DNA from: Leifsonia shinshuensis
Lineage (GTDB): Bacteria; Actinomycetota; Actinomycetes; Actinomycetales; Microbacteriaceae
Length of the DNA: 64,000 nt
Assembly (NCBI RefSeq): GCF_014217625.1
Contig: NZ_CP043641.1
Coordinates: 3,100,001-3,164,000 of the forward strand
Direction: 5' to 3'
The notes beneath the pieces are model-generated. The model saw only the letters and a list, made by a program, of their open reading frames with translations. It was not told the DNA's origin and did not search any database. The position numbers and the translations under genes were made by a program. Positions 1 to 64,000 of this stretch are shown in pieces. Each line of letters begins with the position of its first letter. Position 1 is the stretch's first letter.

Positions 1-1
1 G

Positions 2-982
2 TCATGCTGCACCATCCTCGTAGTGGACGAACTTCTTCTGCGCGGTGAACTGGATGCCCGTGATGATCAGCGTGATGATCAGCAGGATGATGGAGGCCGC
101 GCTCGCGGGACCGAACTGGAACTTCCCGAAGCCCAGGTCGTAGATGTGGTAGACGATCGTCCGGGTCGCGTTGTCCGGACCGGCGTTCGCCGTGAGGATG
201 AAGACGGTGTCGAAGGTCTGCAGCGAGCTGATGAACGCGATGACCGTCGAGAAGAAGATGATCGGCGACAGCAGCGGCAGCCGCACCCGGAAGAACAGGG
301 TGAGCGCTCCGGCGCCGTCGAGCCGTGCGGCCTCGATGACCGCGGGCGAGATGTTCTGGAGGCCGGCCAGGAAGATGATCACGTTGAGGCCCACCGACGA
401 CCAGATGGTCACGATGCAGACCGCGAGCAGGGCCAGGTGCGGGTCGCCGAGCCAGTCCGGCGGCGCGATGTGGAAGACGGAGGCGATGAAGCCGCTGATC
501 ACGCCGTCCTTGCGGAACAGCTGCTGCCAGATCATGGCGACCGCGACGGAGGAGGTGACGACCGGCGCGAAGAAGAGGATGAGGTAGAGCGTCCGGGTCT
601 TCAGACGCTCCAGCGCGACGGCGAGCACCACCGCGAGGCCGAGACCGATCGGCACCGTGATGATCGCGATCAGCAGGGTGTTGAGGATGGCCCTCCCGAA
701 CAGCGGGTCGGACAGCTCCGTCTTGAAATTGTCGAAGCCGACCCAGCTCAGGTCGTTGAGGCCGTCCCAGTGCGCGAAGGCGAGCACCATGCTCGCCACG
801 AACGGGACGACCACGAAGAGCGCCATCCCGAGCAGCTGCGGCCCCACGAAGACGTAGCCCCAGCGCCGGTCGCGACGCCGCCAGGCGGACTCCTTGCGGA
901 GCCCGCCCGGCGTCGTGGGAGGGACGTCGGCCTCGGTGACGACTGCTGTTTCGGCGACGGCCTGCTGACCCACTGCGCTCAC
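2..982 (-). CDS. Sugar ABC transporter permease (MalF/UgpA type)
   Basis: One of the two membrane subunits of a carbohydrate ABC importer. After a hydrophilic N-terminus of about 45 residues there are roughly six membrane segments, and the cytoplasmic EAA loop that docks on the ATPase reads EAARLDGAGALTLFFRVRLP, the classic form. The start is GTG at 980-982, only 10 bp after the stop of the substrate-binding protein gene, so the two are one leftward operon. The partner permease would lie beyond the left edge of the window. Substrate cannot be told from the sequence; an oligosaccharide or glycoside is likely from the family. Confidence 0.93.
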   Translation of the reverse strand: MSAVGQQAVAETAVVTEADVPPTTPGGLRKESAWRRRDRRWGYVFVGPQLLGMALFVVVPFVASMVLAFAHWDGLNDLSWVGFDNFKTELSDPLFGRAILNTLLIAIITVPIGLGLAVVLAVALERLKTRTLYLILFFAPVVTSSVAVAMIWQQLFRKDGVISGFIASVFHIAPPDWLGDPHLALLAVCIVTIWSSVGLNVIIFLAGLQNISPAVIEAARLDGAGALTLFFRVRLPLLSPIIFFSTVIAFISSLQTFDTVFILTANAGPDNATRTIVYHIYDLGFGKFQFGPASAASIILLIITLIITGIQFTAQKKFVHYEDGAA

Positions 983-992
983 GTTCGTCGCC

Positions 993-2288
993 TCACTTGC
1001 CGCCGGTCTTGTCGGCGATCATCTTCGCGACGTCGTCGAGCGTGGCCTGCGTGGACTCCTTGCCCTGATACAGCGCCAGCATCTTGTCGCTGATGTCGCT
1101 GGAGAGGCCGGGGACGGACGCCTCGGTGGTCGGGTCCTCGAAGCCGATGTCGCGCATGTCGAGCAGCGTCTGCGCGTGGGCCGGGTAGCCGTCGAGGACG
1201 ACCGAGTCGGCGCCCTTGATGGACGGGACCGCGTTGCCGCCGCCCTTCAGGCGGAAGGTCTGGCCCTCGGCGGAGAGGAAGTTCGTCCAGAAGGTGAACG
1301 CCGCGTCCTGGTTCTTCGTCTTGGCGTTGATCGCGAGGTAGCTGACCGCGACGCCGGTCGGGGCGGCCTTGCCGGAGGGCGTCGGCCACGGCGCGACGTC
1401 GTAGTTCTCCGGGTCGCCCGCCGCCTTCACGGTGCCGATGGTGTAGCGGCCCTGCACGAAGAAGCCGGCCTTGTGGGTGACGAAGACGCTGTCGGCGCCC
1501 GCGCCCTCCGGGAGGGTGTCAGCGACGACGAACGTGCCGTTCTGGAAGTTCTTGGCCAGCACGTCCATCGCCTTGACGCTGGTCGGGTCGGTGTTCGCGA
1601 CGAACTTCCCGCTCTCGTCGAAGGCCTTCCCGCCCTGCGACGAGATCCAGCCGTAGTGGGTGGACCAGTAGTTCCAGAACATCGAGCCGGTCAGCCCGGC
1701 CTTGTGCAGCTTCTGGTTCATGTCGAGGAAGGCCGCGGTCGTCCACTTGCCTTCGGAGGCGAGCTTCGCCGGGTCCTCGGTGACGCCGGCCTTCTTGAGG
1801 GCGGCCTGGTCGTACCAGAGGGCGTCGGGGTTGGAGTCGTTGGGCGCCGCGTAGAGCTCGTCGCCCTTCTTCGTCGCGCCGAACAGGCCCTGTGCGAAGT
1901 CGGCGGGCTTAGTCTTGCTGGCCGAGGAGTTCATCAGGGAGTTCAGCGGAAGCAGCGCCTTGGAGTTGACGAACTGGCCGATCTTGTCGTCCCCGATGTA
2001 GAAGACGTCAGGAGCGGTGCCGGAGGCCAACTGCGCGAGCAGCTTGGTGTGGTAGTCGCCGTAGTCGGCGACCGGCTGGAGCACCACCTTGATGTCGGGG
2101 TGCTGCTTCATGAACTGGGTGTCGAAGTCCTTGTACCTGGTGAGTTCCTCGGGGGTTCCCCAGGTGGACCAGACCACGGTCTTGGTGCCGGATCCGCCGT
2201 TGCCGGAGCAGGCGGCGAGTCCGAGGGCCAATGCGGCTGCCGCCGTGATGGCCAGCGCCCTTCTCACCTTTGAGTCGACGCGAGACAT
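993..2288 (-). CDS. Extracellular sugar-binding lipoprotein of ABC importer
   Basis: Family 1 solute-binding protein of 431 residues, first gene of the operon with the permease that follows. The N-terminus MSRVDSKVRRALAIT leads into a hydrophobic stretch and a lipobox ending LAACSG, so it is a lipid-anchored protein outside the membrane. I chose the ATG at 2286-2288, which has a GGAACGAGG ribosome site just upstream; the frame stays open further upstream but that would bury the signal peptide. A palindrome at 2374-2383 lies in the promoter region and probably controls the operon. Confidence 0.93.
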   Translation of the reverse strand: MSRVDSKVRRALAITAAAALALGLAACSGNGGSGTKTVVWSTWGTPEELTRYKDFDTQFMKQHPDIKVVLQPVADYGDYHTKLLAQLASGTAPDVFYIGDDKIGQFVNSKALLPLNSLMNSSASKTKPADFAQGLFGATKKGDELYAAPNDSNPDALWYDQAALKKAGVTEDPAKLASEGKWTTAAFLDMNQKLHKAGLTGSMFWNYWSTHYGWISSQGGKAFDESGKFVANTDPTSVKAMDVLAKNFQNGTFVVADTLPEGAGADSVFVTHKAGFFVQGRYTIGTVKAAGDPENYDVAPWPTPSGKAAPTGVAVSYLAINAKTKNQDAAFTFWTNFLSAEGQTFRLKGGGNAVPSIKGADSVVLDGYPAHAQTLLDMRDIGFEDPTTEASVPGLSSDISDKMLALYQGKESTQATLDDVAKMIADKTGGK

Positions 2289-2373
2289 GAGTACCTCGTT
2301 CCTTGAGAGTCTCTGCTGTGGGTGGTGCTGCTGGTTGTCGTGCGATCGGGTGTCGCTTCGAACGATCTGTATT

Positions 2374-2383
2374 CTGTATACAG
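2374..2383. promoter_or_regulatory. Palindromic operator CTGTATACAG
   Basis: Perfect 10-bp palindrome, AT-richer than its surroundings, about 86 bp upstream of the sugar-binding lipoprotein start. It sits inside a slightly longer imperfect repeat (CTGTATTCTGTATACAG). Its place fits an operator for the leftward ABC operon. The form resembles sites of GntR-type regulators, but no such regulator is in the window, so the protein is unknown. Confidence 0.5.
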
Positions 2384-2466
2384 TAGGCAGATGACGATTG
2401 CAAGTGTTCGGCCGGCGCCGGAATCCGCTCCTTGCACGCCTCTCCGCCGCAGGCGATGATGCGGTC

Positions 2467-3495
2467 ATGCCTGACTTCCGCCGCGTCCTCGATCTCGTGG
2501 ACGCCCGCGGGGGCGCATCGTGGCTCACCGTCATCCAGGGCGGGGAGGTCGTCCTCGACCGCCGGACCGGTTGCGGGCCCGACGCTCTGTTCTACACGTT
2601 CTCGGTGAGCAAGCCCTTCGTCGCGCTCGCCGTGCACCTGCTGGCCGAGCGGGGGATGCTGCGCCTCGACGACCCGGTCGCCGCGCACTGGCCCGCCTAC
2701 GCGCGCGGCGGCAAGTCCGACATCACCATCCGGCACGTGCTCTCGCACCGCGCGGGTGTGCCGTACTCGACCGGGAACCTGCTGGGCGACACGGTGCGCA
2801 TGACCGACCCGCGGAGGTCCGTCGCGGCGGCGGAGGACGCGCGTCCGCGCTGGGCCGCGGGTGAAGTCGTGGGCTACCACGTGCTGAGCTTCGGCTTCAT
2901 CCTCGGCGAGCTGGTGCGTCGCGTCAGCGGGATGCCGGCCGAGCGCTTCATCGCCGAGAACCTGCTGCGGCCGGCCGGGCTGACCGAGACGACCCTCGGC
3001 CTCCCTGACGCCTCGGCGGGCCGGGGGGTGCCGTTGCGCGCACTGAGCGCCCCCGAGCGCGCGAGGACCCTCCTCTTCAACCGCCCGCGCACCCGCGCGG
3101 TGCCGGTCCCGGCTGCGGCCGTAAGCACCAACGGGCGCGAACTGGCCGAGTTCTACCATCTGCTGCTCGCGGGCGGGGAGGGCGTCCTCCGGCCCGAGAC
3201 CATCGCCGCGGCGCGCGCCGTCTCCAGCGACGGCGAGCCGGACCGGATCATGGGCCACCCGGTGCGCTGGGCACACGGCTTCCAGCTCGGCGGCCCGATC
3301 GGGCTGGCCCGGCCGACCGGCTCCCGGGCCGATCCGCGCACGTTCGGGCACAACGGCAGCAGCATCTGCAACGTGTGGGCCGATCCGGTGCGGGACATCG
3401 TGCTCGCCTACCTGACCAACACGGCCGACGAGCGCCGCCGCGCCCTCCGCCACCTCAGCGACGTGAGCGACGCGGTACTGGTGGCCTGCGATTGA
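2467..3495 (+). CDS. Serine hydrolase, class C beta-lactamase family
   Basis: A 342-residue member of the beta-lactamase/DD-peptidase-like esterase family. The catalytic SxxK appears as SVSK (in FSVSKPFVALAVH), a Tyr-containing second motif as YHVLSFG, and the third motif, usually KTG or HxG, as FGHNGSS near residue 300. No signal peptide is visible, so it is probably cytoplasmic and more likely an esterase or peptidase than an antibiotic resistance enzyme. I chose the ATG at 2467; the frame runs upstream to a TTG at 2398 but that extension overlaps the operator region of the divergent ABC operon and looks non-coding. Confidence 0.85.
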   Translation: MPDFRRVLDLVDARGGASWLTVIQGGEVVLDRRTGCGPDALFYTFSVSKPFVALAVHLLAERGMLRLDDPVAAHWPAYARGGKSDITIRHVLSHRAGVPYSTGNLLGDTVRMTDPRRSVAAAEDARPRWAAGEVVGYHVLSFGFILGELVRRVSGMPAERFIAENLLRPAGLTETTLGLPDASAGRGVPLRALSAPERARTLLFNRPRTRAVPVPAAAVSTNGRELAEFYHLLLAGGEGVLRPETIAAARAVSSDGEPDRIMGHPVRWAHGFQLGGPIGLARPTGSRADPRTFGHNGSSICNVWADPVRDIVLAYLTNTADERRRALRHLSDVSDAVLVACD

Positions 3496-3544
3496 GCGGG
3501 TCCAGACTTCTCGCAGAGACACGTCGGCGACGACAGGAGGAACC

Positions 3545-3946
3545 ATGAGCGCAGGCACGAAGGACGATCCGTGGCGGCTGACCACGGCGCCGGGCACCTC
3601 GGAGTACACGATGTACCGGGACGAGGAGGCCGACCCGCCCGCGCTGGTCTGCCAGGTCGGCTCGACCCGACTGAGCTACCGGGCGAGCGCCATCGACGAC
3701 CTCGCGGAGTGGCTGCGCGCGCAGGGCGACTGGGTGCCGCTCGGCGCGGCCGACGAGAACAAGCCGGTGGTCGCCGGGACGATCGAGGCCTGGGGCCGCG
3801 ACCCGGTCAACCCAGTCGGCGGCTGGTACGGGCTGCGCAAGGGCTACCGCGGCCGGTTCGGGATGTACCTCCCGCCGCTGCTGGAGCAGCTCGGCCTGAT
3901 CGAGCTCACGCACGACGCACGCAACAACAAGGCGCGGGCGAAGTAG
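3545..3946 (+). CDS. Conserved hypothetical protein, 133 aa
   Basis: A soluble 133-residue protein with a strong AGGAGG ribosome site at 3536-3541. It has a Trp/Tyr-rich centre (WGRDPVNPVGGWYGLRKGYRGRFGMYLPPLLEQLGL) that looks like the core of a small conserved family found in actinobacteria (I think one of the DUF6855-type families, but I cannot confirm it). No catalytic motif is apparent. It is 49 bp after the serine hydrolase and may share its transcript. Confidence 0.8.
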   Translation: MSAGTKDDPWRLTTAPGTSEYTMYRDEEADPPALVCQVGSTRLSYRASAIDDLAEWLRAQGDWVPLGAADENKPVVAGTIEAWGRDPVNPVGGWYGLRKGYRGRFGMYLPPLLEQLGLIELTHDARNNKARAK

Positions 3947-3955
3947 TTTAACCAT

Positions 3956-4531
3956 GTGAACGATCTAGCTCTGAATCCCGCAACGGCCGCCCTCCTGCTC
4001 ATGGACCTCCAGCCGGGCATCCTCGCCCGCATGCCCGACTCCGACGACTTCCTCGCCGGGCTGCTGCGGGCACGGGAGGCCGCGCGCGAGGCCGGAATGA
4101 CCGTCGGCTATGTGCGCGTCGCGGTCACCGCGGAGGAGGCCGCCGCCATCCCGTCGCGCTCCCGGTTCGCGGGCGCGGCGGAGCGCCTGGACGCGAGCCG
4201 TCCCGAGACGCAGATCGACCCGCGCATCGCCCCCGCGGAGGGCGAGATCGTCGTGCGCAAGAAGCGCGTCGGCGCGTTCAGCACCACCGACCTGCAGGAG
4301 CAGCTCGACGCCCGCGGCGTCGACACCCTCGTGCTCGCCGGCGTCGCCACGAGCGGCGTGGTCCTGTCGACCGTGCGCGACGCCTCCGACGAGGACTACC
4401 GGCTGGTCGTGCTGGAGGACGGCTGCTGGGACTCCGACCCAGAGGTCCACCAGGTGCTCACCGCGAAGGTGTTCGCCCGCGGCGGCGTGACCGTCACGAG
4501 CATCGAGGACTTCATCGCGTCGCTGGCGTAG
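3956..4531 (+). CDS. Isochorismatase-like cysteine hydrolase family protein lacking the cysteine
   Basis: A 191-residue alpha/beta protein of the isochorismatase superfamily. The catalytic Asp is in LLLMDLQPGI and the Lys in VVRKKRVGAF. At the nucleophile elbow the family norm is G-A-T-x-x-C-V-x-x-T, while here it is GVATSGVVLSTVRDA: a Val stands where the Cys is expected. So it may not be a cysteine hydrolase at all, or may work like isochorismatases such as PhzD, which lack the Cys. GTG start at 3956, 9 bp after the previous gene. Its 3' end overlaps the convergent NUDIX gene by 136 bp. Confidence 0.87.
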   Translation: MNDLALNPATAALLLMDLQPGILARMPDSDDFLAGLLRAREAAREAGMTVGYVRVAVTAEEAAAIPSRSRFAGAAERLDASRPETQIDPRIAPAEGEIVVRKKRVGAFSTTDLQEQLDARGVDTLVLAGVATSGVVLSTVRDASDEDYRLVVLEDGCWDSDPEVHQVLTAKVFARGGVTVTSIEDFIASLA

Positions 4532-5004
4532 CGGACGACCTCCGCGAGCCCCGGCGCGAGCTCGCCCGGAGCCTGCGGGCCGTCCAGCTCGTCCACCGGC
4601 AGCCAGTACAGCTCCTGCGACTCGTCCTCGCCCGGGGTCCCCGCCGGGTCGGTCGTCGCGACGAACGCGTAGACGATGTCGGTGTGCGCGTGGTCGTCGG
4701 TGATCGGATGCACGTCCACGCACAGGGGCGTCGGCAGCACCGCGATCCCCTCCGCGCGCTCGATCCGGTGCGCCGGCTGGAGGAGCTGCAGCTGCTCCAG
4801 GTCGTAGCCGGACTCCTCGCGGAGCTCGTGCGCGACGGCCGCCCACGGATCCTCCGCGCGCTCGACGTGGCCGCCCGGCTGCATGAGCAGCCCGCGCTTG
4901 CGGTGGCGGTGCACGAGAACGTGGGTGCGCCCGTCGAGCTCGCGCAGGATCAGCGCGCTCGCAGTGAGGTCGTACTCGCCCGGTCCGGTGTTGAGATGCG
5001 GCAT
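4396..5004 (-). CDS. NUDIX hydrolase with a C-terminal antisense extension
   Basis: Hydrolase of nucleoside diphosphate-type substrates. The NUDIX box runs from about residue 43 as GGHVERAEDPWAAVAHELREESGY; the usual RE pair is HE here, while the downstream LREESG metal-binding part is intact. The fold seems complete by about residue 160; the last 45 residues, rich in Ser and Thr, are encoded opposite the 3' end of the isochorismatase-like gene, because no stop occurs earlier. The start chosen is the ATG at 5002-5004, giving MPHLNTGPGEYDLTAS; upstream frame is open but improbable. Confidence 0.88.
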   Translation of the reverse strand: MPHLNTGPGEYDLTASALILRELDGRTHVLVHRHRKRGLLMQPGGHVERAEDPWAAVAHELREESGYDLEQLQLLQPAHRIERAEGIAVLPTPLCVDVHPITDDHAHTDIVYAFVATTDPAGTPGEDESQELYWLPVDELDGPQAPGELAPGLAEVVRYASDAMKSSMLVTVTPPRANTFAVSTWWTSGSESQQPSSSTTSR

Positions 5005-5050
5005 CCCCTCAGTCTGACCGATCCGGCCCGAACTCGGGCATGATGTGCGT

Positions 5051-5677
5051 ATGGCGCAGGTTCGGACGCGGGGATTCGACCGGTTGGTCAACTTCTCCGA
5101 CGCGGTGGTCGCGATCGCGATCACGCTGCTGATCCTGCCGCTGGTCGACTCCAGCTCCGAGGTGGCGAGGGAGGGCATCGGCCACTACTTCCAGGACAAC
5201 TTCTGGCAGCTCATCGCCTTCGCCATCTCGTTCGTCGTCATCGCCCGGCTCTGGATGGTGCATCACCAGGTGTTCGGCTGGATCGAGGGCTACACGAACG
5301 GCCTGCTCTGGCTCAACATGCTCTGGCTGGCCTCCATCGTCTTCATGCCGTTCACCGCAAACGTGCTCTCGGACAGCCCGAACGCCAAGCCGGAGGTGTA
5401 CGCGCTCTACATCGGCGACCTGCTGCTGACCACGATCGCGATGCAGCTCATGGAGATACTGATCGTCCGCACGCCGGGGCTGCTGTCGGAGGAGGGCCGG
5501 GCGCACTCCGACCTGCTCCGCGGCTGGACGTTCGTCATCCTGCTCGCCGTCGCACTCGTACTCGCGGTGCTCGTGCCGCGCGTCGGGATGTTCTGGCTGT
5601 TCATCCTGTTCCTGTCGCAGCCGCTGCACATCGTGCTGAGCCGGATGCTCCGCCCGCGCGAGCACGCGGACGTCTGA
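5051..5677 (+). CDS. TMEM175-like (DUF1211) membrane protein, putative potassium channel
   Basis: About 208 residues with five or six hydrophobic segments. The N-terminal signature RLVNFSDAVVAIAITLLIL matches the R-x3-FSD pore helix that defines bacterial TMEM175 channels, with Ala in place of the usual Gly after FSD. Family knowledge suggests a K+-conducting tetramer; the substitution next to the pore motif makes that less certain. ATG at 5051 preferred over the in-frame GTG at 5045 because CATGAT lies 6 nt upstream of the ATG, as in many leaderless genes here. Divergent from the NUDIX gene with only 46 bp between. Confidence 0.86.
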   Translation: MAQVRTRGFDRLVNFSDAVVAIAITLLILPLVDSSSEVAREGIGHYFQDNFWQLIAFAISFVVIARLWMVHHQVFGWIEGYTNGLLWLNMLWLASIVFMPFTANVLSDSPNAKPEVYALYIGDLLLTTIAMQLMEILIVRTPGLLSEEGRAHSDLLRGWTFVILLAVALVLAVLVPRVGMFWLFILFLSQPLHIVLSRMLRPREHADV

Positions 5678-5681
5678 GCGG

Positions 5682-5702
5682 ACGGCCCTTCCCAGCGGCC
5701 GT
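5682..5702 (+). terminator. Small hairpin after the TMEM175-like gene
   Basis: ACGGCC (5682-5687) pairs with GGCCGT (5697-5702) around a 9-nt loop, directly after the stop at 5677 and just before the promoter box of the next small gene. No T-run follows, so this is a weak terminator candidate. Confidence 0.35.
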
Positions 5703-5723
5703 GCCGGGGGCTATCGTCGCGGC

Positions 5724-5912
5724 ATGCGACCCAAGACCTTTTTCGTGCTCCTCGTCATCGCCACGGCCTACCTCTTGGGCGCGCGGGCGGGCCGGGAGCG
5801 CTACGACCAGATCGTCGAGTCGGTGACCGCGTTCTGGAACAACCCGGACGTCAAGAAGGCGCGCAAGCAGGCGAAGAAGCAAGCAGAGAAGGCGCGCAAG
5901 CGCTACGCCTGA
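5724..5912 (+). CDS. Small membrane-anchored basic protein (YtxH-like)
   Basis: 62 residues. One N-terminal hydrophobic helix (FFVLLVIATAYLLGARAG) is followed by RERYDQIVESVTAFWNN and a strongly basic tail of Lys/Arg/Ala heptads (KKARKQAKKQAEKARKRYA) that should form a charged helix. The layout, including the GxRAGRxxYE-like sequence after the helix, is the same as in the 89-residue protein at 29824, so the two are probably distant paralogues. TATCGT at 5712-5717 is 6 nt from the ATG, indicating a leaderless message. Confidence 0.78.
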   Translation: MRPKTFFVLLVIATAYLLGARAGRERYDQIVESVTAFWNNPDVKKARKQAKKQAEKARKRYA

Positions 5913-5945
5913 CCCGGCTACGGTGACGGGCGCGGCCGCCGGAGC

Positions 5946-6173
5946 TCAGGGCTCGCGGTAGTCGCCCTCGGTGTAGTCGCCCTCGGGGGCGTCCGCGGGC
6001 TCCTCGACGTCGGTGTACGACCCTTCGACGTCGCTCTCCGGGCCGGGGTTCTCCTCGGTCTCGGTGTACTGACCGTGGACCGTGCGCTCGTGCGGTCCTT
6101 CGTCGTCGGACTCGGTGTAGCTGCCCTCGAGGTTCTCGCGGGCGTCGCCGGTGGGCTCTTCAGGGTTGCTCAT
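5946..6173 (-). CDS. Small acidic repeat protein (GxYTE repeats)
   Basis: 75 residues, extremely acidic and without hydrophobic segments. A short unit recurs: EGSYTE, HGQYTE, EGSYTD, EGDYTE, GDYREP, with acidic linkers of varying length. This looks intrinsically disordered; the tyrosines are the only aromatic residues and are always flanked by Gly-x and Thr-acidic. Function unknown. Start ATG at 6171-6173; TAATCT lies 7 nt upstream, so the message is probably leaderless. Confidence 0.72.
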   Translation of the reverse strand: MSNPEEPTGDARENLEGSYTESDDEGPHERTVHGQYTETEENPGPESDVEGSYTDVEEPADAPEGDYTEGDYREP

Positions 6174-6282
6174 AGCGAGGAGATTACGCTGTCCCGGCCC
6201 GCGCGACCAGAGGCCTGAACAGGCCTGCACAGGCGTGCACGCCCTGTAGACGCCCCGGTCCGCCCCCCGCTACAGTTCGGCC

Positions 6283-9129
6283 ATGGCGCGGTCGCCTTCG
6301 GTCTTCGCCACGCGCGGGCCGACCGTCCTCGAACTGAGGATCCACGGCATCAAGAACACGCCGCCGGCGGAGATGCTCGGCGTCGCGCCGGGCGACGTGC
6401 GCCCGGACCAGGCGGACGAGAACGGCGGCTTCTACGTCCCGACCGTCGACCCTCCCGATCCGTCCGACCCGGCGACGCCGCCGACCGTCATCCGGCGCGA
6501 GGGCTACTCGTGGGGGATGCTGGCCCGCTACGGCGGCGGAGCGCTCGTCGCGATCGGCCAGTTCTTCGTGCAGCTCGCATGGCTCCTCATCCTGCCCTTC
6601 GGCCTGTGCAACACGGCGTACTGGACGCGCCGCATCCCGGACCAGCCGCGCACCGGCGAGTGGCAGGCCGGCCGCGGCGCCGCATCGCTGCGCGTGTTCG
6701 CGCTCGGCCTCACCCTGCTCTATGTGTGCGCGCTGGCGTCGGTGAGCCTGGACCTGATCGGGACCCAGTGCCTCGCCCACCCGTCCCTCTGTCCGGCCCT
6801 GCCCGGCTGGGTGACCGCGTTCTTCACCTCGCCCGGGCTCGACCACCGCGGCATCCGGGTCGCCCTCCTCTCGCTCGTCCCCATCGCGGGCGTGCTGCTG
6901 CTGTTCTTCGTCTCGCACCAGGCGCGCACCCGGTACGAGGCCGGGATCTTCGGCACCGTCGCGAAGATCCGCACGGCCAGCGACCTCAGCGGCGTGACCG
7001 AGGGCCAGGCCGCCACCCCGCGCCGCCCGCTCGCGACCGACGGGTTCTGGGGGATCACCCGGGTGAAGGCGCCGAGCGAGCTGCTGCACACGGCGGCCGC
7101 CTTCTTCCTGATGGCGCTGCTGGTCGGCTGGGACGGCGTGTTCTGGTCGTGCGCGCCCGCCGGTGTCGACCTCCCGCCGGAATGCCTCGACCCGGCGAGC
7201 ACACCGTTGCTGTCGCGCTGGTGGCTGACGCTCGGCGCGGCGCTCGCCGCGGTGGGACTGGTCGCGGTCGTCGCCCTCGTCGTGCGGAACGTGGACACCA
7301 CGGTCCGCGGACGCGCCGAGCGGTCGATGGCGGGCGTCGCGTCCGACGTGCGCGACGCCCGCCGGCACACGATCATCCGGCTGAAGCTGCGGCGGAGGGA
7401 GGCCGTGGCCGGGTGGATGCTGCTGGCCGCGATCGTCGTGTACGCCGCGGTCGCGGTCGCCGTGGCGCTGCCCGTCGCGGTGCCCTCCGGGGCGGCCGCC
7501 GAGCACGCGCCGTCCTTCCTGGGGCTCGTGATCGCGCCCTCCATCATCCTCGGCGTGCTCCTCGCCATCGCCCTCTCGGCGCTCGGCTGGCGCCGGGGTG
7601 TGCCGCGCTGGCTGTCCGTGGTCGTAGTGGTCGTCGGCGGCGTCTCGCTGCTGGTGGCCGTCGTGTCGACCCCGAAAGACCTCCGGCTCGCGCCGCTCAC
7701 CACGGCCGCGTACCTGCTGGCCGCTCTGGCCGCCGTGCTGCTCGCCGCGCTGGTGATCTTCTGGCCGATGGGCCGCCGCCGCAGCTTCGCCTACCAGGGT
7801 TGGCGCGGCACCGGCCCCGGCGTGATCATGCTGCTCTCCCTCGGCGCCGCCATGCTGCTCTCGACCCTCCTCGTGCTCGGCACGCAGTGCGCGCTCGCGT
7901 CCTCCGGCGGCCCGACCCCGATCTGCCCGCTCACCCCCGGCGGGCTGACCACCCCGGTGGCGTACCGCAACTTCGGCGGGACGGTGCCGGTGCTCGCCGT
8001 CGTGCTCGTGCTCTTCGTGCTCGTCGTCGCGCTGCTGCGGATGCGCACGACACCGCGCCTGACCACGCCGGAGACGGTCGGCGGCCGGGCGCTCCGCGAG
8101 CCGCTGCACAACTACCGCGACGGGCGGGTGCCGCAGGTGAAGTCGGCGGGCAAACTGGACTTCCGGATGCTGAACGCCCGCCGGTCGGCGGCGCTGTTCC
8201 ACCGCGGTGAGCCCGTGCTCGGCCTCCTGGCCGCGCTGCTGGCTCTGGGCGTCATCGTGGCCATCGCCCTCCCGCAGCCGCTGCGCCCGGCCCTGCTCGA
8301 CCTGGCCCTGCCCGCCCTCGGCCTGATCTCGGTCGCCGCCGTCGTGACGATCGCCGAGAACGCGCTGACCACGAAGGAGCGCCCCATCGGCGTGATGTGG
8401 GACCTGATGTGCTTCCTCCCACGCGCCGGCCACCCGTTCGGGCCGCCCTGCTACGCCGAGCGCGTCATCCCGGAGCTGCGCGACCGCATCGTCGCCTGGT
8501 TGGAGGCCGACATCGCCGCGGGCGCGGGAACGGTCGGCGACCGCCGCACGGCCGAGGAGCGCGCCCGCGACGAACTGCGGGCGCTGACCACGCGCCAGCG
8601 CCGCAAGGTCGTCGTGAGCGCCCACAGCCTGGGGGCCGTGCTCGCGGTCTCCACCATCTTCACCCTGGGCGCCGACACCACCGACGGCCTCAAGAACGTC
8701 GCCCTGCTCACCTACGGCACGCAACTCCGCGCCTACTTCGGGCGGTTCTTCCCCGAGCTCTTCGGCCCCGCCGCCCTCGGCACCCTCCCGAGCCGGGCCC
8801 CGTCGCTGTGGAAGGCCGACCCGTGGCTGCGCCAAGTCGTCGAGGACCACCTGGCCGAGGGCTCGGGAGGCCGCGACCCCGACCTCCGCGACAAGCCCAC
8901 CCTGCGGGAGCTGCTGACCCAGCCCGACGGGTCGGTGGCGTGGGTGAACCTGTGGCGCCGCACCGACTACCTCGGCTTCCCCGACGCGTCGTTCAAGGAC
9001 AACGAGATCGACCGCGGCGCGGACGAGTTCGGGCCGCCGCTGTACCTGGTGAAGGTGGCGACGCACCCGGGGTACCAGGCGTCGACGCAGTACATGACCG
9101 CCCTCCGCGACCTCATCCGCCGCCTGTGA
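6283..9129 (+). CDS. Large polytopic membrane protein with split alpha/beta-hydrolase-like domain
   Basis: 948 residues. The N-terminus carries ELRIHGIKNTPPAEMLG, which resembles the first strand and oxyanion region of a lipase fold. Some ten hydrophobic segments follow between about residues 80 and 700. The C-terminal 200 residues are soluble and contain VVVSAHSLGAVLAVSTI, a nucleophile elbow (S-x-S-L-G type), with candidate acid and His residues later (for example near ATHPGY). I recognise it as an actinobacterial membrane protein family of unknown role; a membrane-bound lipase or esterase is an inference. TACAGT lies 6 nt before the ATG, so it is probably leaderless. Confidence 0.82.
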   Translation: MARSPSVFATRGPTVLELRIHGIKNTPPAEMLGVAPGDVRPDQADENGGFYVPTVDPPDPSDPATPPTVIRREGYSWGMLARYGGGALVAIGQFFVQLAWLLILPFGLCNTAYWTRRIPDQPRTGEWQAGRGAASLRVFALGLTLLYVCALASVSLDLIGTQCLAHPSLCPALPGWVTAFFTSPGLDHRGIRVALLSLVPIAGVLLLFFVSHQARTRYEAGIFGTVAKIRTASDLSGVTEGQAATPRRPLATDGFWGITRVKAPSELLHTAAAFFLMALLVGWDGVFWSCAPAGVDLPPECLDPASTPLLSRWWLTLGAALAAVGLVAVVALVVRNVDTTVRGRAERSMAGVASDVRDARRHTIIRLKLRRREAVAGWMLLAAIVVYAAVAVAVALPVAVPSGAAAEHAPSFLGLVIAPSIILGVLLAIALSALGWRRGVPRWLSVVVVVVGGVSLLVAVVSTPKDLRLAPLTTAAYLLAALAAVLLAALVIFWPMGRRRSFAYQGWRGTGPGVIMLLSLGAAMLLSTLLVLGTQCALASSGGPTPICPLTPGGLTTPVAYRNFGGTVPVLAVVLVLFVLVVALLRMRTTPRLTTPETVGGRALREPLHNYRDGRVPQVKSAGKLDFRMLNARRSAALFHRGEPVLGLLAALLALGVIVAIALPQPLRPALLDLALPALGLISVAAVVTIAENALTTKERPIGVMWDLMCFLPRAGHPFGPPCYAERVIPELRDRIVAWLEADIAAGAGTVGDRRTAEERARDELRALTTRQRRKVVVSAHSLGAVLAVSTIFTLGADTTDGLKNVALLTYGTQLRAYFGRFFPELFGPAALGTLPSRAPSLWKADPWLRQVVEDHLAEGSGGRDPDLRDKPTLRELLTQPDGSVAWVNLWRRTDYLGFPDASFKDNEIDRGADEFGPPLYLVKVATHPGYQASTQYMTALRDLIRRL

Positions 9130-9146
9130 TCACCTGACTCCGCCCC

Positions 9147-9315
9147 GACATTCGTCACGAATGTCCGCTTTCGCCGCCGCTTTCGCGACATTCGTCACGA
9201 ATGCGCGCTCACCCCCCCCGAATGGCGATTCGTCACGAATGTCGACTTTCGCGGCCGCTTTCGCGACATTCGTCACGAATGTACGTTCGCTTCAGCGTCG
9301 CGATTCGTTGCGAAT
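9147..9315. repeat. Family A palindrome array, locus 1 (five copies)
   Basis: Five copies of a 13-bp palindrome between the large membrane protein gene and the GH3 gene: ATTCGTCACGAAT at 9150, 9190, 9228 and 9268, and ATTCGTTGCGAAT at 9303. The first is embedded in a 19-bp perfect palindrome, GACATTCGTCACGAATGTC (9147-9165). Start-to-start distances are 40, 38, 40 and 35. The 27-bp spacers of the two 40-bp pairs (9163-9189 and 9241-9267) differ at only three positions, so a two-copy unit seems to have been duplicated. Confidence 0.93.
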
Positions 9316-9389
9316 GTTTCGGGGGGACCCTTCAGGAAAACCGAGTACTGTAAGGTATTCCCACCCCGCGGCCGTATCGAAGGAGAATC

Positions 9390-11636
9390 ATGGTCGACAG
9401 CCTGCCCCGCGCAGCCGAACTCACCGTCGAGGAGAAGGCGTCGCTCACCAGCGGCCGGAGCTTCTGGGAGACCGAGGGCGTCGAGCGCGTCGGGATCCCG
9501 TCCATCTACCTGACCGACGGCCCGCACGGCGTGCGCAAGCAGGCGCAGGGCGGCGACCATCTCGGCATCGGGGACAGCGTCCCGGCCACCTGCTTCCCGC
9601 CCGCGGTCGCGCTCGGCTCGTCCTGGGACGCCGCGCTGCTCGAGCGGGTCGGGGCGGCGCTGGGGGAGGAGGCCAAGGCCGAGGGCGTCGGCGTGCTGCT
9701 CGGGCCGGGCATCAACATCAAGCGGTCGCCGCTGTGCGGGCGCAACTTCGAGTACCTGTCCGAGGACCCGATCGTGTCCGGGCGGCTCGGCTCGGCGCTC
9801 GTGCGCGGCCTCCAGTCGCAGGGCGTCGGAGCCTCGCTGAAGCACTTCGCCGCCAACAACCAGGAGACCGACCGGCTGCGCGTGAGCGCCGACGTGGACG
9901 AGCGGCCGCTGCGCGAGATCTATCTCCGCGGCTTCCAGCATGTCGTGACGCACGCCCAGCCGTGGACCGTCATGTGCTCCTACAACCGCATCAACGGCGT
10001 CTACGCGTCCGAGGACCCGTGGCTGCTCACCTCCGTCCTCCGCGACGAGTGGGGCTTCGACGGCCTCGTCGTCTCCGACTGGGGCGCGGTCAACGACCGG
10101 GTCAGCGCGCTCGTGGCCGGACTCGACCTGGAGATGCCGTCGAGCGGCGGCGTCACCGACGCGCAGCTCGTCGCCGCCGTGCGCAGCGGCGACCTGGCGG
10201 AGTCCGTGCTCGACACCGCGGCGGACCGGGTGATCGACCTGGTCGGGAAGGCGCTCGCCGGAGCCGACGCCGGCGCGACCTACGACGCGGAGGCGCACCA
10301 CGCGCTCGCCAGGGAGGTCGCCGGCCGCAGCGTCGTACTGCTCAAGAACGAGGGCGTACTCCCGCTCTCCACCGACGCCGGCCGCACGATCGCCGTCGTC
10401 GGCGAGTTCGCCCGCACCCCGCGCTACCAGGGCGCCGGCTCCTCCCAGATCGTCCCGACCCGGCTGGACAACGCGCTCGACGAGCTGCACGCGCTCTCGG
10501 GCGACGCGACCGTGGTCTTCGCCCCGGGCTACACGCTGGGCGCCGACGCGGACGAGGTCGCACTGACAGCCGAGGCCGTCGGGGTCGCGGCCGGCGCCGA
10601 CGACGTCGTGGTGTTCCTCGGCCTGCCGGGCGAGGACGAGTCGGAGGGCTTCGACCGCGAGCACCTCGAGCTCCCGGCCGCGCAGACCGCGCTGCTGGAG
10701 GCCGTCATCGCCGCGAATCCGCGCGTCACGGTCGTGCTCTCCAACGGCGGCGTCGTGCGTGTCTCCGGCTGGGCCGACCGCGTTCCCGCCATCGTGGAGG
10801 GCTGGCTGCTCGGCCAGGCCGGCGGCGGCGCGATCGCGGACGTGCTGTTCGGGGTGGTCAACCCGTCCGGCCGGCTCGCGGAGACCATCCCGGTGCGCCT
10901 GGAGGACACCGCCTCGTACCTCAACTTCCCCGGCGAGAAGGGTCACGTGCGCTACGGCGAGGGCCTGTTCGTCGGCTACCGAGACGTCGACGCGCGCGAC
11001 GCGGCCGTCTCCTTCCCGTTCGGCCACGGCCTGTCCTATACGACGTTCGCGTTCGGTGCGCCGACGGCGACCGCGACGGACGACGGCATCCGGGTGACGG
11101 TGGAGGTCGCCAACACGGGCGACCGCGACGGCCGGGAGGTCGTGCAGGTCTACGTGTCCGTCCCTGCCTCACGGGTGCAGCGGCCGGTGCGCGAGCTGAA
11201 GGGCTTCGCCAACGTCGCCGTCGCGTCGGGCGCCACCGAGGCGGTCGTGATCGACCTCCCCGCCGAGGACCTCGCCTACTTCGACACCGAACTCGACGGC
11301 TGGACCGTGGAGGCCGGCGACTACGTCGTGGAGGTCGGGGCGTCGTCCCGCGACCTGCGCGGTTCGGCCGTGGTGACGCTGGCCGGTGACGGCCGCTCGG
11401 CCCCGCTCACGGCCGACTCCACGCTCGGCGAGTGGCTGAGCCACCCGGTCGGCGGCCCCATCCTGATGTCGGCGCTGGCCCAGAGCGCGGAGGCAGAGGG
11501 GATGGGCGCCATGCTCAACGACCCCGACCTGCGCCGGATGGCGGAGTCCATCCCGCTGGTGCGGGCGGCGTCGTTCCCGGGCAGCCCGGTCACCGCGGAG
11601 CAGCTGGACCAGCTGGTGGCCGCAGTGAACCGGTAG
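9390..11636 (+). CDS. Glycoside hydrolase family 3 (beta-glucosidase type)
   Basis: 748 residues, cytoplasmic (no signal peptide). The TIM-barrel half has the substrate-binding motif KHFAANNQE and the nucleophile Asp230 in LVVSDWGAV. The second half has the alpha/beta sandwich (with the GLPGEDESEGFDRE loop that carries acid/base residues in this family) and then a fibronectin-like domain from about residue 560. A further C-terminal part of about 80 residues is typical of the longer subgroup. Strong ribosome site GAAGGAG at 9378-9384. Likely splits beta-glucosides or related short glycosides taken up by the cell. Confidence 0.92.
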   Translation: MVDSLPRAAELTVEEKASLTSGRSFWETEGVERVGIPSIYLTDGPHGVRKQAQGGDHLGIGDSVPATCFPPAVALGSSWDAALLERVGAALGEEAKAEGVGVLLGPGINIKRSPLCGRNFEYLSEDPIVSGRLGSALVRGLQSQGVGASLKHFAANNQETDRLRVSADVDERPLREIYLRGFQHVVTHAQPWTVMCSYNRINGVYASEDPWLLTSVLRDEWGFDGLVVSDWGAVNDRVSALVAGLDLEMPSSGGVTDAQLVAAVRSGDLAESVLDTAADRVIDLVGKALAGADAGATYDAEAHHALAREVAGRSVVLLKNEGVLPLSTDAGRTIAVVGEFARTPRYQGAGSSQIVPTRLDNALDELHALSGDATVVFAPGYTLGADADEVALTAEAVGVAAGADDVVVFLGLPGEDESEGFDREHLELPAAQTALLEAVIAANPRVTVVLSNGGVVRVSGWADRVPAIVEGWLLGQAGGGAIADVLFGVVNPSGRLAETIPVRLEDTASYLNFPGEKGHVRYGEGLFVGYRDVDARDAAVSFPFGHGLSYTTFAFGAPTATATDDGIRVTVEVANTGDRDGREVVQVYVSVPASRVQRPVRELKGFANVAVASGATEAVVIDLPAEDLAYFDTELDGWTVEAGDYVVEVGASSRDLRGSAVVTLAGDGRSAPLTADSTLGEWLSHPVGGPILMSALAQSAEAEGMGAMLNDPDLRRMAESIPLVRAASFPGSPVTAEQLDQLVAAVNR

Positions 11637-11702
11637 CGTACGCCCCTTTCGGCGACGATGAACCCCTTGCGGACGCAGGGGGGTCGGCGTTGCGTTGGCA
11701 CT

Positions 11703-11915
11703 ATGAGCGACCAGCGCGACGACAAGGATGCGGTCACCGGGCACGACCCGACCAACGGGCTCGCCGGCGACCTGGAGGGCGACGACGGCGGCGCCGCCAC
11801 CCCCACAGCCGACCACAACGTGATCCAGGACGTGATCGCGGACCTCGATCCCGACCGGCCGATGAACGAGGACGACGACTCCGCGACGTCGTACAGCGAG
11901 GAGGGCAAGCCATGA
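11703..11915 (+). CDS. Small acidic hypothetical protein, 70 aa
   Basis: 70 residues, Asp-rich with no hydrophobic stretch; probably disordered. A recognisable piece is NVIQDVIADLDPDRPMNEDD. The ATG at 11703 was preferred to the upstream in-frame ATG at 11658, which lies in G-rich non-coding-looking sequence. Its stop overlaps the start of the next gene by ATGA (11912-11915), showing translational coupling of two acidic proteins. Confidence 0.65.
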   Translation: MSDQRDDKDAVTGHDPTNGLAGDLEGDDGGAATPTADHNVIQDVIADLDPDRPMNEDDDSATSYSEEGKP

Positions 11916-12250
11916 GCGATACGAGCGGACTCCCCAACGCGGACGACCTGGGCGTGCCGGCCGAGGACGACCCGGATCGGTTCGAAGGCGGCGCGGGAGC
12001 TCAGAGCGCCGACCGCGACGCCCAGTCCGCCGAACCCGACGAGGACGACCCCGGCCAGGGCGGCGACGTCTCCGGCGCGCACCAGACCGGCGTCGCTCCG
12101 GAGGGCGCCGAGGACGTTACCACCCAGGACACCCAGGGTCCGGCCTCGCACGGCTCCGACGGCGCCGAGCCGCCGCCCGCGGACTTCGACCCGACCGAGC
12201 AGCCGTCCAACCCGGACCTGGTGCAGAACACCGAGCCGCCAGACGAGTGA
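11912..12250 (+). CDS. Acidic low-complexity protein, 112 aa
   Basis: 112 residues dominated by Asp, Glu, Gly, Pro and Ser, without membrane segment or Cys. Composition predicts full disorder. It starts inside the stop of the preceding acidic protein (ATGA overlap, preceded by GAGGG), so the two are coupled, and a strong hairpin terminator follows at 12299. No function can be read from the sequence; proteins like this are common in Microbacteriaceae. Confidence 0.68.
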   Translation: MSDTSGLPNADDLGVPAEDDPDRFEGGAGAQSADRDAQSAEPDEDDPGQGGDVSGAHQTGVAPEGAEDVTTQDTQGPASHGSDGAEPPPADFDPTEQPSNPDLVQNTEPPDE

Positions 12251-12254
12251 TAGT

Positions 12255-12285
12255 GCCGCGAGTGATCCAGCGCCGCGAGTAATCC
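12255..12285 (+). repeat. Short direct repeat GCCGCGAGTRATCC
   Basis: Two 14-bp direct copies, GCCGCGAGTGATCC (12255-12268) and GCCGCGAGTAATCC (12272-12285), with one difference, between the acidic protein stop and the terminator hairpin. Significance unknown. Confidence 0.6.
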
Positions 12286-12298
12286 GGCCATTCAGACT

Positions 12299-12332
12299 GC
12301 GGCCCCGCCCTCCGTCATCCGGGCGGGGCCGC
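12299..12332 (+). terminator. Hairpin terminator, 12-bp stem
   Basis: GCGGCCCCGCCC (12299-12310) pairs perfectly with GGGCGGGGCCGC (12321-12332) around a 10-nt loop. It lies between the acidic protein gene and the convergent small membrane protein gene, so it can serve both directions. Confidence 0.8.
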
Positions 12333-12360
12333 TCTACGTCTCCACGGGCCGCGCCCGGAC

Positions 12361-12561
12361 TCAGCCTTTCCGTGTCCCCCGGCTCGCGTACAGCCACACC
12401 CCGCCGACGACCGCCCCGATCACGAGCATCCAGATCCCCACCTGCAGGATCGACGTATCGCCGGAGCGGGGCAGGATCAGCCCGATCACGAACAGCACGG
12501 CACCGAGGTTGAGCAGCACCGCGGCCACCCAGCCGAGCGTCGTGCGCAGCGCTGCGTTCAT
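12361..12561 (-). CDS. Small two-helix membrane protein, 66 aa
   Basis: 66 residues with two predicted membrane helices (VAAVLLNLGAVLFVIGLIL and ILQVGIWMLVIGAVVGGVWLYA) joined by a short polar loop, and a basic C-terminus. No known domain recognised. Start ATG at 12559-12561; TACGAT 7 nt upstream indicates a leaderless message. Confidence 0.72.
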   Translation of the reverse strand: MNAALRTTLGWVAAVLLNLGAVLFVIGLILPRSGDTSILQVGIWMLVIGAVVGGVWLYASRGTRKG

Positions 12562-12634
12562 TGCGGGTATCGTAGCCCGCCCCTCTGCGCCGGACCTCAG
12601 GCGGCCGGGCCCGGCGTCATAAATCGGCGGGGGC

Positions 12635-12934
12635 CTACGCCTGCCCCTGGTTGCCCGTCGCGGCCGGCTCCTCGTCGAGCGCCTCGTTGATCAGCGACGC
12701 CACCAGGAACTTCCAGTCCGAGCCCTCGTGCAGGGTCTCCACGTAACCGATCGGGACGGCGCCGAACACCGGCTCGTGCTCCTCGCCCTCGGCCGAGACG
12801 CGCACCAGGCGTCCAAGCTCTGCGTGCGTCTCGTCGAGCACCACCCACTCGCCCGGCGCCTTCTTCTCCACGTGGAAGATGCGCCCCCGGTACGGGTAGC
12901 GGACGCTCGACATCTCGAGTTCGCTGGCGGACAT
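12635..12934 (-). CDS. Conserved hypothetical protein, 99 aa
   Basis: 99 residues. Starts MSASELEMSSVRYPYRGRIF and contains a Trp-rich beta section (KKAPGEWVVLDE), then GYVETLHEGSDWKFLVASLINEALDE. Soluble, small, no catalytic motif. Two starts exist; the ATG at 12934 has GGAAGG at the right distance, whereas the ATG at 12940 would abut it. Confidence 0.7.
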   Translation of the reverse strand: MSASELEMSSVRYPYRGRIFHVEKKAPGEWVVLDETHAELGRLVRVSAEGEEHEPVFGAVPIGYVETLHEGSDWKFLVASLINEALDEEPAATGNQGQA

Positions 12935-13021
12935 GGTCATCCTTCCGTCGGTGGACGCTCACTGAGCATCAAACGCCCCGGGGGCTGTGCTTGGCAAGAT
13001 GCGCTGCCTACGCTGGGCGCC

Positions 13022-13402
13022 ATGAGCACACAGCCGAACGAAGGCGTCCACAACATCGACGCGGCCTTCGCGCTCGTCCCCGAACCCTGGCAGCCGCACC
13101 GCCTGACCAGCGTGAACGACTACGACGTGAAGGTCGCGCGCCTCCAGGGCTCGTTCATCTGGCACTCCCACCCGGACACCGACGAGCTGTTCCTCGTGAT
13201 CTCCGGCCGGCTCACCATCCAGCTCCGCGACCGGGAGGTGGAGCTGGGGCCGCACGACGTGTTCGTGGTCCCGAAGGGCGCCGAGCACTGCCCGTTCGCG
13301 GAGGACGAGGCGCTCGTCGTGATGTTCGAGCCGAAGGGCACCGTGAACACCGGCGACCGGCCGGGGGAGCGCACGAGCGCGCTGCGGGAGCTGCCGGACT
13401 GA
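13022..13402 (+). CDS. Single-domain cupin protein
   Basis: 126 residues forming one cupin barrel. Motif 1 is WHSHPDTDELFLVISG, with the two His and the Glu that bind a metal, and motif 2 is PHDVFVVPKGAEHCP with the last His. Substrate unknown: cupins of this size can be isomerases, dioxygenases or sensors. TACGCT lies 7 nt before the ATG (leaderless type). Its 3' end faces the HAD gene. Confidence 0.85.
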   Translation: MSTQPNEGVHNIDAAFALVPEPWQPHRLTSVNDYDVKVARLQGSFIWHSHPDTDELFLVISGRLTIQLRDREVELGPHDVFVVPKGAEHCPFAEDEALVVMFEPKGTVNTGDRPGERTSALRELPD

Positions 13403-13421
13403 GGCGCGGCGGCGGCAGGGC

Positions 13422-14072
13422 TCACAGCAGCCGGTCGAGGGCCTCCAGCAGCGCCGCGGGTCCGTCGAAGACCTCCTGCGCCCCGGCCTCCGTGAGCTCG
13501 GCCGCCCCCACCCCGCCGCAGAGCACGCCGACCGAACGGATCTGCGCCCGCCCCGCCGCGGTCATGTCCCACACCGAGTCGCCGACGACGAGCGCTTCCG
13601 CTGCCGTCGCGTCAGCGCGGCTCAGAGCGATCTGCAGGATGCCGGGGTCGGGCTTGGCCTCGTCCACGTCGTCGGCCGAGGTGGAGGCGTGCACCGCGTC
13701 GTCGGCGTCGATCGCCCGCCGCAGCATCGCCAGCTCGTCCTCGGCGGCGGAGGTCGCGAGCACGACCCGGATGCCGCGGTCCGCGACCGCACGCAGCAGG
13801 TCGGCGGCCCCGCCGAACGCGCGCAGCCGCGGTGCGAGCTCCTGGAGGTGCTGCGCGTGGAGCGCTCTGGCGCGGTCGTTCCACTCGTCGTCGCGCTCTC
13901 CCGCGACCTCGTGCAGGAGCTGCCCGGAGTCCCGGCCGAGCGCCCGGTGGATGCGCCATGCGTCGACGGGTGCGCCCAACTCGGCGAATGCGCGCTGCCA
14001 GGCGTCGATGTGGAGGTAGTTCGAGTCGACGAGGGTGCCGTCGACGTCGAAGAGCACGGTGCGGATGGTCAT
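13422..14072 (-). CDS. HAD-superfamily hydrolase (phosphatase, beta-phosphoglucomutase-like)
   Basis: 216 residues. Motif I is LFDVDGTLVDSNYLH, with the nucleophile Asp and the acid Asp two residues on; a helical cap follows (residues about 15-85). Motif II is VLATSAAEDE, and motif IV is GDSVWDMTAA with Lys of motif III in DEAKPDPGI. Such enzymes dephosphorylate small sugar or nucleotide phosphates. ATG at 14072 has AGGA 7 nt upstream; a GTG at 14078 is the alternative. Confidence 0.88.
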   Translation of the reverse strand: MTIRTVLFDVDGTLVDSNYLHIDAWQRAFAELGAPVDAWRIHRALGRDSGQLLHEVAGERDDEWNDRARALHAQHLQELAPRLRAFGGAADLLRAVADRGIRVVLATSAAEDELAMLRRAIDADDAVHASTSADDVDEAKPDPGILQIALSRADATAAEALVVGDSVWDMTAAGRAQIRSVGVLCGGVGAAELTEAGAQEVFDGPAALLEALDRLL

Positions 14073-14146
14073 GTCCACGTCCTACACCCCTCGCCGCGAG
14101 CCCTCACCCCCTTGCCGTCGGTGGGCGTCGGGGGCAGGGTGCGGGC

Positions 14147-14965
14147 ATGAGTCCCACTCCGCCTCCGGAACTGACCGACCCGCGCACCGCCATCGTGACC
14201 GGCTCCGACTCCGGCATCGGGAGGGCGACCGCCGTCGCGCTCGCCCGCGCCGGAATGGACGTCGGCGTGACGTGGCACTCCGACGAGGAGGGCGCGGCCG
14301 GGACCGCGCGCCTGGTCCGCGCCGAGGGCCGCAGGGCCGAGGTGACCAGGCTCGACACGACCGACGCGCCCGCCTGCGCCGACGTCGTGGACGAACTCGC
14401 CGACCGGCTCGGCGGCTGCGACGTGTTCGTGAACAACGCGGGCGTGAACGGCGGCCCGGCCTTCTTCGACACCGACTGGGACACCTGGCGCTCGACCCTG
14501 CTGGCCGACCTCGACGGCCCGTTCGCCTGCATCCAGCGGATCGCCCGCCGCATGGTCGACGGCGGCCGCGGCGGCCGGATCATCGGCGTGACCAGCGTGC
14601 ACGAGCACCAGCCGCGGGTCGGGTCCGCCGCGTACGACGCCGCCAAGCACGGCCTCGGCGGCCTCCTGAAGACGCTCGCCCTGGAGCTGGGCGAGTACGG
14701 CATCACCTGCAACGCGGTCGCGCCCGGCGAGATCGCGACGCCCATGAACGACGCTGCGGACGTCGACCCGCGGCAGGTGCACCGCCCGGGTGTCCCGCTC
14801 GGCCGTCCGGGCGCACCGGAGGAGGTCGCGGCCGTGATCGCGTTCCTGGCCTCGCCCGCCGCGTCGTACGTCACGGGTGCGTCGTGGACGGTCGACGGCG
14901 GGATGCTGCAGATGGGTCCACAGGCTGGCTCGCACCTCGGCTCCGACGAGTGGCGGCGCAACTGA
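14147..14965 (+). CDS. Short-chain dehydrogenase/reductase
   Basis: 272 residues, classical SDR. The cofactor site is VTGSDSGIGRATA, the NNAG motif is present (VNNAGVN), and the active site has the Ser in IGVTSVHEH and the pair Y-x-x-x-K in AAYDAAKHG. C-terminal WTVDGGML is typical. Probably oxidises or reduces a sugar or polyol. CAGGGT lies 6 nt before the ATG, suggesting leaderless translation; an intact Shine-Dalgarno is not visible. Confidence 0.9.
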   Translation: MSPTPPPELTDPRTAIVTGSDSGIGRATAVALARAGMDVGVTWHSDEEGAAGTARLVRAEGRRAEVTRLDTTDAPACADVVDELADRLGGCDVFVNNAGVNGGPAFFDTDWDTWRSTLLADLDGPFACIQRIARRMVDGGRGGRIIGVTSVHEHQPRVGSAAYDAAKHGLGGLLKTLALELGEYGITCNAVAPGEIATPMNDAADVDPRQVHRPGVPLGRPGAPEEVAAVIAFLASPAASYVTGASWTVDGGMLQMGPQAGSHLGSDEWRRN

Positions 14966-14980
14966 CGGGACGGCTCCCGG

Positions 14981-15691
14981 TCACCCGATCAGCGACACCG
15001 CCCGCGCGATCACCAGCGCCAGCAGCACGAACCCCGCGAACGACTCGAGTGCCATCAGCAGCTTCGCCCGGTGGGTCAGCGGCATCGTGTCGGTCGCGCT
15101 GAACGCCATCGAGTTGGACAGCGAGAAGTAGAAGTAGTCGATGTAGTTGGGCACCCAGTCCATCTTCTCGCTGGAGCCGCGGGCGACCTCCACGATCGTG
15201 CCGGCGTCCTCGTCCTGCGGGAACCGGAAGTCGGCCAGCGGCAGTCGCTTGCGTGCGAGGGTGACGCGCGCCACCGGTCCGCCGCGGTCCATCGTCCAGT
15301 AGACCAGCGCGAACGCGATCACGTTGGTGATCCACACCTGGAGCGAGGCGAGCAGGATCTCCTGCCCGTTGCCGTGCTTGTTGAGCAGCCGCACCACGGT
15401 CTCCACGAACGCGATCTGGTTGGCGGCGAGGATGAGCACCGCCAGCGCGATCTCCGCACGCCGCGACCACCTCGACTCGCGGGCCAGCCGATGCGGGTTG
15501 TAGATGATGAGCGCGACCAGCATCAGCACGCAGACGCCCACCACCGACCAGCGGGCGATCGGCGGGACGACGCTCGGGAGGAGCGCGTACGCCACCAGTG
15601 CGACCAGGGTGCCGATCACCGCGGGCCAGCGGTGCTCGGGGGCGACGGCCCGCCCGCGCCTGTCGTCGTCGGAGTCGTCCTCGTGGCTCAT
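14981..15691 (-). CDS. Integral membrane protein with channel-like C-terminus lacking a selectivity filter
   Basis: 236 residues with an acidic N-terminal tail, four to five membrane helices and a C-terminal helix-loop-helix: YIDYFYFSLSNSMAFSATDTMPLT then AKLLMALESFAGFVLLALVIA. This outline copies the pore-loop and inner helix of K+ channels (F-Y-F-S, then D-x-x-P-L-T), but the TVGYGD filter is replaced by FSATDTMP. I believe it belongs to a group of membrane proteins called DUF1345 or close to it. ATG at 15689-15691 with TACTGT 7 nt upstream. Overlong start further upstream rejected because it crosses the next gene. Confidence 0.78.
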   Translation of the reverse strand: MSHEDDSDDDRRGRAVAPEHRWPAVIGTLVALVAYALLPSVVPPIARWSVVGVCVLMLVALIIYNPHRLARESRWSRRAEIALAVLILAANQIAFVETVVRLLNKHGNGQEILLASLQVWITNVIAFALVYWTMDRGGPVARVTLARKRLPLADFRFPQDEDAGTIVEVARGSSEKMDWVPNYIDYFYFSLSNSMAFSATDTMPLTHRAKLLMALESFAGFVLLALVIARAVSLIG

Positions 15692-15708
15692 TCCGTGGAC
15701 AGTACGCC

Positions 15709-15957
15709 TCAGTTGAAGATGGCCCACTCCGAACGGCTGATCTTGGCGCGCTGGCCGTTGATCACCAGGTACCAGCTCTCCTCGTCGCGATGGAGGTACT
15801 GGGCGAGCATGGTGGTGTACCGCCACTCGCCATTGACCTGGCTCCAGCGGATCAGGGAGATGAGCTGCCCTTGGCGCAGGTAGGGCACCGCCACGAAGTC
15901 ATCGTGGCGCGGATGTTCCGGACCGCCGATCTGGCGCCCCGTCCTCGGAGTGCTCAT
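15709..15957 (-). CDS. Conserved hypothetical protein, 82 aa
   Basis: 82 residues, soluble, with several Trp and Tyr in alternating beta-like sections (GQLISLIRWSQVNGEWRYTT, SWYLVINGQRAKISRSEWAIF). No motif recognised. Lies 17 bp upstream of the channel-like gene on the same strand. TAAAGT is 5 nt before the ATG. The DNA just upstream (15961-16028) is notably AT-richer than elsewhere in the window. Confidence 0.65.
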   Translation of the reverse strand: MSTPRTGRQIGGPEHPRHDDFVAVPYLRQGQLISLIRWSQVNGEWRYTTMLAQYLHRDEESWYLVINGQRAKISRSEWAIFN

Positions 15958-16028
15958 GCGTCACTTTAACCCCAAGAGACGCGATTTGGGAACAGTTTCG
16001 AAGATGTTGAAATGAAATAGATTTCGTG

Positions 16029-16559
16029 TCAATCAGCTATGGATTCGCTGTGCAGGCGGAGGGTCCAGACCGTGAGCGGACGGCCGTCGACATGCGTCCC
16101 TGAGCGGAAGCGCGTGAAGCCGCAGCGCACTGCCACTGCCTCGCTCGCGGCGTTCCCGTCCAGCGTGCTGAGCCAGACGACGCGCTCGCCCTGAGCGCCG
16201 AGCCACGCGGAGAGCGCGCTGACGGCGCTGGTCACGAGGCCGCGGCCCCGCGCCTCCGGACGGAGGGCGTAGAAGACCTCGAAGCCGTCCTCCGACTTCC
16301 CGAAGCCGACGGTCCCGAGCGCTTCGCCGCCTTCGTCGACGACGTAGCGGATCCCGTGGGCGGCGTCGGCCGCGCGCACGTTGCGCTGGGCGCGGAGCCG
16401 CGCGCCGTCCTCGTCCAGGTCGGCGGGGTACATGGTCCAGGTCGGGACGTCCTCGACACGGGCCAGGGTGAGCTCGATGGGCCAGTCGTCCGCCTCGAGG
16501 CGGCGGAGGACGACGCCGGCGTGGTCGTCGAGGGCGAGGCGCAGCGGGAACGGGTCCAT
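16029..16559 (-). CDS. GNAT N-acetyltransferase (RimJ/RimL-like)
   Basis: 176 residues. The acetyl-CoA loop is seen as ALRPEARGRGLVTSAVSALS (R-x-x-G-x-G type), preceded by the strand GTVGFGKSEDGFEVFYAL and followed by GNAASEAVAVRCGFTRF, the usual C-terminal signature where a neighbouring residue change gives a new rotamer site. Substrate unknown. TAGCCT lies 6 nt from the ATG at 16557-16559. Confidence 0.85.
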   Translation of the reverse strand: MDPFPLRLALDDHAGVVLRRLEADDWPIELTLARVEDVPTWTMYPADLDEDGARLRAQRNVRAADAAHGIRYVVDEGGEALGTVGFGKSEDGFEVFYALRPEARGRGLVTSAVSALSAWLGAQGERVVWLSTLDGNAASEAVAVRCGFTRFRSGTHVDGRPLTVWTLRLHSESIAD

Positions 16560-16625
16560 GCCAGGAGGCTACGCCACGGGCCGCGGCCGATCGGGCGACC
16601 GGCCGCGACCCTGAGCGGGCGGAGG

Positions 16626-17645
16626 TCAGCTCGCCGGGGACAGCACCGGCACCGTCGCGACGGCGCGGGTGCGCACCGACTCGTAGGCGCCGAGGATGAT
16701 GCCGAGCACCTCGATGCCCTCCTTCTGCGTGTGCAGCGGGCGGGTGCCGTCGAGGACGCTGCGCGCGAAGTGATTCAGCTCCTCGCCGAACTGGTGCACC
16801 GGCTCCAGTTCGATGACGGTCGGCTCGGCCTCGCCGCGCTTCTTGAGCGTGAGCGTCGTGCCGTCGGAGGTCAGGCTGCCCAGCTCGCCGACGGCCGAGA
16901 ACTTCTCGGTTCCCGGCGCCGCCTCGTACGCCCAGCTCGTGACGACGGTGCCGATGACGCCGTTGTCGAAGCGGACGAGCACGGTGGCGGAGTCCTCGCC
17001 CTCCATGAACGACAGCCGGTGCGTGGCGAGCATGGCGGTGACCTCCACCGGGGCGCCGCCGGCCAGGTGCAGCAGCAGGTAGGTCGGGTGGTAGCCGGTG
17101 TCGATCAGCTCGCCGCCGCCGGAGGTCGACGCGTGCGCGCGCCAGCCCATGTTCGCCGGGTCGAAGTCGTTGAAGAACGAGTCGGTCGTGCGCACCTCGT
17201 AGACGCGCCCGATCGCGCCGGACTCGATCAGCTCCTTCGCCCGGGCGACGGCCGGGAGGAACAGCTGGTTGTGCGCGCACATCAGCGTGACCCCGGCCTC
17301 CTCGACCGCGGCGGAGACCTCGGCGGCCTCCTCCGGGGTCAGGCACAGCGGCTTCTCGCACAGGATGTGCTTGCCTGCTCGGGCGGCGGCGACGATCGCG
17401 TCCTTGTGCAGGTGGTGCGGGAGGCAGATGTCGACGGCGTCGATGTCGGCCTCGGCGAGCATGACGCGGTAGTCGGCGTAGATCGCCGCGCCGGCCGCCT
17501 CCGCGCGTTTCTCGGCGCTCTCGCGCACCGGGTCGGACACGGCGGCGAAGGTGATGACGTCGGGGTTGCGGAGGTAGCCCTCCACGTGCGCGCCGGCGAT
17601 GCCGCCGGCCCCGATCAGCCCGATACGAACGGTGTTGCTGGACAT
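16626..17645 (-). CDS. Gfo/Idh/MocA family NAD(P)-dependent oxidoreductase
   Basis: 339 residues. Rossmann start RIGLIGAGGIAGAHVEG, the family signature CEKPLCLTPEEAAEV with the catalytic Lys of E-K-P, and a C-terminal barrel with GGELIDTGYHPTYLLLHL, where the Asp and His are active-site residues. Acts on a sugar, inositol or a related cyclitol. Ribosome site GGGAG 7 nt before the ATG at 17643-17645. Second of two related oxidoreductases on this strand, separated from the first by a family B hairpin. Confidence 0.9.
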   Translation of the reverse strand: MSSNTVRIGLIGAGGIAGAHVEGYLRNPDVITFAAVSDPVRESAEKRAEAAGAAIYADYRVMLAEADIDAVDICLPHHLHKDAIVAAARAGKHILCEKPLCLTPEEAAEVSAAVEEAGVTLMCAHNQLFLPAVARAKELIESGAIGRVYEVRTTDSFFNDFDPANMGWRAHASTSGGGELIDTGYHPTYLLLHLAGGAPVEVTAMLATHRLSFMEGEDSATVLVRFDNGVIGTVVTSWAYEAAPGTEKFSAVGELGSLTSDGTTLTLKKRGEAEPTVIELEPVHQFGEELNHFARSVLDGTRPLHTQKEGIEVLGIILGAYESVRTRAVATVPVLSPAS

Positions 17646-17666
17646 AGAAGAACTCCCAAGGGGATC

Positions 17667-17721
17667 GAGGGGCATGTGAACGCCCCGAAAAGTGCCGCTT
17701 GAGGGCGTTTGCGTGCCCCTC
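17667..17721. repeat. Family B hairpin repeat, copy 1
   Basis: Inverted repeat with arms 17667-17687 and 17701-17721 (left arm begins GAGGGGCATGTGAACGCCCC; right arm ends GCGTGCCCCTC), three or four mismatches in the stem, and a 13-nt loop. Clearly the same element as 35173-35221: both share the tail TGCCCCTCGGCGG, the AAAA in the loop and the arm sequence. It lies between two co-directional oxidoreductase genes. Confidence 0.85.
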
Positions 17722-17751
17722 GGCGGAGAGAAGGTGTGGAGAAGGTGGGGG

Positions 17752-18750
17752 TCAGCGGGTGGCGGCCGGCACGGCGGGCTCGACGGGGCGGCCTTCGGCG
17801 GCGGAGGCATTCGCCGCGACCACGACGCGGGTGAGCGCGAGCGCGTGGTCGAGGTTCGCGTCGGCCCGGCTGCCGTCGTGGATGCGTTCCACCCACTCGT
17901 CGAACGCGCCGGCGCCGTTGTCGGGCACCGCCAGCTCCTGCCAGCCGTCTCCGGTGTTCAGGAACAGGCCGCCCGCGGCGCCGCCGTACGAGAGCGCGCC
18001 GTGCGTGCCGCGCAGCTCGATGGTGAAGTCGCCCGGGCTCTGCACGAGGCTCGCCTCGATGACGCCGATCCGTCCGCCGTCGAACTCGGCCGTGACCACC
18101 GCGTTGTCGTCCACCTCGCGGCCGGTGAGGCTCCCGTAGGTGGCGGTGACCCGCTGCGGCTCGCTCCGGTGGAACAGGCGCGTGAGGTAGATCGGGTGGC
18201 AGCCGAGGTCGGTCAGTGCGCCGCCGTAGGCCTCCGCGAGGTTGCCGAACCGGTCGGGCAGCCAGCCGGCGATCCAGCCGTCGTGCGCCAGGCGCACCCG
18301 GCTGTAGGCCAGTTCGCCGAGCGTGCCGGCGTCGAGGACCTCCTGGATCGCGGCGGTGTAGCCGTGGTACAGGCGGGGGAGCGAGACCACGAGCGAGACG
18401 CCCGCGGTGTCGGCGGCGGCGACGAGCGCGTCGGCGTCCGCCACGGTCGGCGCGAGCACCTTCTCGGTGAAGACGTGCTTGCCCGCGGCGATGGCGCGCG
18501 AGATCACATCGACATGCTGGTCGGTGGAGGTGGTGACCGTGACGCCGTCGAGGGAATCTCGGGCGAGCAGTTCGTCGAGGTCGGCGACGAACTCGACGTC
18601 GAACTTCTCCGCGGCCTCCCGGCCGCGTTCGGGGTCGTCGTCCCAGATGGCGACGAGGGTGGTGCCGGGATGCTCCTGGGCGTCGCGGGCGTAATCGCGC
18701 CCGTGGACGTGCCAGAAGCCGAGCGCAGCGACAGCGAGTGGTTGGGACAT
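17752..18750 (-). CDS. Gfo/Idh/MocA family oxidoreductase
   Basis: 332 residues. N-terminal Rossmann fold is somewhat unusual: VAALGFWHVHGRDYA in place of GxGxxG. The EKP motif is TEKVLAPTVADADAL, so the Lys is kept but the Pro is changed to Val. The C-terminal part has GGALTDLGCHPIYLTRLF with the conserved Asp and His. Ribosome site AGGAGG precedes the ATG at 18748-18750. Distantly related to the downstream enzyme; the two may act in sequence on one sugar, but nothing in the sequence names the substrate. Confidence 0.87.
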   Translation of the reverse strand: MSQPLAVAALGFWHVHGRDYARDAQEHPGTTLVAIWDDDPERGREAAEKFDVEFVADLDELLARDSLDGVTVTTSTDQHVDVISRAIAAGKHVFTEKVLAPTVADADALVAAADTAGVSLVVSLPRLYHGYTAAIQEVLDAGTLGELAYSRVRLAHDGWIAGWLPDRFGNLAEAYGGALTDLGCHPIYLTRLFHRSEPQRVTATYGSLTGREVDDNAVVTAEFDGGRIGVIEASLVQSPGDFTIELRGTHGALSYGGAAGGLFLNTGDGWQELAVPDNGAGAFDEWVERIHDGSRADANLDHALALTRVVVAANASAAEGRPVEPAVPAATR

Positions 18751-18874
18751 GCCTGTGAAGGCCTCCTTGCCTGGTATTCGATGCGCGCGAACCCGTCCAG
18801 CCTAACCACTTCGCGGTGTCCGCCGCACGTCTTTTGCCGGATTGCCAGCAGAAGTGGCCCGCGTCCGATCGAGC

Positions 18875-18927
18875 ATTCGTGCCGAATCGCTGCTTTCGCG
18901 CACCCAGAGTCGACATTCGTGCCGAAT
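18875..18927. repeat. Family A palindrome pair, locus 2
   Basis: Two copies of ATTCGTGCCGAAT at 18875-18887 and 18915-18927, exactly 40 bp start to start, in the gap between the divergent oxidoreductase and alpha/beta hydrolase genes. The second copy ends 15 bp before the TAGCGT box of the hydrolase gene. Same element as at 9147, 36261 and 53855. Confidence 0.9.
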
Positions 18928-18955
18928 CGCGCGGGAGACGGTAGCGTCGGGGGGT

Positions 18956-19723
18956 GTGACGCGGATAGTCCTGCATCGGGAGTGGCACGGCGACGAGGAC
19001 TTGCCGCACCCGCCGCTGCTGCTGATCCACGGCGGCGGCTCCACGATCCCGTCGAACTGGGGGATGCTGCTCCCGCTCCTGGAGCGCAGCCGCTCGGTGC
19101 TCGCGGTCGAGCTGCAGGGCCACGGCCGCACGGAGTCCGGCGACCGCGAGCCGTCGTTCGAGGAGTCGGCGGACGACGTCGCCGCCGTACTGGAGGAGCT
19201 GCGGCTCGGCCCGGTCGACGTGCTCGGCTTCAGCAACGGCGGCCAGGTCGCGTTCCAGCTCGCCGCCCGGCATCCCGGGCGGGTGCGCCGGCTGGTGCTG
19301 GCGTCCGCCCCGCTGCGCAGGGACGCGATGGTCGACGGCTTCTGGGAGGGGCTGGAGGCCGGCCGCTTCGAGGACCTGCCCGCCGTCTACGCGGACGCCG
19401 ACCTCGCCGTCAGCCGCGACCTCGGTCACGCCCGGCGGATGTTCGAGCTCGACCGCGCGCTCATGCTGGGCTTCGAGGACTTCCCCGACGAGCTGGTCGC
19501 GTCGGTCGCCGCTCCGACGCTCGTGGTCGGCGCCGACCGCGACGTGGTCCGCGCAGAGCACTTCGTGGCGGTCACGGCGCTCCTGCCGGACGCGCGCCTG
19601 CTGATCGTGCCGGGCAGTCACGGCGACTACCTGGGCGAGGTGCTGGCCGCGGGAGGCGACGACCGGGCGCTGCGCGCGTTCCTGCCGCAGTTGCTGGCGT
19701 TCCTCGACGGGCGCCTGACATGA
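18956..19723 (+). CDS. Alpha/beta hydrolase
   Basis: 255 residues. The oxyanion strand ends LLLIHGGGSTIPS, the nucleophile Ser is in VLGFSNGGQVAFQ, the acid in VVGADRDVVRAEH and the catalytic His in IVPGSHGDYLG, giving a full triad. Cytoplasmic esterase, lactonase or similar. GTG at 18956 chosen; TAGCGT lies 8 nt upstream, and the in-frame region before it is the repeat locus, so the longer version is unlikely. Confidence 0.88.
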   Translation: MTRIVLHREWHGDEDLPHPPLLLIHGGGSTIPSNWGMLLPLLERSRSVLAVELQGHGRTESGDREPSFEESADDVAAVLEELRLGPVDVLGFSNGGQVAFQLAARHPGRVRRLVLASAPLRRDAMVDGFWEGLEAGRFEDLPAVYADADLAVSRDLGHARRMFELDRALMLGFEDFPDELVASVAAPTLVVGADRDVVRAEHFVAVTALLPDARLLIVPGSHGDYLGEVLAAGGDDRALRAFLPQLLAFLDGRLT

Positions 19724-19814
19724 GGCGCAGGCCGCCCGAGCCGTCGAGTTAGCCCGCGCGAAACGCTGGCAATCCGCCCGCGGAGGCGATGTGCGGTCGC
19801 GCGTCCTGGCAGGC

Positions 19815-19990
19815 TGGAGCCCGTCGAAGGGGAGTAGCTCCCCGCGGCACGTCGACACACTGGCCGGCCACGAAGCCCGGCCCGGCGTGCCACCTCGCGC
19901 AGCGCGTCAGCGTCCGCGGGGCGAGCGAGACCTTCGGCCACCCGTCAGCGGTGGCCGGTCTCCTCGCGCGCCCGGTCGCCGCGCGAGCGA
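19815..19990 (+). ncRNA. yybP-ykoY (manganese) riboswitch
   Basis: The first conserved loop reads GAAGGGGAGTAGC at 19827-19839, and the second GCGAGCGAGACC at 19921-19932, both diagnostic of this class, with GTCGACACACTGGCCGG between them. P1 can form from CGAAGG (19825-19830) and CCTTCG (19931-19936). Downstream is a hairpin whose lower stem pairs GAGACC (19927-19932) with GGTCTC (19957-19962) and upper stem GGCCACC (19936-19942) with GGTGGCC (19950-19956), so it competes with the aptamer. A last hairpin, TCGCGCG/CGCGCGA (19964-19970/19980-19986), abuts the ribosome site GAGAGGA. Known members bind Mn2+ and switch on exporters. Confidence 0.9.
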
Positions 19991-20002
19991 GAGGACCGTC
20001 CG

Positions 20003-21283
20003 ATGCCAGGACCCGCCCCCGTCACCCGCCCCACACCCACCCGTTCCGTCACCGCGCCGCGCCGCCCGGGCGCTCGCCTTCTCGTCCCGCTTGGCATCGT
20101 CGCGGCCGTCGCAGCCCAGGGCGTCGCACTGCGGCTGACCGGCGTCGACCTCCCTCCTGCGGCCGGGATGCTCTCCTTCGGCCTCGCCATCGTCGCCGCC
20201 GCCTTCGCGCTCGCGTGGGCCGGTGAGGCCGCGGAGCTGGACATCTCGGGAGGCCTCGCCGTCGGCCTTCTCGCCGTCATCGCGATCCTGCCCGAGTACG
20301 CGATCGACCTCTACTTCGCGTTCTCCGCCGGCGCCGACCCGTCGCTGGCGCCGTATGCGGCTGCCAACATGACCGGCTCCAACCGGCTCCTCCTCGGGTT
20401 CGGCTGGCCCTTCCTGCTGCTGGTCGCCTTCCTCGCGCTCCGGGCGCTGCGCGGGCGCCGCTCGCCCGACCCGGACGTGCGCAGCAAGCCGTTCGCGATC
20501 GCGCTGCCGCGGCAGAACCGCACCGAGCTCGGCCTCCTGCTGGTCGCCTCTGCGCTGACCCTCGTCATCCCGCTGACCGGCCGGATCGACGTCGCCCTCG
20601 GGGTCGTCCTCCTGGCGCTGTTCGTCTACTACCTGGTCCGCGTGGCTCACAACGAGACCGAGGAGCCCGAGCTGGTGGGCGTCGCCCGCGACCTCGGTGC
20701 GTTGCCGAAGCGGGTTCGCCGCGCGACCGTCGTCGGGATCTTCGTCGTCGCGGCGATCGTGATCCTGCTGCTCGCCGAGCCGTTCGCGCACAGTCTGGTC
20801 TCGGGAGGCCGCGCTCTCGGGATCGACGACTTCCTGCTGGTGCAGTGGCTCGCCCCGCTCGCCTCCGAGGCTCCCGAGTTCGTGATCGCGGTGCTCTTCG
20901 TCGTGCGGGGCCGGGCGGCGGCGGGCCTCGGCATCCTGCTCGCGAGCAAGGTCAACCAGTGGACGGCGCTCGTCGGCACCCTCCCGCTGGCGCACGCGAT
21001 CGGCGGCGGAGGCTGGGCGCTGCCGCTCGACGCACGGCAGACCGAGGAGTTCGTCCTGACGGCGACGCAGACCCTGCTGGGCGTCGCCGTCCTGCTGTCG
21101 CTGCGGTTCGGCTGGCGCTGGGCGGTCGCCCTGTTCGTGCTGTTCGCCGCCACCTTCGTGTTCCCGTCGACGGAGGCGCGCTGGATCGTCTCCGGCGGCT
21201 ACGCGCTGCTGGCCATCGTGCTGTTCGCGGTGCGGGGACGCGCGCTCGGGCGGGCGCTGGCGGCGCCGTTCCGGAGGTCGTGA
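20003..21283 (+). CDS. Cation antiporter (Ca2+/cation antiporter superfamily), predicted Mn2+ or Ca2+ exporter
   Basis: 426 residues, about ten to eleven membrane helices. The two inverted alpha repeats are visible: LLAVIAILPEYAIDLYFAF with GAAANMTGSN-like NMTGSNRLLLGFG, and LAPLASEAPEFVIAVLFVV with ASKVNQWTALVG. The paired Glu residues (LPEY, SEAPEF) are the cation ligands. Control by the upstream manganese riboswitch makes Mn2+ export the best guess; the family name alone would give Na+/Ca2+ or H+/Ca2+. Start ATG 20003, with GAGAGGA at 19989-19995. Confidence 0.88.
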   Translation: MPGPAPVTRPTPTRSVTAPRRPGARLLVPLGIVAAVAAQGVALRLTGVDLPPAAGMLSFGLAIVAAAFALAWAGEAAELDISGGLAVGLLAVIAILPEYAIDLYFAFSAGADPSLAPYAAANMTGSNRLLLGFGWPFLLLVAFLALRALRGRRSPDPDVRSKPFAIALPRQNRTELGLLLVASALTLVIPLTGRIDVALGVVLLALFVYYLVRVAHNETEEPELVGVARDLGALPKRVRRATVVGIFVVAAIVILLLAEPFAHSLVSGGRALGIDDFLLVQWLAPLASEAPEFVIAVLFVVRGRAAAGLGILLASKVNQWTALVGTLPLAHAIGGGGWALPLDARQTEEFVLTATQTLLGVAVLLSLRFGWRWAVALFVLFAATFVFPSTEARWIVSGGYALLAIVLFAVRGRALGRALAAPFRRS

Positions 21284-21419
21284 CCAGGCGCGTAGCGCTT
21301 CGGGTCGGAGCGCTTTGCCAGGGAGAGCGCTTTCCCGCGCTGGACCAGCAGTATCGGTGAACCGGGTCGGTGTCAATCCCCTCTATTCGCCCAGCAGTTC
21401 GCCCTCGAAGTGAGGCACT

Positions 21420-21746
21420 ATGGCACGTATGGGAAAACTGCTCTACGGCGCAGGTCAGGAGTATGACCTCGACGACCGCGTGCTGAGCCACGTCAAGCTC
21501 GCGATCGTCGCCAAACTGCGCCGCCATGAGAGCTTCCTGCTCAATTGGGACGTGCCCGTCGACCAGGGTTCGGGGCGCGTCTCGCTCTGGATCAGCCGCG
21601 AGATCCCGTTGGCGTTCCAGTTCGCCGGGAGCCGCCCTCCGGCGATCAACGCGCAGTGGCTGGAGGCGCTCATGCACACCTCGCAGCGCACCGGCGGCAT
21701 GGTCGTGATGGCCGAGGACCAGCTCGAGCAGCACTTGCCCGTTTGA
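21420..21746 (+). CDS. DUF7882-type conserved protein
   Basis: 108 residues. MGKLLYGAGQEYDLDDRVLSH, then AKLRRHESFLLNW, SGRVSLWISREIPLAFQFAGSRPPAINAQWLEALM match the pattern of a small protein family I know as DUF7882, abundant and multi-copy in Microbacteriaceae. Function unknown. The start might be 9 bp further on (ATG 21429, MGKLLYG), which is where the family usually begins. The stretch 21284-21419 upstream holds nothing I recognise apart from three AGCGCTT-like words (21296, 21309, 21327). Confidence 0.8.
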   Translation: MARMGKLLYGAGQEYDLDDRVLSHVKLAIVAKLRRHESFLLNWDVPVDQGSGRVSLWISREIPLAFQFAGSRPPAINAQWLEALMHTSQRTGGMVVMAEDQLEQHLPV

Positions 21747-21750
21747 TCGA

Positions 21751-22641
21751 TCAATCGCCGCGCGCGTCGTCGAGAGCTCGCTCCGCGTCCCGCACGGCGT
21801 GCTGCAGCTCGGGGATGCGCCGCCGGAGCGCGCGCTCGGCGGCCTTCGACTCGGCGAGCTCGGCCTCGGTGCGCTGAAGGCGCCGTTCGAGCGTGTCGCG
21901 CTCGGCCTCCAGGTCGGAGCGGCGTTCGACCTCCGTGTCCAGCTCGTCGTCGAGCGCCTCGGCGTCGGCCCTGGCGCGCTCCAGGGCGCGCTCGGCGGCC
22001 CGGACGGTGCGCTCGCGCTCCCGGCGCTCGCTCGCGGACTCGGACCGCTCCTGCTCGGGCGCGTGCTCCGGCGGCGCCGTCTCCCGAGGTTTCGCCGTCT
22101 TCCGGCTCTTCGCCGGCGCGGCGGCCGCCACCGGCTCGGCGTTCCGCTGTGCCAGGGCGGCCAGCTCCTCCTCGTCCAGCGGCAGCGCGACAGCCTCGGA
22201 CACATCCACCGATTCCACGCCGGTCGACTCGAGCGCGCGCACCAGCATCCCGCTGCGCACGGCGGCGGCGGCGACCGGGTCCACCACCGCGGCCTGAAGG
22301 GTCTCCTCCACCTCGCGCCCGACCGCCGCGCTCGTCCCCAGGTCGCGGAGGGCGCGCTGCAGCAGGCGCTGCCGCTCGCGGGTCAGGTCGCGGATCGCGT
22401 CCCGGTCGCGGGCGGCGAAGGCGTCCCGCATCCGGTCGCCGAGGTCGAGGATGCGGTCGACCAGCTCGGGGTCGCGACGGGTCAGCGCGTTGACCGCCGC
22501 GGCGGACGCGGTCGGCTTGCGCAGAGCCGTGATGCTCGTGCGGAGGTCGCGGTCCGCGCCCGCGGCGGCCGCCGACCGCGCGGCGACGAACTCCGCGGGA
22601 TCGACCCCGTACAGGTCCGCGGCCACGTCGCGCAGGTCCAT
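21751..22641 (-). CDS. Coiled-coil hypothetical protein, 296 aa
   Basis: 296 residues in two halves. Residues 1-165 are helical and conserved-looking (DLYGVDPAEFVAARSAAAAG, RDPELVDRILDLGDRMRDAF). After a Pro/Lys/Ala linker, residues 200-295 are an uninterrupted Glu/Arg/Ala-rich coiled coil. No signal peptide. Actinobacterial proteins of this outline are common, function unknown; a structural or nucleoid role is possible but only an idea. TACACT sits 6 nt from the ATG. Confidence 0.8.
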   Translation of the reverse strand: MDLRDVAADLYGVDPAEFVAARSAAAAGADRDLRTSITALRKPTASAAAVNALTRRDPELVDRILDLGDRMRDAFAARDRDAIRDLTRERQRLLQRALRDLGTSAAVGREVEETLQAAVVDPVAAAAVRSGMLVRALESTGVESVDVSEAVALPLDEEELAALAQRNAEPVAAAAPAKSRKTAKPRETAPPEHAPEQERSESASERRERERTVRAAERALERARADAEALDDELDTEVERRSDLEAERDTLERRLQRTEAELAESKAAERALRRRIPELQHAVRDAERALDDARGD

Positions 22642-22666
22642 GGCGCGAGTGTACGCGTGCCGGGGC

Positions 22667-22930
22667 TCAGTGGTCGCGCAGCTCCTTCACGAGCTCCGAT
22701 TTGGTCTTCTTCGAGTAGCCGCTCAGGCCGAGCTCCTTGGCGCGCTTCTTCAGCTCCGGCACCGTCCAGTCGTCGTACGATCCCGACTCTCCGCCCTTGT
22801 GTCCGACGGACTTCCTGCCGCGCGCGGCGGCGGCGTTGGAGATGCGCGCGGACTTCTCCTTCGAGTTGCCTTCGTCGCGCAGCTTCTCGTAGAGCTCCTG
22901 GTCCTTGAGCGAGTTCTCCCGTCCGGGCAT
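22667..22930 (-). CDS. Small protein with Rho N-terminal-like (SAP) motif
   Basis: 87 residues. N-terminal half (LKDQELYEKLRDEGNSKEKSARISNAAAARGR) matches the DUF7218 type of small proteins; C-terminal half (WTVPELKKRAKELGLSGYSKKTKSELVKELRD) is a Rho N-terminal/SAP-like helix-extended loop-helix that binds nucleic acid. Basic overall. Lies downstream of nothing on its strand and 25 bp after the start of the coiled-coil gene's promoter. Probably a nucleic acid-binding accessory protein. Confidence 0.82.
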   Translation of the reverse strand: MPGRENSLKDQELYEKLRDEGNSKEKSARISNAAAARGRKSVGHKGGESGSYDDWTVPELKKRAKELGLSGYSKKTKSELVKELRDH

Positions 22931-22999
22931 CGTGTGCTCCTCTCGTCGTAGCCCGCAGGGTACGCCGCGGCGAGGCGCGCGCCAGGGGCCGGGAACGCC

Positions 23000-23035
23000 G
23001 AAGGGGTCCGCGACCGGATGGCCGCGGACCCCTTC
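23000..23035 (-). terminator. Hairpin terminator, 13-bp stem
   Basis: GAAGGGGTCCGCG (23000-23012) pairs perfectly with CGCGGACCCCTTC (23023-23035) around a 10-nt loop. It ends 16 bp from the stop codon of the leftward proline-rich membrane gene and is best read as its terminator. Confidence 0.82.
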
Positions 23036-23051
23036 ACGAAAGGTGCGAGGA

Positions 23052-23840
23052 CTACGCGCGCGGCGCCTTCGACGCCTTGACCGCCGCGAACCACTCGGAC
23101 GACGGGCGCAGCCACATCAGGATCAGCGCGACGATCGAGAGGACCACCTGGAGGGCGCCCGTGCCGAACCCGGTCAGGACGTTGAGCAGCGACAGCGCGG
23201 TCAGGATGGTGAGCACGATCCGGGCCCACCCTGCGCCGCGGCGCATGAAGAACGCGAACAGCACGAAGGTGACCGCCCAGAAGATCAGCGTGACGACCGA
23301 GAAGCCGATCGCGACGCCGATCGCCGCGTTGGCCACGGTGTCGATGTTCTGGCCGTGCAGGTCGGTGCCGGAGTTCTGGATCTGCCGGATGATCGCCGCG
23401 CGGCTGCCGCTCACCGTGCTGATGGTGATGATGCCGCTGATCACGCTGAGCACGGCGCTCGCGACGTACAGCCAGAACGACGTGTTGACGGTCGTCGGGA
23501 TGCTGGTCGGCGCGGCGACGGGCTGCGGGGGAGCGGCCGCGTACGACGGGAAGGCGCCGGGCGGAGGCGGCGGGACGGCTCCGGGCTGTTGCGCAGGCGG
23601 AGCGGGCGGGAAACCGCCGGCGGGCGCGGCGGGCGGGGCCACCGGCGGCGCGGGAGGCACGTCCGAGGCGGGGGCCGCAGGCGCGGCCGGAGCGGCGGGC
23701 TCGGCCGGGGCGGCCGGCTCGGACGGCGTGAGCTCCGGACCGGTGGCGGGCTCGTTCGATTCGGGGACCGGCGGGACGGCGCCGGCTGAGTTGCCGCCCT
23801 CGGGAGGCTGCGGCTTGTTCTCGTCCTCAGGAATGGTCAT
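23052..23840 (-). CDS. Proline/alanine-rich membrane protein
   Basis: 262 residues. Residues 1-110 are a disordered, Pro/Ala/Glu-rich tail (many APA, PPAPP runs). Residues 120-255 hold four membrane helices, with a conserved ASVLSVISG-like helix and LILMWLRPSSEWFAAV at the end. Such proteins with a proline tail and DUF4064-like membrane domain are frequent in actinobacteria; function unknown. TAGGGT is 6 nt from the ATG at 23838-23840 (leaderless type). Confidence 0.8.
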   Translation of the reverse strand: MTIPEDENKPQPPEGGNSAGAVPPVPESNEPATGPELTPSEPAAPAEPAAPAAPAAPASDVPPAPPVAPPAAPAGGFPPAPPAQQPGAVPPPPPGAFPSYAAAPPQPVAAPTSIPTTVNTSFWLYVASAVLSVISGIITISTVSGSRAAIIRQIQNSGTDLHGQNIDTVANAAIGVAIGFSVVTLIFWAVTFVLFAFFMRRGAGWARIVLTILTALSLLNVLTGFGTGALQVVLSIVALILMWLRPSSEWFAAVKASKAPRA

Positions 23841-23937
23841 GCCGCGACCCTACTGGAATCCCGGAAATCGGGCTATAGCCTGCGCGCGCGCCGCGGATAC
23901 GGCCTTCGCACGCCCACAACCGCGTGGCCCAGCGGCC

Positions 23938-24210
23938 TCAGGTCAGCGAGTCGAAGTCGAACCAGAACGAGTCGTCCTCCTCATGGTCGCTCGCCGTGGC
24001 CGGCTCCCGCGGGATACTGGCCGTCTCGATCCTCACGCGCGTCTGGCTCGTCACGAAGATCTCGCTCGGCGGGCGGCTCGACTGCGTTATCGCCACGAAA
24101 TCGCCGTCGGCACGGCTCGCCTGAATCACCTGCCGCTTCAGCTCTTCGACAGGCTCGCGATCGACGAACGTGAATCTCAGTTCGTCGATGTAGACGTGGA
24201 ACACCTGCAT
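23938..24210 (-). CDS. Conserved hypothetical protein, 90 aa
   Basis: 90 residues, soluble. Starts MQVFHVYIDELRFTFVDREPVEELKRQ, a beta-alpha pattern, followed by DFVAITQSSRPPSEIFVTSQTRVRI and an acidic tail ending FWFDFDSL. Resembles proteins that bind by one beta sheet, but no family is recognised. Followed on the same strand, after a gap, by nothing related; the neighbour upstream (24326-24664) might be in the same transcript. Confidence 0.65.
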   Translation of the reverse strand: MQVFHVYIDELRFTFVDREPVEELKRQVIQASRADGDFVAITQSSRPPSEIFVTSQTRVRIETASIPREPATASDHEEDDSFWFDFDSLT

Positions 24211-24325
24211 GTCCTACTCCCCGGAGTTGCTCTCCCGCCAGATAGTACGCGCCCGAGCCCGTTCTGCCAGTGCACCGCTGTATCCAACCCGCGCCGCTCC
24301 CGGACGTTCCGCACGGAGCCGGGCA

Positions 24326-24664
24326 TCACAGCAGGTCGACGTCGAGGTCGTCCATGCCCTCCGTGCCGCTCCGGACGAACGTGGCCCGGCGCGGCCCGAG
24401 AGCCGTGACCTTCTCGTCGATGGCGCGGACGAACTGGTCGTCGCGCAGTTCATCGCCCTCGAAGTGCTCGCTCTCCGCCAGGATCTGACTGGCCGGACCG
24501 AGCAGCATCACCACTTCGCCCCGCTCTCCGGACTCGAGGATCGCCGGCGCGCGCACCTCGGCGGCGGCCGCATTGGTCGCGAGCGCCGCCGCGTATTTCA
24601 CCAGCACGTCCGCGATCGCGTCGCCGGTGAGCAGCGTGCCGCTCGCGTAGTGGATCCTCTTCAT
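24326..24664 (-). CDS. Conserved hypothetical protein, 112 aa
   Basis: 112 residues: MKRIHYASGTLLTGDAIADVLVKYAAALA, then ESGERGEVVMLLGPASQILAESEHFEGDEL and a C-terminal FVRSGTEGMDDLDVDLL. No membrane part. I recognise the general type from Microbacteriaceae but know no function. ATG at 24662-24664 with AGGGG immediately upstream. Confidence 0.66.
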   Translation of the reverse strand: MKRIHYASGTLLTGDAIADVLVKYAAALATNAAAAEVRAPAILESGERGEVVMLLGPASQILAESEHFEGDELRDDQFVRAIDEKVTALGPRRATFVRSGTEGMDDLDVDLL

Positions 24665-24753
24665 GCCCCTATCAGTACGTGCCGAAGGGCAAGCGGTCAA
24701 GGTTCGGGCGAGGGGGTTGCGCTCTCGCCGGAACGCGCGTTGCGTTCCGGCGT

Positions 24754-25383
24754 ATGACCGATCCTGTCGCCTCCACCCGTCCGTTGACCGCGCTCGCGCT
24801 GGTCTGCACGCTGAAGCCGTCGCCGGGCGAGTCGAGCAGTCAGCTCCTCGCGCGGCAGCTCCTCGACCAGCTCGCGCTGCACGATGTGACCGGCACGGCC
24901 GTGCGCCTGGCGGACTACGACATCCGGCCGGGGGTGAGCGTGGACGAGGGGGACGGCGACCAGTGGCCGCACGTGCGCGAGCAGGTGCTCGCCTCCGACA
25001 TCCTCGTGCTCGTCACGCCGACCTGGATGGGGCACCCGTCCTCGATCGCCCAGCGCGCGCTCGAACGGCTGGACGCCGAGCTGTCGGAGACGGACGAGAA
25101 CGGGCGGCCGCTCGTGGAGGGCAAGGTCGCGATCATCGGCGTGGTCGGCAACGAGGACGGCGCGCACTCCATCGTCGCCGATGTCGGCCAGGCGCTCGGG
25201 GACGTCGGTTTCAGCCTCCCGTCGCAGGGGTCGACCTACTGGAACGGCGAGGCGATGCAGACGGTCGACTACAAGGATCTCGCAGAGACGCCGGAGGCCG
25301 TCGCCGGCGCCACGGCCGCCGCGGCCCGCAATGCCGCGCACCTGGCCCGACTGCTGGCGGAGCGCCCCTACCCCGCGGAGTGA
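24754..25383 (+). CDS. NADPH-dependent FMN reductase / flavodoxin family protein
   Basis: 209 residues with a flavodoxin-like fold: ALALVCTLKPSPGESSSQLLA is the phosphate-binding loop, LASDILVLVTPTWMGHPSSIAQRALERLD the central P-x-W-x-G-x-P motif typical of the NADPH-dependent quinone/FMN reductases, and VGNEDGAHSIVADVGQALGDVGF the family's third segment. Probably reduces a flavin, quinone or dye. ATG at 24754. Confidence 0.85.
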   Translation: MTDPVASTRPLTALALVCTLKPSPGESSSQLLARQLLDQLALHDVTGTAVRLADYDIRPGVSVDEGDGDQWPHVREQVLASDILVLVTPTWMGHPSSIAQRALERLDAELSETDENGRPLVEGKVAIIGVVGNEDGAHSIVADVGQALGDVGFSLPSQGSTYWNGEAMQTVDYKDLAETPEAVAGATAAAARNAAHLARLLAERPYPAE

Positions 25384-25418
25384 GGCGCCCCGCCGCGTCG
25401 CCCCGCTAGCATTGCCCG

Positions 25419-26213
25419 GTGAGCGCGCCCGTCGACCCCGACCGCAGCGAGGATGTCGTCCGCCGGCTGCGCGCCGCGGGCTGCGTCTTCGCCGAGGAGG
25501 AGGCCGCGCTGCTGCTCGAGGCCGCCGCGTCGCCCGCCGAGCTGGAGACCTTGGTCGCCCGTCGCGTGGCGGGTGAGCCCCTGGAGCCGCTGCTGGGCTT
25601 CGCCGAGTTCGGCGGCCTGCGCATCCACGTGGATGCGGGTGTCTTCGTCCCCCGCCGCCGCACAGAGGTGCTCGCCCGCGAGGCGGCGGCGCTGACCCGT
25701 CCGGGCGACGCCGTGCTCGACCTCTGCTGCGGCGCCGGCGCGATCGGCGCCGTCGTCGCCGCGCGCGTGCCCGGCGCGGTCGTCTACGCGGCCGACGTGG
25801 AGCCGGCCGCCGTGCGTGCCGCCCGCGTGAACCTCGACCCTGCCCGCGTGTTCGAGGGCGACCTGTTCGCCCCGCTGCCCGCCGAGCTGAAGGGGGCGCT
25901 CGCCGTGATCGCGGTGAACGCGCCGTACGTGCCGACCGACGCCATCGGGATGATGCCGCCGGAGGCGCGCCTGTACGAACCCGCCGTGGCGCTGGACGGT
26001 GGAGCGGACGGCCTCGACCTCCACCGCAGGATCGCCGCCGAGGCGCCGGAGTGGCTGGCGCCGGGCGGTTCGGTCGTCATCGAGACCAGCGACGAGCAGG
26101 CCGCGCGCACGGCGGGTCTGTTCCAGGCGGCGGGGCTCGCGGCGCGCGTCGTGTCCGACGACGACCTCGACGGGACGGTCGTGATCGCGTCCCGGAGGCC
26201 TCCCGCGCGGTAG
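25419..26213 (+). CDS. PrmC/HemK-like N5-glutamine methyltransferase
   Basis: 264 residues, S-adenosylmethionine-dependent. The N-terminal helical domain is followed by GGLRIHVDAGVFVPRRRTEVL, the AdoMet loop AVLDLCCGAGAIGAVVA, and the substrate motif VNAPYVPTDA. PrmC proper has NPPY, so this is the related actinobacterial group with NAPY. It likely methylates a Gln in a release factor or another protein. GTG at 25419 with TAGCAT 6 nt upstream, a clear leaderless start. Confidence 0.87.
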   Translation: MSAPVDPDRSEDVVRRLRAAGCVFAEEEAALLLEAAASPAELETLVARRVAGEPLEPLLGFAEFGGLRIHVDAGVFVPRRRTEVLAREAAALTRPGDAVLDLCCGAGAIGAVVAARVPGAVVYAADVEPAAVRAARVNLDPARVFEGDLFAPLPAELKGALAVIAVNAPYVPTDAIGMMPPEARLYEPAVALDGGADGLDLHRRIAAEAPEWLAPGGSVVIETSDEQAARTAGLFQAAGLAARVVSDDDLDGTVVIASRRPPAR

Positions 26214-26270
26214 AGCCCGCGGAATCGCCGGGGATACCGCTTTTCCTGTTTCCGGACTACGGTCCTCCCC

Positions 26271-27104
26271 ATGACCAGCCTGACCCGAAGGCTGCCGCTC
26301 GGAGTCGCGCACCCGACCGTCTCCGACCGTATCCGGCAGAGCGGAGTGATCGTCGCGACCGTCGTCGCGCTGGCCGGCGCGGTCTACGGCTCCGGTCTTG
26401 TGGGAGGCCAGCCCATCCCGCGCGTGGCGGGCGGCGCTCTCGGACCCGACGCCACGCTGCTCGCGCCGGCGGGACCGGCGTTCGCGATCTGGTCCGTGAT
26501 CTACCTAGGGCTGGCGGGCTACGCGATCTGGCAGGTGCTGCCTTCGCAGGCCGCGCGCCGGCGTCAGCGCGCCGCCGGCTACTGGATCCTCGCGTCGCTC
26601 CTGCTCAACGCCGCCTGGATCCTCGCGGTGCAGGCCGGGCTGCTGACGCTGAGCGTCCCGGTGATCGTCCTCCTGCTCGCCGTGCTCGCGGTGGCGTTCG
26701 TCCGGCTGCGGCACGAGCCGGGCGGCACGACGGCCGACGCCGTCCTCCTGGACGGGACGGTCGGGCTCTACCTCGGCTGGGTGATGGTCGCGACGGCGGC
26801 GGATGCCGCGGCCTGGCTGCAGACCGCGGGCTTCACCGGGTTCGGGGCGCCCCCCGAGGTCTGGGCCATGGCCGTCCTCGCCGCGCTCGCGGCGGTGGCC
26901 TGCGCGCTGGCGGTGTGGGACCGCGGCCGGCTGACGCCTGCACTCGCCTCGGCGTGGGGGCTGGTGTGGATCGCGGTGTCGCGCGTGACGGGAGGCCTCC
27001 CGAGCGCTGTGGTGGCGGTGACGGCGCTCGCTGCCGGGATACTGGTCATCATGGTCGCGGTGGCGGTGCGGGTGGCGCGCGGCGGAGCGGTGCGGCGCAG
27101 CTAG
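26271..27104 (+). CDS. TspO/MBR-related tryptophan-rich membrane protein
   Basis: 277 residues, about seven hydrophobic segments. The TspO pattern appears as PAFAIWSVIYLGLAGYAIWQVLP and RRQRAAGYWILASLLLNAAWIL, then LYLGWVMVATAADAAAWLQ. Much longer than the 160-residue bacterial TspO proteins because of extra C-terminal helices. A tetrapyrrole or regulatory role follows from the family, not from this sequence. TACGGT lies 7 nt before the ATG. Confidence 0.82.
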   Translation: MTSLTRRLPLGVAHPTVSDRIRQSGVIVATVVALAGAVYGSGLVGGQPIPRVAGGALGPDATLLAPAGPAFAIWSVIYLGLAGYAIWQVLPSQAARRRQRAAGYWILASLLLNAAWILAVQAGLLTLSVPVIVLLLAVLAVAFVRLRHEPGGTTADAVLLDGTVGLYLGWVMVATAADAAAWLQTAGFTGFGAPPEVWAMAVLAALAAVACALAVWDRGRLTPALASAWGLVWIAVSRVTGGLPSAVVAVTALAAGILVIMVAVAVRVARGGAVRRS

Positions 27105-27174
27105 CACCCGTCGTGCGTGACACCTGAGGTCTGACGCACAGGAATCCCGGATCGCGCCGCTCTACGCTGGGGCG

Positions 27175-27636
27175 ATGCCCGCCGACCCCCGACCCCGTCT
27201 CCGGGCGCTGCTGGGGCTCATCGCGTACGGGGCGTTCGTGGCCGCGGTCGGGCTGTGGCCGACGCCCGTGGACCGGCCGTTCGACCCGCTGCTGTCCCGT
27301 GTCCTCCGCACCGTGGGCCGCACCGGAGTCCGGCCGCTCGACGCGTACAACGCGCTCGAGTTCACGGCCAACGTGGCGTTCTTCGTGCTGCCGGCCGTCC
27401 TCCTCGTGCTGATCGTCGGCCGCGGCCGCTGGTGGCTGGCGCCGCTCACCGGACTGCTGTGCAGCGTCGGCATCGAACTCGCCCAGCACTTCTTCCTGCC
27501 AGGCAGGCTGGGCACCGTGAACGATGTGATCGCCAACACCATGGGAGCGCTGATCGGCGCCGGGATCGGCGTGCAGGCGCTCCGTCGGCGTCGCCGCCGG
27601 CACCGCGCCGATTCACGCGTTCCGCGAAGTTCTTGA
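27175..27636 (+). CDS. VanZ family membrane protein
   Basis: 153 residues, four to five membrane segments. The family core ends as IELAQHFFLPGRLGTVNDVIANTMGALIGAG, with the conserved Glu, Gln-His, Arg-x-x-x-x-x-D and N-T-x-G residues. C-terminus is a basic Arg-rich tail. VanZ proteins can give teicoplanin tolerance, but the wide family has no general function. TACGCT 6 nt before ATG (leaderless type). Confidence 0.85.
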   Translation: MPADPRPRLRALLGLIAYGAFVAAVGLWPTPVDRPFDPLLSRVLRTVGRTGVRPLDAYNALEFTANVAFFVLPAVLLVLIVGRGRWWLAPLTGLLCSVGIELAQHFFLPGRLGTVNDVIANTMGALIGAGIGVQALRRRRRRHRADSRVPRSS

Positions 27637-27681
27637 CAGGATCGGTGCGGGACGTCGCGGACGAGAGGAGAGACCAGGCCG

Positions 27682-28602
27682 ATGGCTGGAGTGCTGACCG
27701 GGTTCGGGATCATCGCCTTCGTCATCCTGGTCGGCTACCTCGCCGGGCGGTTCCGGGTCGGCGGGCCCACCGCGCCGTACGTGCTCAACCGGATCGCGTT
27801 CTTCGTCACCAACCCGGCTCTGCTGTTCGTGACGCTCGCGCACGCCGACCTGAAGGTGGTGTTCTCCACCCAGCTCGTGGTCGCGGCCGTCGCCGCTCTC
27901 GCCGCAGCGGGACTCTTCCTGGTGCTGTCGCGGCTGTTCTTCCGACGGCCGGCGGCGGAGACGACGATCGGCACGCTCGGCTCCGGCTACGTCAACGGGA
28001 ACAACATCGGCCTCCCCGTCGCGGTCTATGTGCTGGGTAGCGCGTCGTACGTGGCGCCGGTCCTGCTGCTCCAGCTCATCGTGTTCGCGCCGATCGCGCT
28101 GACCGTGCTGGACATCACGAGCCGAGGGACGGTGTCGGTGCGGTCCATCCTGACGCAGCCGGTGCGCAACCCGATGATCATCGCCTCCCTGCTCGGCATC
28201 CTGGTCGACGTGCTCCACATCCCGATCCCGGTCGCGGTCTACCAGCCGTTCGAGCTGATCGGCGGCGCCGCGGTTCCGCTCGTGCTCATGGCGTTCGGGA
28301 TGTCGCTGCACGGGTCGAGGCCGCTTCAGGCGGGGCACGGGCGCGCGGAGATCGCAGCGGCGGTCGCCATCAAGTCGGTCGCGATGCCGCTGATCGCGTT
28401 CGCGGTGGCTCGGTTCGCCTTCGGTCTGGAGGGCCACGCGCTGTTCGCGGCGGTCGCGCTCGCCGCCCTCCCGACCGCGCAGAACGTCTACAACTTCGCC
28501 GCCCGCTACGAGCGCGGGATGCCTGTGGCGCGCGACATCGTGCTGTTGACGACCCTCTTCGCGGTGCCGGTGCTGCTGGTCATCGCGGCGCTGCTGGCCT
28601 GA
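27682..28602 (+). CDS. AEC family transporter (auxin efflux carrier type)
   Basis: 306 residues, about ten membrane helices in two halves of five. Characteristic pieces are GFGIIAFVILVGYLAGRF, NRIAFFVTNPALLFVTLA, GSGYVNGNNIGLPVAVYVLG and the final LAALPTAQNVYNFAARY, all typical for bacterial members of this family, which export organic acids. No RBS of note beyond GAGAGGAGA at 27665. It follows the VanZ gene by 45 bp. Confidence 0.88.
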   Translation: MAGVLTGFGIIAFVILVGYLAGRFRVGGPTAPYVLNRIAFFVTNPALLFVTLAHADLKVVFSTQLVVAAVAALAAAGLFLVLSRLFFRRPAAETTIGTLGSGYVNGNNIGLPVAVYVLGSASYVAPVLLLQLIVFAPIALTVLDITSRGTVSVRSILTQPVRNPMIIASLLGILVDVLHIPIPVAVYQPFELIGGAAVPLVLMAFGMSLHGSRPLQAGHGRAEIAAAVAIKSVAMPLIAFAVARFAFGLEGHALFAAVALAALPTAQNVYNFAARYERGMPVARDIVLLTTLFAVPVLLVIAALLA

Positions 28603-28611
28603 CGCCGTCGC

Positions 28612-29124
28612 TCAGCGGGCGGCGTCGAGCTCGCGGAGGTATTCGGCGTTGCCGCGCAGACCGGCCTCGTAGCGCAACAGGTCGGGCGTGCGGATGCGGT
28701 CGGCGGCGAGCTCCATGAGTTCGGCGACCGCGCCGTCGCTGCGGCCGGCGGCGTGCAGGGAGAGCGCGTGCCAGACCCGCACCGACTCGGACTCGGGGAA
28801 TGCCTCCCGCGCCCGGTCGAGCACGGCCAGCGACTCGTCGAAGCGGTCCAGGTTGCGCAGCGTGCTGCCGTACTGGAGCAGGCACTTGCGGAGGGTGTCG
28901 CCGTCCAGCCCGGCGTCGAGCGCGCGCTCGTAGTAGCCGGCCGCCGTCTCCTCCTCGCCCGCGGTGTCGTAGGAGCCGCCCACCTCGTAGAGCACGTGCG
29001 GGTCGTCGGGATGCTCGGCGAGCACCGCGAGGAAGGCGTCGATGGTCGGCGCCATGTCCTCCCGGTCGCGGGCCGCGAACAGCGCGGCGAGTCGGTCGAG
29101 GAGGTCGGGGGAGGTGGCGGGCAT
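28612..29124 (-). CDS. Tetratricopeptide repeat protein
   Basis: 170 residues of helical repeat, three to four TPR units: DDPHVLYEVGGSYDTAGEEETAAGYYERALDAG, RKCLLQYGSTLRNLDRFDESLAVLDRARE, and SVRVWHALSLHAAGRSDGAVAELMELAADR. Residues at the packing positions (Ala, Gly, Tyr) fit. Protein-protein scaffold. TAGGCT is 7 nt before the ATG at 29122-29124 (leaderless type). It ends 9 bp from the convergent AEC gene. Confidence 0.85.
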   Translation of the reverse strand: MPATSPDLLDRLAALFAARDREDMAPTIDAFLAVLAEHPDDPHVLYEVGGSYDTAGEEETAAGYYERALDAGLDGDTLRKCLLQYGSTLRNLDRFDESLAVLDRAREAFPESESVRVWHALSLHAAGRSDGAVAELMELAADRIRTPDLLRYEAGLRGNAEYLRELDAAR

Positions 29125-29134
29125 GAGCCCCAGC

Positions 29135-29779
29135 CTAGGGGCGGACTGCGCTCTCGACGGCCTCCCGCAGCGGAGCGGGCAACTCGGAGGGTGTCAGCTC
29201 CTCCGTGAGGACGCGCCCGTACTGTTCCTTGCGGCCGGAGGTCGTGCCCAGGAACCGGTGCAGCTGGGCGAGCACCGGTCGCTCGCGCTGTGCAGGCTGG
29301 CGCTGGAACGTGCGGAACAGGCCCAGGTCGCCCTCCCGCGCGAGCACGGCCTCCGTCCGGTCGGCGCCGAGCGCCCGCAGCAGCTCGCCCTCCAGATCAG
29401 GGCGACACACCGACACGGACCCCGCGTCCAGTCCCGCCCTCTCGAAGAAGCCCGCCTCGCCTGCGTCGCACAGTCCGTGCAGCCGCAGGTGCGCCGGGCG
29501 CAGGAGGCCGACGAACCGGCGCACGCTCATCGCGCCGCCCATCGGCAGGATCGCCACTCCCGCGGCGGCGGGGTCGACCCCGAGCAGCCGGGAGGCCTCG
29601 CGGCACGCCGCCCGGTCGCTCGCGCCCTCCACGAGCAGCGCGCCGGCGACCTCCGGCGGAACGGGGACGGGAACGGCGCCGGCCCGCTCGGACCACATCG
29701 CCGCGGCGTGCTCGAAGCGCGCAACCGCGCTGCCGCTCTCGCCGGCGCCGTCGGGCAGGGGTTCCGTCACCCCGCCCAT
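29135..29779 (-). CDS. Stand-alone OLD-family TOPRIM-like protein
   Basis: 214 residues. From about residue 42 the sequence reads ALLVEGASDRAACREASRLLGVDPAAAGVAILPMGGAMSVRRFVGLL, then RLHGLCDAGEAGFF: the catalytic Glu of VEG and the D-x-x-E pair of LCDAGE correspond to the TOPRIM metal site as found in OLD nucleases. No ATPase domain is present or adjacent. Some such stand-alone proteins exist in actinobacteria, often annotated as ATP-dependent endonuclease. ATG at 29777-29779, with CAGGAG upstream. Confidence 0.8.
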   Translation of the reverse strand: MGGVTEPLPDGAGESGSAVARFEHAAAMWSERAGAVPVPVPPEVAGALLVEGASDRAACREASRLLGVDPAAAGVAILPMGGAMSVRRFVGLLRPAHLRLHGLCDAGEAGFFERAGLDAGSVSVCRPDLEGELLRALGADRTEAVLAREGDLGLFRTFQRQPAQRERPVLAQLHRFLGTTSGRKEQYGRVLTEELTPSELPAPLREAVESAVRP

Positions 29780-29823
29780 TCTGCTCCTGGCGCCGTCGCC
29801 GGGGCGCGCGTACGGTGCAGCCC

Positions 29824-30093
29824 ATGAAGGCAATCATCTTTCTGGCAGGCGTCGCCGTCGGGTTCGTCATCGGGACCCGCGCGGGCCGCGGCGCGTACGA
29901 GAACATGCGGAACAAATGGCAGGGCTTCTCCGGCTCCGACCCGGTGCAGCAGGTGAAGGACGGCGTCCGCGACTTCGCCGGCCAGGCCGCCTCCGACCTC
30001 AGCGACAAGGTCACGGAGGCCGTGGGAAAGGCGTCGGACAAGCTCGACGAGGTCACCGGCAAGAAGGCGGACAGCACGCCGGCCGAAGGCTGA
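29824..30093 (+). CDS. Small YtxH-like membrane-anchored protein
   Basis: 89 residues. N-terminal helix AIIFLAGVAVGFVIGTRAGR then GAYENMRNKWQGF, and an amphipathic repetitive C-terminal part (VQQVKDGVRDFAGQAASDLSDKVTEAVGKASDKLDEVTGKK) similar to apolipoprotein-like 11-mer repeats of stress proteins. Same architecture as the 62-residue protein at 5724. TACGGT lies 7 nt before the ATG. Confidence 0.8.
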   Translation: MKAIIFLAGVAVGFVIGTRAGRGAYENMRNKWQGFSGSDPVQQVKDGVRDFAGQAASDLSDKVTEAVGKASDKLDEVTGKKADSTPAEG

Positions 30094-30112
30094 GCCCGGC
30101 CCTCCGCCCGCC

Positions 30113-30661
30113 TCAGGCTCCTTGAGGCGGGTGCGCCAGCAGTTCGACGCGCTCGGTCAGGTAGGCGTGAGCGTCGACGGTCTGCTCCGACGACGCGCTC
30201 CACCGCACGAGCGCCTGCCCGTCGCGCAGCACCAGCGGACCGGTGGAGGCCCGCAGCGCCGCCGCAGTCAGCTCGATCTCCGGTGCGTCGAAGTCCACCG
30301 TCTCGCCGTCGCGGAAGTGCCCGCGCTCGGCCGCCGCGCGGTAGGCCCGCCGGGTCTCGGCGGACACCGACACGTACTGGGTGCGGCCAGGCGGGGTCGC
30401 CCGCACCAGCTGCCCGGTCGCGTAGAGCGTCCCGTCGCGGCCGAGCAGGAGGACGCCCAGCCGCCAGACACGGCCCGCGGGGCGCAGCACCGGCTCGCGC
30501 GGGATCCCGAACGTGCGGCGCCGCGGGACCATGACCGCCAGCGCCTCGTCCCTGGCGCCTGCCTCCGTCAGCTGCCGCGCGGCCTCGGCGAGGTCGGCGC
30601 GGACACGCTCGACGGCCTCCCGGTCGCGGGAGTCCGAGTCCGCGTCGCTCAGCTCATCCAC
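30113..30661 (-). CDS. Conserved hypothetical protein, 182 aa
   Basis: 182 residues, soluble. A helical N-terminus (REAVERVRADLAEAARQL) is followed by a mostly beta section (WRLGVLLLGRDGTLYATGQLVRA, RTQYVSVSAETRRAYRAAA). No motif known to me. Its start overlaps the previous gene's end by 8 bp (30654-30661), so the two form a leftward pair. Confidence 0.72.
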   Translation of the reverse strand: MDELSDADSDSRDREAVERVRADLAEAARQLTEAGARDEALAVMVPRRRTFGIPREPVLRPAGRVWRLGVLLLGRDGTLYATGQLVRATPPGRTQYVSVSAETRRAYRAAAERGHFRDGETVDFDAPEIELTAAALRASTGPLVLRDGQALVRWSASSEQTVDAHAYLTERVELLAHPPQGA

Positions 30662-30974
30662 GCATCCGAGGATAGGCCGGCTGCGCCGCGCTCCGGTCGG
30701 CGGGCGTCATCGGGCGGATCGAGAACGACGAGGCGTCCGTGATCATCAGCAGCTCGACGCCGTGCGCGTGCCGGAGGATCACCAGCGCCGAGGTGTCGGA
30801 CTCCGCGACCCGCTCCACCTGGTGCAGGAAGATGCGCGCCATCTCGTCGCTGACGTGGAAGTCGCGGCCGAGCGCGTGCACGATGTAGCCAGGGCCGTGA
30901 GACGTGTGCGCCTCGAGGCGGGTCTCCTGCCGGAACCCCTCGACCGCCGTCCTCGCCGCTGCCGTCATCGTCAT
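30654..30974 (-). CDS. Conserved hypothetical protein, 106 aa
   Basis: 106 residues: YIVHALGRDFHVSDEMARIFLHQVERVAESDTSALVILRHAHGVELLMI. Soluble, probable alpha/beta structure, no catalytic motif. GGGAGGGGAA precedes the ATG at 30972-30974. It is first of a two-gene leftward set with the 182-residue protein. Confidence 0.68.
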   Translation of the reverse strand: MTMTAAARTAVEGFRQETRLEAHTSHGPGYIVHALGRDFHVSDEMARIFLHQVERVAESDTSALVILRHAHGVELLMITDASSFSIRPMTPADRSAAQPAYPRMRG

Positions 30975-31078
30975 CGGTTCCCCTCCCGCCGTTCAGCCCG
31001 GGCCCAGAAGCCCGGAATGTAGACGGTAGTCTGACCCGCGAATCTGACCAGGGGGTTGACGGGGGGTTAGATGGAGGC

Positions 31079-32008
31079 ATGAAAACGCTCAGTCTGCCGA
31101 ACATCGCTGTGCCCGCTTCCAACATCATCCTCGGCCTGATGCGGATCAGCCCTCTGACCGACGAGCAGATCCGCACGCTCGTCGGCACCGCCCGGGACGC
31201 CGGCATCACGGTGTTCGACCACGCCGACATCTACGGCGACGAGCGCCACGGCTGCGAGACCCGCTTCGGCTCGGCCGGCGCCATCCCGGCCGCGGAGCGC
31301 GACCAGGTCGTCATCCAGTCGAAGGTCGGCATCCGCCCGGGGTACTTCGACTTCTCGCGCGAGCACATCCTCACCACGGTGGACGAGTCGCTCGCCGCGC
31401 TGCGCACCGACTACCTCGATCTCCTGCTGCTGCACCGCCCCGACACCCTGGTCGAGCCGGAGGAGGTCGCGGCGGCGTTCGACGAGCTGGAGGCCGCGGG
31501 CAAGGTGCGCGCGTTCGGCGTCTCGAACCACACGCCGGGCCAGATCGAGCTGCTGCGCCGTTTCGTGAAGCAGCCGCTGAAGGTGAATCAGGTGCAGCTC
31601 AGCATCACCCACTCGCCGATCATCGCGCAGGGCGTCGCGGCCAACATGGCCGGGCTGGACCAGTCGATCGTCCGCGATGTCGGCATCCTCGACTACTCGC
31701 GCCTGAACGACATCACGCTGCAGGCGTGGTCGCCGTTCCAGAAGGGCTTCTTCGACGGCGTCTTCCTGGGCGACCGCGAGGAGTTCGCGGAGCTGAACGA
31801 CGCCCTGGACGAGCTCGCCGCGAAGTACGGCGTCACGCCGACCGGCATCGCGACCGCCTGGATCACGCGGCACCCCGCGAACATGCAGGTCGTCCTCGGG
31901 ACGACCAACCCCGGCCGGGTGCAGGAGGCCGCGGCCGGCTCCGACCTGCCGCTGACCCGCGAGGAGTGGTACCGGCTGTTCCGTCTGGCTGGGCACATCC
32001 TGCCGTGA
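31079..32008 (+). CDS. Aldo/keto reductase (YdhF-like)
   Basis: 309 residues, TIM-barrel oxidoreductase using NADPH. The catalytic tetrad is visible: Asp and Tyr in VFDHADIYGD, Lys in VIQSKVGIR, His in LLLLHRPDTL. The cofactor segment near the C-terminus is QVVLGTTNPGRVQEA. Closest in outline to E. coli YdhF. ATG at 31079 with GGAGG 2-3 nt upstream; a promoter-like TTGACG (31056-) precedes it. Confidence 0.9.
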   Translation: MKTLSLPNIAVPASNIILGLMRISPLTDEQIRTLVGTARDAGITVFDHADIYGDERHGCETRFGSAGAIPAAERDQVVIQSKVGIRPGYFDFSREHILTTVDESLAALRTDYLDLLLLHRPDTLVEPEEVAAAFDELEAAGKVRAFGVSNHTPGQIELLRRFVKQPLKVNQVQLSITHSPIIAQGVAANMAGLDQSIVRDVGILDYSRLNDITLQAWSPFQKGFFDGVFLGDREEFAELNDALDELAAKYGVTPTGIATAWITRHPANMQVVLGTTNPGRVQEAAAGSDLPLTREEWYRLFRLAGHILP

Positions 32009-32132
32009 CCCCGTGAGCCGGGCGCGCACCGCGTCGCACCTGGCCGCGCACTCGTTCGCGCGTCGGGAAGCCCGGGCGCGTCCGGCGAGCCGTGGGTGCC
32101 GCGGAGCGCGGGTGCGGGATACGGTCGGTCGA

Positions 32133-33335
32133 GTGGAAGACGTCCGGCTCGGCGCCTCGCGACGGCTCGCCGCGAGGCTGAGACTGTTGCGCGTCGGCGG
32201 CGTGCGGCATTCGCTGGTGCGGCCGACGGACTCCCCGCAGGCGTTCGTCGCCGGACGACAGAGCCTCCGGGTGCTGCTGGCGGGCTCCGGGCCCGTGACC
32301 GGCTGGGGCGTCGGCAGCCACGACCTCGCGCTGCCCGGCGCGCTCGCACGGGCGCTCGCGGCCACCACCGGACGCGGCGTCGTGGTCGACGTCGCCGCGC
32401 ATCCGTCGGCGGGCGTGCGCCGGGTCGCCGGGATGGTGCACGCCGCGGGAGCGGGCCGGTACGACCTCGTCATCCTCAGCGCGACCGTCGCGGACACGGT
32501 CCGGATGGTCGAGCCGCGACGGTGGGGCGCGCACGTCGCTGCGCTGCTACGGGAGGTGCGCGGCAGCGGCGCGGGGCCGGTCGTCTGGCTGGGCGCTCAG
32601 CCGATCCGCTCGCTGCCGCCCTACGACGACGGGTTCCGCGACTTCGTGCAGGCGCACGCGGAGCGGCTGAACCGTGCCGCGCAGGAGGCCTGTGCCGAGA
32701 CGGGCGCGACGTTCCTCCCGCTGCCGGCGTCGCCGAAGCCCGAGGGTGGCCGCCATCGGAGCCCCGCCGACTACCTGTTCTGGGCGCGCTGCATCTCCGA
32801 CGCGCTCGCGCCGGAGCTCCTCGGCCACCCGGTCGACTCCGTTCGCCACAGCACCGCCGCGGAGGACCGTGTCGCGGCGATCGCCCGGCTCCGGCTCGCC
32901 GAGCACAAGCAGGACGGGCGGCTGGCGGGTCTGGTCGGCACCGCCCGCCGCACGCTCGGCGCCGAGATCGCGATGTTCACCGTGCTGGACGACCGCGCCG
33001 AGTGGCCCCTCGCGGCGGTCGGCGCCTCGCCCGCCGAGATCCCGATCGAGCAGTCCGCGTGCCTGCACACCATCGAGGCGCCGGACGGGATGGTGGTGCC
33101 CGACGCCGAGCGCGACGACCGGTTCGCGTCCAGCGCGCTGGTCACCGGGCCGGCCCACCTCCGCTTCTACGCCGGGTACCCGGTGGAGGCTCCCGACGGC
33201 ACCCGGATCGGCGCGATGTGCGTGTTCGGGCGAAGCGCCCGGCAGCCGGCCGAGTCGGACGACGACCTCGACGTGCTCCGGGAGCTCGCCCTCCTCGCGC
33301 AGCGCGAGCTGTGGCGGTTCGAACCCGCGTCCTGA
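32133..33335 (+). CDS. SGNH-hydrolase / GAF domain fusion protein
   Basis: 400 residues. Residues 1-230 look like an SGNH/GDSL hydrolase: VLLAGSGPVTGWGVGSHDLALPGALARAL for block I, YDLVILSATVADTVRM in the place of block III, and a C-terminal PSPADYLFWARCISDAL-like block with D and His candidates (PADYLFW). Residues 255-398 form a GAF domain (EIAMFTVLDDRAEWPLAAVG ... GTRIGAMCVFG). The combination suggests a hydrolase controlled by a small molecule or a dead hydrolase used as sensor. GTG at 32133 with TACGGT 7 nt upstream. Confidence 0.78.
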   Translation: MEDVRLGASRRLAARLRLLRVGGVRHSLVRPTDSPQAFVAGRQSLRVLLAGSGPVTGWGVGSHDLALPGALARALAATTGRGVVVDVAAHPSAGVRRVAGMVHAAGAGRYDLVILSATVADTVRMVEPRRWGAHVAALLREVRGSGAGPVVWLGAQPIRSLPPYDDGFRDFVQAHAERLNRAAQEACAETGATFLPLPASPKPEGGRHRSPADYLFWARCISDALAPELLGHPVDSVRHSTAAEDRVAAIARLRLAEHKQDGRLAGLVGTARRTLGAEIAMFTVLDDRAEWPLAAVGASPAEIPIEQSACLHTIEAPDGMVVPDAERDDRFASSALVTGPAHLRFYAGYPVEAPDGTRIGAMCVFGRSARQPAESDDDLDVLRELALLAQRELWRFEPAS

Positions 33336-33351
33336 GTCCGGCGCCCGCCCC

Positions 33352-34284
33352 TCAGCCGGCGGCGTTCGTCAGCGCGGCGAGGCAGCGGTCGAGCGACCCG
33401 CCGAGCGCCCAGCGCTCGCCGAGGGCGTCCAGCGTCGCGCGCTGCTCGTCGCTCGGCGCCCGCAGCCGGGCGTCGATCTCGCCGAGCGGGAGGTCGCGCA
33501 CGACCTCCACCACGGTCGGCGCCACCGCGAGATAGTCGACCGCCGCGCCGAACCGGGTCCGCAGCGCGGGCTTCATCGCGGACGCGGGGTCGGCGGCGGC
33601 CGCCTCGATCCCACTCAGGTCGCCGTACTCGGTGAGCAGCGCCGTCGCCGTCTTCTCGCCGACCCCCGCGACGCCGGGCAGGCCGTCGGAGGAGTCGCCG
33701 CGCATCACCGCGAAGTCCGCGTACTGGCTCGCGTGGATGCCGTATTTGGCGACGAGGGCGGCGTCCGTCAGCACTTCGAGGTTGCTCATGCCGCGCGCGG
33801 TGTAGATCACGCGCACGTCGCGGTCGTCGTCCACGAGCTGGAACAGGTCGCGGTCGCCGGTCACGACATCCACCGGCCCCGGGGTGACGGTGGCGAGCGT
33901 GCCGATCACGTCGTCCGCCTCGTGCGCTGCCGCGCCGACGATCGCGATACCGAGGGCGCCGAGCACCTCGCGGATGACCGGCACCTGTACGACCAGCTCG
34001 GTGGGCACCTCCTCCACGTCGACGCCGCCCGGGACCTCCTCGGCCACGCGGTGCGCCTTGTAGCTCGGGATGAGGTCGACCCGCCAGCGCGGCCTCCAGT
34101 CGTCGTCCCAGCAGGCCACCAGCGATTCGGGACCGTAGTCGGTCACGAGCCTCGCGATGATGTCGAGGAAGCCGCGGATCGCGTTCACCGGGGTCCCGTC
34201 CGGCGCGCGCACCGTGTCGGGGACGCCGTAGAACCCGCGGAAGTAGAGGGAAGCGCTGTCGAGGAGCATCGTTCGCCCGGTCAC
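33352..34284 (-). CDS. 5'-3' exonuclease (Pol I N-terminal type)
   Basis: 310 residues, flap-endonuclease-like. Metal-binding residues are visible in MLLDSASLYFRGF, ACWDDDWRPRWR, HEADDVIGTLA, VTGDRDLFQLV and GDSSDGLPGVAGVGEKTA, the last being the H3TH DNA-binding turn. So it degrades 5' flaps or RNA primers. Actinobacteria carry it separately from DNA polymerase I. Start GTG at 34282-34284; an ATG at 34269 is possible. Confidence 0.88.
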   Translation of the reverse strand: MTGRTMLLDSASLYFRGFYGVPDTVRAPDGTPVNAIRGFLDIIARLVTDYGPESLVACWDDDWRPRWRVDLIPSYKAHRVAEEVPGGVDVEEVPTELVVQVPVIREVLGALGIAIVGAAAHEADDVIGTLATVTPGPVDVVTGDRDLFQLVDDDRDVRVIYTARGMSNLEVLTDAALVAKYGIHASQYADFAVMRGDSSDGLPGVAGVGEKTATALLTEYGDLSGIEAAAADPASAMKPALRTRFGAAVDYLAVAPTVVEVVRDLPLGEIDARLRAPSDEQRATLDALGERWALGGSLDRCLAALTNAAG

Positions 34285-34317
34285 AGCCCGATCATGCCAT
34301 GCCGCTAAGGTGTGCGC

Positions 34318-34764
34318 ATGGCCGGAACGATCGTCGTGGAACGCACCGACACCATCCAGACCACGCCAGAGGCGCTGCTGCCCTACATCGCGGAGCTCCC
34401 GCGCTGGGTGGACTGGTCGCCGTGGGAGGGCATGGACCCCGCGCTGAAGCGCGAGTACACGGGCGAGCCCGGCGCGGTCGGCTCCACCTACGAGTGGAGC
34501 GGCAACCGCAAGGCCGGCGCGGGCACGATGCGGATCGAGTCCGTCGAGCCCGACGGCGTCGGCATCGCCCTCCACTTCACGCGGCCGTTCCGGTCGAGCA
34601 GCCACGTCCGCTTCCTGCTGACGCCGGAGGGCGATCGGACGCGCGTCATCTGGCGGATGGAGAGCACGAAGACCTTCTTCAGCCGGTTCTTCAACCTGGA
34701 CAAGCTGATCGGCCCGGACTTCGAGAAGGGACTCCGGCAGCTGCGGCAGCTGGTCGAGGGATGA
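34318..34764 (+). CDS. SRPBCC (START-like) domain protein
   Basis: 148 residues. Antiparallel beta and a long C-terminal helix: PEALLPYIAELPRWVDWSPWEGMDP is the signature N-terminal part of polyketide cyclase-like SRPBCC proteins, with VRFLLTPEGDRTRVIWRMES in the middle and DFEKGLRQLRQLVEG at the end. Binds a hydrophobic small molecule. TAAGGT lies 6 nt before the ATG. It is coupled to the next gene by an ATGA overlap. Confidence 0.85.
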   Translation: MAGTIVVERTDTIQTTPEALLPYIAELPRWVDWSPWEGMDPALKREYTGEPGAVGSTYEWSGNRKAGAGTMRIESVEPDGVGIALHFTRPFRSSSHVRFLLTPEGDRTRVIWRMESTKTFFSRFFNLDKLIGPDFEKGLRQLRQLVEG

Positions 34765-35165
34765 CGCTCGCTCCGCTGCTGGTGTCGGCCGTCGCGGTGG
34801 TACGGGACCGGCGCGTGCTGATGGTGACCTCCCGCGGCCGCGACGTCTACTACATGCCGGGCGGCAAGATCGACCCCGGCGAGACCGCGGCCGAGGCGGC
34901 GGCACGGGAGGCGGAGGAGGAGGTCGCGCTCGCGCTGGACCCGGCCGCGCTGACCGAGCTGTTCGAGGTGCGGACGCAGGCCCACGGCGAGCCGGACGGC
35001 CGGCAGGTGCACATGCGCGTGTTCCGGGCTCTCACGGACGCCGAGCCGGCGCCGTCGGGGGAGGTGGACGCGGTGCACTGGGTGACGACCGCCGACGCGG
35101 CCCGCTGCCCGCCCGCCGGCCACGCCGTCCTCGACCGTCTGGCCGCCCTCCACCTCATCGACTGA
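34761..35165 (+). CDS. NUDIX hydrolase
   Basis: 134 residues. The NUDIX box is complete: GGKIDPGETAAEAAAREAEEEV, matching G-x5-E-x7-R-E-x2-E-E. Start ATG (34761) overlaps the stop of the SRPBCC gene. About half the usual accessory residues, so only the core fold; may hydrolyse oxidised or damaged nucleotides. A family B hairpin begins 7 bp after its stop. Confidence 0.9.
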   Translation: MTLAPLLVSAVAVVRDRRVLMVTSRGRDVYYMPGGKIDPGETAAEAAAREAEEEVALALDPAALTELFEVRTQAHGEPDGRQVHMRVFRALTDAEPAPSGEVDAVHWVTTADAARCPPAGHAVLDRLAALHLID

Positions 35166-35172
35166 CGCCGAA

Positions 35173-35221
35173 GGGCACGTAAACGCCCCTAAAACGCCGG
35201 AATAGGGGCGTTTACGTGCCC
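35173..35221. repeat. Family B hairpin repeat, copy 2
   Basis: Perfect 18-bp inverted repeat: GGGCACGTAAACGCCCCT (35173-35190) and AGGGGCGTTTACGTGCCC (35204-35221) around a 13-nt loop. The element continues as CTCGGCGG, the same tail as the copy at 17667. It lies between the NUDIX stop and the araR promoter (TAGGGT at 35238), where it could end transcription of the NUDIX operon. Confidence 0.9.
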
Positions 35222-35249
35222 CTCGGCGGCGGTTCAGTAGGGTGTGCAT

Positions 35250-36248
35250 GTGAGTGAGAGCGGGCGCGCGCCGGGCGTGCGGGAGGTCGCGGCCGCCGCG
35301 GGCGTCTCGCGGCAGACCGTGTCGCGCGTGCTCAACGACCATGCGAGCATCCGGCCCGAGACGCGGGAGCGGGTGCTGGCCGCGATGGCCGAGCTGAACT
35401 TCCGGCCGAACCGGGCCGCGCGCATGCTCACCACGGCGCGCTCGCGCACGATCGGCGTGCTGGCGTCGTCGGCGTCCTCGCTGTTCGGGCCGGCCTCCAG
35501 CATCGACGCCGTCGAGCAGGCGGCGCGCGACGCCGGGTACTTCGTGACCGTCGCGCACGCGGCCTCCCTCGATCCGGCGGACCTCGGCGCGGCCGTCGAC
35601 CACCTCGGCGCGCAGTCGGTGGAGGGCGTCATCGTGATCGCCCCGCAGCGGGCGGTGCAGGAGGCCATGGCCGCGTTCTCCCTGGAGGTCCCGTCGGTCA
35701 CCCTGCACGGCGCGGGGGTCGCGGGCGACGACGGCGTCTTCGTGGACCAGCTGGAGGGCGCGCGACTGGCGACCCGGCACCTGCTGTCGCTCGGACACAC
35801 GCGCATCGCGCATCTCAGCGGACCCGGCGACTGGTCGGAGGCACGGGCCCGCCGCGACGGCTTCGTGGCCGAGCTGGCCGCGGCCGGGCTGGAGCCGGTG
35901 CTCTCGCGGGAGGGCGACTGGACCGCCGCGTCCGGCTCGGCGATCGGCGCGGAGCTGCTCGAAGACCCGGAGCTGACGGCAGTGTTCTCCTCCAACGACC
36001 AGATGGCGCTCGGGCTGCTGCACGCGGCGCGCGAGCGGGGACGGCGGGTGCCGGAGGAGCTGGCGGTCGTCGGCTTCGACGACATCCCGGAGGCCGCCTA
36101 CTTCGCGCCCCCGCTGACGACCGTGCGGCAGGACTTCCGCGAGCTGGGTCGCCGCGGCGTCGCCCGCCTGGTCGCGCTCATCGAGGGCCGCGAGCTGGCG
36201 TTCGACGCGCCGGTGGCGCCCGTGCTGGTGGTGCGCGCCTCGGCCTGA
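35250..36248 (+). CDS. araR: LacI-family repressor of arabinose utilisation
   Basis: 332 residues. Helix-turn-helix is VREVAAAAGVSRQTVSRVLNDH with the hinge RPNRAARML; the rest is a periplasmic-binding-like effector domain. It is directly followed by araB-araD-araA, and a palindrome TGTGACCGGTCACA with the central CG of LacI-type sites lies between them. So an L-arabinose-responsive repressor is a strong inference; actinobacterial AraR proteins are of this family. GTG at 35250 chosen with TAGGGT 6 nt upstream. Confidence 0.8.
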   Translation: MSESGRAPGVREVAAAAGVSRQTVSRVLNDHASIRPETRERVLAAMAELNFRPNRAARMLTTARSRTIGVLASSASSLFGPASSIDAVEQAARDAGYFVTVAHAASLDPADLGAAVDHLGAQSVEGVIVIAPQRAVQEAMAAFSLEVPSVTLHGAGVAGDDGVFVDQLEGARLATRHLLSLGHTRIAHLSGPGDWSEARARRDGFVAELAAAGLEPVLSREGDWTAASGSAIGAELLEDPELTAVFSSNDQMALGLLHAARERGRRVPEELAVVGFDDIPEAAYFAPPLTTVRQDFRELGRRGVARLVALIEGRELAFDAPVAPVLVVRASA

Positions 36249-36260
36249 CGCCGCCGCGCG

Positions 36261-36338
36261 ATTCGTGACGAATGTGCACGACGCGATTCGTGACGAATGT
36301 CGCGATTGCGCGCGGCAAAGCCGCGATTCGTGACGAAT
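36261..36338. repeat. Family A palindrome array, locus 3 (three copies)
   Basis: Three copies of ATTCGTGACGAAT at 36261-36273, 36286-36298 and 36326-36338, with start-to-start distances of 25 and 40. The array begins 12 bp after the araR stop and ends 12 bp before the -35 box of the araB promoter. Confidence 0.92.
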
Positions 36339-36349
36339 GTGCGGCCGGC

Positions 36350-36379
36350 TTGACAGGGCGGTGAGGGAGGGGCGAGACT
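36350..36379 (+). promoter_or_regulatory. Promoter of the araBDA operon
   Basis: TTGACA (36350-36355), perfect for a -35 box, followed at 18 bp by GAGACT (36374-36379), a fair -10. A start of transcription near 36386 would place the operator that follows at about +7 to +20. Confidence 0.65.
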
Positions 36380-36391
36380 CTTACGACACCA

Positions 36392-36405
36392 TGTGACCGG
36401 TCACA
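36392..36405. promoter_or_regulatory. AraR-type operator TGTGACCGGTCACA
   Basis: Perfect 14-bp palindrome with a central CG step, the form used by LacI-family regulators, 16 bp before the araB start and just past the likely transcription start. The adjacent LacI-type gene at 35250 is the natural owner. A ten-base partial match (TGTGACCGGT) occurs inside araD at 38272, not palindromic. Confidence 0.8.
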
Positions 36406-36421
36406 ACGGAGTGAGAGACCC

Positions 36422-38029
36422 ATGAACACCCACCGCGACGCCCTCGTCGCCGGCCGCACCGCCCTCGGCATCGAGCTCGGCTCCACGCGCATCAAGGCCT
36501 GCCTGGTCGACGCCGACGACCCCGCGACCGTCCTGGCCGTCGGCTCCCACGACTGGGAGAACGAGTTCGCCGGCCGCGTCTGGACGTACTCGCTCGACGC
36601 CGTCTGGTCCGGCCTCCAGTCCGCCTACGCCGCCCTGGTCGCCGACGCGGAGGCCCGGCACGGTGTCCGGCCGACGACCTTCGGCGCCATCGGCGTCTCC
36701 GCGATGATGCACGGCTACCTCGCGTTCGACGCCGACGGCGAGCTGCTGGTCCCGTTCCGCACCTGGCGAAACACCACGACCGGCCCTGCCAGCGCCGAAC
36801 TGAGCGCGCTGTTCGGGGGCAACATCCCGTTGCGCTGGTCGATCGCGCACCTCCACCAGGCCGTCCTCGACGCCGAGCCGCACCTCCCGCGCCTGCACTC
36901 GATCACCACGCTCGCCGGTCACGTCCATGAGCGCCTGACCGGACGCCGCGTGCTCGGGGTGGGTGACGCGTCCGGGATGTTCCCGATCGACTCGGCCACG
37001 AAGACCTACGACGCGGAGCTGGTCGCGCAGTACGACGCGCACGTCCGCGACATCCCGCCTCTGCTCGACCTCCTGCCCGAAGTCCTCGTCGCCGGTGAGG
37101 CCGCCGGAGACCTCACCGCGGAAGGCGCGGCCCTGCTCGACCCGACCGGCGGACTCCGACCCGGCATCCCGCTCTGCCCGCCGGAGGGCGACGCCGGCAC
37201 CGGCATGGTCGCCACCGCCTCGGTCGCCCCGCGCACCGGCAACGTCAGCGCCGGCACGAGCATCTTCGCGATGGTCGTGCTGGAGCGCCCGCTCGCCGAG
37301 GCGCACCACGAGCTCGACCTGGTCACCACGCCCGCGGGCGACGCGGTCGCCATGGTGCACTGCAACAACGGCGCGAGCGAGCTGTCGGCGTGGGCCGGGC
37401 TGTTCGGGAGGTTCGCGGAGGCCGCCGGCGCGCCGGTCGCCTCCGACGCGGTCTTCGAGACGCTGTTCCGCGAGGCGCTGGACGGCGAGCCCGACGCGGG
37501 AGGCCTCCTCGCCTACAACTACCTCGCCGGCGAGCCGATCACCGGCCTCGACGAAGGCCGCCCGCTGGTCGTCCGCACCCCCGACAGCCGCCTGACGCTG
37601 GCCAACTTCGCCCGTGCCCAGCTCTACGGCGTCTTCGGGACGCTCGCCCTCGGGATGCGCGTGCTGCACGCGGAGGGCGCCGCACTCGACCGGATGTACG
37701 CCCACGGCGGCATGTTCCGCACGGCCGGCGTCGCGCAGCGCTTCCTCGCCGGGGCGCTGGACGCGCCGGTGTCGGTGGCGGAGACCGCGTCGGAGGGCGG
37801 GGCGTGGGGCGCCGCGGTGCTCGCCGCGTTCCTCCGTGCCGCCCTCCAGGGCACTCCGCTGGACGCCTACCTCGACCGCGACGTGTTCGGAGGCTTCACC
37901 GTCGAGACCGTGCAGCCGCACCCGGACGACGTGGCCGGCTTCGCGGCCTACCTCGCCCGCTACCACGACGGCCTGGCCGCCGAGCGCGCCGCCGTCGAGT
38001 CGATCGCTCTGAAGGGAGCCGCACGATGA
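36422..38029 (+). CDS. araB: L-ribulokinase (FGGY carbohydrate kinase)
   Basis: 535 residues, FGGY-type sugar kinase with the actin-like fold. N-terminal phosphate loop is LGIELGSTRIKACLVDADDP; later PLCPPEGDAGTGMVATASVAPRTGNVSAGTS and the C-terminal MYAHGGMFRTAGVAQRFLAGAL adenosine loop. Phosphorylates L-ribulose to its 5-phosphate. This subgroup is annotated xylulokinase or FGGY kinase by default; position directly upstream of araD and araA points to L-ribulose. ATG with GGAG at 36408. Stop overlaps araD start (ATGA). Confidence 0.88.
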   Translation: MNTHRDALVAGRTALGIELGSTRIKACLVDADDPATVLAVGSHDWENEFAGRVWTYSLDAVWSGLQSAYAALVADAEARHGVRPTTFGAIGVSAMMHGYLAFDADGELLVPFRTWRNTTTGPASAELSALFGGNIPLRWSIAHLHQAVLDAEPHLPRLHSITTLAGHVHERLTGRRVLGVGDASGMFPIDSATKTYDAELVAQYDAHVRDIPPLLDLLPEVLVAGEAAGDLTAEGAALLDPTGGLRPGIPLCPPEGDAGTGMVATASVAPRTGNVSAGTSIFAMVVLERPLAEAHHELDLVTTPAGDAVAMVHCNNGASELSAWAGLFGRFAEAAGAPVASDAVFETLFREALDGEPDAGGLLAYNYLAGEPITGLDEGRPLVVRTPDSRLTLANFARAQLYGVFGTLALGMRVLHAEGAALDRMYAHGGMFRTAGVAQRFLAGALDAPVSVAETASEGGAWGAAVLAAFLRAALQGTPLDAYLDRDVFGGFTVETVQPHPDDVAGFAAYLARYHDGLAAERAAVESIALKGAAR

Positions 38030-38739
38030 CCCCCGAGCCCGCCACCTCCGAATCCCCCGCGATCCGCCGCACCCGCGAGCAGGTCGCCGCCCTCCACGCC
38101 GAGCTGGTCCGCTACGGCCTCGTGGTCTGGACCGGCGGCAATGTCTCCGGCCGCGTCCCCGGCGAGGACCTCTTCGTCATCAAGCCGAGCGGCGTCGACT
38201 ACGACGACCTCGCGCCGGAGAACATGATCCTGTGCACCCTCGACGGCGAGGTCGTCCCCGGCTCGGCCGGATGTGACCGGTCCCCCTCCTCCGACACCGC
38301 CGCGCACGCCTACGTGTACCGAAACCTGCCAGAAGTCGGCGGCGTCGTGCACACCCACTCCACCTACGCCACCGCGTGGGCCGCGCGCGCCGAGCCCATC
38401 CCGTGCGTCATCACCGCGATGGCGGACGAGTTCGGCGGGGAGATCCCGGTCGGCCCGTTCGCGATCATCGGGGACGACTCCATCGGCCGCGGCATCGTCG
38501 CGACCCTCGACGGGCACCGCAGCCGCGCCGTCCTCATGCAGAGCCACGGCGTCTTCACCATCGGCCGCGACGCGCGCGACGCCGTGAAGGCCGCGGTCAT
38601 GGCGGAGGACGTCGCCCGCACCGTGCACATCGCGCGGCAGGGCGGCCCGCTCGTCCCCATCCCGCAGGAGGCCATCGACAGCCTCTTCGACCGCTACCAG
38701 AACGTCTACGGACAGAACCCGGAAGGATCCCTCGCCTGA
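38026..38739 (+). CDS. araD: L-ribulose-5-phosphate 4-epimerase
   Basis: 237 residues, class II aldolase fold. Contains NVSGR (substrate-phosphate loop), [10 protein letters not shown], the metal ligands in [14 protein letters not shown] and the last His in [10 protein letters not shown], and C-terminal [14 protein letters not shown]. Turns L-ribulose 5-phosphate into D-xylulose 5-phosphate. Overlaps araB by 4 bp and is followed by araA with the stop and start sharing one base, so all three are translationally coupled. Confidence 0.95.
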
Positions 38740-40256
38740 TGCCGAAGCTCACGACCTCCCTCGACCACTACGAGGTCTGGTTCCTCACCGGCAGCCAGCA
38801 CCTCTACGGCCCGGAGACGCTCGCGCAGGTCGCCGAGCAGTCCCGCGGGATCGCCGACCAGCTGGGCGCGTCCGCCGACGTGCCCGTGCGCGTCGTCTGG
38901 AAGCCGGTGCTGACCGACTCCGACGCCATCCGCCGCATCGCGCTGGAGGCCAATGCCGACGACGCCGTGATCGGCCTGGTCGCCTGGATGCACACGTTCA
39001 GCCCCGCCAAGATGTGGATCGCCGGCCTCGACGCCCTGCAGAAGCCGCTGCTGCACTTCCACACCCAGGCGAACGTCGAGCTGCCGTGGGGCGAGATCGA
39101 CTTCGACTTCATGAACCTCAACCAGGCCGCGCACGGCGACCGCGAGTTCGGGTACATCCAGACCCGCCTCGGTGTCCCGCGCACGACGGTCGTCGGCCAC
39201 GTCAGCGACCCGGCCGTGACGCAGCGCATCGGCACCTGGGCGCGCGCCGCCGCCGGCCACGCGGCCACCCGCACCCTCAAGCTCGCGCGCTTCGGCGACA
39301 ACATGCGCTTCGTCGCGGTGACGGAGGGCGACAAGACCGAGGCCGAGCTGCGCTTCGGAGTGCAGGTCAACACCTGGGGCGTGAACGAGCTGGCCGCCGC
39401 GGTCGCCGCGGCCTCCGAGGACGCCGTCGACGCGCTGGTCGCGGAATACGAAGACCTCTACGACGTGGTCCCCGAGCTGCGCCGCGGCGGCGACCGTCAC
39501 CAGTCGCTGCGCGACGGCGCCGCGATCGAGCTCGGGCTGCGGTCGTTCCTGGAGGAGGGCGGATTCGGCGCCTTCACCACCAGCTTCGAGGACCTCGGCG
39601 CGCTGAAGCAGCTCCCCGGCCTCGCCGTCCAGCGCCTGATGGCCGAGGGCTACGGCTTCGGCGCCGAGGGCGACTGGAAGACGGCCATCCTGGTCCGCGC
39701 GGCCAACGTCATGGGCGCCGGCCTCCCCGGCGGCGCGTCGCTCATGGAGGACTACACCTACGACCTCACCCCCGGCGACGAGCGCATCCTCGGCGCGCAC
39801 ATGCTGGAGGTCTCTCCTGCGCTCACCAGCGCGAAGCCGACCCTGGAGGTCCACCCGCTCGGCATCGGAGGCAAGGACGACCCGGTGCGCCTGGTCTTCA
39901 CCGCCGACCCCGGCCCGGCGGTGGTCGTGGCGCTGTCGGACATGCGCGACCGGTTCCGGCTCGTGGCCAACGTCGTGGAGGTCGTGGAGCCGACGGCCCC
40001 GCTGCCGAAGCTCCCGGTCGGCCGCGCGGTCTGGAAGCCGGCCCCCGACTTCACCACGTCGGCGACCGCCTGGCTGGAGGCCGGCGCTGCCCACCACACG
40101 GTGATGAGCACCGCGGTCGGCATCCAGGCGTTCGAGGACTATGCCCGCATGGCCCGCACCGAGCTGCTGATCATCGACGAGGACACCACGCTGCGCGCGT
40201 TCTCCCGCGAGCTCGACTGGAACGCCGCGTACTACCGCCTCGCCCGCGGCCTGTAG
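38739..40256 (+). CDS. araA: L-arabinose isomerase
   Basis: 505 residues, the normal length. Recognisable from [21 protein letters not shown] to the C-terminal [12 protein letters not shown], with the active-site region [13 protein letters not shown] and [11 protein letters not shown]; the metal-binding Glu and His residues lie in these blocks. Converts L-arabinose to L-ribulose, the first step; the gene order araB-araD-araA is one often seen in actinobacteria. ATG at 38739. A strong terminator follows 14 bp after the stop. Confidence 0.96.
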
Positions 40257-40270
40257 CGGCGACGCAGACT

Positions 40271-40307
40271 CCCGGCCGCCGGCATGTCATCGGCGTCGGC
40301 GGCCGGG
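40271..40307. terminator. Bidirectional terminator after araA
   Basis: CCCGGCCGCCG (40271-40281) pairs perfectly with CGGCGGCCGGG (40297-40307) around a 15-nt loop, between araA and the convergent MerR gene. Confidence 0.8.
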
Positions 40308-40326
40308 TCCCAACCTCGCGGCTGGT

Positions 40327-41151
40327 TCAGCCCACCTTCTCCACCGGCGCCTGCAGCTCGGTGACCCAGTCCGGCCCCGGCTCGTGGCCGGTCGCCTCCA
40401 GGTACACCTCGCGGGTGGGGCCGACCACGCGATAGCCGTCCTCGACCAGGCGCTCCATCAGCGCCATCCAGGAGTCGCCGATGCCGGTCATGTCGCCGCG
40501 GTGCAGCAGCGTCGCGGCGAGCGGCACCTCCGGGAGGTCGACTACGTCGTAACCCTCGCCCGCGCGCGGCGGCGTCTCGGCCGGGTAGGAGATGTGCACC
40601 TCCAGCCGTTCGTCGTCCCTGGCCTCGTACCAGAACACCGACGGCGCCAGCAGCGGACGCCCCGCGGCCTCCAGCGCGCTGTCGAGCGAACCGATCAGCG
40701 GCCCGACCATCGGCCCGACCAGCTCGGGCCCCATGCCGGGCGCGGTGCCGCTCACGGCGTAGACGGTGACCGCCTCCAGCGGCCGGTATTCGACGGGTGT
40801 CGTCATGGTCTCCGTTCCTTCCAGTAGTCGGAGGCGCCGCTCCAGGCGGTCGAGCCGGTCCCGGTCGTCGGCGATGCCGGCCTCCAGCTCGGTCCGCCGC
40901 TGCCGCAGCGCCGCCGTGAGGGCGGGCCGCGGGTCGTCGGACGCGAGCACGGCGGCGATGGCGTCGAGCCCGACCCCGAGCTGCCGCAGCTCCACGATCA
41001 GCAGCAGACCCGCCAGCTGCGCGTCCGAGTACGAGCGGTACCCGCTGTGCTCGTCCACACGCGCCGGCGGCAGCAGGCCGATGGCGTCGTAGTGCCGCAG
41101 CATCCTGACGCTCACCCGCCCGATCGCGGCGAACTCCCCGATGGTGTACAT
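40327..41151 (-). CDS. MerR-family regulator with GyrI-like effector domain
   Basis: 274 residues. N-terminal winged helix MYTIGEFAAIGRVSVRMLRHYDAIGLLPPARVDEHSGYRSY, a coiled-coil linker (residues 75-115), and a GyrI-like ligand-binding domain (residues 120-274), the same layout as BmrR and its kin. Binds bulky drugs or dyes and activates a promoter with a stretched spacer. ATG at 41149-41151. It is divergent from the NmrA-like gene; a MerR-type inverted repeat lies in the gap. Confidence 0.9.
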   Translation of the reverse strand: MYTIGEFAAIGRVSVRMLRHYDAIGLLPPARVDEHSGYRSYSDAQLAGLLLIVELRQLGVGLDAIAAVLASDDPRPALTAALRQRRTELEAGIADDRDRLDRLERRLRLLEGTETMTTPVEYRPLEAVTVYAVSGTAPGMGPELVGPMVGPLIGSLDSALEAAGRPLLAPSVFWYEARDDERLEVHISYPAETPPRAGEGYDVVDLPEVPLAATLLHRGDMTGIGDSWMALMERLVEDGYRVVGPTREVYLEATGHEPGPDWVTELQAPVEKVG

Positions 41152-41170
41152 GATGGAGGCCACGATCCAG

Positions 41171-41192
41171 CCTGACACGGTGTGAGGGTCAA
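41171..41192. promoter_or_regulatory. MerR-type operator/promoter
   Basis: CCTGACACGGTGTGAGG (41171-41187) is a 17-bp inverted repeat with one mismatch, and on the leftward strand TTGACC (41187-41192) stands right beside it as a -35 box. The dyad lying in a long spacer is the usual MerR-family arrangement, so the regulator probably controls its own gene and perhaps the divergent one. Confidence 0.6.
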
Positions 41193-41281
41193 GCGCGGGA
41201 GGGCGCGAGAGGGAATGTGTGGACTCGGCGGCGGCGCCGGGCCGATCATGTGCGTAGGCACCGATCAGGGAGGAGCGCACC

Positions 41282-42121
41282 ATGACCATCGCCGTCACCG
41301 GCGTCACGGGGACGGTCGGCCGGCTGGCCGCCTCCGAACTGGCCGACGCGGGCATCCGCTTCCGCATGCTCGCACGGTCGCCCGAGCGCGCTCCGCGCTT
41401 CCCCGACAGCGAGGTGGTCGCCTGCTCGTACGGCGACGGCGCCTCGGTGCGGGCCGCGCTGCAGGGCGTCGAGACCGTGCTCATGGTCTCCGCTGCGGAG
41501 AACGACCAGCGCCTGCGCGAGCACTTCGCGTTCGTCGACGCGGCCGCCGAGGCCGGCGTGCGGCACATCGTCTACACGTCGTTCTTCGGCGCGGCTCCCG
41601 ACGCGACGTTCACGCTCGCCCGCGACCACTTCGCCACCGAGGAGCGCATCAAAACGACCGGGATGGGGTACACCTTCCTGCGCGACGACCTCTACCTCGA
41701 CTTCGTGGAGTTCATGGTAGGCGAGGACGGCGTCATCCGCGGTCCGGCTGGCCACGGGAAGGCCGCCATGGTCGCCCGCGCGGACGTCGCCCGGGTGGCC
41801 GCGACCGTGCTCCAGCACCCCGAGAAGCACCGCGGCGTCACCTACGACCTCACCGGACCCGAGGATCTGACGATGGCGGAGGTCGCCGGCCTGCTCACCG
41901 CGCACCTCGGTCGCGCGGTCTCGTTCCACGACGAGACGGTCGAGGAGGCCTACGAGTCCCGCAAGCGCTGGGACGCCCCGCAGTGGCAGTACGACGCCTG
42001 GGTGTCCACCTACACGGCGATCGCCGCGGGCGAGTTCGCCGGGCCGAGCGGCGACGTCGAGCGCGTCACCGGCCGGCGGCCCATCTCACTGGACGAATTC
42101 CTGACCACCCGGCCCGAATGA
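41282..42121 (+). CDS. NmrA-like NAD(P)-binding protein (atypical SDR)
   Basis: 279 residues. Starts IAVTGVTGTVGRLAASELAD, the glycine loop of the NmrA/SDR type; RMLARSPERAPRF follows. There is no Y-x-x-x-K pair at the normal place, so it may be a redox sensor or a quinone reductase (QorB-like, which also lacks it). Ribosome site GGGAGGAG at 41267-. Divergent from the MerR gene, which may regulate it. Confidence 0.85.
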   Translation: MTIAVTGVTGTVGRLAASELADAGIRFRMLARSPERAPRFPDSEVVACSYGDGASVRAALQGVETVLMVSAAENDQRLREHFAFVDAAAEAGVRHIVYTSFFGAAPDATFTLARDHFATEERIKTTGMGYTFLRDDLYLDFVEFMVGEDGVIRGPAGHGKAAMVARADVARVAATVLQHPEKHRGVTYDLTGPEDLTMAEVAGLLTAHLGRAVSFHDETVEEAYESRKRWDAPQWQYDAWVSTYTAIAAGEFAGPSGDVERVTGRRPISLDEFLTTRPE

Positions 42122-42124
42122 GGA

Positions 42125-42158
42125 ACGCCGGGTGCGCAGAACCCTGCGCACCCGGCGT
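42125..42158. terminator. Bidirectional terminator, 15-bp perfect stem
   Basis: ACGCCGGGTGCGCAG (42125-42139) and CTGCGCACCCGGCGT (42144-42158) pair without mismatch around the tetraloop AACC. Lies between the convergent NmrA-like and phosphoesterase genes. Confidence 0.9.
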
Positions 42159-42173
42159 CCCGCCCCGAAGGGC

Positions 42174-43862
42174 TCAGTGCTGGTTGTTGTCGTTCTCGCC
42201 CTGGTCGTCGCCCCAGTTCCAGCGGGTCGGGATCACCTTCGTGACCGCCCCGGAGGCCGGGTCGAGCAGCACCTCGCGCTGCTGCGGGTGACGCCAGTCG
42301 AACAGGCCGTTCAGCGAGCCGGCGCGGGCGTCGAAGGACGCGTCGCCGATCCGGCCGGTGCCCCAGTTGTCCTCGATGAACTTCAGCGGGCTGGTCTGCT
42401 CGATCGCGGTGTGGTCGACCTTGTTCTGCGCTGCCCACGGGGAGACCACGAGGAACGGCAGGCGCTGGCTCGGGCCGCAGCGGTCCGCGTAGCCGCCGGC
42501 GATCTTCGTCACGCTGGTGCAGACCGTGGAGTCGACGGCCGCGTCGTTCGAGCCGTTGGTCACGGTCGGGGCGACGTGGTCGTACCAGCCGTCCGAGTCG
42601 TCGTACGTGACGACGACGGCGGTGCTCTTCCAGTCCTTCGACTTCTGGAGGGCGTTGATCTCGTTGACGAGGAACTTCTGCTCGTCCAGCGGGTCGGAGT
42701 AGGCGGCATGGCCGTCCTGCGCCTCCGGGGCCTTGAGGAACGAGACCGCCGGCAGGTTGTTGGCCGCCAGGGCCTTGTCGAACGAGGTCAGGTCGTATTG
42801 GTGGTTCGCCTGGTCGGTGTGACCGATCGCCCGGGTGGACGTCGGCGGCAGGTGGTGCGGGTTCGCGGTGGACTTGTAGTACGCGAACGGGTTGTGGTGC
42901 GGCGAGTAGTCCTTCGGCGTCGCGCCTCCGACATTCGCGGTGGTCGCGTCGCACTTGGCGTAGCTGCCGGCCTGGCCGTTCCACGCAGTGGTCGGCGTGA
43001 AGCCGCCCTGGAACCAGCCCCAGGTGACGCCGCGCGCGTTGAGCAGGTCACCGACGTTCTTGCCGGCCATGCCGACCAGCGCCGAGGTGGCGGTGTGGTC
43101 GCTGTCCGAGCAGTCGTCGTAGACGGGGTCCGGGTCGCCGATCACGGTGCCGACGCCCGCGGCGTTCTTCGACTGGACGGACGTGGAGGCCGGGAGGACC
43201 GCCCCGGTCTTCGGGTCGTAGGCGGTTCCGCCGTGGGTCTGGCCCGAGATGAGGTTGAGCGCGCCGGGGGTCGACGGGCCGAACGTGGTGTCCCACATGT
43301 TGTCGCTCATCGAGTAGTTCTGGGCGTAGTTCCACAGGCCCGTGACGGTGTTGCCGTCGTAGTAATCCATGACCAGGCCCGGCTGGCCGAACGCGCCGGT
43401 GCAGGTGTCGGTCTCGGTCTTCTGGACGAACATGTCCATCTTGCCGTTGTCCACCGCGGCCTGCTCGGCGGCGTAGCTGTGGTTCTGGTCGCAGGTGAGG
43501 GCCTGCGCCGGGGTCAGCCGCGACGGCGGGTACAGGTTCGGGTTGCTGGTGAGGGTCCCGCTGGTGACGAGGGTGTTCGCCTTCGGGGTGTTGGCGGCGG
43601 CGGTGAAGGTCGTGCCGTCCGTGTTGGCCGCCTTCGGGTAGGTGCCGAAGTAGTGGTCGAAGGAGATGTTCTCGTCGAAGATCACGACGAGGTGCTTGAT
43701 CGGGGTCTGGGTCTGGTTGGAGTGGTCGGGGTACCCGTGGCCCGGGAACGCCGACGCGGGGGCGATGGCGAAGACGCCGGCTCCCACGAGGGTCGCCGCG
43801 CCGAGCAGCGCCAAGCCGGCCGAGGCGACCGGGTGGCGGCGCAGACGATTCAGTCTGGACAC
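42174..43862 (-). CDS. Secreted phosphoesterase (acid phosphatase / phospholipase C family)
   Basis: 562 residues, the usual size. Signal peptide at the N-terminus (HPVASAGLALLGAATLVGAGVFAIAPASA, cleavage near residue 38). Catalytic and metal-site segments: FDENISFDHYFGTYP, DNMWDTTFGPSTPGALNLISG with the probable nucleophile Thr or Ser, and VVTYDDSDGWYDHVAP. Cleaves phosphate esters outside the cell, from phospholipids or phosphomonoesters. Start GTG at 43862. It follows efeB by 46 bp on the same strand and may be co-transcribed. Confidence 0.88.
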   Translation of the reverse strand: MSRLNRLRRHPVASAGLALLGAATLVGAGVFAIAPASAFPGHGYPDHSNQTQTPIKHLVVIFDENISFDHYFGTYPKAANTDGTTFTAAANTPKANTLVTSGTLTSNPNLYPPSRLTPAQALTCDQNHSYAAEQAAVDNGKMDMFVQKTETDTCTGAFGQPGLVMDYYDGNTVTGLWNYAQNYSMSDNMWDTTFGPSTPGALNLISGQTHGGTAYDPKTGAVLPASTSVQSKNAAGVGTVIGDPDPVYDDCSDSDHTATSALVGMAGKNVGDLLNARGVTWGWFQGGFTPTTAWNGQAGSYAKCDATTANVGGATPKDYSPHHNPFAYYKSTANPHHLPPTSTRAIGHTDQANHQYDLTSFDKALAANNLPAVSFLKAPEAQDGHAAYSDPLDEQKFLVNEINALQKSKDWKSTAVVVTYDDSDGWYDHVAPTVTNGSNDAAVDSTVCTSVTKIAGGYADRCGPSQRLPFLVVSPWAAQNKVDHTAIEQTSPLKFIEDNWGTGRIGDASFDARAGSLNGLFDWRHPQQREVLLDPASGAVTKVIPTRWNWGDDQGENDNNQH

Positions 43863-43908
43863 GATTCCTGCTTCCTTCTGTTCGGTGGGTGTTGCGGGGG
43901 GCCTCCGG

Positions 43909-45162
43909 CTAGGCGAGCATCGTGCGCCCGAGCCAGTCGGAGGAGTCGCGGGCTCCGGGGAGCGCGAAGTAGTAGCCGCCGCCGAACGGCTGGATGTAGT
44001 CCGTCAGCGGCTCACCGGCGAGGCGCTTCTGGACGGCGACGAACTGCCGGTCGAGGTCCTGGTTGAAGGCGACGAACACGAGCCCCATGTCGAGCGTCCC
44101 GTTGGCGTCGACGCCGCCGTCGTAGTTGTACGCGCGGCGCAGCATCCGCTGGTCGGCGCTCGCCTTCGTGCGCGGGTTGGCGAGACGGATGTGGGCGTCC
44201 AACTGGATGACGTCGCCCGTCGGGTCGTTCTCGTAGTGCGGGTCGTCGTGCTCGGCCGACGCGGTGAGCGGAGCCCCGGTGTCCCGGCGGCGGCCGATCA
44301 TGTTCTCCTGCTCGTGCAGGTTCACCCGGTCCCAGAACTCGACCAGCATCCGGATGACGCGGACGACGTGATAGCTGCCGCCCGCGGTCCAGGAGGGCTC
44401 GCCTCCCGTGCCCTTCGCCCAGACGAGCTGCTTCATCAGCGCGGCGTCGTGGACGTCCGGGTTGCTGGTGCCGTCCTTGAAGCCCATCAGGTTGCGCGGC
44501 GTGCCGCTCGGCCGCGGCGGGGACACGAAGCCGTCCTGCCGCCAGCGCACGCCCATCCCGCCGCGGGTCGCCCGGGCGATCTCGCGGACCGCGTGCGTGA
44601 CGGCGTCGCGGTCGTCGGCGCACACCTGCAGCAGGAGGTCGCCGTCGCAGACCTCGCGGCGGAGGGAGTCGTCGGGGAACTCGTCCATGATCCGCAGCCG
44701 TGCGGGCTTCGCCGAGGCCAGGCCGTACCGGCCGTCGAACAGCGACGCGCCGGCCGACAGCGTGACGGTGAGCCCGTCCGGCACGACCGTCGGGCCGAGC
44801 ACGCCGGAGTCGCGCGGCGGCGCGGTCAGCCCGGGGTCCGGCGGCGTGCCTCCCGTGGTCAGGAAGCGAGCGCGCTCGGTGATCGTCTTGAGCAGGTCGG
44901 TCAGCTCGGCGCGGGAGGCCGCGGTCACGTCGAGCGCGACGAACGCGGCCGAGCGCTGCACCGGCGTGAGGATGCCCTGCTGGTGCTCGCCGTGGAAGGG
45001 GACGGCGCCGGCGCGTACGGGCTGCGCGGCGGGCTGCTGGTGCGCGCTCGCGGCGCTCGCCGCGGCCGGCGTCAGGGCGGCGCCGACGCCTCCCGCGACG
45101 GTCGCCCCCGCCGCGAGGCCTGCGCCAGCGGTCAGGAAGTCCCTGCGTCCCAGTCCGGTCAT
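43909..45162 (-). CDS. efeB: DyP-type peroxidase of the Efe iron system
   Basis: 417 residues. Twin-arginine signal: TGLGRRDFLTAGAGLAAG. Heme site: GFKDGTSNP (G-x-x-D-G) and the proximal His in LDAHIRLANPR. Family members oxidise Fe2+ or take iron from heme and are exported folded with heme in place. Its ATG (45162) overlaps the stop of the upstream efeO by ATGA. The gene order efeO-efeB here lacks the permease efeU. Confidence 0.9.
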   Translation of the reverse strand: MTGLGRRDFLTAGAGLAAGATVAGGVGAALTPAAASAASAHQQPAAQPVRAGAVPFHGEHQQGILTPVQRSAAFVALDVTAASRAELTDLLKTITERARFLTTGGTPPDPGLTAPPRDSGVLGPTVVPDGLTVTLSAGASLFDGRYGLASAKPARLRIMDEFPDDSLRREVCDGDLLLQVCADDRDAVTHAVREIARATRGGMGVRWRQDGFVSPPRPSGTPRNLMGFKDGTSNPDVHDAALMKQLVWAKGTGGEPSWTAGGSYHVVRVIRMLVEFWDRVNLHEQENMIGRRRDTGAPLTASAEHDDPHYENDPTGDVIQLDAHIRLANPRTKASADQRMLRRAYNYDGGVDANGTLDMGLVFVAFNQDLDRQFVAVQKRLAGEPLTDYIQPFGGGYYFALPGARDSSDWLGRTMLA

Positions 45163-46334
45163 GGCGCCCTCCTCGGATCGCAGATCGCCGCCACCGGCGC
45201 CAGCAGCTCGGCCGTCTCGCTGAGCGCTGCGTCGACGTGCTCGCGCTGGGCGGCGGTCAGTGCGGACAGCCGCGTCCAGGTCCCGTCGGCCCCGCGGAAG
45301 CCCTCGACGAGCTGCTGCGTGGACGCGATCGACTGCTGCGTCGCCGCGAGCTGCGGATAGCGCGGGGCGAGGATGTCGTGGAGCGGAGCCAGGGCCTGGG
45401 TCGCGCCGGTCAGGTTGGCGTCGATCGTGGCGAGCTCGGTGCCGGAGCCGGCGTCGGCCGCGCCGGCGAGCACGTCCCGGATCGCGTCCTCCACGATCTC
45501 GTGCGCGCGCAGCCCCATGTCACCCGGGTCGATCTGCGCCTTCGGGAACTGCGCGATGAGCGCGTCGACATCGGAGACCAGCTTCTGGGCCGGCCCGGCG
45601 ACGGCGGCGGCCGCCGCACCGGAGAACAGCGGCGACTCGACGGCGTGGAACCCGGTCAGCCCGTGGCCGGGGAGCCCGTCGATCGCGTCGCCGGCCTCGC
45701 CGAACGCGCCGTAGGCGGCGCCGAGCGTCTCATAGGTGGTGTGGGCGGTCAGCCAGTCGCGCTTCGCCGCGGATAAGTCGCCCTCCTCGGCGTCGGCCGC
45801 GACCGCGGCGACCTGCTGGCGCAGGGCGGGAAGGCGCGAGGCGACCCAGGCGGCGTACGCCTTGGTCGGAGGGATGAGGTCCACCCGGGTCACGGGGACG
45901 ATGCCCGGGGTGAGTGCCGTTCCCGGCGGGGCCGGCCCGACGCGCACGGTCGGCCCGTGCGCCGGGTCCGCGTCCGCGGGCAGGCAGACGAACCGGTAGC
46001 GGCCCGAGCCGATCGCGACGCGGGCGTTGGCGTGCGCGCCGGCTCCGATGCTCTCCAGGTCGAGGTAGACCTTCTGGGTGTCGACCGCCTGGAGGTAGAC
46101 CTCGATGCCGGCGATGGTCGTGTTCGTGACGTCGAACGCGAGTGTGCCGCCGAGCGCCCGGCCATCGTCGGCCCAGCCGTGCCCGCAGTCGTCGGTCCCC
46201 GCGCTGACCTCGATCTCCGAGGAGGACGCCGCCCGGACGGCCGCGGGCCGCGCGGCGACGGTCACGATGACGGCGACCACCACGAGGGCGGCCAGTACGC
46301 CGAAGAGCGCCGTGAGTCGGGCGCGCTTGGACAT
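45159..46334 (-). CDS. efeO: EfeO iron-binding protein (cupredoxin and M75 domains)
   Basis: 391 residues. N-terminal signal/anchor (LTALFGVLAALVVVAVIVTVAA), a cupredoxin-like domain at 35-130 with two Cys (SAGTDDCGHGW, RFVCLPAD), then the helical M75 domain. The latter has GFHAVESPLFSG and RAHEIVEDAIRD, equivalent to the conserved His/Glu metal residues of EfeO proteins. Binds Fe2+ or Fe3+ in the cell envelope and hands it to the permease. ATG at 46332-46334; no iron-box palindrome was seen in the 247-bp upstream gap. Confidence 0.88.
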   Translation of the reverse strand: MSKRARLTALFGVLAALVVVAVIVTVAARPAAVRAASSSEIEVSAGTDDCGHGWADDGRALGGTLAFDVTNTTIAGIEVYLQAVDTQKVYLDLESIGAGAHANARVAIGSGRYRFVCLPADADPAHGPTVRVGPAPPGTALTPGIVPVTRVDLIPPTKAYAAWVASRLPALRQQVAAVAADAEEGDLSAAKRDWLTAHTTYETLGAAYGAFGEAGDAIDGLPGHGLTGFHAVESPLFSGAAAAAVAGPAQKLVSDVDALIAQFPKAQIDPGDMGLRAHEIVEDAIRDVLAGAADAGSGTELATIDANLTGATQALAPLHDILAPRYPQLAATQQSIASTQQLVEGFRGADGTWTRLSALTAAQREHVDAALSETAELLAPVAAICDPRRAP

Positions 46335-46581
46335 GGACGACGGGCCTCCTGGGGAGTGGACAGGAGCGAGCCTAGGAGCCGCCTGTGCGTTCCCGGAGGG
46401 TCCTTCATCCGCTGTTCATCAGACGGTCACGGCGATAGCCCCGAATGGGGGTGGTCGAGGATCCGGGAGCCCAGAAGACCGGGAGCGGAACGCGCGTCCC
46501 ACTGGACATGATCCGATTTGCGCGTAACGTTCGTGAATTTGGGTTCTTCAAAAGAGAGCGCGCCCATGAGACGATCCCATT

Positions 46582-46887
46582 ATGAAGGATTCTCACGGTA
46601 TTGATGTCGCTGAGCCCGCGTCCGCTCACGGCCCCGGTCGTGCGCCTGCAGGAATCCCCCTGACGATCCGCCTCGGCGAGCGTGAGTTCGCCGCCCTGGT
46701 CCGCATCGCCCGCCACCGGGAGACGACCGCGGCCGACCTGGTCGAGCAGCTGGTGCTGCACGCCCTGAGCCGCGCGGACGTCCCGCCGCCGGCCGAGTCC
46801 CACCCCGCCCGCAAGCACACCACCTACGAGGAGGCCACGGCCGGCTTCCGCGCCGACGCCGGGGTCCACACGCCTCCCGACATGTGA
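46582..46887 (+). CDS. Small protein with ribbon-helix-helix-like motif
   Basis: 101 residues. Central part IPLTIRLGEREFAALVRIARHRETTAADLVEQLVLHAL resembles a CopG/ribbon-helix-helix DNA-binding unit (one beta strand then two helices). N- and C-terminal tails are polar and probably disordered. Function unknown; may be a small regulator. GACGAT is 6 nt before the ATG. Upstream 46501-46581 is relatively AT-rich. Confidence 0.62.
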   Translation: MKDSHGIDVAEPASAHGPGRAPAGIPLTIRLGEREFAALVRIARHRETTAADLVEQLVLHALSRADVPPPAESHPARKHTTYEEATAGFRADAGVHTPPDM

Positions 46888-46914
46888 GCGACGCGGCTGC
46901 GACCTGCGCCGTGC

Positions 46915-47466
46915 CTACCCCAGCGGGTCGTATGCGCCGCTCACCCTCCGCATGATCTCCCGCATCGACGTCCCGCGCGGGACGCCGTACATGGTGCCGG
47001 GGAAGTCGAGCCCCTGCTGGACCGCCCACAGCTCGTCGTGCCGTTCGGACGGGAAGAGCTGCGCAGGGTCGCCGGCCGCGATCCAGCCGATCGGGACGAC
47101 CGTGTCCGGCGGCAGGACGGAGTTGACCTGCAGCACCGCGTGGATGCGCAACTCCGACCGGGCGCCGACCACCGCGCCGGCGAACACGCAGGCGCCCGTC
47201 GCGACGAACACCTCGTCCTCGATGCGCGCGCCCGTGATGTTGGTGTGCGGCCCGATCAGCACGGCGTCGCCGACCGTCACGGGATGCCCGGCGCGCCCGC
47301 GCAGAACGGCGTGCTCCATGACGACGGTGTCCTCCCCGAGCGCGATCGGCCCGCGGGTGCCGTCGAGCACCGCGCCGGCCAGCACGCGGGCGCCGGGGCC
47401 GAGCGTGACGTCCCCGGTGAGGACGGCGCTGGATGCGACGGACGCGGACGGGTCGATGGCGATCAT
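46915..47466 (-). CDS. Hexapeptide-repeat protein, gamma carbonic anhydrase-like
   Basis: 183 residues, left-handed beta helix. Repeats such as GDVTLGPGARVLAGAVL, LGEDTVVMEHAVLRG, VTVGDAVLIGPHTNITGARIEDEVFVATGACVFAGAVV. Contains VVMEHAVL and GPHTNIT with His positions that could bind Zn as in gamma carbonic anhydrases, but the third His is not obvious, so the enzyme activity is uncertain. TAAGGT lies 6 nt before the ATG at 47464-47466. Confidence 0.82.
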   Translation of the reverse strand: MIAIDPSASVASSAVLTGDVTLGPGARVLAGAVLDGTRGPIALGEDTVVMEHAVLRGRAGHPVTVGDAVLIGPHTNITGARIEDEVFVATGACVFAGAVVGARSELRIHAVLQVNSVLPPDTVVPIGWIAAGDPAQLFPSERHDELWAVQQGLDFPGTMYGVPRGTSMREIMRRVSGAYDPLG

Positions 47467-47507
47467 GCCCTCACCTTAGAGGGGAGGCAGCTCAGAGGGG
47501 CGGCCGG

Positions 47508-48539
47508 TCAGAGGTGCGGAATCGTCGACCCGCGGATGACGAGCCGCACCGGGAGCCGCTCCGTCCCGGCCGTCAGCGGCCTCCCGTCGATCGCGTCGAA
47601 CAGGCGGCGTGCGGCCAGGCGGCCGAGCTCCTCCAGGTTGTTGTCAACACTGGTCAGCTCGGGCCGGGAGTTGGTGGCGAGCACCTGCCAGTTGTCGTAG
47701 CCGATCACGGCCACGTCGTCGGGCACCCGGCGGCCGAGGTCGCGCAGCGCGTCGATCACTCCGCGCGCGATCTGGTCGGAGCCCGCGACGATGCCGTCGA
47801 TGTCGGGGTGCCGGCGGAGCAGCATGGTGGCGGCGTCGCGTCCCCAGCCTTCGGTCCAGCTCGAGAAGAGGGTGTCGCCCACCTGCTCCAGCCCGGCTTC
47901 CCGGATCGCGTCCGCGAACCCGACGGCGCGGTCCTGCGCCGCGGCGTAGGACGGATCCCCGGTGATGTGGGCGATACGGGTGCGTCCGCAGGCGATCAGG
48001 TGCTCTACGGCCATCCGTCCGCCGGCCAGGTTGTCGGGGGTGAGCGAGTGGTCGAGCGGGTCGTCGGAGGGGGAGTAGGCGTACACCACGGGGACCGGAA
48101 GGTCGTGGCCCAGCGACGGGCGCGGGTCGGTCTGGCGGCCGACCACGATGATGCCGTCCACCCGCCGGTTGACCAGGGCGTTCAGGTGGTACTGCTCCCG
48201 GATCGTGTCGCCGCGCGCGTCGCAGAGGAAGACGTTCACCTGGCCGGCTCCGAAGGCGTCCTCCGCACCCATCAGGATCGGGATGACGAAGCGGCCCTCG
48301 AGGTCGCTGGTGAGCAGCCCGACCGTCCCCGTCCGGCCCGCGGTGAGGCTCTGCGCGAGCGCGTTGGGGGTGAAGCCGATCTCCTCCGCGGCCGCGAGGA
48401 CGCGGGCGCGGGTCCCGGCGGCGACGTCGGCGCGGCCGTTGATCGCCTTAGAGGCTGTCGCGATCGACACGCCGGCGGCCCGCGCCACGTCGCTGAGCGT
48501 CGTGGTGCGGGTGGGTGCTCCCGTGCTGGTCTCGGTCAT
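47508..48539 (-). CDS. LacI-family regulator 1 of the arabinoside ABC locus
   Basis: 343 residues. HTH TLSDVARAAGVSIATASKAINGR, hinge TPNALAQSLTAGRTGTVGLL, and effector domain. It is a close paralogue of the regulator at 53983: both share GRTGTVGL, SDLEGR, IPILMGAEDAFGAG and FLCDARGDTIREQ. Divergent from the ABC importer genes with the shared promoter region carrying TTTCGGA repeats, which are the probable operators. ATG at 48537-48539. Confidence 0.88.
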   Translation of the reverse strand: MTETSTGAPTRTTTLSDVARAAGVSIATASKAINGRADVAAGTRARVLAAAEEIGFTPNALAQSLTAGRTGTVGLLTSDLEGRFVIPILMGAEDAFGAGQVNVFLCDARGDTIREQYHLNALVNRRVDGIIVVGRQTDPRPSLGHDLPVPVVYAYSPSDDPLDHSLTPDNLAGGRMAVEHLIACGRTRIAHITGDPSYAAAQDRAVGFADAIREAGLEQVGDTLFSSWTEGWGRDAATMLLRRHPDIDGIVAGSDQIARGVIDALRDLGRRVPDDVAVIGYDNWQVLATNSRPELTSVDNNLEELGRLAARRLFDAIDGRPLTAGTERLPVRLVIRGSTIPHL

Positions 48540-48550
48540 CGTCTCCAACT

Positions 48551-48567
48551 TTTCGGACTTTTCGGAA
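48551..48567. promoter_or_regulatory. Tandem TTTTCGGA half-sites
   Basis: Two copies of TTTTCGGA in direct orientation at 48551-48558 and 48560-48567, 9 bp apart, directly upstream of the regulator 1 start. With the inverted TTTCGG pair at 48629-48644 they make a set of related half-sites between the divergent genes. Confidence 0.55.
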
Positions 48568-48587
48568 ACATACACCACGAAAGACCT

Positions 48588-48616
48588 TGACAGAAGGTCG
48601 GGGCAACGGATTTACT
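48588..48616 (+). promoter_or_regulatory. Promoter of the arabinoside ABC operon
   Basis: TTGACA (48588-48593) and TTTACT (48611-48616) are 17 bp apart, a good -35/-10 pair. Start of transcription near 48623 would place the CCGAAA..TTTCGG dyad just downstream, in the position of a repressor block. Confidence 0.65.
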
Positions 48617-48628
48617 TGCCAAAACGAT

Positions 48629-48644
48629 CCGAAACCCATTTCGG
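48629..48644. promoter_or_regulatory. Operator dyad CCGAAA-N4-TTTCGG
   Basis: Inverted repeat CCGAAA (48629-48634) and TTTCGG (48639-48644), just downstream of the -10 box of the ABC operon. Likely operator for one or both LacI paralogues bracketing this locus. Confidence 0.6.
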
Positions 48645-48727
48645 AATCTTTCACAGAGGCGAAACACCCTCGACAGCCGATGACGCTCCACTCCCCGCAA
48701 CCTCGAAGACGAGCACCAGGAGATGCA

Positions 48728-50023
48728 ATGACGAATTTCCACCCCCGCACGCGGCGCATCGTCGCGGCGGCCCTCGCGGGAGCGCTGGCCATCGCGCTCG
48801 CCGCCTGTTCCGGCGGCACCGGCAGCGGCTCCTCCGGAACGCAGTCCATCAGCAAGGACGGCACCGACGACGGCTCCAAGCTCACGCTCTGGACCCGCGC
48901 GCCGCTGGAGAAGCAGGCCAAACTCCTCGTGGAGGCCTACAACAAGAGCCACAAGAACCAGGTCGAGCTGACGGTCGTCCCCAACGACGACTACGTCGCG
49001 AAGGTGGGCGCGGCGGCCGGCTCCGGCGGCCTCCCCGACCTCTTCGCCGCGGACATCGTCTACGTGCCGAACTGGGTCAAGCAGGGCCTGTTCCAGGACA
49101 TCAGCAAGCAGGTCGACGGCCTCTCGTACAAGGACTCCATCAACAAAGGCCACCTCAAGGCCGGGACCGCGGACGGCAAGGAGCACGTCCTCCCGTTCGT
49201 CCTCGACCTGTCGATGATGTTCTGGAACAAGGAGCTGTTCAAGGAGGCCGGTCTCGACCCCGAGAAGGCCCCGGCGAACCTGCAGGAGTACGCGGCCGAC
49301 GCCAAGAAGATCCAGGCCCTCAACAAGCCGGGCGTCTACGGCACGGCCACCGGCCTCAACTGCGGCGGCTGCCTGGTCTTCACCTGGTTCCCGACGATGT
49401 GGGCGGACGGCCAGCAGGTCATGAACGCGGACGGCACGAAGTCGCTGCTCGACAGCTCGACCGCCACCGACGTCTACAGCACCTGGCAGGACCTGTGGAA
49501 GTCGGGCGCCGTGCTCCCGTCGTCCAAGGACGAGGCGGGCCCGACCTGGACCGCAGGGTTCACCGAGGGCAAGGTCGGCCTGATGTTCTACCCGGCGACG
49601 CTGCTCTCCTCCACCCCGTTCGACGCGGGCGTGGCGGGCATCCCCGGCCCGAAGGGCGGCTCCTCGACCTTCGTCGGCGGCGACGGCATCGGCATCTCGA
49701 AGGACTCCAAGAAGGCCGCCCAGGCATGGAACTTCCTCAGCTGGATGATGTCGGAGGACGCCCAGGTCGGCGTGCTGGCCAAGGACGGCGACGTCGTCTC
49801 CCGGTCGGACCTCGCGAACAACGAGTACGCGCAGAAGGACCCGCGCGTCGTCACGATCAACAAGGTCGCCGGCGAGGGCGAGACGCCCTTCTCACTCAAC
49901 TTCCAGGAGGCGTTCAACGCCACCAACAGCCCGTGGCTGACGCTGGTGCGCAACGCCGTGCTGGGCGACGGGAAGTCCGTGAGCTCCGACAACAAGCAGA
50001 TCACGTCGGTGCTCTCGCAGTAG
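48728..50023 (+). CDS. Sugar-binding lipoprotein of arabinoside ABC importer
   Basis: 431 residues. Signal peptide with lipobox LALAACSGG, then a family 1 binding protein (KLTLWTRAPLEKQAKLLVEAYNK, LPFVLDLSMMFWNKELF). Same length as the one at 993 but only distantly alike. First gene of an operon with two permeases and a GH127 enzyme. Substrate is likely an arabinofuranosyl oligosaccharide or glycoside, by context. ATG at 48728; ribosome site AGGAG about 48717-48721. Confidence 0.92.
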   Translation: MTNFHPRTRRIVAAALAGALAIALAACSGGTGSGSSGTQSISKDGTDDGSKLTLWTRAPLEKQAKLLVEAYNKSHKNQVELTVVPNDDYVAKVGAAAGSGGLPDLFAADIVYVPNWVKQGLFQDISKQVDGLSYKDSINKGHLKAGTADGKEHVLPFVLDLSMMFWNKELFKEAGLDPEKAPANLQEYAADAKKIQALNKPGVYGTATGLNCGGCLVFTWFPTMWADGQQVMNADGTKSLLDSSTATDVYSTWQDLWKSGAVLPSSKDEAGPTWTAGFTEGKVGLMFYPATLLSSTPFDAGVAGIPGPKGGSSTFVGGDGIGISKDSKKAAQAWNFLSWMMSEDAQVGVLAKDGDVVSRSDLANNEYAQKDPRVVTINKVAGEGETPFSLNFQEAFNATNSPWLTLVRNAVLGDGKSVSSDNKQITSVLSQ

Positions 50024-50030
50024 CGGAAAC

Positions 50031-50065
50031 CGGGCCGGGGAGCGCAGCCCGCGCTCCCCGGCCCG
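50031..50065 (+). terminator. Intra-operon hairpin after the binding-protein gene
   Basis: CGGGCCGGGGAGCGC (50031-50045) pairs perfectly with GCGCTCCCCGGCCCG (50051-50065), 15 bp with a 5-nt loop, between the binding-protein stop and the first permease. Likely a partial terminator or mRNA 3'-end protector, a device known from other sugar ABC operons to raise binding protein over permease. Confidence 0.82.
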
Positions 50066-50099
50066 TCCTCCCGACCTTCCCCGACGAAAGGCTCACCCC

Positions 50100-51029
50100 A
50101 TGACCGCCACCGCGAGGCCGACCACCGCGAGGCCGCCCGCCGCGCAGCGCGTCCGCCGTCGCCGGAGCGCCTCCGGCCGCTGGCTCGGCTGGCTCTACGC
50201 CTCCCCGACGGCGCTGTTCGTGCTCTTCCTGTTCCTCGTCCCGCTCCTGCTCGTGCTCCAGATGTCGGCCTCGAACTGGCCGCTGCTGGGCGGCAACCAG
50301 GGCTGGAACTTCCCGGAGAACTACGCCAAGGCGGTCAGCAACCGCTTCTTCGCCGACTCCGTGGTCTTCACACTGACGTACACCGTCGTCACGACGGTCA
50401 TCCTGCTGGCGCTGGCCCTCGGGCTCGCGCTGCTGGTGCAGGAGTCCACCCGCTGGAAGGGCTTCCTCCGCACCGCGATCCTGGTGCCGAGCGCGCTCGG
50501 ACTGGCCTCGGCCTCCCTGCTCTTCTACGTGCTGTACTCGCCGATCGCCGGGCCGTTCGCCGACCTGATGCAGAAGTGGGGCTTCACCTTCCTCGGCACC
50601 CCGGCCGGCGCGCTCTGGTCGACGGTCTTCCTGATCGTCTGGCGGTACGCCGGCTTCTACATGCTGCTGATGCTGGTCGGCCTGCAGGGGATTCCGGAGG
50701 AGGTCTACGAGGCCGCCCGCATCGACGGCGCCGGCCGCTGGCAGACCTTCCGCGGCGTGACCCTCCCGCTGCTGCGGCCGACCCTCGCGCTCACGACCGT
50801 GCTGTGCGTCACTGGATCGCTGCTGGCGTTCGAGCAGTTCTACATCCTCACGAAGGGCGGCCCGGACAACAGCACCATCACCGTCGTGCAGCTCATCTAC
50901 AGCGTCGCCTTCCAAGGGCCGAACAACCTCGGCGTCGCCGGGGCGCTGTCCGTGATCGTGCTGATCGCGCTCATCATCGTGAACGTCGCCCAGATCCGGG
51001 CCTTCGGCGAGAAGGAGGGCGCCGTATGA
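50100..51029 (+). CDS. Sugar ABC transporter permease 1
   Basis: 309 residues, basic N-terminus and six membrane helices. EAA loop: EVYEAARIDGAGRWQTFRGVTLPLL. Other typical pieces are YASPTALFVLFLFLVPLL and LTKGGPDNSTIT. Partner of the next permease, whose start overlaps its stop by 4 bp. No ATPase gene is in the operon; such importers commonly use a shared MsmK-type ATPase encoded elsewhere. Confidence 0.95.
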   Translation: MTATARPTTARPPAAQRVRRRRSASGRWLGWLYASPTALFVLFLFLVPLLLVLQMSASNWPLLGGNQGWNFPENYAKAVSNRFFADSVVFTLTYTVVTTVILLALALGLALLVQESTRWKGFLRTAILVPSALGLASASLLFYVLYSPIAGPFADLMQKWGFTFLGTPAGALWSTVFLIVWRYAGFYMLLMLVGLQGIPEEVYEAARIDGAGRWQTFRGVTLPLLRPTLALTTVLCVTGSLLAFEQFYILTKGGPDNSTITVVQLIYSVAFQGPNNLGVAGALSVIVLIALIIVNVAQIRAFGEKEGAV

Positions 51030-51922
51030 GCACCCAGACCATCGACGACACCGCCCGCACACCGGTCGCCCGCACCGGATCGCGCCGGAGGCCGGTCTCC
51101 CGCATCGCCGGCATCGCCACCCGCACGCCCTACTGGGTGCTCACCGGCGGGCTCGCGCTGATCTTCCTCTACCCGCTGATCTGGACCGCCGTGTCCTCCA
51201 TCGCGCCACGGCCGGGCACCAGCCAGGTGCACGGCTGGGGCCTCGGCAACTACGCGTCGCTCGCGAACTACCAGGCGGGGATCTGGGTCTACATCGGCAA
51301 CTCGCTGTTCGTATCGCTGCTGACCGTGGCGCTCACGCTCCTGGTGTCGCTGTTCGGCGGCTACGCGTTCGCGCGGTTCCGCTTCCCGGGGCGCAACGTG
51401 CTGTTCATGGCGACGCTGGCGATCCTGATGGTGCCGTACGCGACCCTGCTGATCCCGCTGTACGTGCTCCTGAACCTGGTGGGGCTGTCCAACTCGCTGG
51501 TCGGAGTCGCACTGGTGCTGACGATGTTCCAGCTGCCGTTCGCGACCTTCATGATGCGGATCTCCTTCGAGGCGGTGCCGCGCGAGATGGACGAGGCGGC
51601 GATGGTGGACGGCTGCTCGACCTTCGGCTCGCTCTGGCGCGTGCTGCTGCCCGCCGTCAAGCCGGGCCTGATCACCGTCGGGCTGTTCGCCTTCCTGGCC
51701 GCGTGGAACGACTTCATCGCGCCGCTCATCCTCATCAACGACTCCAACCGGATGACGCTGCCGCTGGCGATCTCCAACCTCCGCGGCCAGGTGCAGGGCG
51801 TGGTCGACTACGGCGCCACCGAGGCCGGCGTGGTCGTGCTCGCCGTGCCCTGCATCCTGCTGTTCCTGATCCTGCAACGACACTACGTGCGCGGCTTCAT
51901 GTCGGGCGCCTTCAAGGGGTAG
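51026..51922 (+). CDS. Sugar ABC transporter permease 2
   Basis: 298 residues, MalG type, six helices. EAA loop: EMDEAAMVDGCSTFGSLWRVLLPAVKPG; ends RHYVRGFMSGAFKG, the customary C-terminus. Start ATG in the ATGA overlap with permease 1. The next gene (GH127) begins 3 bp after its stop, so enzyme and importer are one unit. Confidence 0.95.
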   Translation: MSTQTIDDTARTPVARTGSRRRPVSRIAGIATRTPYWVLTGGLALIFLYPLIWTAVSSIAPRPGTSQVHGWGLGNYASLANYQAGIWVYIGNSLFVSLLTVALTLLVSLFGGYAFARFRFPGRNVLFMATLAILMVPYATLLIPLYVLLNLVGLSNSLVGVALVLTMFQLPFATFMMRISFEAVPREMDEAAMVDGCSTFGSLWRVLLPAVKPGLITVGLFAFLAAWNDFIAPLILINDSNRMTLPLAISNLRGQVQGVVDYGATEAGVVVLAVPCILLFLILQRHYVRGFMSGAFKG

Positions 51923-51925
51923 AGA

Positions 51926-53848
51926 ATGACCTTCACCACCGATCGCGCTCTGCGCACCACCGTCGCCCCCGCCGTCCCCTCGACCGGGCGCCTGCGCCCG
52001 CTCGGCCTCGACGAGGTCCGGATCACCGGAGGCTACTGGGCCGGTCGTCAGCGCGTGAACGCGGCGGCGACCCTGCCGCACATCGAGCACTGGCTGGAGC
52101 GTGAGGGCTGGCTGCCGAACTTCGATCTCGCCGCCGCCGGCACTCTGCCCGAGGGCCGTCGTGGACGCGAGTTCTCGGACTCGGAGGTCTACAAGTTCCT
52201 GGAGGCCGCTGCCTGGCAGCTCGGCCGCGACGACGACCCGGCGCTCGAGGAGCGCTTCCGCAGCGTGGTCGCCCGCGTCGTCGCCGCCCAGGAGGCCGAT
52301 GGCTACCTGAACACGAACTTCGGCCGGCCGGGACAGGGCGAGCGCTGGTCCGACCTGGAGTGGGGCCACGAGTTGTACTGTGCCGGGCACCTGTTCCAGG
52401 CGGCGGTCGCCCGGGTGCGCACCCGGCCGGACGCCGGCGACGGCCTCCTCGGCGTCGCGACCCGGTTCGCCGACCTGATCTGCGACGTCTTCGGCGCCGA
52501 CGGCATCCGATCGGTGTGCGGGCACGCGGAGGTGGAGACCGCGCTCGTGGAGCTCGGCCGGGTGACGGGCGAGGCGCGGTACATCGAGCAGGCCCGGCTC
52601 TTCGTCGAGCGCCGCGGCACCGGCGTGCTGCGCGACATCGAGTGGGGCCGCTCGTACTACCAGGACGACATCCCGGTCCGGGAGGCCGAGGTGCTGCGCG
52701 GTCACGCCGTCCGCGCGAACTACCTGGCCTCCGGCGCCGTCGACGTGGCGACCGAGACCGGCGACGCCGGACTGCTGGGCGCGCTGGAGCGGCAGTGGGC
52801 GAACACCGTCGCGCGCCGCACCTACCTCACCGGCGGCCAGGGCTCGCACCACCAGGACGAGGCCTTCGGGGACGACTTCGAGCTGCCGCCGGACCGCGCG
52901 TACTCGGAGACCTGCGCGGGCGTCGCGTCCGTGCAGTTCTCGTGGCGGATGCTGCTGGCCCGCGGCGGCAGCGGGTACGCGGACCTGGTGGAGCGCACGC
53001 TCTTCAACGTCGTCGCGACCTCCCCGTCGGCGGACGGCACGGCCTTCTACTACGCGAACACGCTGCACCGCCGCACTCCGGGCGAGCCGGCCGACCCCGA
53101 CACGGTGTCGCCGCGTGCCGAGTCCTCGCTGCGCGCGCCGTGGTTCGAGGTCACCTGCTGCCCGCCGAACGTGGCGCGCACGCTCGCGAGCCTGGACTCG
53201 TACCTGGCGACCGCCTCCGACGACGGCGTGCAGCTGCAGCAGTTCGCCCCTGCGCGCGTGGCGACGGCTCTGACCGACGGGCAGGAGGTCGAGCTCACCG
53301 TGACGACGGCCTATCCCTCGGACGGCCGCGTGGAGGTCGTGGTGGGCCGCGACGCGAGCGCGCCGTGGACGCTCTCCCTGCGTGTGCCCGACTGGGCCGC
53401 AGGCGCCACCCTGACGGTGGACGGCGAGACCACGGAGGTCGCGCCGGGCTACGCCGAGGTCCGCAGGGCCTTCCGCGCCGGGGACACGGTCGTGCTCGAT
53501 CTGCCGGTCGCGCCGCGGTTCGTCCGCGCCGACCCCCGCATCGACGCCGTCCGCGGCAGCGTCGCGGTCCAGCGCGGGCCGGTGGTCCAGGCGCTGGAGT
53601 CGGTCGACCTCCCGGACGGCTGGCCGGATGTCGCCGACGTCGTCGTGGACACCGCGGTCGCGCCGCGGGACGAAGACGGCCGCGTCGTCGTCCGGCTGTG
53701 TCGTCGCCGGGTGGCCGACGCCGGCTGGCCCTACGGCGCAGGCGCGCCTGTCGAGGCCGAGGCCGCCGTCGACGTCCCCCTGGTCGCGTACCACGACTGG
53801 GCCGAGCGCGGCCCGTCGACCATGCGCGTCTGGATCCCCGAGAGCTGA
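51926..53848 (+). CDS. Glycoside hydrolase family 127 (beta-L-arabinofuranosidase)
   Basis: 640 residues, no signal peptide. Starts with LDEVRITGGYWAGRQRVNAAATLPHIEHW, typical for the family. The zinc-cysteine site is seen in AYSETCAGVASVQFSWRML (Glu and Cys) and FEVTCCPPNVARTLASL (two Cys, one the nucleophile), as known from the Bifidobacterium enzyme HypBA1. Releases L-arabinose from beta-L-arabinofuranosides (from hydroxyproline-linked arabinans in plants). Sits directly behind the importer, so it acts on imported oligosaccharide inside the cell, and its product feeds araA-araB-araD at 36422. Confidence 0.93.
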   Translation: MTFTTDRALRTTVAPAVPSTGRLRPLGLDEVRITGGYWAGRQRVNAAATLPHIEHWLEREGWLPNFDLAAAGTLPEGRRGREFSDSEVYKFLEAAAWQLGRDDDPALEERFRSVVARVVAAQEADGYLNTNFGRPGQGERWSDLEWGHELYCAGHLFQAAVARVRTRPDAGDGLLGVATRFADLICDVFGADGIRSVCGHAEVETALVELGRVTGEARYIEQARLFVERRGTGVLRDIEWGRSYYQDDIPVREAEVLRGHAVRANYLASGAVDVATETGDAGLLGALERQWANTVARRTYLTGGQGSHHQDEAFGDDFELPPDRAYSETCAGVASVQFSWRMLLARGGSGYADLVERTLFNVVATSPSADGTAFYYANTLHRRTPGEPADPDTVSPRAESSLRAPWFEVTCCPPNVARTLASLDSYLATASDDGVQLQQFAPARVATALTDGQEVELTVTTAYPSDGRVEVVVGRDASAPWTLSLRVPDWAAGATLTVDGETTEVAPGYAEVRRAFRAGDTVVLDLPVAPRFVRADPRIDAVRGSVAVQRGPVVQALESVDLPDGWPDVADVVVDTAVAPRDEDGRVVVRLCRRRVADAGWPYGAGAPVEAEAAVDVPLVAYHDWAERGPSTMRVWIPES

Positions 53849-53854
53849 GCCGCG

Positions 53855-53972
53855 ATTCGTGCCGAATGTCGCGTTTCGCGCGCGCGTTCGCGCGATTCGT
53901 GACGAATCGTCCCGCCGCGATTCGTGCCGAATGTCGCGATAGCCGCGCGCGTTCGCGCGATTCGTGACGAAT
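53855..53972. repeat. Family A palindrome array, locus 4 (four copies)
   Basis: Four copies: ATTCGTGCCGAAT at 53855 and 53920, ATTCGTGACGAAT at 53895 and 53960, each 13 bp. Start-to-start distances 40, 25 and 40, i.e. two identical pairs. Their spacers also match: both begin GTCGCG and end with CGCGCGTTCGCGCG. It fills the 134-bp gap between the convergent GH127 and regulator 2 genes. Confidence 0.95.
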
Positions 53973-53982
53973 CGCGGCCCGG

Positions 53983-54996
53983 TCAGGCGGTCGGGATGGT
54001 CGAGGCGCGGGTGACGAGCCGGCCGGGCACGAGGTGCGTGCCCGCCGGCGCGCCGCCGTCGATCGCCTCGACCAGCAGGCGCGCGGCCTGGTGCCCGACC
54101 TCCTGCAGGTTCATGTCGATCGTGGTCAGCGGAGGCCGTGCCTGCACGGCGAGCTGCTCCCAGTTGTCGTGGCCCATGACCGCGAGCTCGCCCGGCACGT
54201 CCCGGCCGAGCTCGTGAAGCACGTCGAGCACCCCGCGGGCGATCTGGTCCGACCCGCACAGCACGGCGTCCACCTCGGGGAAGCGCTGCAGCACCGCGTG
54301 GATCGCGCCGCGGCCCCACACCTCGCTCCAGGCGCCGTAGAGCGCTTCGCCGCCCAGGAGCCCGAGGCCCGCGGCCTCCAGCGCAGCGCTCGCGCCGTCC
54401 ACCCGGTCGCGCGCGGCCCGGTAGGTGACGTCGCCGGAGATGTAGGCGATCCGTGACCGCCCGCACGAGATCAGGTGCTCGGCCGCGAGCCGTCCCGCGC
54501 CGATGTTGTCCGGCACCACGGAGACGTCGCCGGGATGCGTCGACGGCGCATAGGCGTAGACGACGGGCACGGGCAGCTTCCGGCCGATCGTCTCGCGCGG
54601 GTTGGCCGTGTCGCCGAGGACGATGATGCCGTCCACCCGCCGCGAGAGCAGCGCCCGCAGGTGGTGCTGCTCGCGGATGGTGTCGCCACGCGCGTCGCAC
54701 AGGAACACCGACATGCTCCCGGCGCCGAACGCGTCCTCCGCGCCCATCAGGATCGGGATGGAGAGCCGGCCTTCGAGGTCGCTCGTGATCAGGCCGACGG
54801 TCCCGGTGCGCCCGGCGAACAGGCCCTGCGCGAGCGTGTTGGGCGAGAAGTGCAGCTCCTCGGCCGCGCGCTGCACCCGCTCCCTGGTCTCCGCGCGGAC
54901 ATGCTGGCGGCCGTTGAGGGCCTTGGAGGCGGTCGCCAGGGACACCCCGGCTCGAGCGGCGATGTCTTTCAGCGTCGCCGGCCGGTGCTCCGTCAT
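53983..54996 (-). CDS. LacI-family regulator 2 of the arabinoside locus
   Basis: 337 residues. HTH TLKDIAARAGVSLATASKALNGR, hinge SPNTLAQGLFAGRTGTVGLI. Close paralogue of regulator 1 at 47508, with near-identical inner segments (SDLEGR, IPILMGAEDAFGAG, FLCDARGDTIREQ). Placed at the far end of the locus and convergent with GH127. Could sense a related glycoside. ATG at 54994-54996; TACGAT 6 nt before it (leaderless type). Confidence 0.88.
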   Translation of the reverse strand: MTEHRPATLKDIAARAGVSLATASKALNGRQHVRAETRERVQRAAEELHFSPNTLAQGLFAGRTGTVGLITSDLEGRLSIPILMGAEDAFGAGSMSVFLCDARGDTIREQHHLRALLSRRVDGIIVLGDTANPRETIGRKLPVPVVYAYAPSTHPGDVSVVPDNIGAGRLAAEHLISCGRSRIAYISGDVTYRAARDRVDGASAALEAAGLGLLGGEALYGAWSEVWGRGAIHAVLQRFPEVDAVLCGSDQIARGVLDVLHELGRDVPGELAVMGHDNWEQLAVQARPPLTTIDMNLQEVGHQAARLLVEAIDGGAPAGTHLVPGRLVTRASTIPTA

Positions 54997-55027
54997 CCGC
55001 CCATCGTAGCCGCGCGGGCGGCCGGGA

Positions 55028-55210
55028 TCAGCGCTTCAACTCCGAGTGCCCCAGCAGGTGCACCGGGATGCCGAACGACAGCGCCACGCAGACGATCCCG
55101 GCGAAGAAGACCAGCCCCTGCCAGGCCGGGAGCGTGTCCGCGAGTCCCAGCAGGAACAGCCCCACCAGGAAGAGCAGGAAGCACAGGATGAATGCGATCA
55201 CATCGCCCAT
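55028..55210 (-). CDS. Small two-helix membrane protein, 60 aa
   Basis: 60 residues: VIAFILCFLLFLVGLFLLGLAD then LPAWQGLVFFAGIVCVALSFGIPVHLLGHSELKR. Two helices, no motif. Its 3' end is 31 bp from the start of regulator 2 (same strand). The start selected is the ATG at 55208-55210, since upstream frame is not hydrophobic and overlaps the divergent gene. Confidence 0.68.
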   Translation of the reverse strand: MGDVIAFILCFLLFLVGLFLLGLADTLPAWQGLVFFAGIVCVALSFGIPVHLLGHSELKR

Positions 55211-55274
55211 GTCGCAACTATCCACCCGGCCCCGGAGCTTGGCAAGAGCGGTCCGCGAGCGGGATGCTGGCGTC

Positions 55275-55988
55275 GTGTCAGAGCATCCGCGTCCCGGCCC
55301 GGTCCGGGCTCTGTTGCGCTTCGCCCGCAAGGCCGGCGTGCTCCTGGCCGACTACGAGTACGTCCTGCGGCATCAGCTCCGCGCGAACCTCGACCGCGAT
55401 CCGCCCGAGGGGCTCGTCGACGAGGCCGGGGAGGGCGACCCCATCGTGCTGCTGCCCGGCATCTACGAGACGTGGCGCTTCCTGCACCCGCTCGCGCGCC
55501 GCCTCCACGCCGCCGGGCATCCCGTGCACGTCGTCACGTCGCTGGGCCATATGGGCATGTCGCTCGGGGAGGCCGCCGACCAGGTGGAGGACTACTTGCG
55601 CCAGCAGCACCTCAGCGGGGTGACCGTCGTGGCGCACAGCAAGGGCGGCCTCGTCGCCCGCCTGCTGCTCGGGAGGCCGGAGGCGTCGGCGCGGATCCGC
55701 CGCGTGGTCGCGATCGCCACCCCGTTCTCCGGCTCGGCGCTCGCGGCGTGGGTCCCGTTCCCTGCGGTGCGCGCGCTCCGGCCGGACGGCCCCGAGCTGA
55801 CGCAGCTCGCGGGTGACGGCATCGACGTGGGACGCGTCGTCTCGATCTGGGGCTGGTACGACCCGCACATCCCGGGAGGCTGCGCGCTGCCCGGCGCGCG
55901 CAACATCCGGGTCCCGGTCGGCGGACATTTCCGGATCCTCGGCAGTCCGACGGTGCTGGCGCTCGTGGACGAACTCACGAGTGGATGA
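55275..55988 (+). CDS. Lipase-like alpha/beta hydrolase
   Basis: 237 residues. IVLLPGIYETWRFLHPLARRLHAAGH is the oxyanion segment; nucleophile elbow VVAHSKGGLVARLLLG; acid in SIWGWYDPHIPGG; His in VPVGGHFRIL. A full triad, close to class of lipases with PGI/YGT oxyanion hole. No signal peptide. GTG at 55275, GATGCT 6 nt upstream. Confidence 0.83.
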   Translation: MSEHPRPGPVRALLRFARKAGVLLADYEYVLRHQLRANLDRDPPEGLVDEAGEGDPIVLLPGIYETWRFLHPLARRLHAAGHPVHVVTSLGHMGMSLGEAADQVEDYLRQQHLSGVTVVAHSKGGLVARLLLGRPEASARIRRVVAIATPFSGSALAAWVPFPAVRALRPDGPELTQLAGDGIDVGRVVSIWGWYDPHIPGGCALPGARNIRVPVGGHFRILGSPTVLALVDELTSG

Positions 55989-56008
55989 AGTCCAGGGTGA
56001 GCACCCTG

Positions 56009-56036
56009 TTGCGCGCTCGTCGGCCGCCGCTATCCT
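56009..56036 (+). promoter_or_regulatory. Promoter of the META lipoprotein transcript
   Basis: TTGCGC (56009-56014) and TATCCT (56031-56036), 16 bp apart. Transcription should begin around 56044, exactly at a GTG that opens a 14-codon ORF. The -35 box overlaps the repeat GGGTGAGCACCC (55995-56006). Confidence 0.55.
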
Positions 56037-56043
56037 CGGGCTC

Positions 56044-56088
56044 GTGAGCGGGCCGCAGCACCACGCGGACCGCAGATGGGGAGGATGA
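56044..56088 (+). CDS. Leaderless upstream mini-ORF, 14 codons
   Basis: GTG at 56044, 7 nt after TATCCT, opens MSGPQHHADRRWGG and ends with TGA at 56086-56088, one base before the ATG (56090) of the META lipoprotein gene. The GGGGAGG (56078-56084) before the second start lies inside the mini-ORF, so its translation should alter access to that ribosome site: a likely regulatory mini-gene. Confidence 0.5.
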   Translation: MSGPQHHADRRWGG

Positions 56089-56089
56089 C

Positions 56090-56491
56090 ATGACGCAGAC
56101 GATCCGGCGGGCGCGCGCCCGTCTCCTCGGCGCCGATCTCCTTGGCGGCGGCCTGGTGGCCGTGGCGGCTCTCGCCCTCCTCGCCGGCTGCGCCGGCACC
56201 CCGAGCGGCGCGGCGCTCGTCGGCACCTGGGGCTCGACGGCCGCGTCGCAGCCGAACCTCACCATCGAGAACGACGGCGCTTTCTCCGGTACGGACGGCT
56301 GCAACCGCCTGACGGGAAAGGGCTCGATCGACGGCGACACCATCACTTTCGGCCCGATCGCCAGCACCATGATGGCGTGCACGGGCGTCGACGAGTGGCT
56401 GGGCAAGGCGTCGAGCGGGACGGCGAAGGGCAGCACCCTCGTCGTCTACGACATCAACGGCAGCCAGATCGGAACGCTCGACAAGAAGTGA
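56090..56491 (+). CDS. META-domain (HslJ-like) lipoprotein
   Basis: 133 residues. Signal ALALLAGCAG with lipobox Cys near residue 33, then one META domain: GTWGSTAASQPNLTIENDGAFSGTDGCNRLTGKGSIDGDTITFGPIASTMMACTG, with the two Cys that form the family disulfide (DGCNRL and MACT). Extracytoplasmic, function in heat or novobiocin tolerance known from E. coli HslJ only. Ribosome site GGGGAGG 5 nt before ATG. Confidence 0.87.
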   Translation: MTQTIRRARARLLGADLLGGGLVAVAALALLAGCAGTPSGAALVGTWGSTAASQPNLTIENDGAFSGTDGCNRLTGKGSIDGDTITFGPIASTMMACTGVDEWLGKASSGTAKGSTLVVYDINGSQIGTLDKK

Positions 56492-56551
56492 TCCGCTGCC
56501 GACACGGAGGAGCGGCCGATCCGCGGCCGCTGTGGCAGAGAGGGGCGGCGC

Positions 56552-57976
56552 ATGGCGCGGCTCGAGTCAGACATCCAAACGGCGAGCGGTGACACCCGGC
56601 TCGCCCCCGCCTACACCGGCCGCCTGTCGCGCAAGAGTCCTCCGGCCACCCTGCCGGACGACGCCACCGACCCGGCCAGCACCTACCGGCTGATCCACGA
56701 CGAGCTGCTGCTCGACGGGAGCTCGCGCCTCAACCTCGCGACCTTCGTCACGACGTGGATGGACCCGGAGGCCGAGATCCTGATGGCCGAAGCGTTCGAC
56801 AAGAACATGATCGACAAGGACGAGTATCCGGCGACCGCGGCGATGGAGCGCCGCTGCGTCTCCATCGTGTCCGACCTCTTCCACGCCGAGCCGGGGGAGC
56901 CGACCGGGGCCGCGACGATCGGGTCGAGCGAGGCCGTCATGCTCGCCGGGCTCGCGATGAAGTGGCGCTGGCGGGCCAAGCGGGCCGGAGTCGCTGGGGG
57001 CTCGGAGCCGGGCGGCGTACCCAACCTGGTCCTCGGCGCGAATGTCCAGGTGGTGTGGGAGAAGTTCTGCCGCTACTTCGAGGTCGAGCCGCGCTACCTC
57101 CCGGTCGCCAAGGGCCGCTACGTCATCACGCCGGAGCAGGTCACCGACGCGGTCGACGAGAACACGATCGGCGTCGTCGGCATCCTGGGCACCACCTACA
57201 CCGGCGAGCTGGAGCCGATCGCCGCGATCTGCGACGCGCTCGACACTCTGGCCGCCTCGGGTGGACCCGACGTGCCGGTGCACGTGGACGCGGCGAGCGG
57301 CGGGTTCGTCGTCCCGTTCCTGCACCCGCACCTGGAGTGGGACTTCCGCCTCCCGCGGGTGGTGTCGATCAACGTCAGCGGGCACAAGTACGGGCTGACC
57401 TATCCGGGGATCGGGTTCGTCGTGTGGCGCTCGCCGGAGTACCTGCCGGACGATCTCGTCTTCCGGGTGAACTACCTCGGCGGGGACATGCCGACGTTCA
57501 CCCTGAACTTCTCCCGCCCGGGCAACCAGATCGTCGGCCAGTACTACAACTTCGTCCGGCTCGGCCGGTCCGGGTACACCGCGATCATGGAGGCGCTGCG
57601 GGACACCGCGCTGCTCATCTCGAAGGGCCTCGCCGAGGACCCGGCGATCGACGTCATCACCGACGGCTCCGCCATCCCGGTCATCTCGTTCGCGCTGAAG
57701 GACGGCACGCCGTACACGGTCTTCCAGGTGTCGCACGAGCTCCGCGCCCGCGGCTGGCAGGTGCCCGCGTACACGATGCCGGACGACGCGACCGACGTCG
57801 CGGTGCTGCGGATCGTGGTGCGCGACGGCTTCAACGCCGACCTGGCCGAGGACCTCGTGAACGACATCCGCGCGGTGTGCGCCGAGTTGGGGGCGCAGGC
57901 GGCGAAGGCCGGGACGACGGAGGTCGCGGCGAAGGCGACGGAGTCGGCGCGTACGCGCACGCACTTCGCGCACTGA
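56552..57976 (+). CDS. gadB: Glutamate decarboxylase
   Basis: 474 residues, close to the 466 of E. coli GadB. Contains the substrate-side CNATFVTTWMDPEAE-like LATFVTTWMDPEAEILMAE, the PLP region HVDAASGGFVVPFLHP and the Schiff-base Lys in INVSGHKYGLTYPG. C-terminus ends TRTHFAH with a terminal-side His comparable to the autoinhibitory C-terminal His of GadB. Converts glutamate to GABA, consuming a proton. No GABA antiporter is adjacent; the next gene is a membrane protein of unknown role. Confidence 0.95.
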   Translation: MARLESDIQTASGDTRLAPAYTGRLSRKSPPATLPDDATDPASTYRLIHDELLLDGSSRLNLATFVTTWMDPEAEILMAEAFDKNMIDKDEYPATAAMERRCVSIVSDLFHAEPGEPTGAATIGSSEAVMLAGLAMKWRWRAKRAGVAGGSEPGGVPNLVLGANVQVVWEKFCRYFEVEPRYLPVAKGRYVITPEQVTDAVDENTIGVVGILGTTYTGELEPIAAICDALDTLAASGGPDVPVHVDAASGGFVVPFLHPHLEWDFRLPRVVSINVSGHKYGLTYPGIGFVVWRSPEYLPDDLVFRVNYLGGDMPTFTLNFSRPGNQIVGQYYNFVRLGRSGYTAIMEALRDTALLISKGLAEDPAIDVITDGSAIPVISFALKDGTPYTVFQVSHELRARGWQVPAYTMPDDATDVAVLRIVVRDGFNADLAEDLVNDIRAVCAELGAQAAKAGTTEVAAKATESARTRTHFAH

Positions 57977-57986
57977 GCGGGCAGCC

Positions 57987-58595
57987 GTGAGCGGTGGAGG
58001 TGGCGCCGGGGAGCGGAACAGGCTCCTGATCTCCGACGCCTCCTTCGCCGGGGGCTCGGTGTGCTTCGCGTTCGCGGCGCTGCCGTCGATCGCGGACGCG
58101 CTGGGCCCGGTGGTCACGAACGTGGTGTTCGTGGTCGGCTCGGTGTTCTTCACGCTCGGCGCGGGGCTCGCCCTCGGCGTCCCGAACCGGAGCTCGTCGA
58201 TCATCCAGTTCGTCGGGACGCTGTTCTTCAACCTCAGCACGTCGATCGCGCTCGCAGCGGCGATCCCCGCGAGTGCAGGCGGGGGCACCGGCTGGCGTCC
58301 GGATGCCTACGGATCGATCTGCTTCCTGGTCTCCAGCCTGATCGCCGTGGCCGCCGTCGCCCGGCAGCGCGGGTCGCGCCGGGACGGCGTCGGCGCCGTG
58401 CTCAACCTGCTCGGCTCGGTGCTGTTCGGCTTCGCGGCGGTCGGCGCGTTCGAGCTCCCGGGCACCGACACTCTGCTCAGCCCGTTCTGGACCGGGGTGG
58501 GGACGGTCGGCGGCGCGGTGTGCTTCCTCGCCGCCGCCGTCCTCGGCCTGCTGCCCGCGCCCGCTGCTCAGCGCGCGGCGACGGCCTCGAAGTAG
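57987..58595 (+). CDS. Membrane protein of unknown function, 202 aa
   Basis: 202 residues, about six hydrophobic helices (LISDASFAGGSVCFAFAALPS, VVFVVGSVFFTLGAGLAL, IIQFVGTLFFNLSTSIALAA, LVSSLIAVAAVA, LLGSVLFGFAAVGAFELPG, GAVCFLAAAVLGLL). Somewhat YrhK-like in spacing of helices but no known motif. GTG start 10 bp after the gad stop, hence maybe co-expressed. Ends in a 28-bp overlap with the convergent epimerase gene. Confidence 0.75.
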   Translation: MSGGGGAGERNRLLISDASFAGGSVCFAFAALPSIADALGPVVTNVVFVVGSVFFTLGAGLALGVPNRSSSIIQFVGTLFFNLSTSIALAAAIPASAGGGTGWRPDAYGSICFLVSSLIAVAAVARQRGSRRDGVGAVLNLLGSVLFGFAAVGAFELPGTDTLLSPFWTGVGTVGGAVCFLAAAVLGLLPAPAAQRAATASK

Positions 58596-59473
58596 GAGCC
58601 GGACGCGAAGTCCTCCAGCAGGGTCGGCCCCGTGGGCGTCCAGCCGTAGCGCTCGCGGGTGATCGCTCTGGAGGCCGGGATGTCCATCCCGAAGAACCGG
58701 CCGATCCAGCCGAAGTGCGCGTCGACGTCCTCAGGGGCGATGGACTCGACAGGCAGGCCCAGCCCCTCGCCGATCGCCGCCGCGATGTCGCGGGCGGGGA
58801 TGCCCTCCTCGCCGACCGCGTGCACGCGCGCCGCGGGGGTGGCCTGCTCCAGCGCGAGCCGGACCAGGCGGCCGGCGTCGAGCCGGTGCACCGCCGGCCA
58901 GCGGTTGGAGCCGTCTCCGACGTAGCCGGCCACGCCCTTCTCGCGGGCGACGCGGACCAGCTCGGCGCTGAAACCGTGGTCGCCGCGACCGTGGACGGTC
59001 GGAGAGAACCGCAGCGCGACCGGCCGCACGCCGCGGTCGGCGTACTCGAACGCGAACGCCTCGCCGCCGCCGCGCGGGGCGTCGGCGCCGACATAGGGCG
59101 ACGGGACGTCCTCGGTCAGCAGCTCGCCAGGGCGCGCGACGATGCCCGACGCGAACAGGAACGGCCGGTCGGAGCCGGCGAGCTCGTCGCCGATCGTGGC
59201 CACGACGGCGCGCTCGGTGCGCCCGGCGCCGGCGTAGTCGGAGAAGTCGTGCTTGAAGCCGAGGTGGATGACCGCGTCGGATCCGGCGGCTCCGGAGCGG
59301 ATGCTCTCCAGGTCGTCGAGCGAGCCGGGGACCGGGGTGGCGCCGGCGGAGCGGATGCGCTCGGCGGACGCCTCGGAGCGGGCGAGGCCGGTCACCTCGT
59401 GGCCGGCGGCGATGAGTTCGGGGACGACGGCGGAGCCGATCCAGCCGGATGCTCCAGTGACGAAGACGCGCAT
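58568..59473 (-). CDS. NAD-dependent epimerase/dehydratase family SDR
   Basis: 301 residues, extended SDR. MRVFVTGASGWIGSAVVPELIAAGHEVTGLARS is the cofactor loop. The common Y-x-x-x-K pair is changed: the region reads GGGEAFAFEYADRG, so classic epimerase activity is doubtful and a reductase or sensor role possible. Ribosome site GGGAGG 8 nt before the ATG (59471-59473). Divergent from a TetR gene with three operator-like repeats between, which ties its control to that regulator. Confidence 0.85.
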   Translation of the reverse strand: MRVFVTGASGWIGSAVVPELIAAGHEVTGLARSEASAERIRSAGATPVPGSLDDLESIRSGAAGSDAVIHLGFKHDFSDYAGAGRTERAVVATIGDELAGSDRPFLFASGIVARPGELLTEDVPSPYVGADAPRGGGEAFAFEYADRGVRPVALRFSPTVHGRGDHGFSAELVRVAREKGVAGYVGDGSNRWPAVHRLDAGRLVRLALEQATPAARVHAVGEEGIPARDIAAAIGEGLGLPVESIAPEDVDAHFGWIGRFFGMDIPASRAITRERYGWTPTGPTLLEDFASGSYFEAVAAR

Positions 59474-59517
59474 GGGAATGACCTCCCGGGTCATGGGATC
59501 GTGAACGATGTCGATGA

Positions 59518-59574
59518 TGTCAGTGACTGTCGTCAGTGACTGACATCACGATAGCACCGATGTCAGCAACTGTC
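59518..59574. promoter_or_regulatory. Three TetR-type operators
   Basis: TGTCAGTGACTGTC (59518-59531), GTCAGTGACTGAC (59532-59544, perfect palindrome) and TGTCAGCAACTGTC (59561-59574). Centres lie 13 and 30 bp apart, between the divergent SDR and TetR genes. The TetR protein at 59607 is the expected binder. Confidence 0.75.
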
Positions 59575-59594
59575 ATCACTTCGCGGCAAACCGC

Positions 59595-59600
59595 TAGAAT
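59595..59600 (+). promoter_or_regulatory. -10 box TAGAAT of the TetR gene
   Basis: TAGAAT, near-consensus, ends 6 nt before the GTG at 59607, so transcription should start at the start codon (leaderless). No Shine-Dalgarno exists. Operator 3 lies 20 bp upstream. Confidence 0.65.
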
Positions 59601-59606
59601 GACGCC

Positions 59607-60167
59607 GTGGGACGCTGGACACCGGATGCGCGCGGCCGCCTGGAGAAGGCGGCCATCGAGCTGTACGCCGAGCGCGGCTTCGAGGGGACCACCGTCGCCG
59701 ACATCGCCGAGCGCGCGGGCGTCACCGAGCGCACCTTCTTCCGGCACTACGCCGACAAGCGCGAAGTGCTCTTCGCTGGGTCGACCGCGATGCAGGAGGC
59801 CGTGCTCGCCGCGATCGCCGCCGCCCCGGACGATGCGCCGCCGTTCGCGGTCGCCGCCGACGGGATGCGCGCGGCAGCGGCGCTGATCGACAGCCGGGGG
59901 ACGGACTTCCCGCGCCGGCGCTCCGCGGTCATCGCGGCCAACCCGAGCCTGCAGGAGCGCGAGCTGCTCAAGCTCGCCGCCCTCGCCACCGCGAGCGGCG
60001 GGGCGCTGCGCGCCCGCGGCGTCCCCGAGCCCGCGGCGAGCCTCGCGGGCCAGGCGGCGGTGGGTGCGTTCCACGTGGGCTTCGCCCAGTGGATCGCCGG
60101 CCCGGCCGACGCCACGCTCACGTCGCACGTGGAGCAGGCGCTCGCGACCCTCCCCACGCTGGCGTAA
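59607..60167 (+). CDS. TetR-family repressor
   Basis: 186 residues. HTH AAIELYAERGFEGTTVADIAERAGVTERTFFRHYADKREVLFAG is standard; the C-terminal two-thirds are helical with no known ligand pocket. Translation starts at a GTG (GRWTPDARG). Adjacent operators suggest it represses itself and the divergent SDR gene. Confidence 0.9.
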   Translation: MGRWTPDARGRLEKAAIELYAERGFEGTTVADIAERAGVTERTFFRHYADKREVLFAGSTAMQEAVLAAIAAAPDDAPPFAVAADGMRAAAALIDSRGTDFPRRRSAVIAANPSLQERELLKLAALATASGGALRARGVPEPAASLAGQAAVGAFHVGFAQWIAGPADATLTSHVEQALATLPTLA

Positions 60168-60209
60168 ACGCGCCGTCCGCCGGCCGTGCCCGGCGCCCGC
60201 CGAGCAGCC

Positions 60210-61205
60210 CTACCGCCCCAGCACGCGATCGATCGCGTCCAGCTCGCCGGCCTCCAGCGCCGGCCCGTCGAGCGCACCCAGGTTCTGCTCCAGCTGCGTT
60301 ACGCTGCTGGCGCCGATGATCGCGGACACGACCACCGGATTCCGCAGCACCCACTGCAGCGCCAGCTGCGCCAGGCTCTGCCCGCGCCCGGCCGCGATCT
60401 CGTTCAGCGCGCGCACCTTCGTCAGCACGTCCTCGGTCAGATCCGACTCGTGCAGGAACACGCTCGTCACCGCGCGGGAGCCTTCGGGCACGCCGTCCAG
60501 GTAGCGGTCGGTCAGCATCCCCTGGGCCAGCGGCGAGAACACGATCGCCGCCGCGCCCGCGGCCTCCACGGCGTCAAGGACGCCGTCCTCCACGTGCCGG
60601 TCGAACATCGAGTACCGCGGCTGGTGCAGCAGCAGCGGCGTCCCCGCGTCGGCGAGCAGTTCCGCCGCCGCGGTGGTCTGGGCCGGGTCGTAGTTCGAGA
60701 CGCCGGTGTAGAGCGCCTTGCCCTGAGCGACGGCCGTCGTCAGGGCGCCCATCGTCTCCTCCAGCGGCGTCAGCGGGTCCGGGCGGTGGTGGTAGAACAC
60801 GTCCACGTAGTCCAGCCCGAGGCGGCGGAGACTCTGGTCGAGCGACGACAGCACGTACTTGCGAGAGCCGAAGTCGCCGTACGGCCCCGGCCACATCAGG
60901 TAGCCGGCCTTCGTCGACACCACGATCTCGTCCCGGTATGCGCGGAGGTCGGTGGCCACGATGCGGCCGAAGAACTCCTCCGCCGCCCCGGGAGGCGGCC
61001 CGTAGTTGTTGGCGAGGTCGAAGTGCGTCACGCCCAGGTCGAAGGCCCGCAGCACGATCTCGCGCTGGGTGTCGAACGACCGCGCGGTGCCGAAGTTCTG
61101 CCAGAGCCCGAGCGAGAGCGGCGGCAGCTGGAGGCCGCTCCGTCCGGCGCGGCGGTAGGGCATCGAGTCGTAGCGGGCGGGGTCGGCGACGAAAGGCGTG
61201 GGCAT
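60210..61205 (-). CDS. Aldo/keto reductase (YghZ/MgrA-like)
   Basis: 331 residues. The tetrad: Asp and Tyr in FDLANNYGPPPGAAEEFFG, Lys in VVSTKAGYLMWPGPYGDFGSRKY, His in VDVFYHHRPDP. The GPYG-x-SRK segment marks the group of E. coli YghZ (L-glyceraldehyde 3-phosphate reductase). C-terminal cofactor loop SAIIGASSVTQLEQNL. TAGGCT 6 nt upstream of the ATG at 61203-61205. Confidence 0.92.
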   Translation of the reverse strand: MPTPFVADPARYDSMPYRRAGRSGLQLPPLSLGLWQNFGTARSFDTQREIVLRAFDLGVTHFDLANNYGPPPGAAEEFFGRIVATDLRAYRDEIVVSTKAGYLMWPGPYGDFGSRKYVLSSLDQSLRRLGLDYVDVFYHHRPDPLTPLEETMGALTTAVAQGKALYTGVSNYDPAQTTAAAELLADAGTPLLLHQPRYSMFDRHVEDGVLDAVEAAGAAAIVFSPLAQGMLTDRYLDGVPEGSRAVTSVFLHESDLTEDVLTKVRALNEIAAGRGQSLAQLALQWVLRNPVVVSAIIGASSVTQLEQNLGALDGPALEAGELDAIDRVLGR

Positions 61206-61246
61206 GGGGCAAGCCTAGACGGCGTGCCCGCCGCTACCGTTGGCCT

Positions 61247-62386
61247 GTGAGCGGGGTGACCGGAGGCCGGATCGCGCGGGTGGCGTCGCGCGTGTCCACG
61301 ATCGAGCTGCTGTTCGACCTGGTGTTCGTGTTCACGATCGGCCAGCTGACCGCCGTGATCGTGCAGAGCCCCGGGGTGGAGTCGGTGCTGCGCGCCGCCG
61401 CCATCCTCGCCGTCGTCTGGTGGATGTACGACGCCTTCGCGTGGCTGACCAACCAGGCCGTGCCCGACACGGTCCCGGTGCGGCTGCTGCTCATCGCGGC
61501 GATGGCCGCCTTCCTGGTGCTGTCGCTCGCCATCCCGGACGTATTCACCGGGTCGGGCGTGCTGTTCGGCGTCGCGTACCTGACGGTGGTGATCATCCAC
61601 TCGGGGCTGTTCATCGCCCGGGGAGGCCGCGGCTCGGTCCGCGTGATGCTGCGGGTCGGGCCGTTGAACGCCGTCGCCGCGCTGCTGCTCATCGCCTCCG
61701 GATACGCGAGCGGCTGGCTGGAGTGGGTGCTGTTCCTCGCGCCGCTCGCGCTGTTCCTGGTGGGCGGCCTGCTGGCGCGGTCGAGCCCCTTCGCGCTCGG
61801 GGCGTCGCACTTCGTGGAGCGCCACGGCCTCCTGATGATCATCGCGTTCGGCGAGTCGATCGTCTCGGTCGGCGCCGGGCTGACCGCCTCCGGCCTCCGC
61901 CCGCAAGTCGTCGTCGGCGCGGTGGCGACGGTGGCGATGGTCGCGGCGCTGTGGTGGTGCTACTTCTCCGGCGACGACGAGCGGGCCGAGCGGTCCTTCG
62001 GCGCGGCGGCCGGGCGGCGCGGCACCACGCTCGCGCTCACCGCGTACTACGTGGCCCACTTCGTGATTCTGCTCGGCCTGGTCGGCGTCGCCGCCGGGCT
62101 GCACTTGTCGCTGGAGGACGCCTTCGCGCCGGTCACGCCGGCCGCGGCCTGGCTGCTCGCGGGCGGCGTCGCGGTCTACCTCGTCGGGGACGCGGAGTAC
62201 CGCCGCGAACTGCGACTCGGCCCGTGGGTGTACCGGCTGCTCGGGGCGGCGGGCAGCCTGGTCGCCGGCCTCCTCGCGGCATGGATGCTGCCGCTGCGCG
62301 CGGGTGAGCTGCCCGGCATCGCACTGATCGCGGCGCTGCTGGCGATCGTCGTGCTCGTGCTGGTGGCCGAGCGCGCGCGGCGCTGA
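61247..62386 (+). CDS. Low-temperature requirement protein A (LtrA) family
   Basis: 379 residues with about ten membrane helices. Family hallmark VSTIELLFDLVFVFTIGQLTAVI at the N-terminus; later SHFVERHGLLMIIAFGESIVSVG, the typical second hallmark. Function unknown in detail, in Listeria required at low temperature. GTG at 61247 with TACCGT 6 nt upstream (leaderless type). Confidence 0.88.
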   Translation: MSGVTGGRIARVASRVSTIELLFDLVFVFTIGQLTAVIVQSPGVESVLRAAAILAVVWWMYDAFAWLTNQAVPDTVPVRLLLIAAMAAFLVLSLAIPDVFTGSGVLFGVAYLTVVIIHSGLFIARGGRGSVRVMLRVGPLNAVAALLLIASGYASGWLEWVLFLAPLALFLVGGLLARSSPFALGASHFVERHGLLMIIAFGESIVSVGAGLTASGLRPQVVVGAVATVAMVAALWWCYFSGDDERAERSFGAAAGRRGTTLALTAYYVAHFVILLGLVGVAAGLHLSLEDAFAPVTPAAAWLLAGGVAVYLVGDAEYRRELRLGPWVYRLLGAAGSLVAGLLAAWMLPLRAGELPGIALIAALLAIVVLVLVAERARR

Positions 62387-62424
62387 CCGCCCCGTCGCCC
62401 GGCTTGCTGAGTACGGTGCCTGCC

Positions 62425-63372
62425 ATGGACACCATCGAGTGGCTCCTCGACTCCGACCCGAGCATCCGCTGGCAGGTGCTCCGCGACCTCGCCGGCGCCT
62501 CCGACGAGACCGTCGCCGCCGAACGCGACCGCGTCGCCACCGAGGGCTGGGGTGCGCAGCTCCTCGACGCCCAGGGCCCCGACGGCACCTGGGACGGCGG
62601 CGTCTACCGGCCGGGATGGGCGCAGGAGGACCGGCCGTTCTTCGACGCCTGGACGGCCACGCACTTCACGCTGCAGCAGCTGGCCGACCTCGGCCTCGAC
62701 CCCGAGCATCCGCGGGCGAAGGAGGCCGTGCAGCACGTGCGCGACCACGTCCGCTGGGATCACGCCGGCGAGGCGTACTTCGACGGCGAGACCGAGCCGT
62801 GCATCAACGGGGTCGTGCTGGCGCTGGCCGCCTACTTCGGCGAGGACGGCTCGAACGTCGCCGCCACGCTCGCCGGCGGCCGGCTCGACGACGGCGCCTG
62901 GAACTGCTGGGCCGAGTACGGCGCCCGGGTGTCGTCGTTCCACTCAACGATCTGCGCGGTCGAGGGCCTCGCCGCCTGGAACGCCACCGGCCGGGGCGAC
63001 GCCGCGTCCGCCGAGGCGCAGCGGACCGGCGAGGAGTACCTGCTGGCCCGCGGCCTGTTCCGCCGGTTGAGTACCGGCGAGGTCGCGGACCCCAGGATGA
63101 CGATGCTGAGCAATCCGGTGCGCTGGTTCCACGACATCCTGCGCGGCCTGGAGCACTTCCGCAGCGTCGACCGCCGCGACCCGCGCCTCGCGGAGGCCGT
63201 CGAGCTGCTGCGCGGCAAGGCGGACGCCGACGGACTCTGGAGCCTGGAGAACCGGCACGAGGGGCCGGCCTGGCTGGAGTTCGGCGACAACGAGGGGATG
63301 CCGAGCCGCTGGGTGACCCTGCGGGCGCTGCGCGTGCTGCGGTGGTGGGACGCGGGGACGCCCGCGGCCTGA
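62425..63372 (+). CDS. Prenyltransferase/squalene-cyclase-like toroid protein
   Basis: 315 residues. Internal repeats of an alpha-alpha toroid: WGAQLLDAQGPDGTWDGGVYRPGW contains the QW-like motif (Q-x-P-D-G-x-W), and KADADGLWSLENRHEGPAWLEF a second. HSTICAVEGLAAW and GEPCINGVVLALAAYFG match inner-helix residues. No DxDD or DCTAE acid motif is visible, so cyclase activity is doubtful; similar actinobacterial proteins are unannotated. TACGGT is 7 nt before the ATG. Confidence 0.75.
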   Translation: MDTIEWLLDSDPSIRWQVLRDLAGASDETVAAERDRVATEGWGAQLLDAQGPDGTWDGGVYRPGWAQEDRPFFDAWTATHFTLQQLADLGLDPEHPRAKEAVQHVRDHVRWDHAGEAYFDGETEPCINGVVLALAAYFGEDGSNVAATLAGGRLDDGAWNCWAEYGARVSSFHSTICAVEGLAAWNATGRGDAASAEAQRTGEEYLLARGLFRRLSTGEVADPRMTMLSNPVRWFHDILRGLEHFRSVDRRDPRLAEAVELLRGKADADGLWSLENRHEGPAWLEFGDNEGMPSRWVTLRALRVLRWWDAGTPAA

Positions 63373-63379
63373 CCCGGCC

Positions 63380-64000
63380 TCAGACCGTCGTGGTCGCCGC
63401 CTCCGCCAGATGGTCCTTCGGCAGCCTCCGCACCTTCTGGCGGCGCTTCCGGCGGTCCGGGATCATCGACCGCATCTCCTCCAGCTTGCCGAAGCAGAGC
63501 AGCCGGTCGCCGGCCTGCAGCTCGACGCCGCTGCGCGGGTTCGGGATGACCGTCGCGCCGCGGTGCAGCGTGAGCACGGTGATGTCGCGGTCCCACAGCC
63601 CGGACTCCTTGATCGTCTTGCCGATCAGGTCCGCGTTGCCGTGCACGAGCAGCTCGGCGACGCCATAACCGCGCGAGACGCTGAGCCGCTGGCGCACGTC
63701 GATCTCCGGGAACGCCACCTGGTTGGAGATGAAGTCGATGATCGCGCCGGCGACGTCGAGGCCGGTCGCGCGTTCGATGCCCTCCAGGCCGGGGGACGAG
63801 TTGACCTCCATGACGAGCGGCCCGTCGTTGCCCTCCAGCATGTCCACACCCGCCACGCGGAGCCCCATGATCTGGGCGGACCGCACGGCGGCCTCCTCGT
63901 ACTCCGGGGTCAGCTCCACCTTCTCGACGGTGCCCCCGCGGTGCACATTGGAGCGGAACTCGTCGCCGCTCGCCACGCGCCGCATCGCCGCCACCACGCG
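63380..64000 (-). CDS. RimK-like ATP-grasp protein with TrkA-C-like tail (5' end beyond window)
   Basis: The C-terminal part only; the frame stays open to the right edge. [26 protein letters not shown] and [26 protein letters not shown] are the ATP-grasp metal-binding core of RimK-type ligases that add Glu residues to ribosomal protein S6 or related targets. From about residue 125 of the visible part there is a domain with [60 protein letters not shown], a TrkA-C (RCK-C) unit as in potassium channels. Fused RimK-TrkA_C proteins are known, the role of the tail is not. Confidence 0.85.

What the first reader, a model, noticed from the sequence alone, without database searches (positions are those of the whole stretch)
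53855..53972. Family A palindromes set at a fixed 40-bp pitch (locus 4, clearest case)
Four 13-bp palindromes occur as two pairs, each exactly 40 bp start to start, the pairs 25 bp apart, with matching spacer sequence. The same motif and the same 40-bp pitch occur at three other gaps (9147, 18875, 36261); every one of the four loci contains at least one 40-bp step. Constant pitch with partly variable spacer points to selection on geometry, such as two protein dimers on nearly the same face of DNA, and not simply to copies of one long element. It might be a nucleoid or condensin-like binding site, an RNA hairpin pair, or a mobile REP-like element. I know of no description.
Basis: partly seen in the sequence, partly recalled or inferred. 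Interest (0 to 1): 0.9.

Follow-up and report, generated by a model that had tools for sequence, protein, structure and literature searches.

The report
Hairpin repeats paired with a nuclease
The repeated palindromes are short hairpin-forming DNA elements scattered behind genes in Leifsonia genomes, and the same hairpins bracket the gene of a repair-type DNA-cutting enzyme, which suggests an enzyme-and-repeat partnership that we did not find described.

Summary
The four palindromes belong to a 53-bp element: two 13-bp palindromes 40 bp apart around a variable 27-bp spacer. Exact motif matches number 184 forward and 140 reverse (overlapping sets) in this Leifsonia genome, control 0. The pair occurs in 22 of 28 Leifsonia genomes and in 0 of 32 sampled genomes of other genera. 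The 40-bp pitch is the internal geometry of the element. Copies sit just after stop codons, over half of the placed clusters between convergent genes. At one orthologous site the whole dyad is kept by compensatory changes.

The unexpected part is a partner gene, bracketed by the element: a standalone protein with an AbiEi-like DNA-binding part and a Vsr/EDxHD-homing-nuclease part. Its paralogues and relatives are bracketed by other hairpins: 39 of 49 genes (48 Leifsonia, one Microbacterium) against 2 of 200 control genes, and 24 of 29 genes in eight families of the order against 1 of 232 mismatched flank pairs. Some of these hairpins are dispersed too. No RAYT gene was found in 28 Leifsonia genomes.

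Best reading: a REPIN/RAYT-like system with an unrelated nuclease. Association shown; mobilisation inferred.

The parts
53855..53907 (.). family A 53-bp element, copy 1 of this locus (palindromes 53855-53867 and 53895-53907, 27-bp spacer)
   Evidence: sequence
53920..53972 (.). family A 53-bp element, copy 2 (palindromes 53920-53932 and 53960-53972), 12 bp after copy 1; the locus lies between convergent gene ends 53848 (+) and 53983 (-)
9150..9202 (.). family A 53-bp element, 20 bp after the end of the + gene 6283-9129
9228..9280 (.). family A 53-bp element, second copy of the locus
9303..9315 (.). single family A palindrome with a variant core (ATTCGTTGCGAAT)
18875..18927 (.). family A 53-bp element, in a divergent gap (the minority context)
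36261..36273 (.). single family A palindrome, 12 bp after the end of the + gene 35250-36248
36286..36338 (.). family A 53-bp element
35165..35230 (.). hairpin of another family (C), same kind of system: 80 BLAST matches on both strands, about 40 places in this genome; one copy lies just upstream of a different nuclease gene (C1:3512848-3513666)
17664..17726 (.). second family C-like hairpin in the window, between two - genes

Best explanation
Family A is a REPIN-like, non-coding dispersed element: a 53-bp inverted repeat whose ends are two 13-bp palindromes 40 bp apart. Its cognate protein is an AbiEi-Vsr nuclease, encoded elsewhere in the genome (G000 C1:254231-255067) by a gene that is bracketed on both sides by the same element. 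Shown: element, position behind genes, dyad conservation at one orthologous site, bracketing, different hairpins for different paralogues, dispersal of several of these hairpins, predicted protein fold. Inferred: the N-terminal AbiEi-like part recognises the palindromes, probably as a dimer across the two ends, which would fix the 40-bp pitch. The C-terminal Vsr/EDxHD part nicks or cuts at the hairpin or its target, and repair then copies the hairpin to tolerated sites behind genes and keeps its ends (and, near the nuclease gene, its arms) uniform.
Against: No excision, insertion footprint or clean empty site was found. In dispersed family A copies the inner arms are mostly no more complementary within a copy than between copies, unlike at the nuclease locus. 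In one search two of five measures are weak: 16 of 26 pairs with changes on both sides is reached by 16 of 500 shuffles, and the number of further pair types by 120 of 500. 10 of 49 and 5 of 29 nuclease genes fall below the bracketing score, and a further homologue met in L116 is not bracketed (score 10). 33 of 83 nuclease gene calls were too short to be tested. Of 15 bracketing hairpins compared with the DNA held, some were seen at no more than 1 to 3 places (I, Q, G, N), so dispersal is shown for some families only. Two genomes (G006, G012) have the gene but no exact pairs, and G008 has the gene but 3 pairs. The gene/element correlation is not corrected for phylogeny. Orthologous genes among the 49 are not independent. 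Pfam PF18741 scores of the proteins scanned are below the curated cut-off.
Confidence: 0.65

Rival explanations
1. Host-selected 3'-end hairpins: the elements are bidirectional transcription terminators or mRNA 3' stabilisers, kept by the host, and the nuclease gene merely carries two of them.
For: Position right after stop codons and in convergent gaps; strong predicted RNA hairpins, -24 to -52 kcal/mol in the five examples folded; dyad kept by compensatory change at one site; at the HtpX 3' end several species show, by eye, other inverted repeats in its place.
Against: No run of T follows the element: T is 0 of 216 oriented flanks at +1, 136 of 216 at +2 and 6-14% at +3 to +8 (read). Two matching hairpins around one gene are rare for other genes (2 of 200; 5 of 572). 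A pure terminator need not keep the exact 13-bp sequence or the 40-bp pitch.
Confidence: 0.2
2. Autoregulation only: the AbiEi-like part binds the bracketing inverted repeats as operators of its own gene, and the genome-wide copies are spread and kept by some other route.
For: AbiEi-family antitoxins bind inverted repeats in their own promoters (abstract of PMC7319586); fold match to AbiEi.
Against: One of the two brackets lies downstream of the stop codon, and some of the same hairpins are dispersed far away in tens to hundreds of copies, which plain autoregulation does not explain.
Confidence: 0.12
3. Classical REP/BIME elements moved by a RAYT (Y1/HUH) transposase.
For: Same layout: doublets in inverted orientation, intergenic, many copies, enzyme gene bracketed by repeats.
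Against: PF01797 found in 0 of 28 Leifsonia genomes, control positive; no GTAG tag in the element (sequence).
Confidence: 0.02
4. Nucleoid or condensin binding sites selected for geometry.
For: Exact palindromes at a constant pitch of about four helical turns.
Against: No pairs in 6 of 28 congeners and clusters behind genes; a partner gene with another fold is at hand. Binding by such proteins was not tested.
Confidence: 0.03

Closest known systems
REPINs and RAYTs (PMC3116915, PMC2817692)
   Same: Repeat doublets in inverted orientation with conserved ends and variable spacer, intergenic, tens to hundreds of copies, enzyme gene flanked by its own repeats, different enzyme genes with different repeats.
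   Different: The enzyme is an AbiEi-Vsr/EDxHD nuclease and not a Y1/HUH transposase; no GTAG tag; the element ends are themselves perfect 13-bp palindromes.
EDxHD homing endonucleases (I-Bth0305I) and Vsr
   Different: No intron or intein setting was seen; N-terminal part is AbiEi-like; gene bracketed by dispersed hairpins.
AbiEi antitoxins (AbiE type IV toxin-antitoxin)
   Different: Fused to a nuclease; an AbiEii toxin partner was not looked for.
TnsA of Tn7
   Different: Works with TnsB on long transposon ends (recalled); here no second enzyme was sought.

Membership tests
REP/REPIN-RAYT | Y1/HUH IS200-like transposase (PF01797) in the genome | tested here: not met
   0 of 28 Leifsonia genomes, 5 of 14 control genomes positive
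REP/REPIN-RAYT | enzyme gene flanked by two copies of its repeat | tested here: met
   39 of 49 and 24 of 29 nuclease genes, but for a different enzyme
REP/REPIN-RAYT | GTAG (or CGTC) tetranucleotide tag at the foot of the palindrome | tested here: not met
   flanks of 108 isolated units favour CGAC outside and GTCG inside; no GTAG or CGTC column set
REP/REPIN-RAYT | many extragenic copies, doublets in inverted orientation | tested here: met
   the 53-mer is a dyad at the nuclease locus, less so in dispersed copies
EDxHD/Vsr nuclease | Vsr-like catalytic fold | tested here: met
EDxHD/Vsr nuclease | conserved E, D, H, D catalytic residues | tested here: met
   E198, D231, H248, D258 invariant in 44 sequences; assignment to the motif is my inference
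EDxHD homing endonuclease | site-specific cleavage that drives copying of DNA | not testable with these tools
   needs biochemistry
AbiE toxin-antitoxin | AbiEii nucleotidyltransferase toxin in the same operon | not tested
   neighbours were not searched for AbiEii
Intrinsic terminator | hairpin followed by a run of U | tested here: not met
   base counts of 216 oriented flanks of 108 units
MITE | target-site duplication on insertion | tested here: inconclusive
   no clean empty/occupied pair was seen in the loci compared

The most novel reading that the evidence does not exclude
A whole class of actinobacterial hairpin repeats, with different sequences in each genome, is made and kept by AbiEi-Vsr nucleases. 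Each nuclease recognises its own hairpin, copies it behind genes, and by very-short-patch-like repair of the extruded hairpin rewrites one arm from the other, so that the arms change in concert. This would be a second, independent invention of the REPIN/RAYT principle with a homing-nuclease fold.
Probability: 0.45. Interest if true: 0.95.

Novelty: categorically new. Interest (0 to 1): 0.87.

Why it matters
I found no known maker for palindromic repeats behind genes in these high-GC Gram-positive bacteria, and no RAYT in the 28 Leifsonia genomes searched. The finding gives a concrete enzyme to test, with homologues in 130 of 139 genomes of the order sampled, this one included. It also suggests a role for DUF559/MTES_1575-type 'very-short-patch-repair endonucleases', which the sources name without a tested function. 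It offers a simple reason for the fixed 40-bp pitch: two ends of one hairpin bound by one nuclease dimer. If right, nuclease-hairpin pairs could be read directly from genomes, and concerted change of the two arms becomes a measurable reaction.

Tried and rejected
RAYT as mobiliser: rejected (own genome). Rfam: no match at gathering scores in the window and four loci. Plasmid and phage collections: no match to the window locus. NCBIfam: no family for eight nuclease homologues. PDB by sequence profile: none. A general excess of arm complementarity in dispersed family A copies was looked for: a weak excess, but within-copy and between-copy inner-arm differences are about equal in most genomes, so I do not claim it for dispersed copies. 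Conserved single operators in array-free species were looked for as a clue to the binding protein: 0 to 4 single motifs in each of six genomes; the one in G012 beside a homologue (L202) lies inside the coding sequence and is probably chance, but that gene is bracketed, by eye, by another inverted repeat. The first bracketing test with short upstream windows gave 17 of 43 against 2 of 218. Longer windows, chosen because called starts were often internal, gave 39 of 49 against 2 of 200, and stricter scoring the same; the upstream window was thus lengthened after seeing the first result, for genes and controls alike. Order-wide the looser scoring gave 27 of 29 against 2 of 174 mismatched pairs and 3 of 29 reversed flanks. 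The two controls that pass are L332 3221-3946 and L373 2519-3508. Literature: searches for DUF559 with palindromic, very-short-patch repair with inverted repeats, MTES_1575, RAYT with actinobacteria, REP in Microbacteriaceae, Leifsonia repeats, DUF559 with mobile and others, RAYT/REP, I-Bth0305I/Vsr and AbiEi/inverted repeats showed no description of this pairing in the listings; most subscription papers are not held. Seen: PMC3116915 abstract and discussion; PMC2817692 abstract; PMC7319586 abstract; PMC3733652, PMC3943268 and PMC3710099 passages; the others as search listings only.

Full report
What is there. The locus at 53855-53972 holds two 53-bp elements, each made of two 13-bp palindromes (ATTCGTGCCGAAT and ATTCGTGACGAAT) whose starts are 40 bp apart, with 12 bp between the elements. 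Three further loci in the window (9150-9315, 18875-18927, 36261-36338) hold the same element or single palindromes. In the whole genome the exact motif ATTCGTNNCGAAT is found 184 times forward and 140 times reverse (overlapping sets), with none for the reversed pattern. Among the 100 positions listed (the listing is cut), 35 of 65 short spacings are exactly 40 bp, and 35 and 25 bp come next; these are the gaps between tandem elements.

Where it occurs. The pair pattern (gap of 20-40 bp allowed) is present in 22 of 28 Leifsonia genomes including this one and in 0 of 32 genomes of other genera. A family-wide draw of 398 genomes, with a gap of 26-28 bp, gave a match in 9 of 10 Leifsonia and 0 of 388 others. 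Forward counts of pairs run from 3 to 351 among the 22. In G009 (13 bp) and in G008 and G026 (15 bp) the spacer holds a third, central palindrome (matched sequences).

Position. With a simple codon-usage gene caller, 109 clusters of two or more palindromes could be placed between two genes: 58 convergent, 41 tandem, 10 divergent; 2 more lay inside called genes and 13 at locus edges were dropped. The background of gaps of at least 60 bp in the same loci was 102 convergent, 244 tandem and 149 divergent. The median distance to a stop codon is 17 bp (n = 157) and to a start codon 90 bp (n = 61). The window locus itself starts 6 bp after one gene end and stops 10 bp before the end of the opposing gene.

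Conservation. In the loci held at that point, positions 40 bp away from an intact palindrome were another exact palindrome 523 times, one mismatch 35 times and two mismatches twice, nearly all the rest being unrelated sequence; most of these loci were fetched because they hold exact pairs, so this count is biased. Gene-anchored comparison avoids that. Behind the AMP-ligase gene, 23 of 28 Leifsonia genomes gave a 53-mer of this type with at most 4 mismatches in the ends. On 22 of them (G015 left out because its locus runs into a contig end) the complete 53-bp dyad is 85.8% paired against 28-44% when slid, and the covariation score is 0.369 against at most 0.134 slid and a shuffled mean of 0.161 (19 distinct rows). 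16 of 26 pairs change on both sides, but 16 of 500 shuffles reach that, and 120 of 500 reach the number of further pair types, so these two measures are weaker. In six species (G001, G003, G006, G013, G019, G025) the palindrome reads ATTTG..CAAAT fully or in part, at this site and at the next one downstream. Behind htpX the element is present in some close relatives and absent in others, with 2 to 13 palindromes where it is present. So the element is old at some sites and gained or lost at others, and it has been held as a dyad at the AMP-ligase site. Against this, in dispersed copies the inner arms are mostly not more complementary within a copy than between copies; there the end palindromes and the pitch are what is kept, as in REPINs.

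The partner gene. The gene between the two AMP-ligase elements encodes a 303-residue protein (L086) with a Pfam MTES_1575/DUF559-type nuclease domain, scoring below Pfam's cut-off. I first noticed it because elements lie on both sides of it, a choice that is biased. Independent evidence followed. The only pair found outside Leifsonia, by pattern alone, lies beside a homologue in Microbacterium sp. 18062, and a diverged copy lies on the other side. Domain matches in the 28 Leifsonia genomes were listed, standalone ones were fetched (76 stretches) and the upstream and downstream flanks of the genes were aligned. Of 83 gene calls that matched the family profile, 33 were too short and 1 redundant. 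With a strict score, 39 of the remaining 49 genes share a segment between their two flanks, against 2 of 200 other genes in the same loci. The 49 include six from the AMP-ligase locus and the Microbacterium gene; without these it is 33 of 42, from 22 genomes. In loci chosen for being rich in family A, 5 of 572 other genes pass, 0 of 47 window genes do, and of two nuclease genes there one passes and one (L116) does not. Different paralogues have different hairpins (sequences). At one orthologous nuclease locus in 15 species the upstream hairpin matches the downstream hairpin of its own species best, or ties, in 13 of 15.

Generality. A profile of 13 such proteins (A1) finds homologues in 130 of 139 genomes of the order, this one included. 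For the 29 best matches outside Leifsonia with flanks at hand, one per genome and from eight families, 24 pass the bracketing score against 1 of 232 mismatched flank pairs; 21 of 29 are also clear inverted repeats, again in eight families. Dispersal was tested for three of these other hairpins. Family C of this genome gives 80 matches on both strands, about 40 places, 40 of 61 candidates having been scored. The hairpin of G485 is found at 4 further places in 400 kb and that of G504 at 2 in 400 kb (one of them weak, E 5e-5), with 0 for shuffled dyads. Of 15 bracketing hairpins compared with the DNA then held, counts ran from 112 places (A) down to 1 (Q), 2 (I) and 3 (G, N); for the rare ones dispersal is not shown.

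Mechanism proposed. Shown: a dispersed dyad element, a bracketed nuclease gene, matched brackets with species-specific sequence, and dispersal of four such hairpins (A, C, those of G485 and G504). Inferred: binding of the palindromes by the AbiEi-like part, nicking or cutting by the Vsr-like part, and spread and arm correction through repair. No insertion event, binding or cleavage was observed. The main rival is host selection for 3'-end hairpins; both may be true together, as sites behind genes are also where an insert harms least. The correlation of gene and element (22 of 24 genomes with the gene, 0 of 4 without) is not corrected for phylogeny.

Relation to known systems. It works like REPIN/RAYT: Nunvar et al. 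report RAYT genes flanked by two REPs that evolve with them (abstract, PMC2817692), and Bertels and Rainey define the doublet as the unit (abstract and discussion, PMC3116915). It is not a member, because the defining enzyme was not found and the GTAG tag is not seen. [quoted passage not shown] The MTES_1575 domain was named as a novel Vsr-type REase in a HEPN survey (passages, PMC3710099); the passages shown there do not mention repeats.

Verdict. I rate interest 0.87, with the mobilising role of the nuclease still to be shown.

Noticed in passing
window 35165-35230 and 17664-17726: Another hairpin family (GAGGGGCACGTAAACGCCCC..., 'family C') with about 40 places in this genome; a copy lies just upstream of a second AbiEi-Vsr nuclease gene (G000 C1:3512848-3513666).
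   Followed up: yes
G015 = Leifsonia sp. CL147 (L048, L069, L106, L124, L191): Family A runs in tandem arrays with 40- or 80-bp periods, with 351 forward pair matches in the genome; some arrays stand near contig ends, so assemblies may break there.
   Followed up: partly
HtpX loci L246-L268: In species without family A behind htpX, other long inverted repeats stand at the same place (by eye in G001, G002, G007, G013, G020 and others); those of G001, G013 and G020 resemble hairpins that bracket nuclease genes.
   Followed up: partly
G018 and G022 (2.6-2.7 Mb genomes): The htpX match is broken into four and two pieces, as if a pseudogene; these genomes also lack the AMP-locus nuclease and all family A pairs.
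   Followed up: no
G006, L296: The AMP-locus nuclease homologue appears split over two frames, and its flanking palindromes are mixed ATTTG/ATTCG types; possibly a decaying pair.
   Followed up: no
frames of about 1254-1260 aa: Most Leifsonia genomes also carry one long open frame of about 1255 residues with the same nuclease domain, which I did not classify further and left out of the bracketing test.
   Followed up: no
L257 (G021) and L262 (G016), htpX 3' end: G021 has a full 53-bp element where G016 (about 94% identical in the loci compared) keeps a single altered palindrome with similar flanks, which looks like loss or gain of one 40-bp unit.
   Followed up: partly
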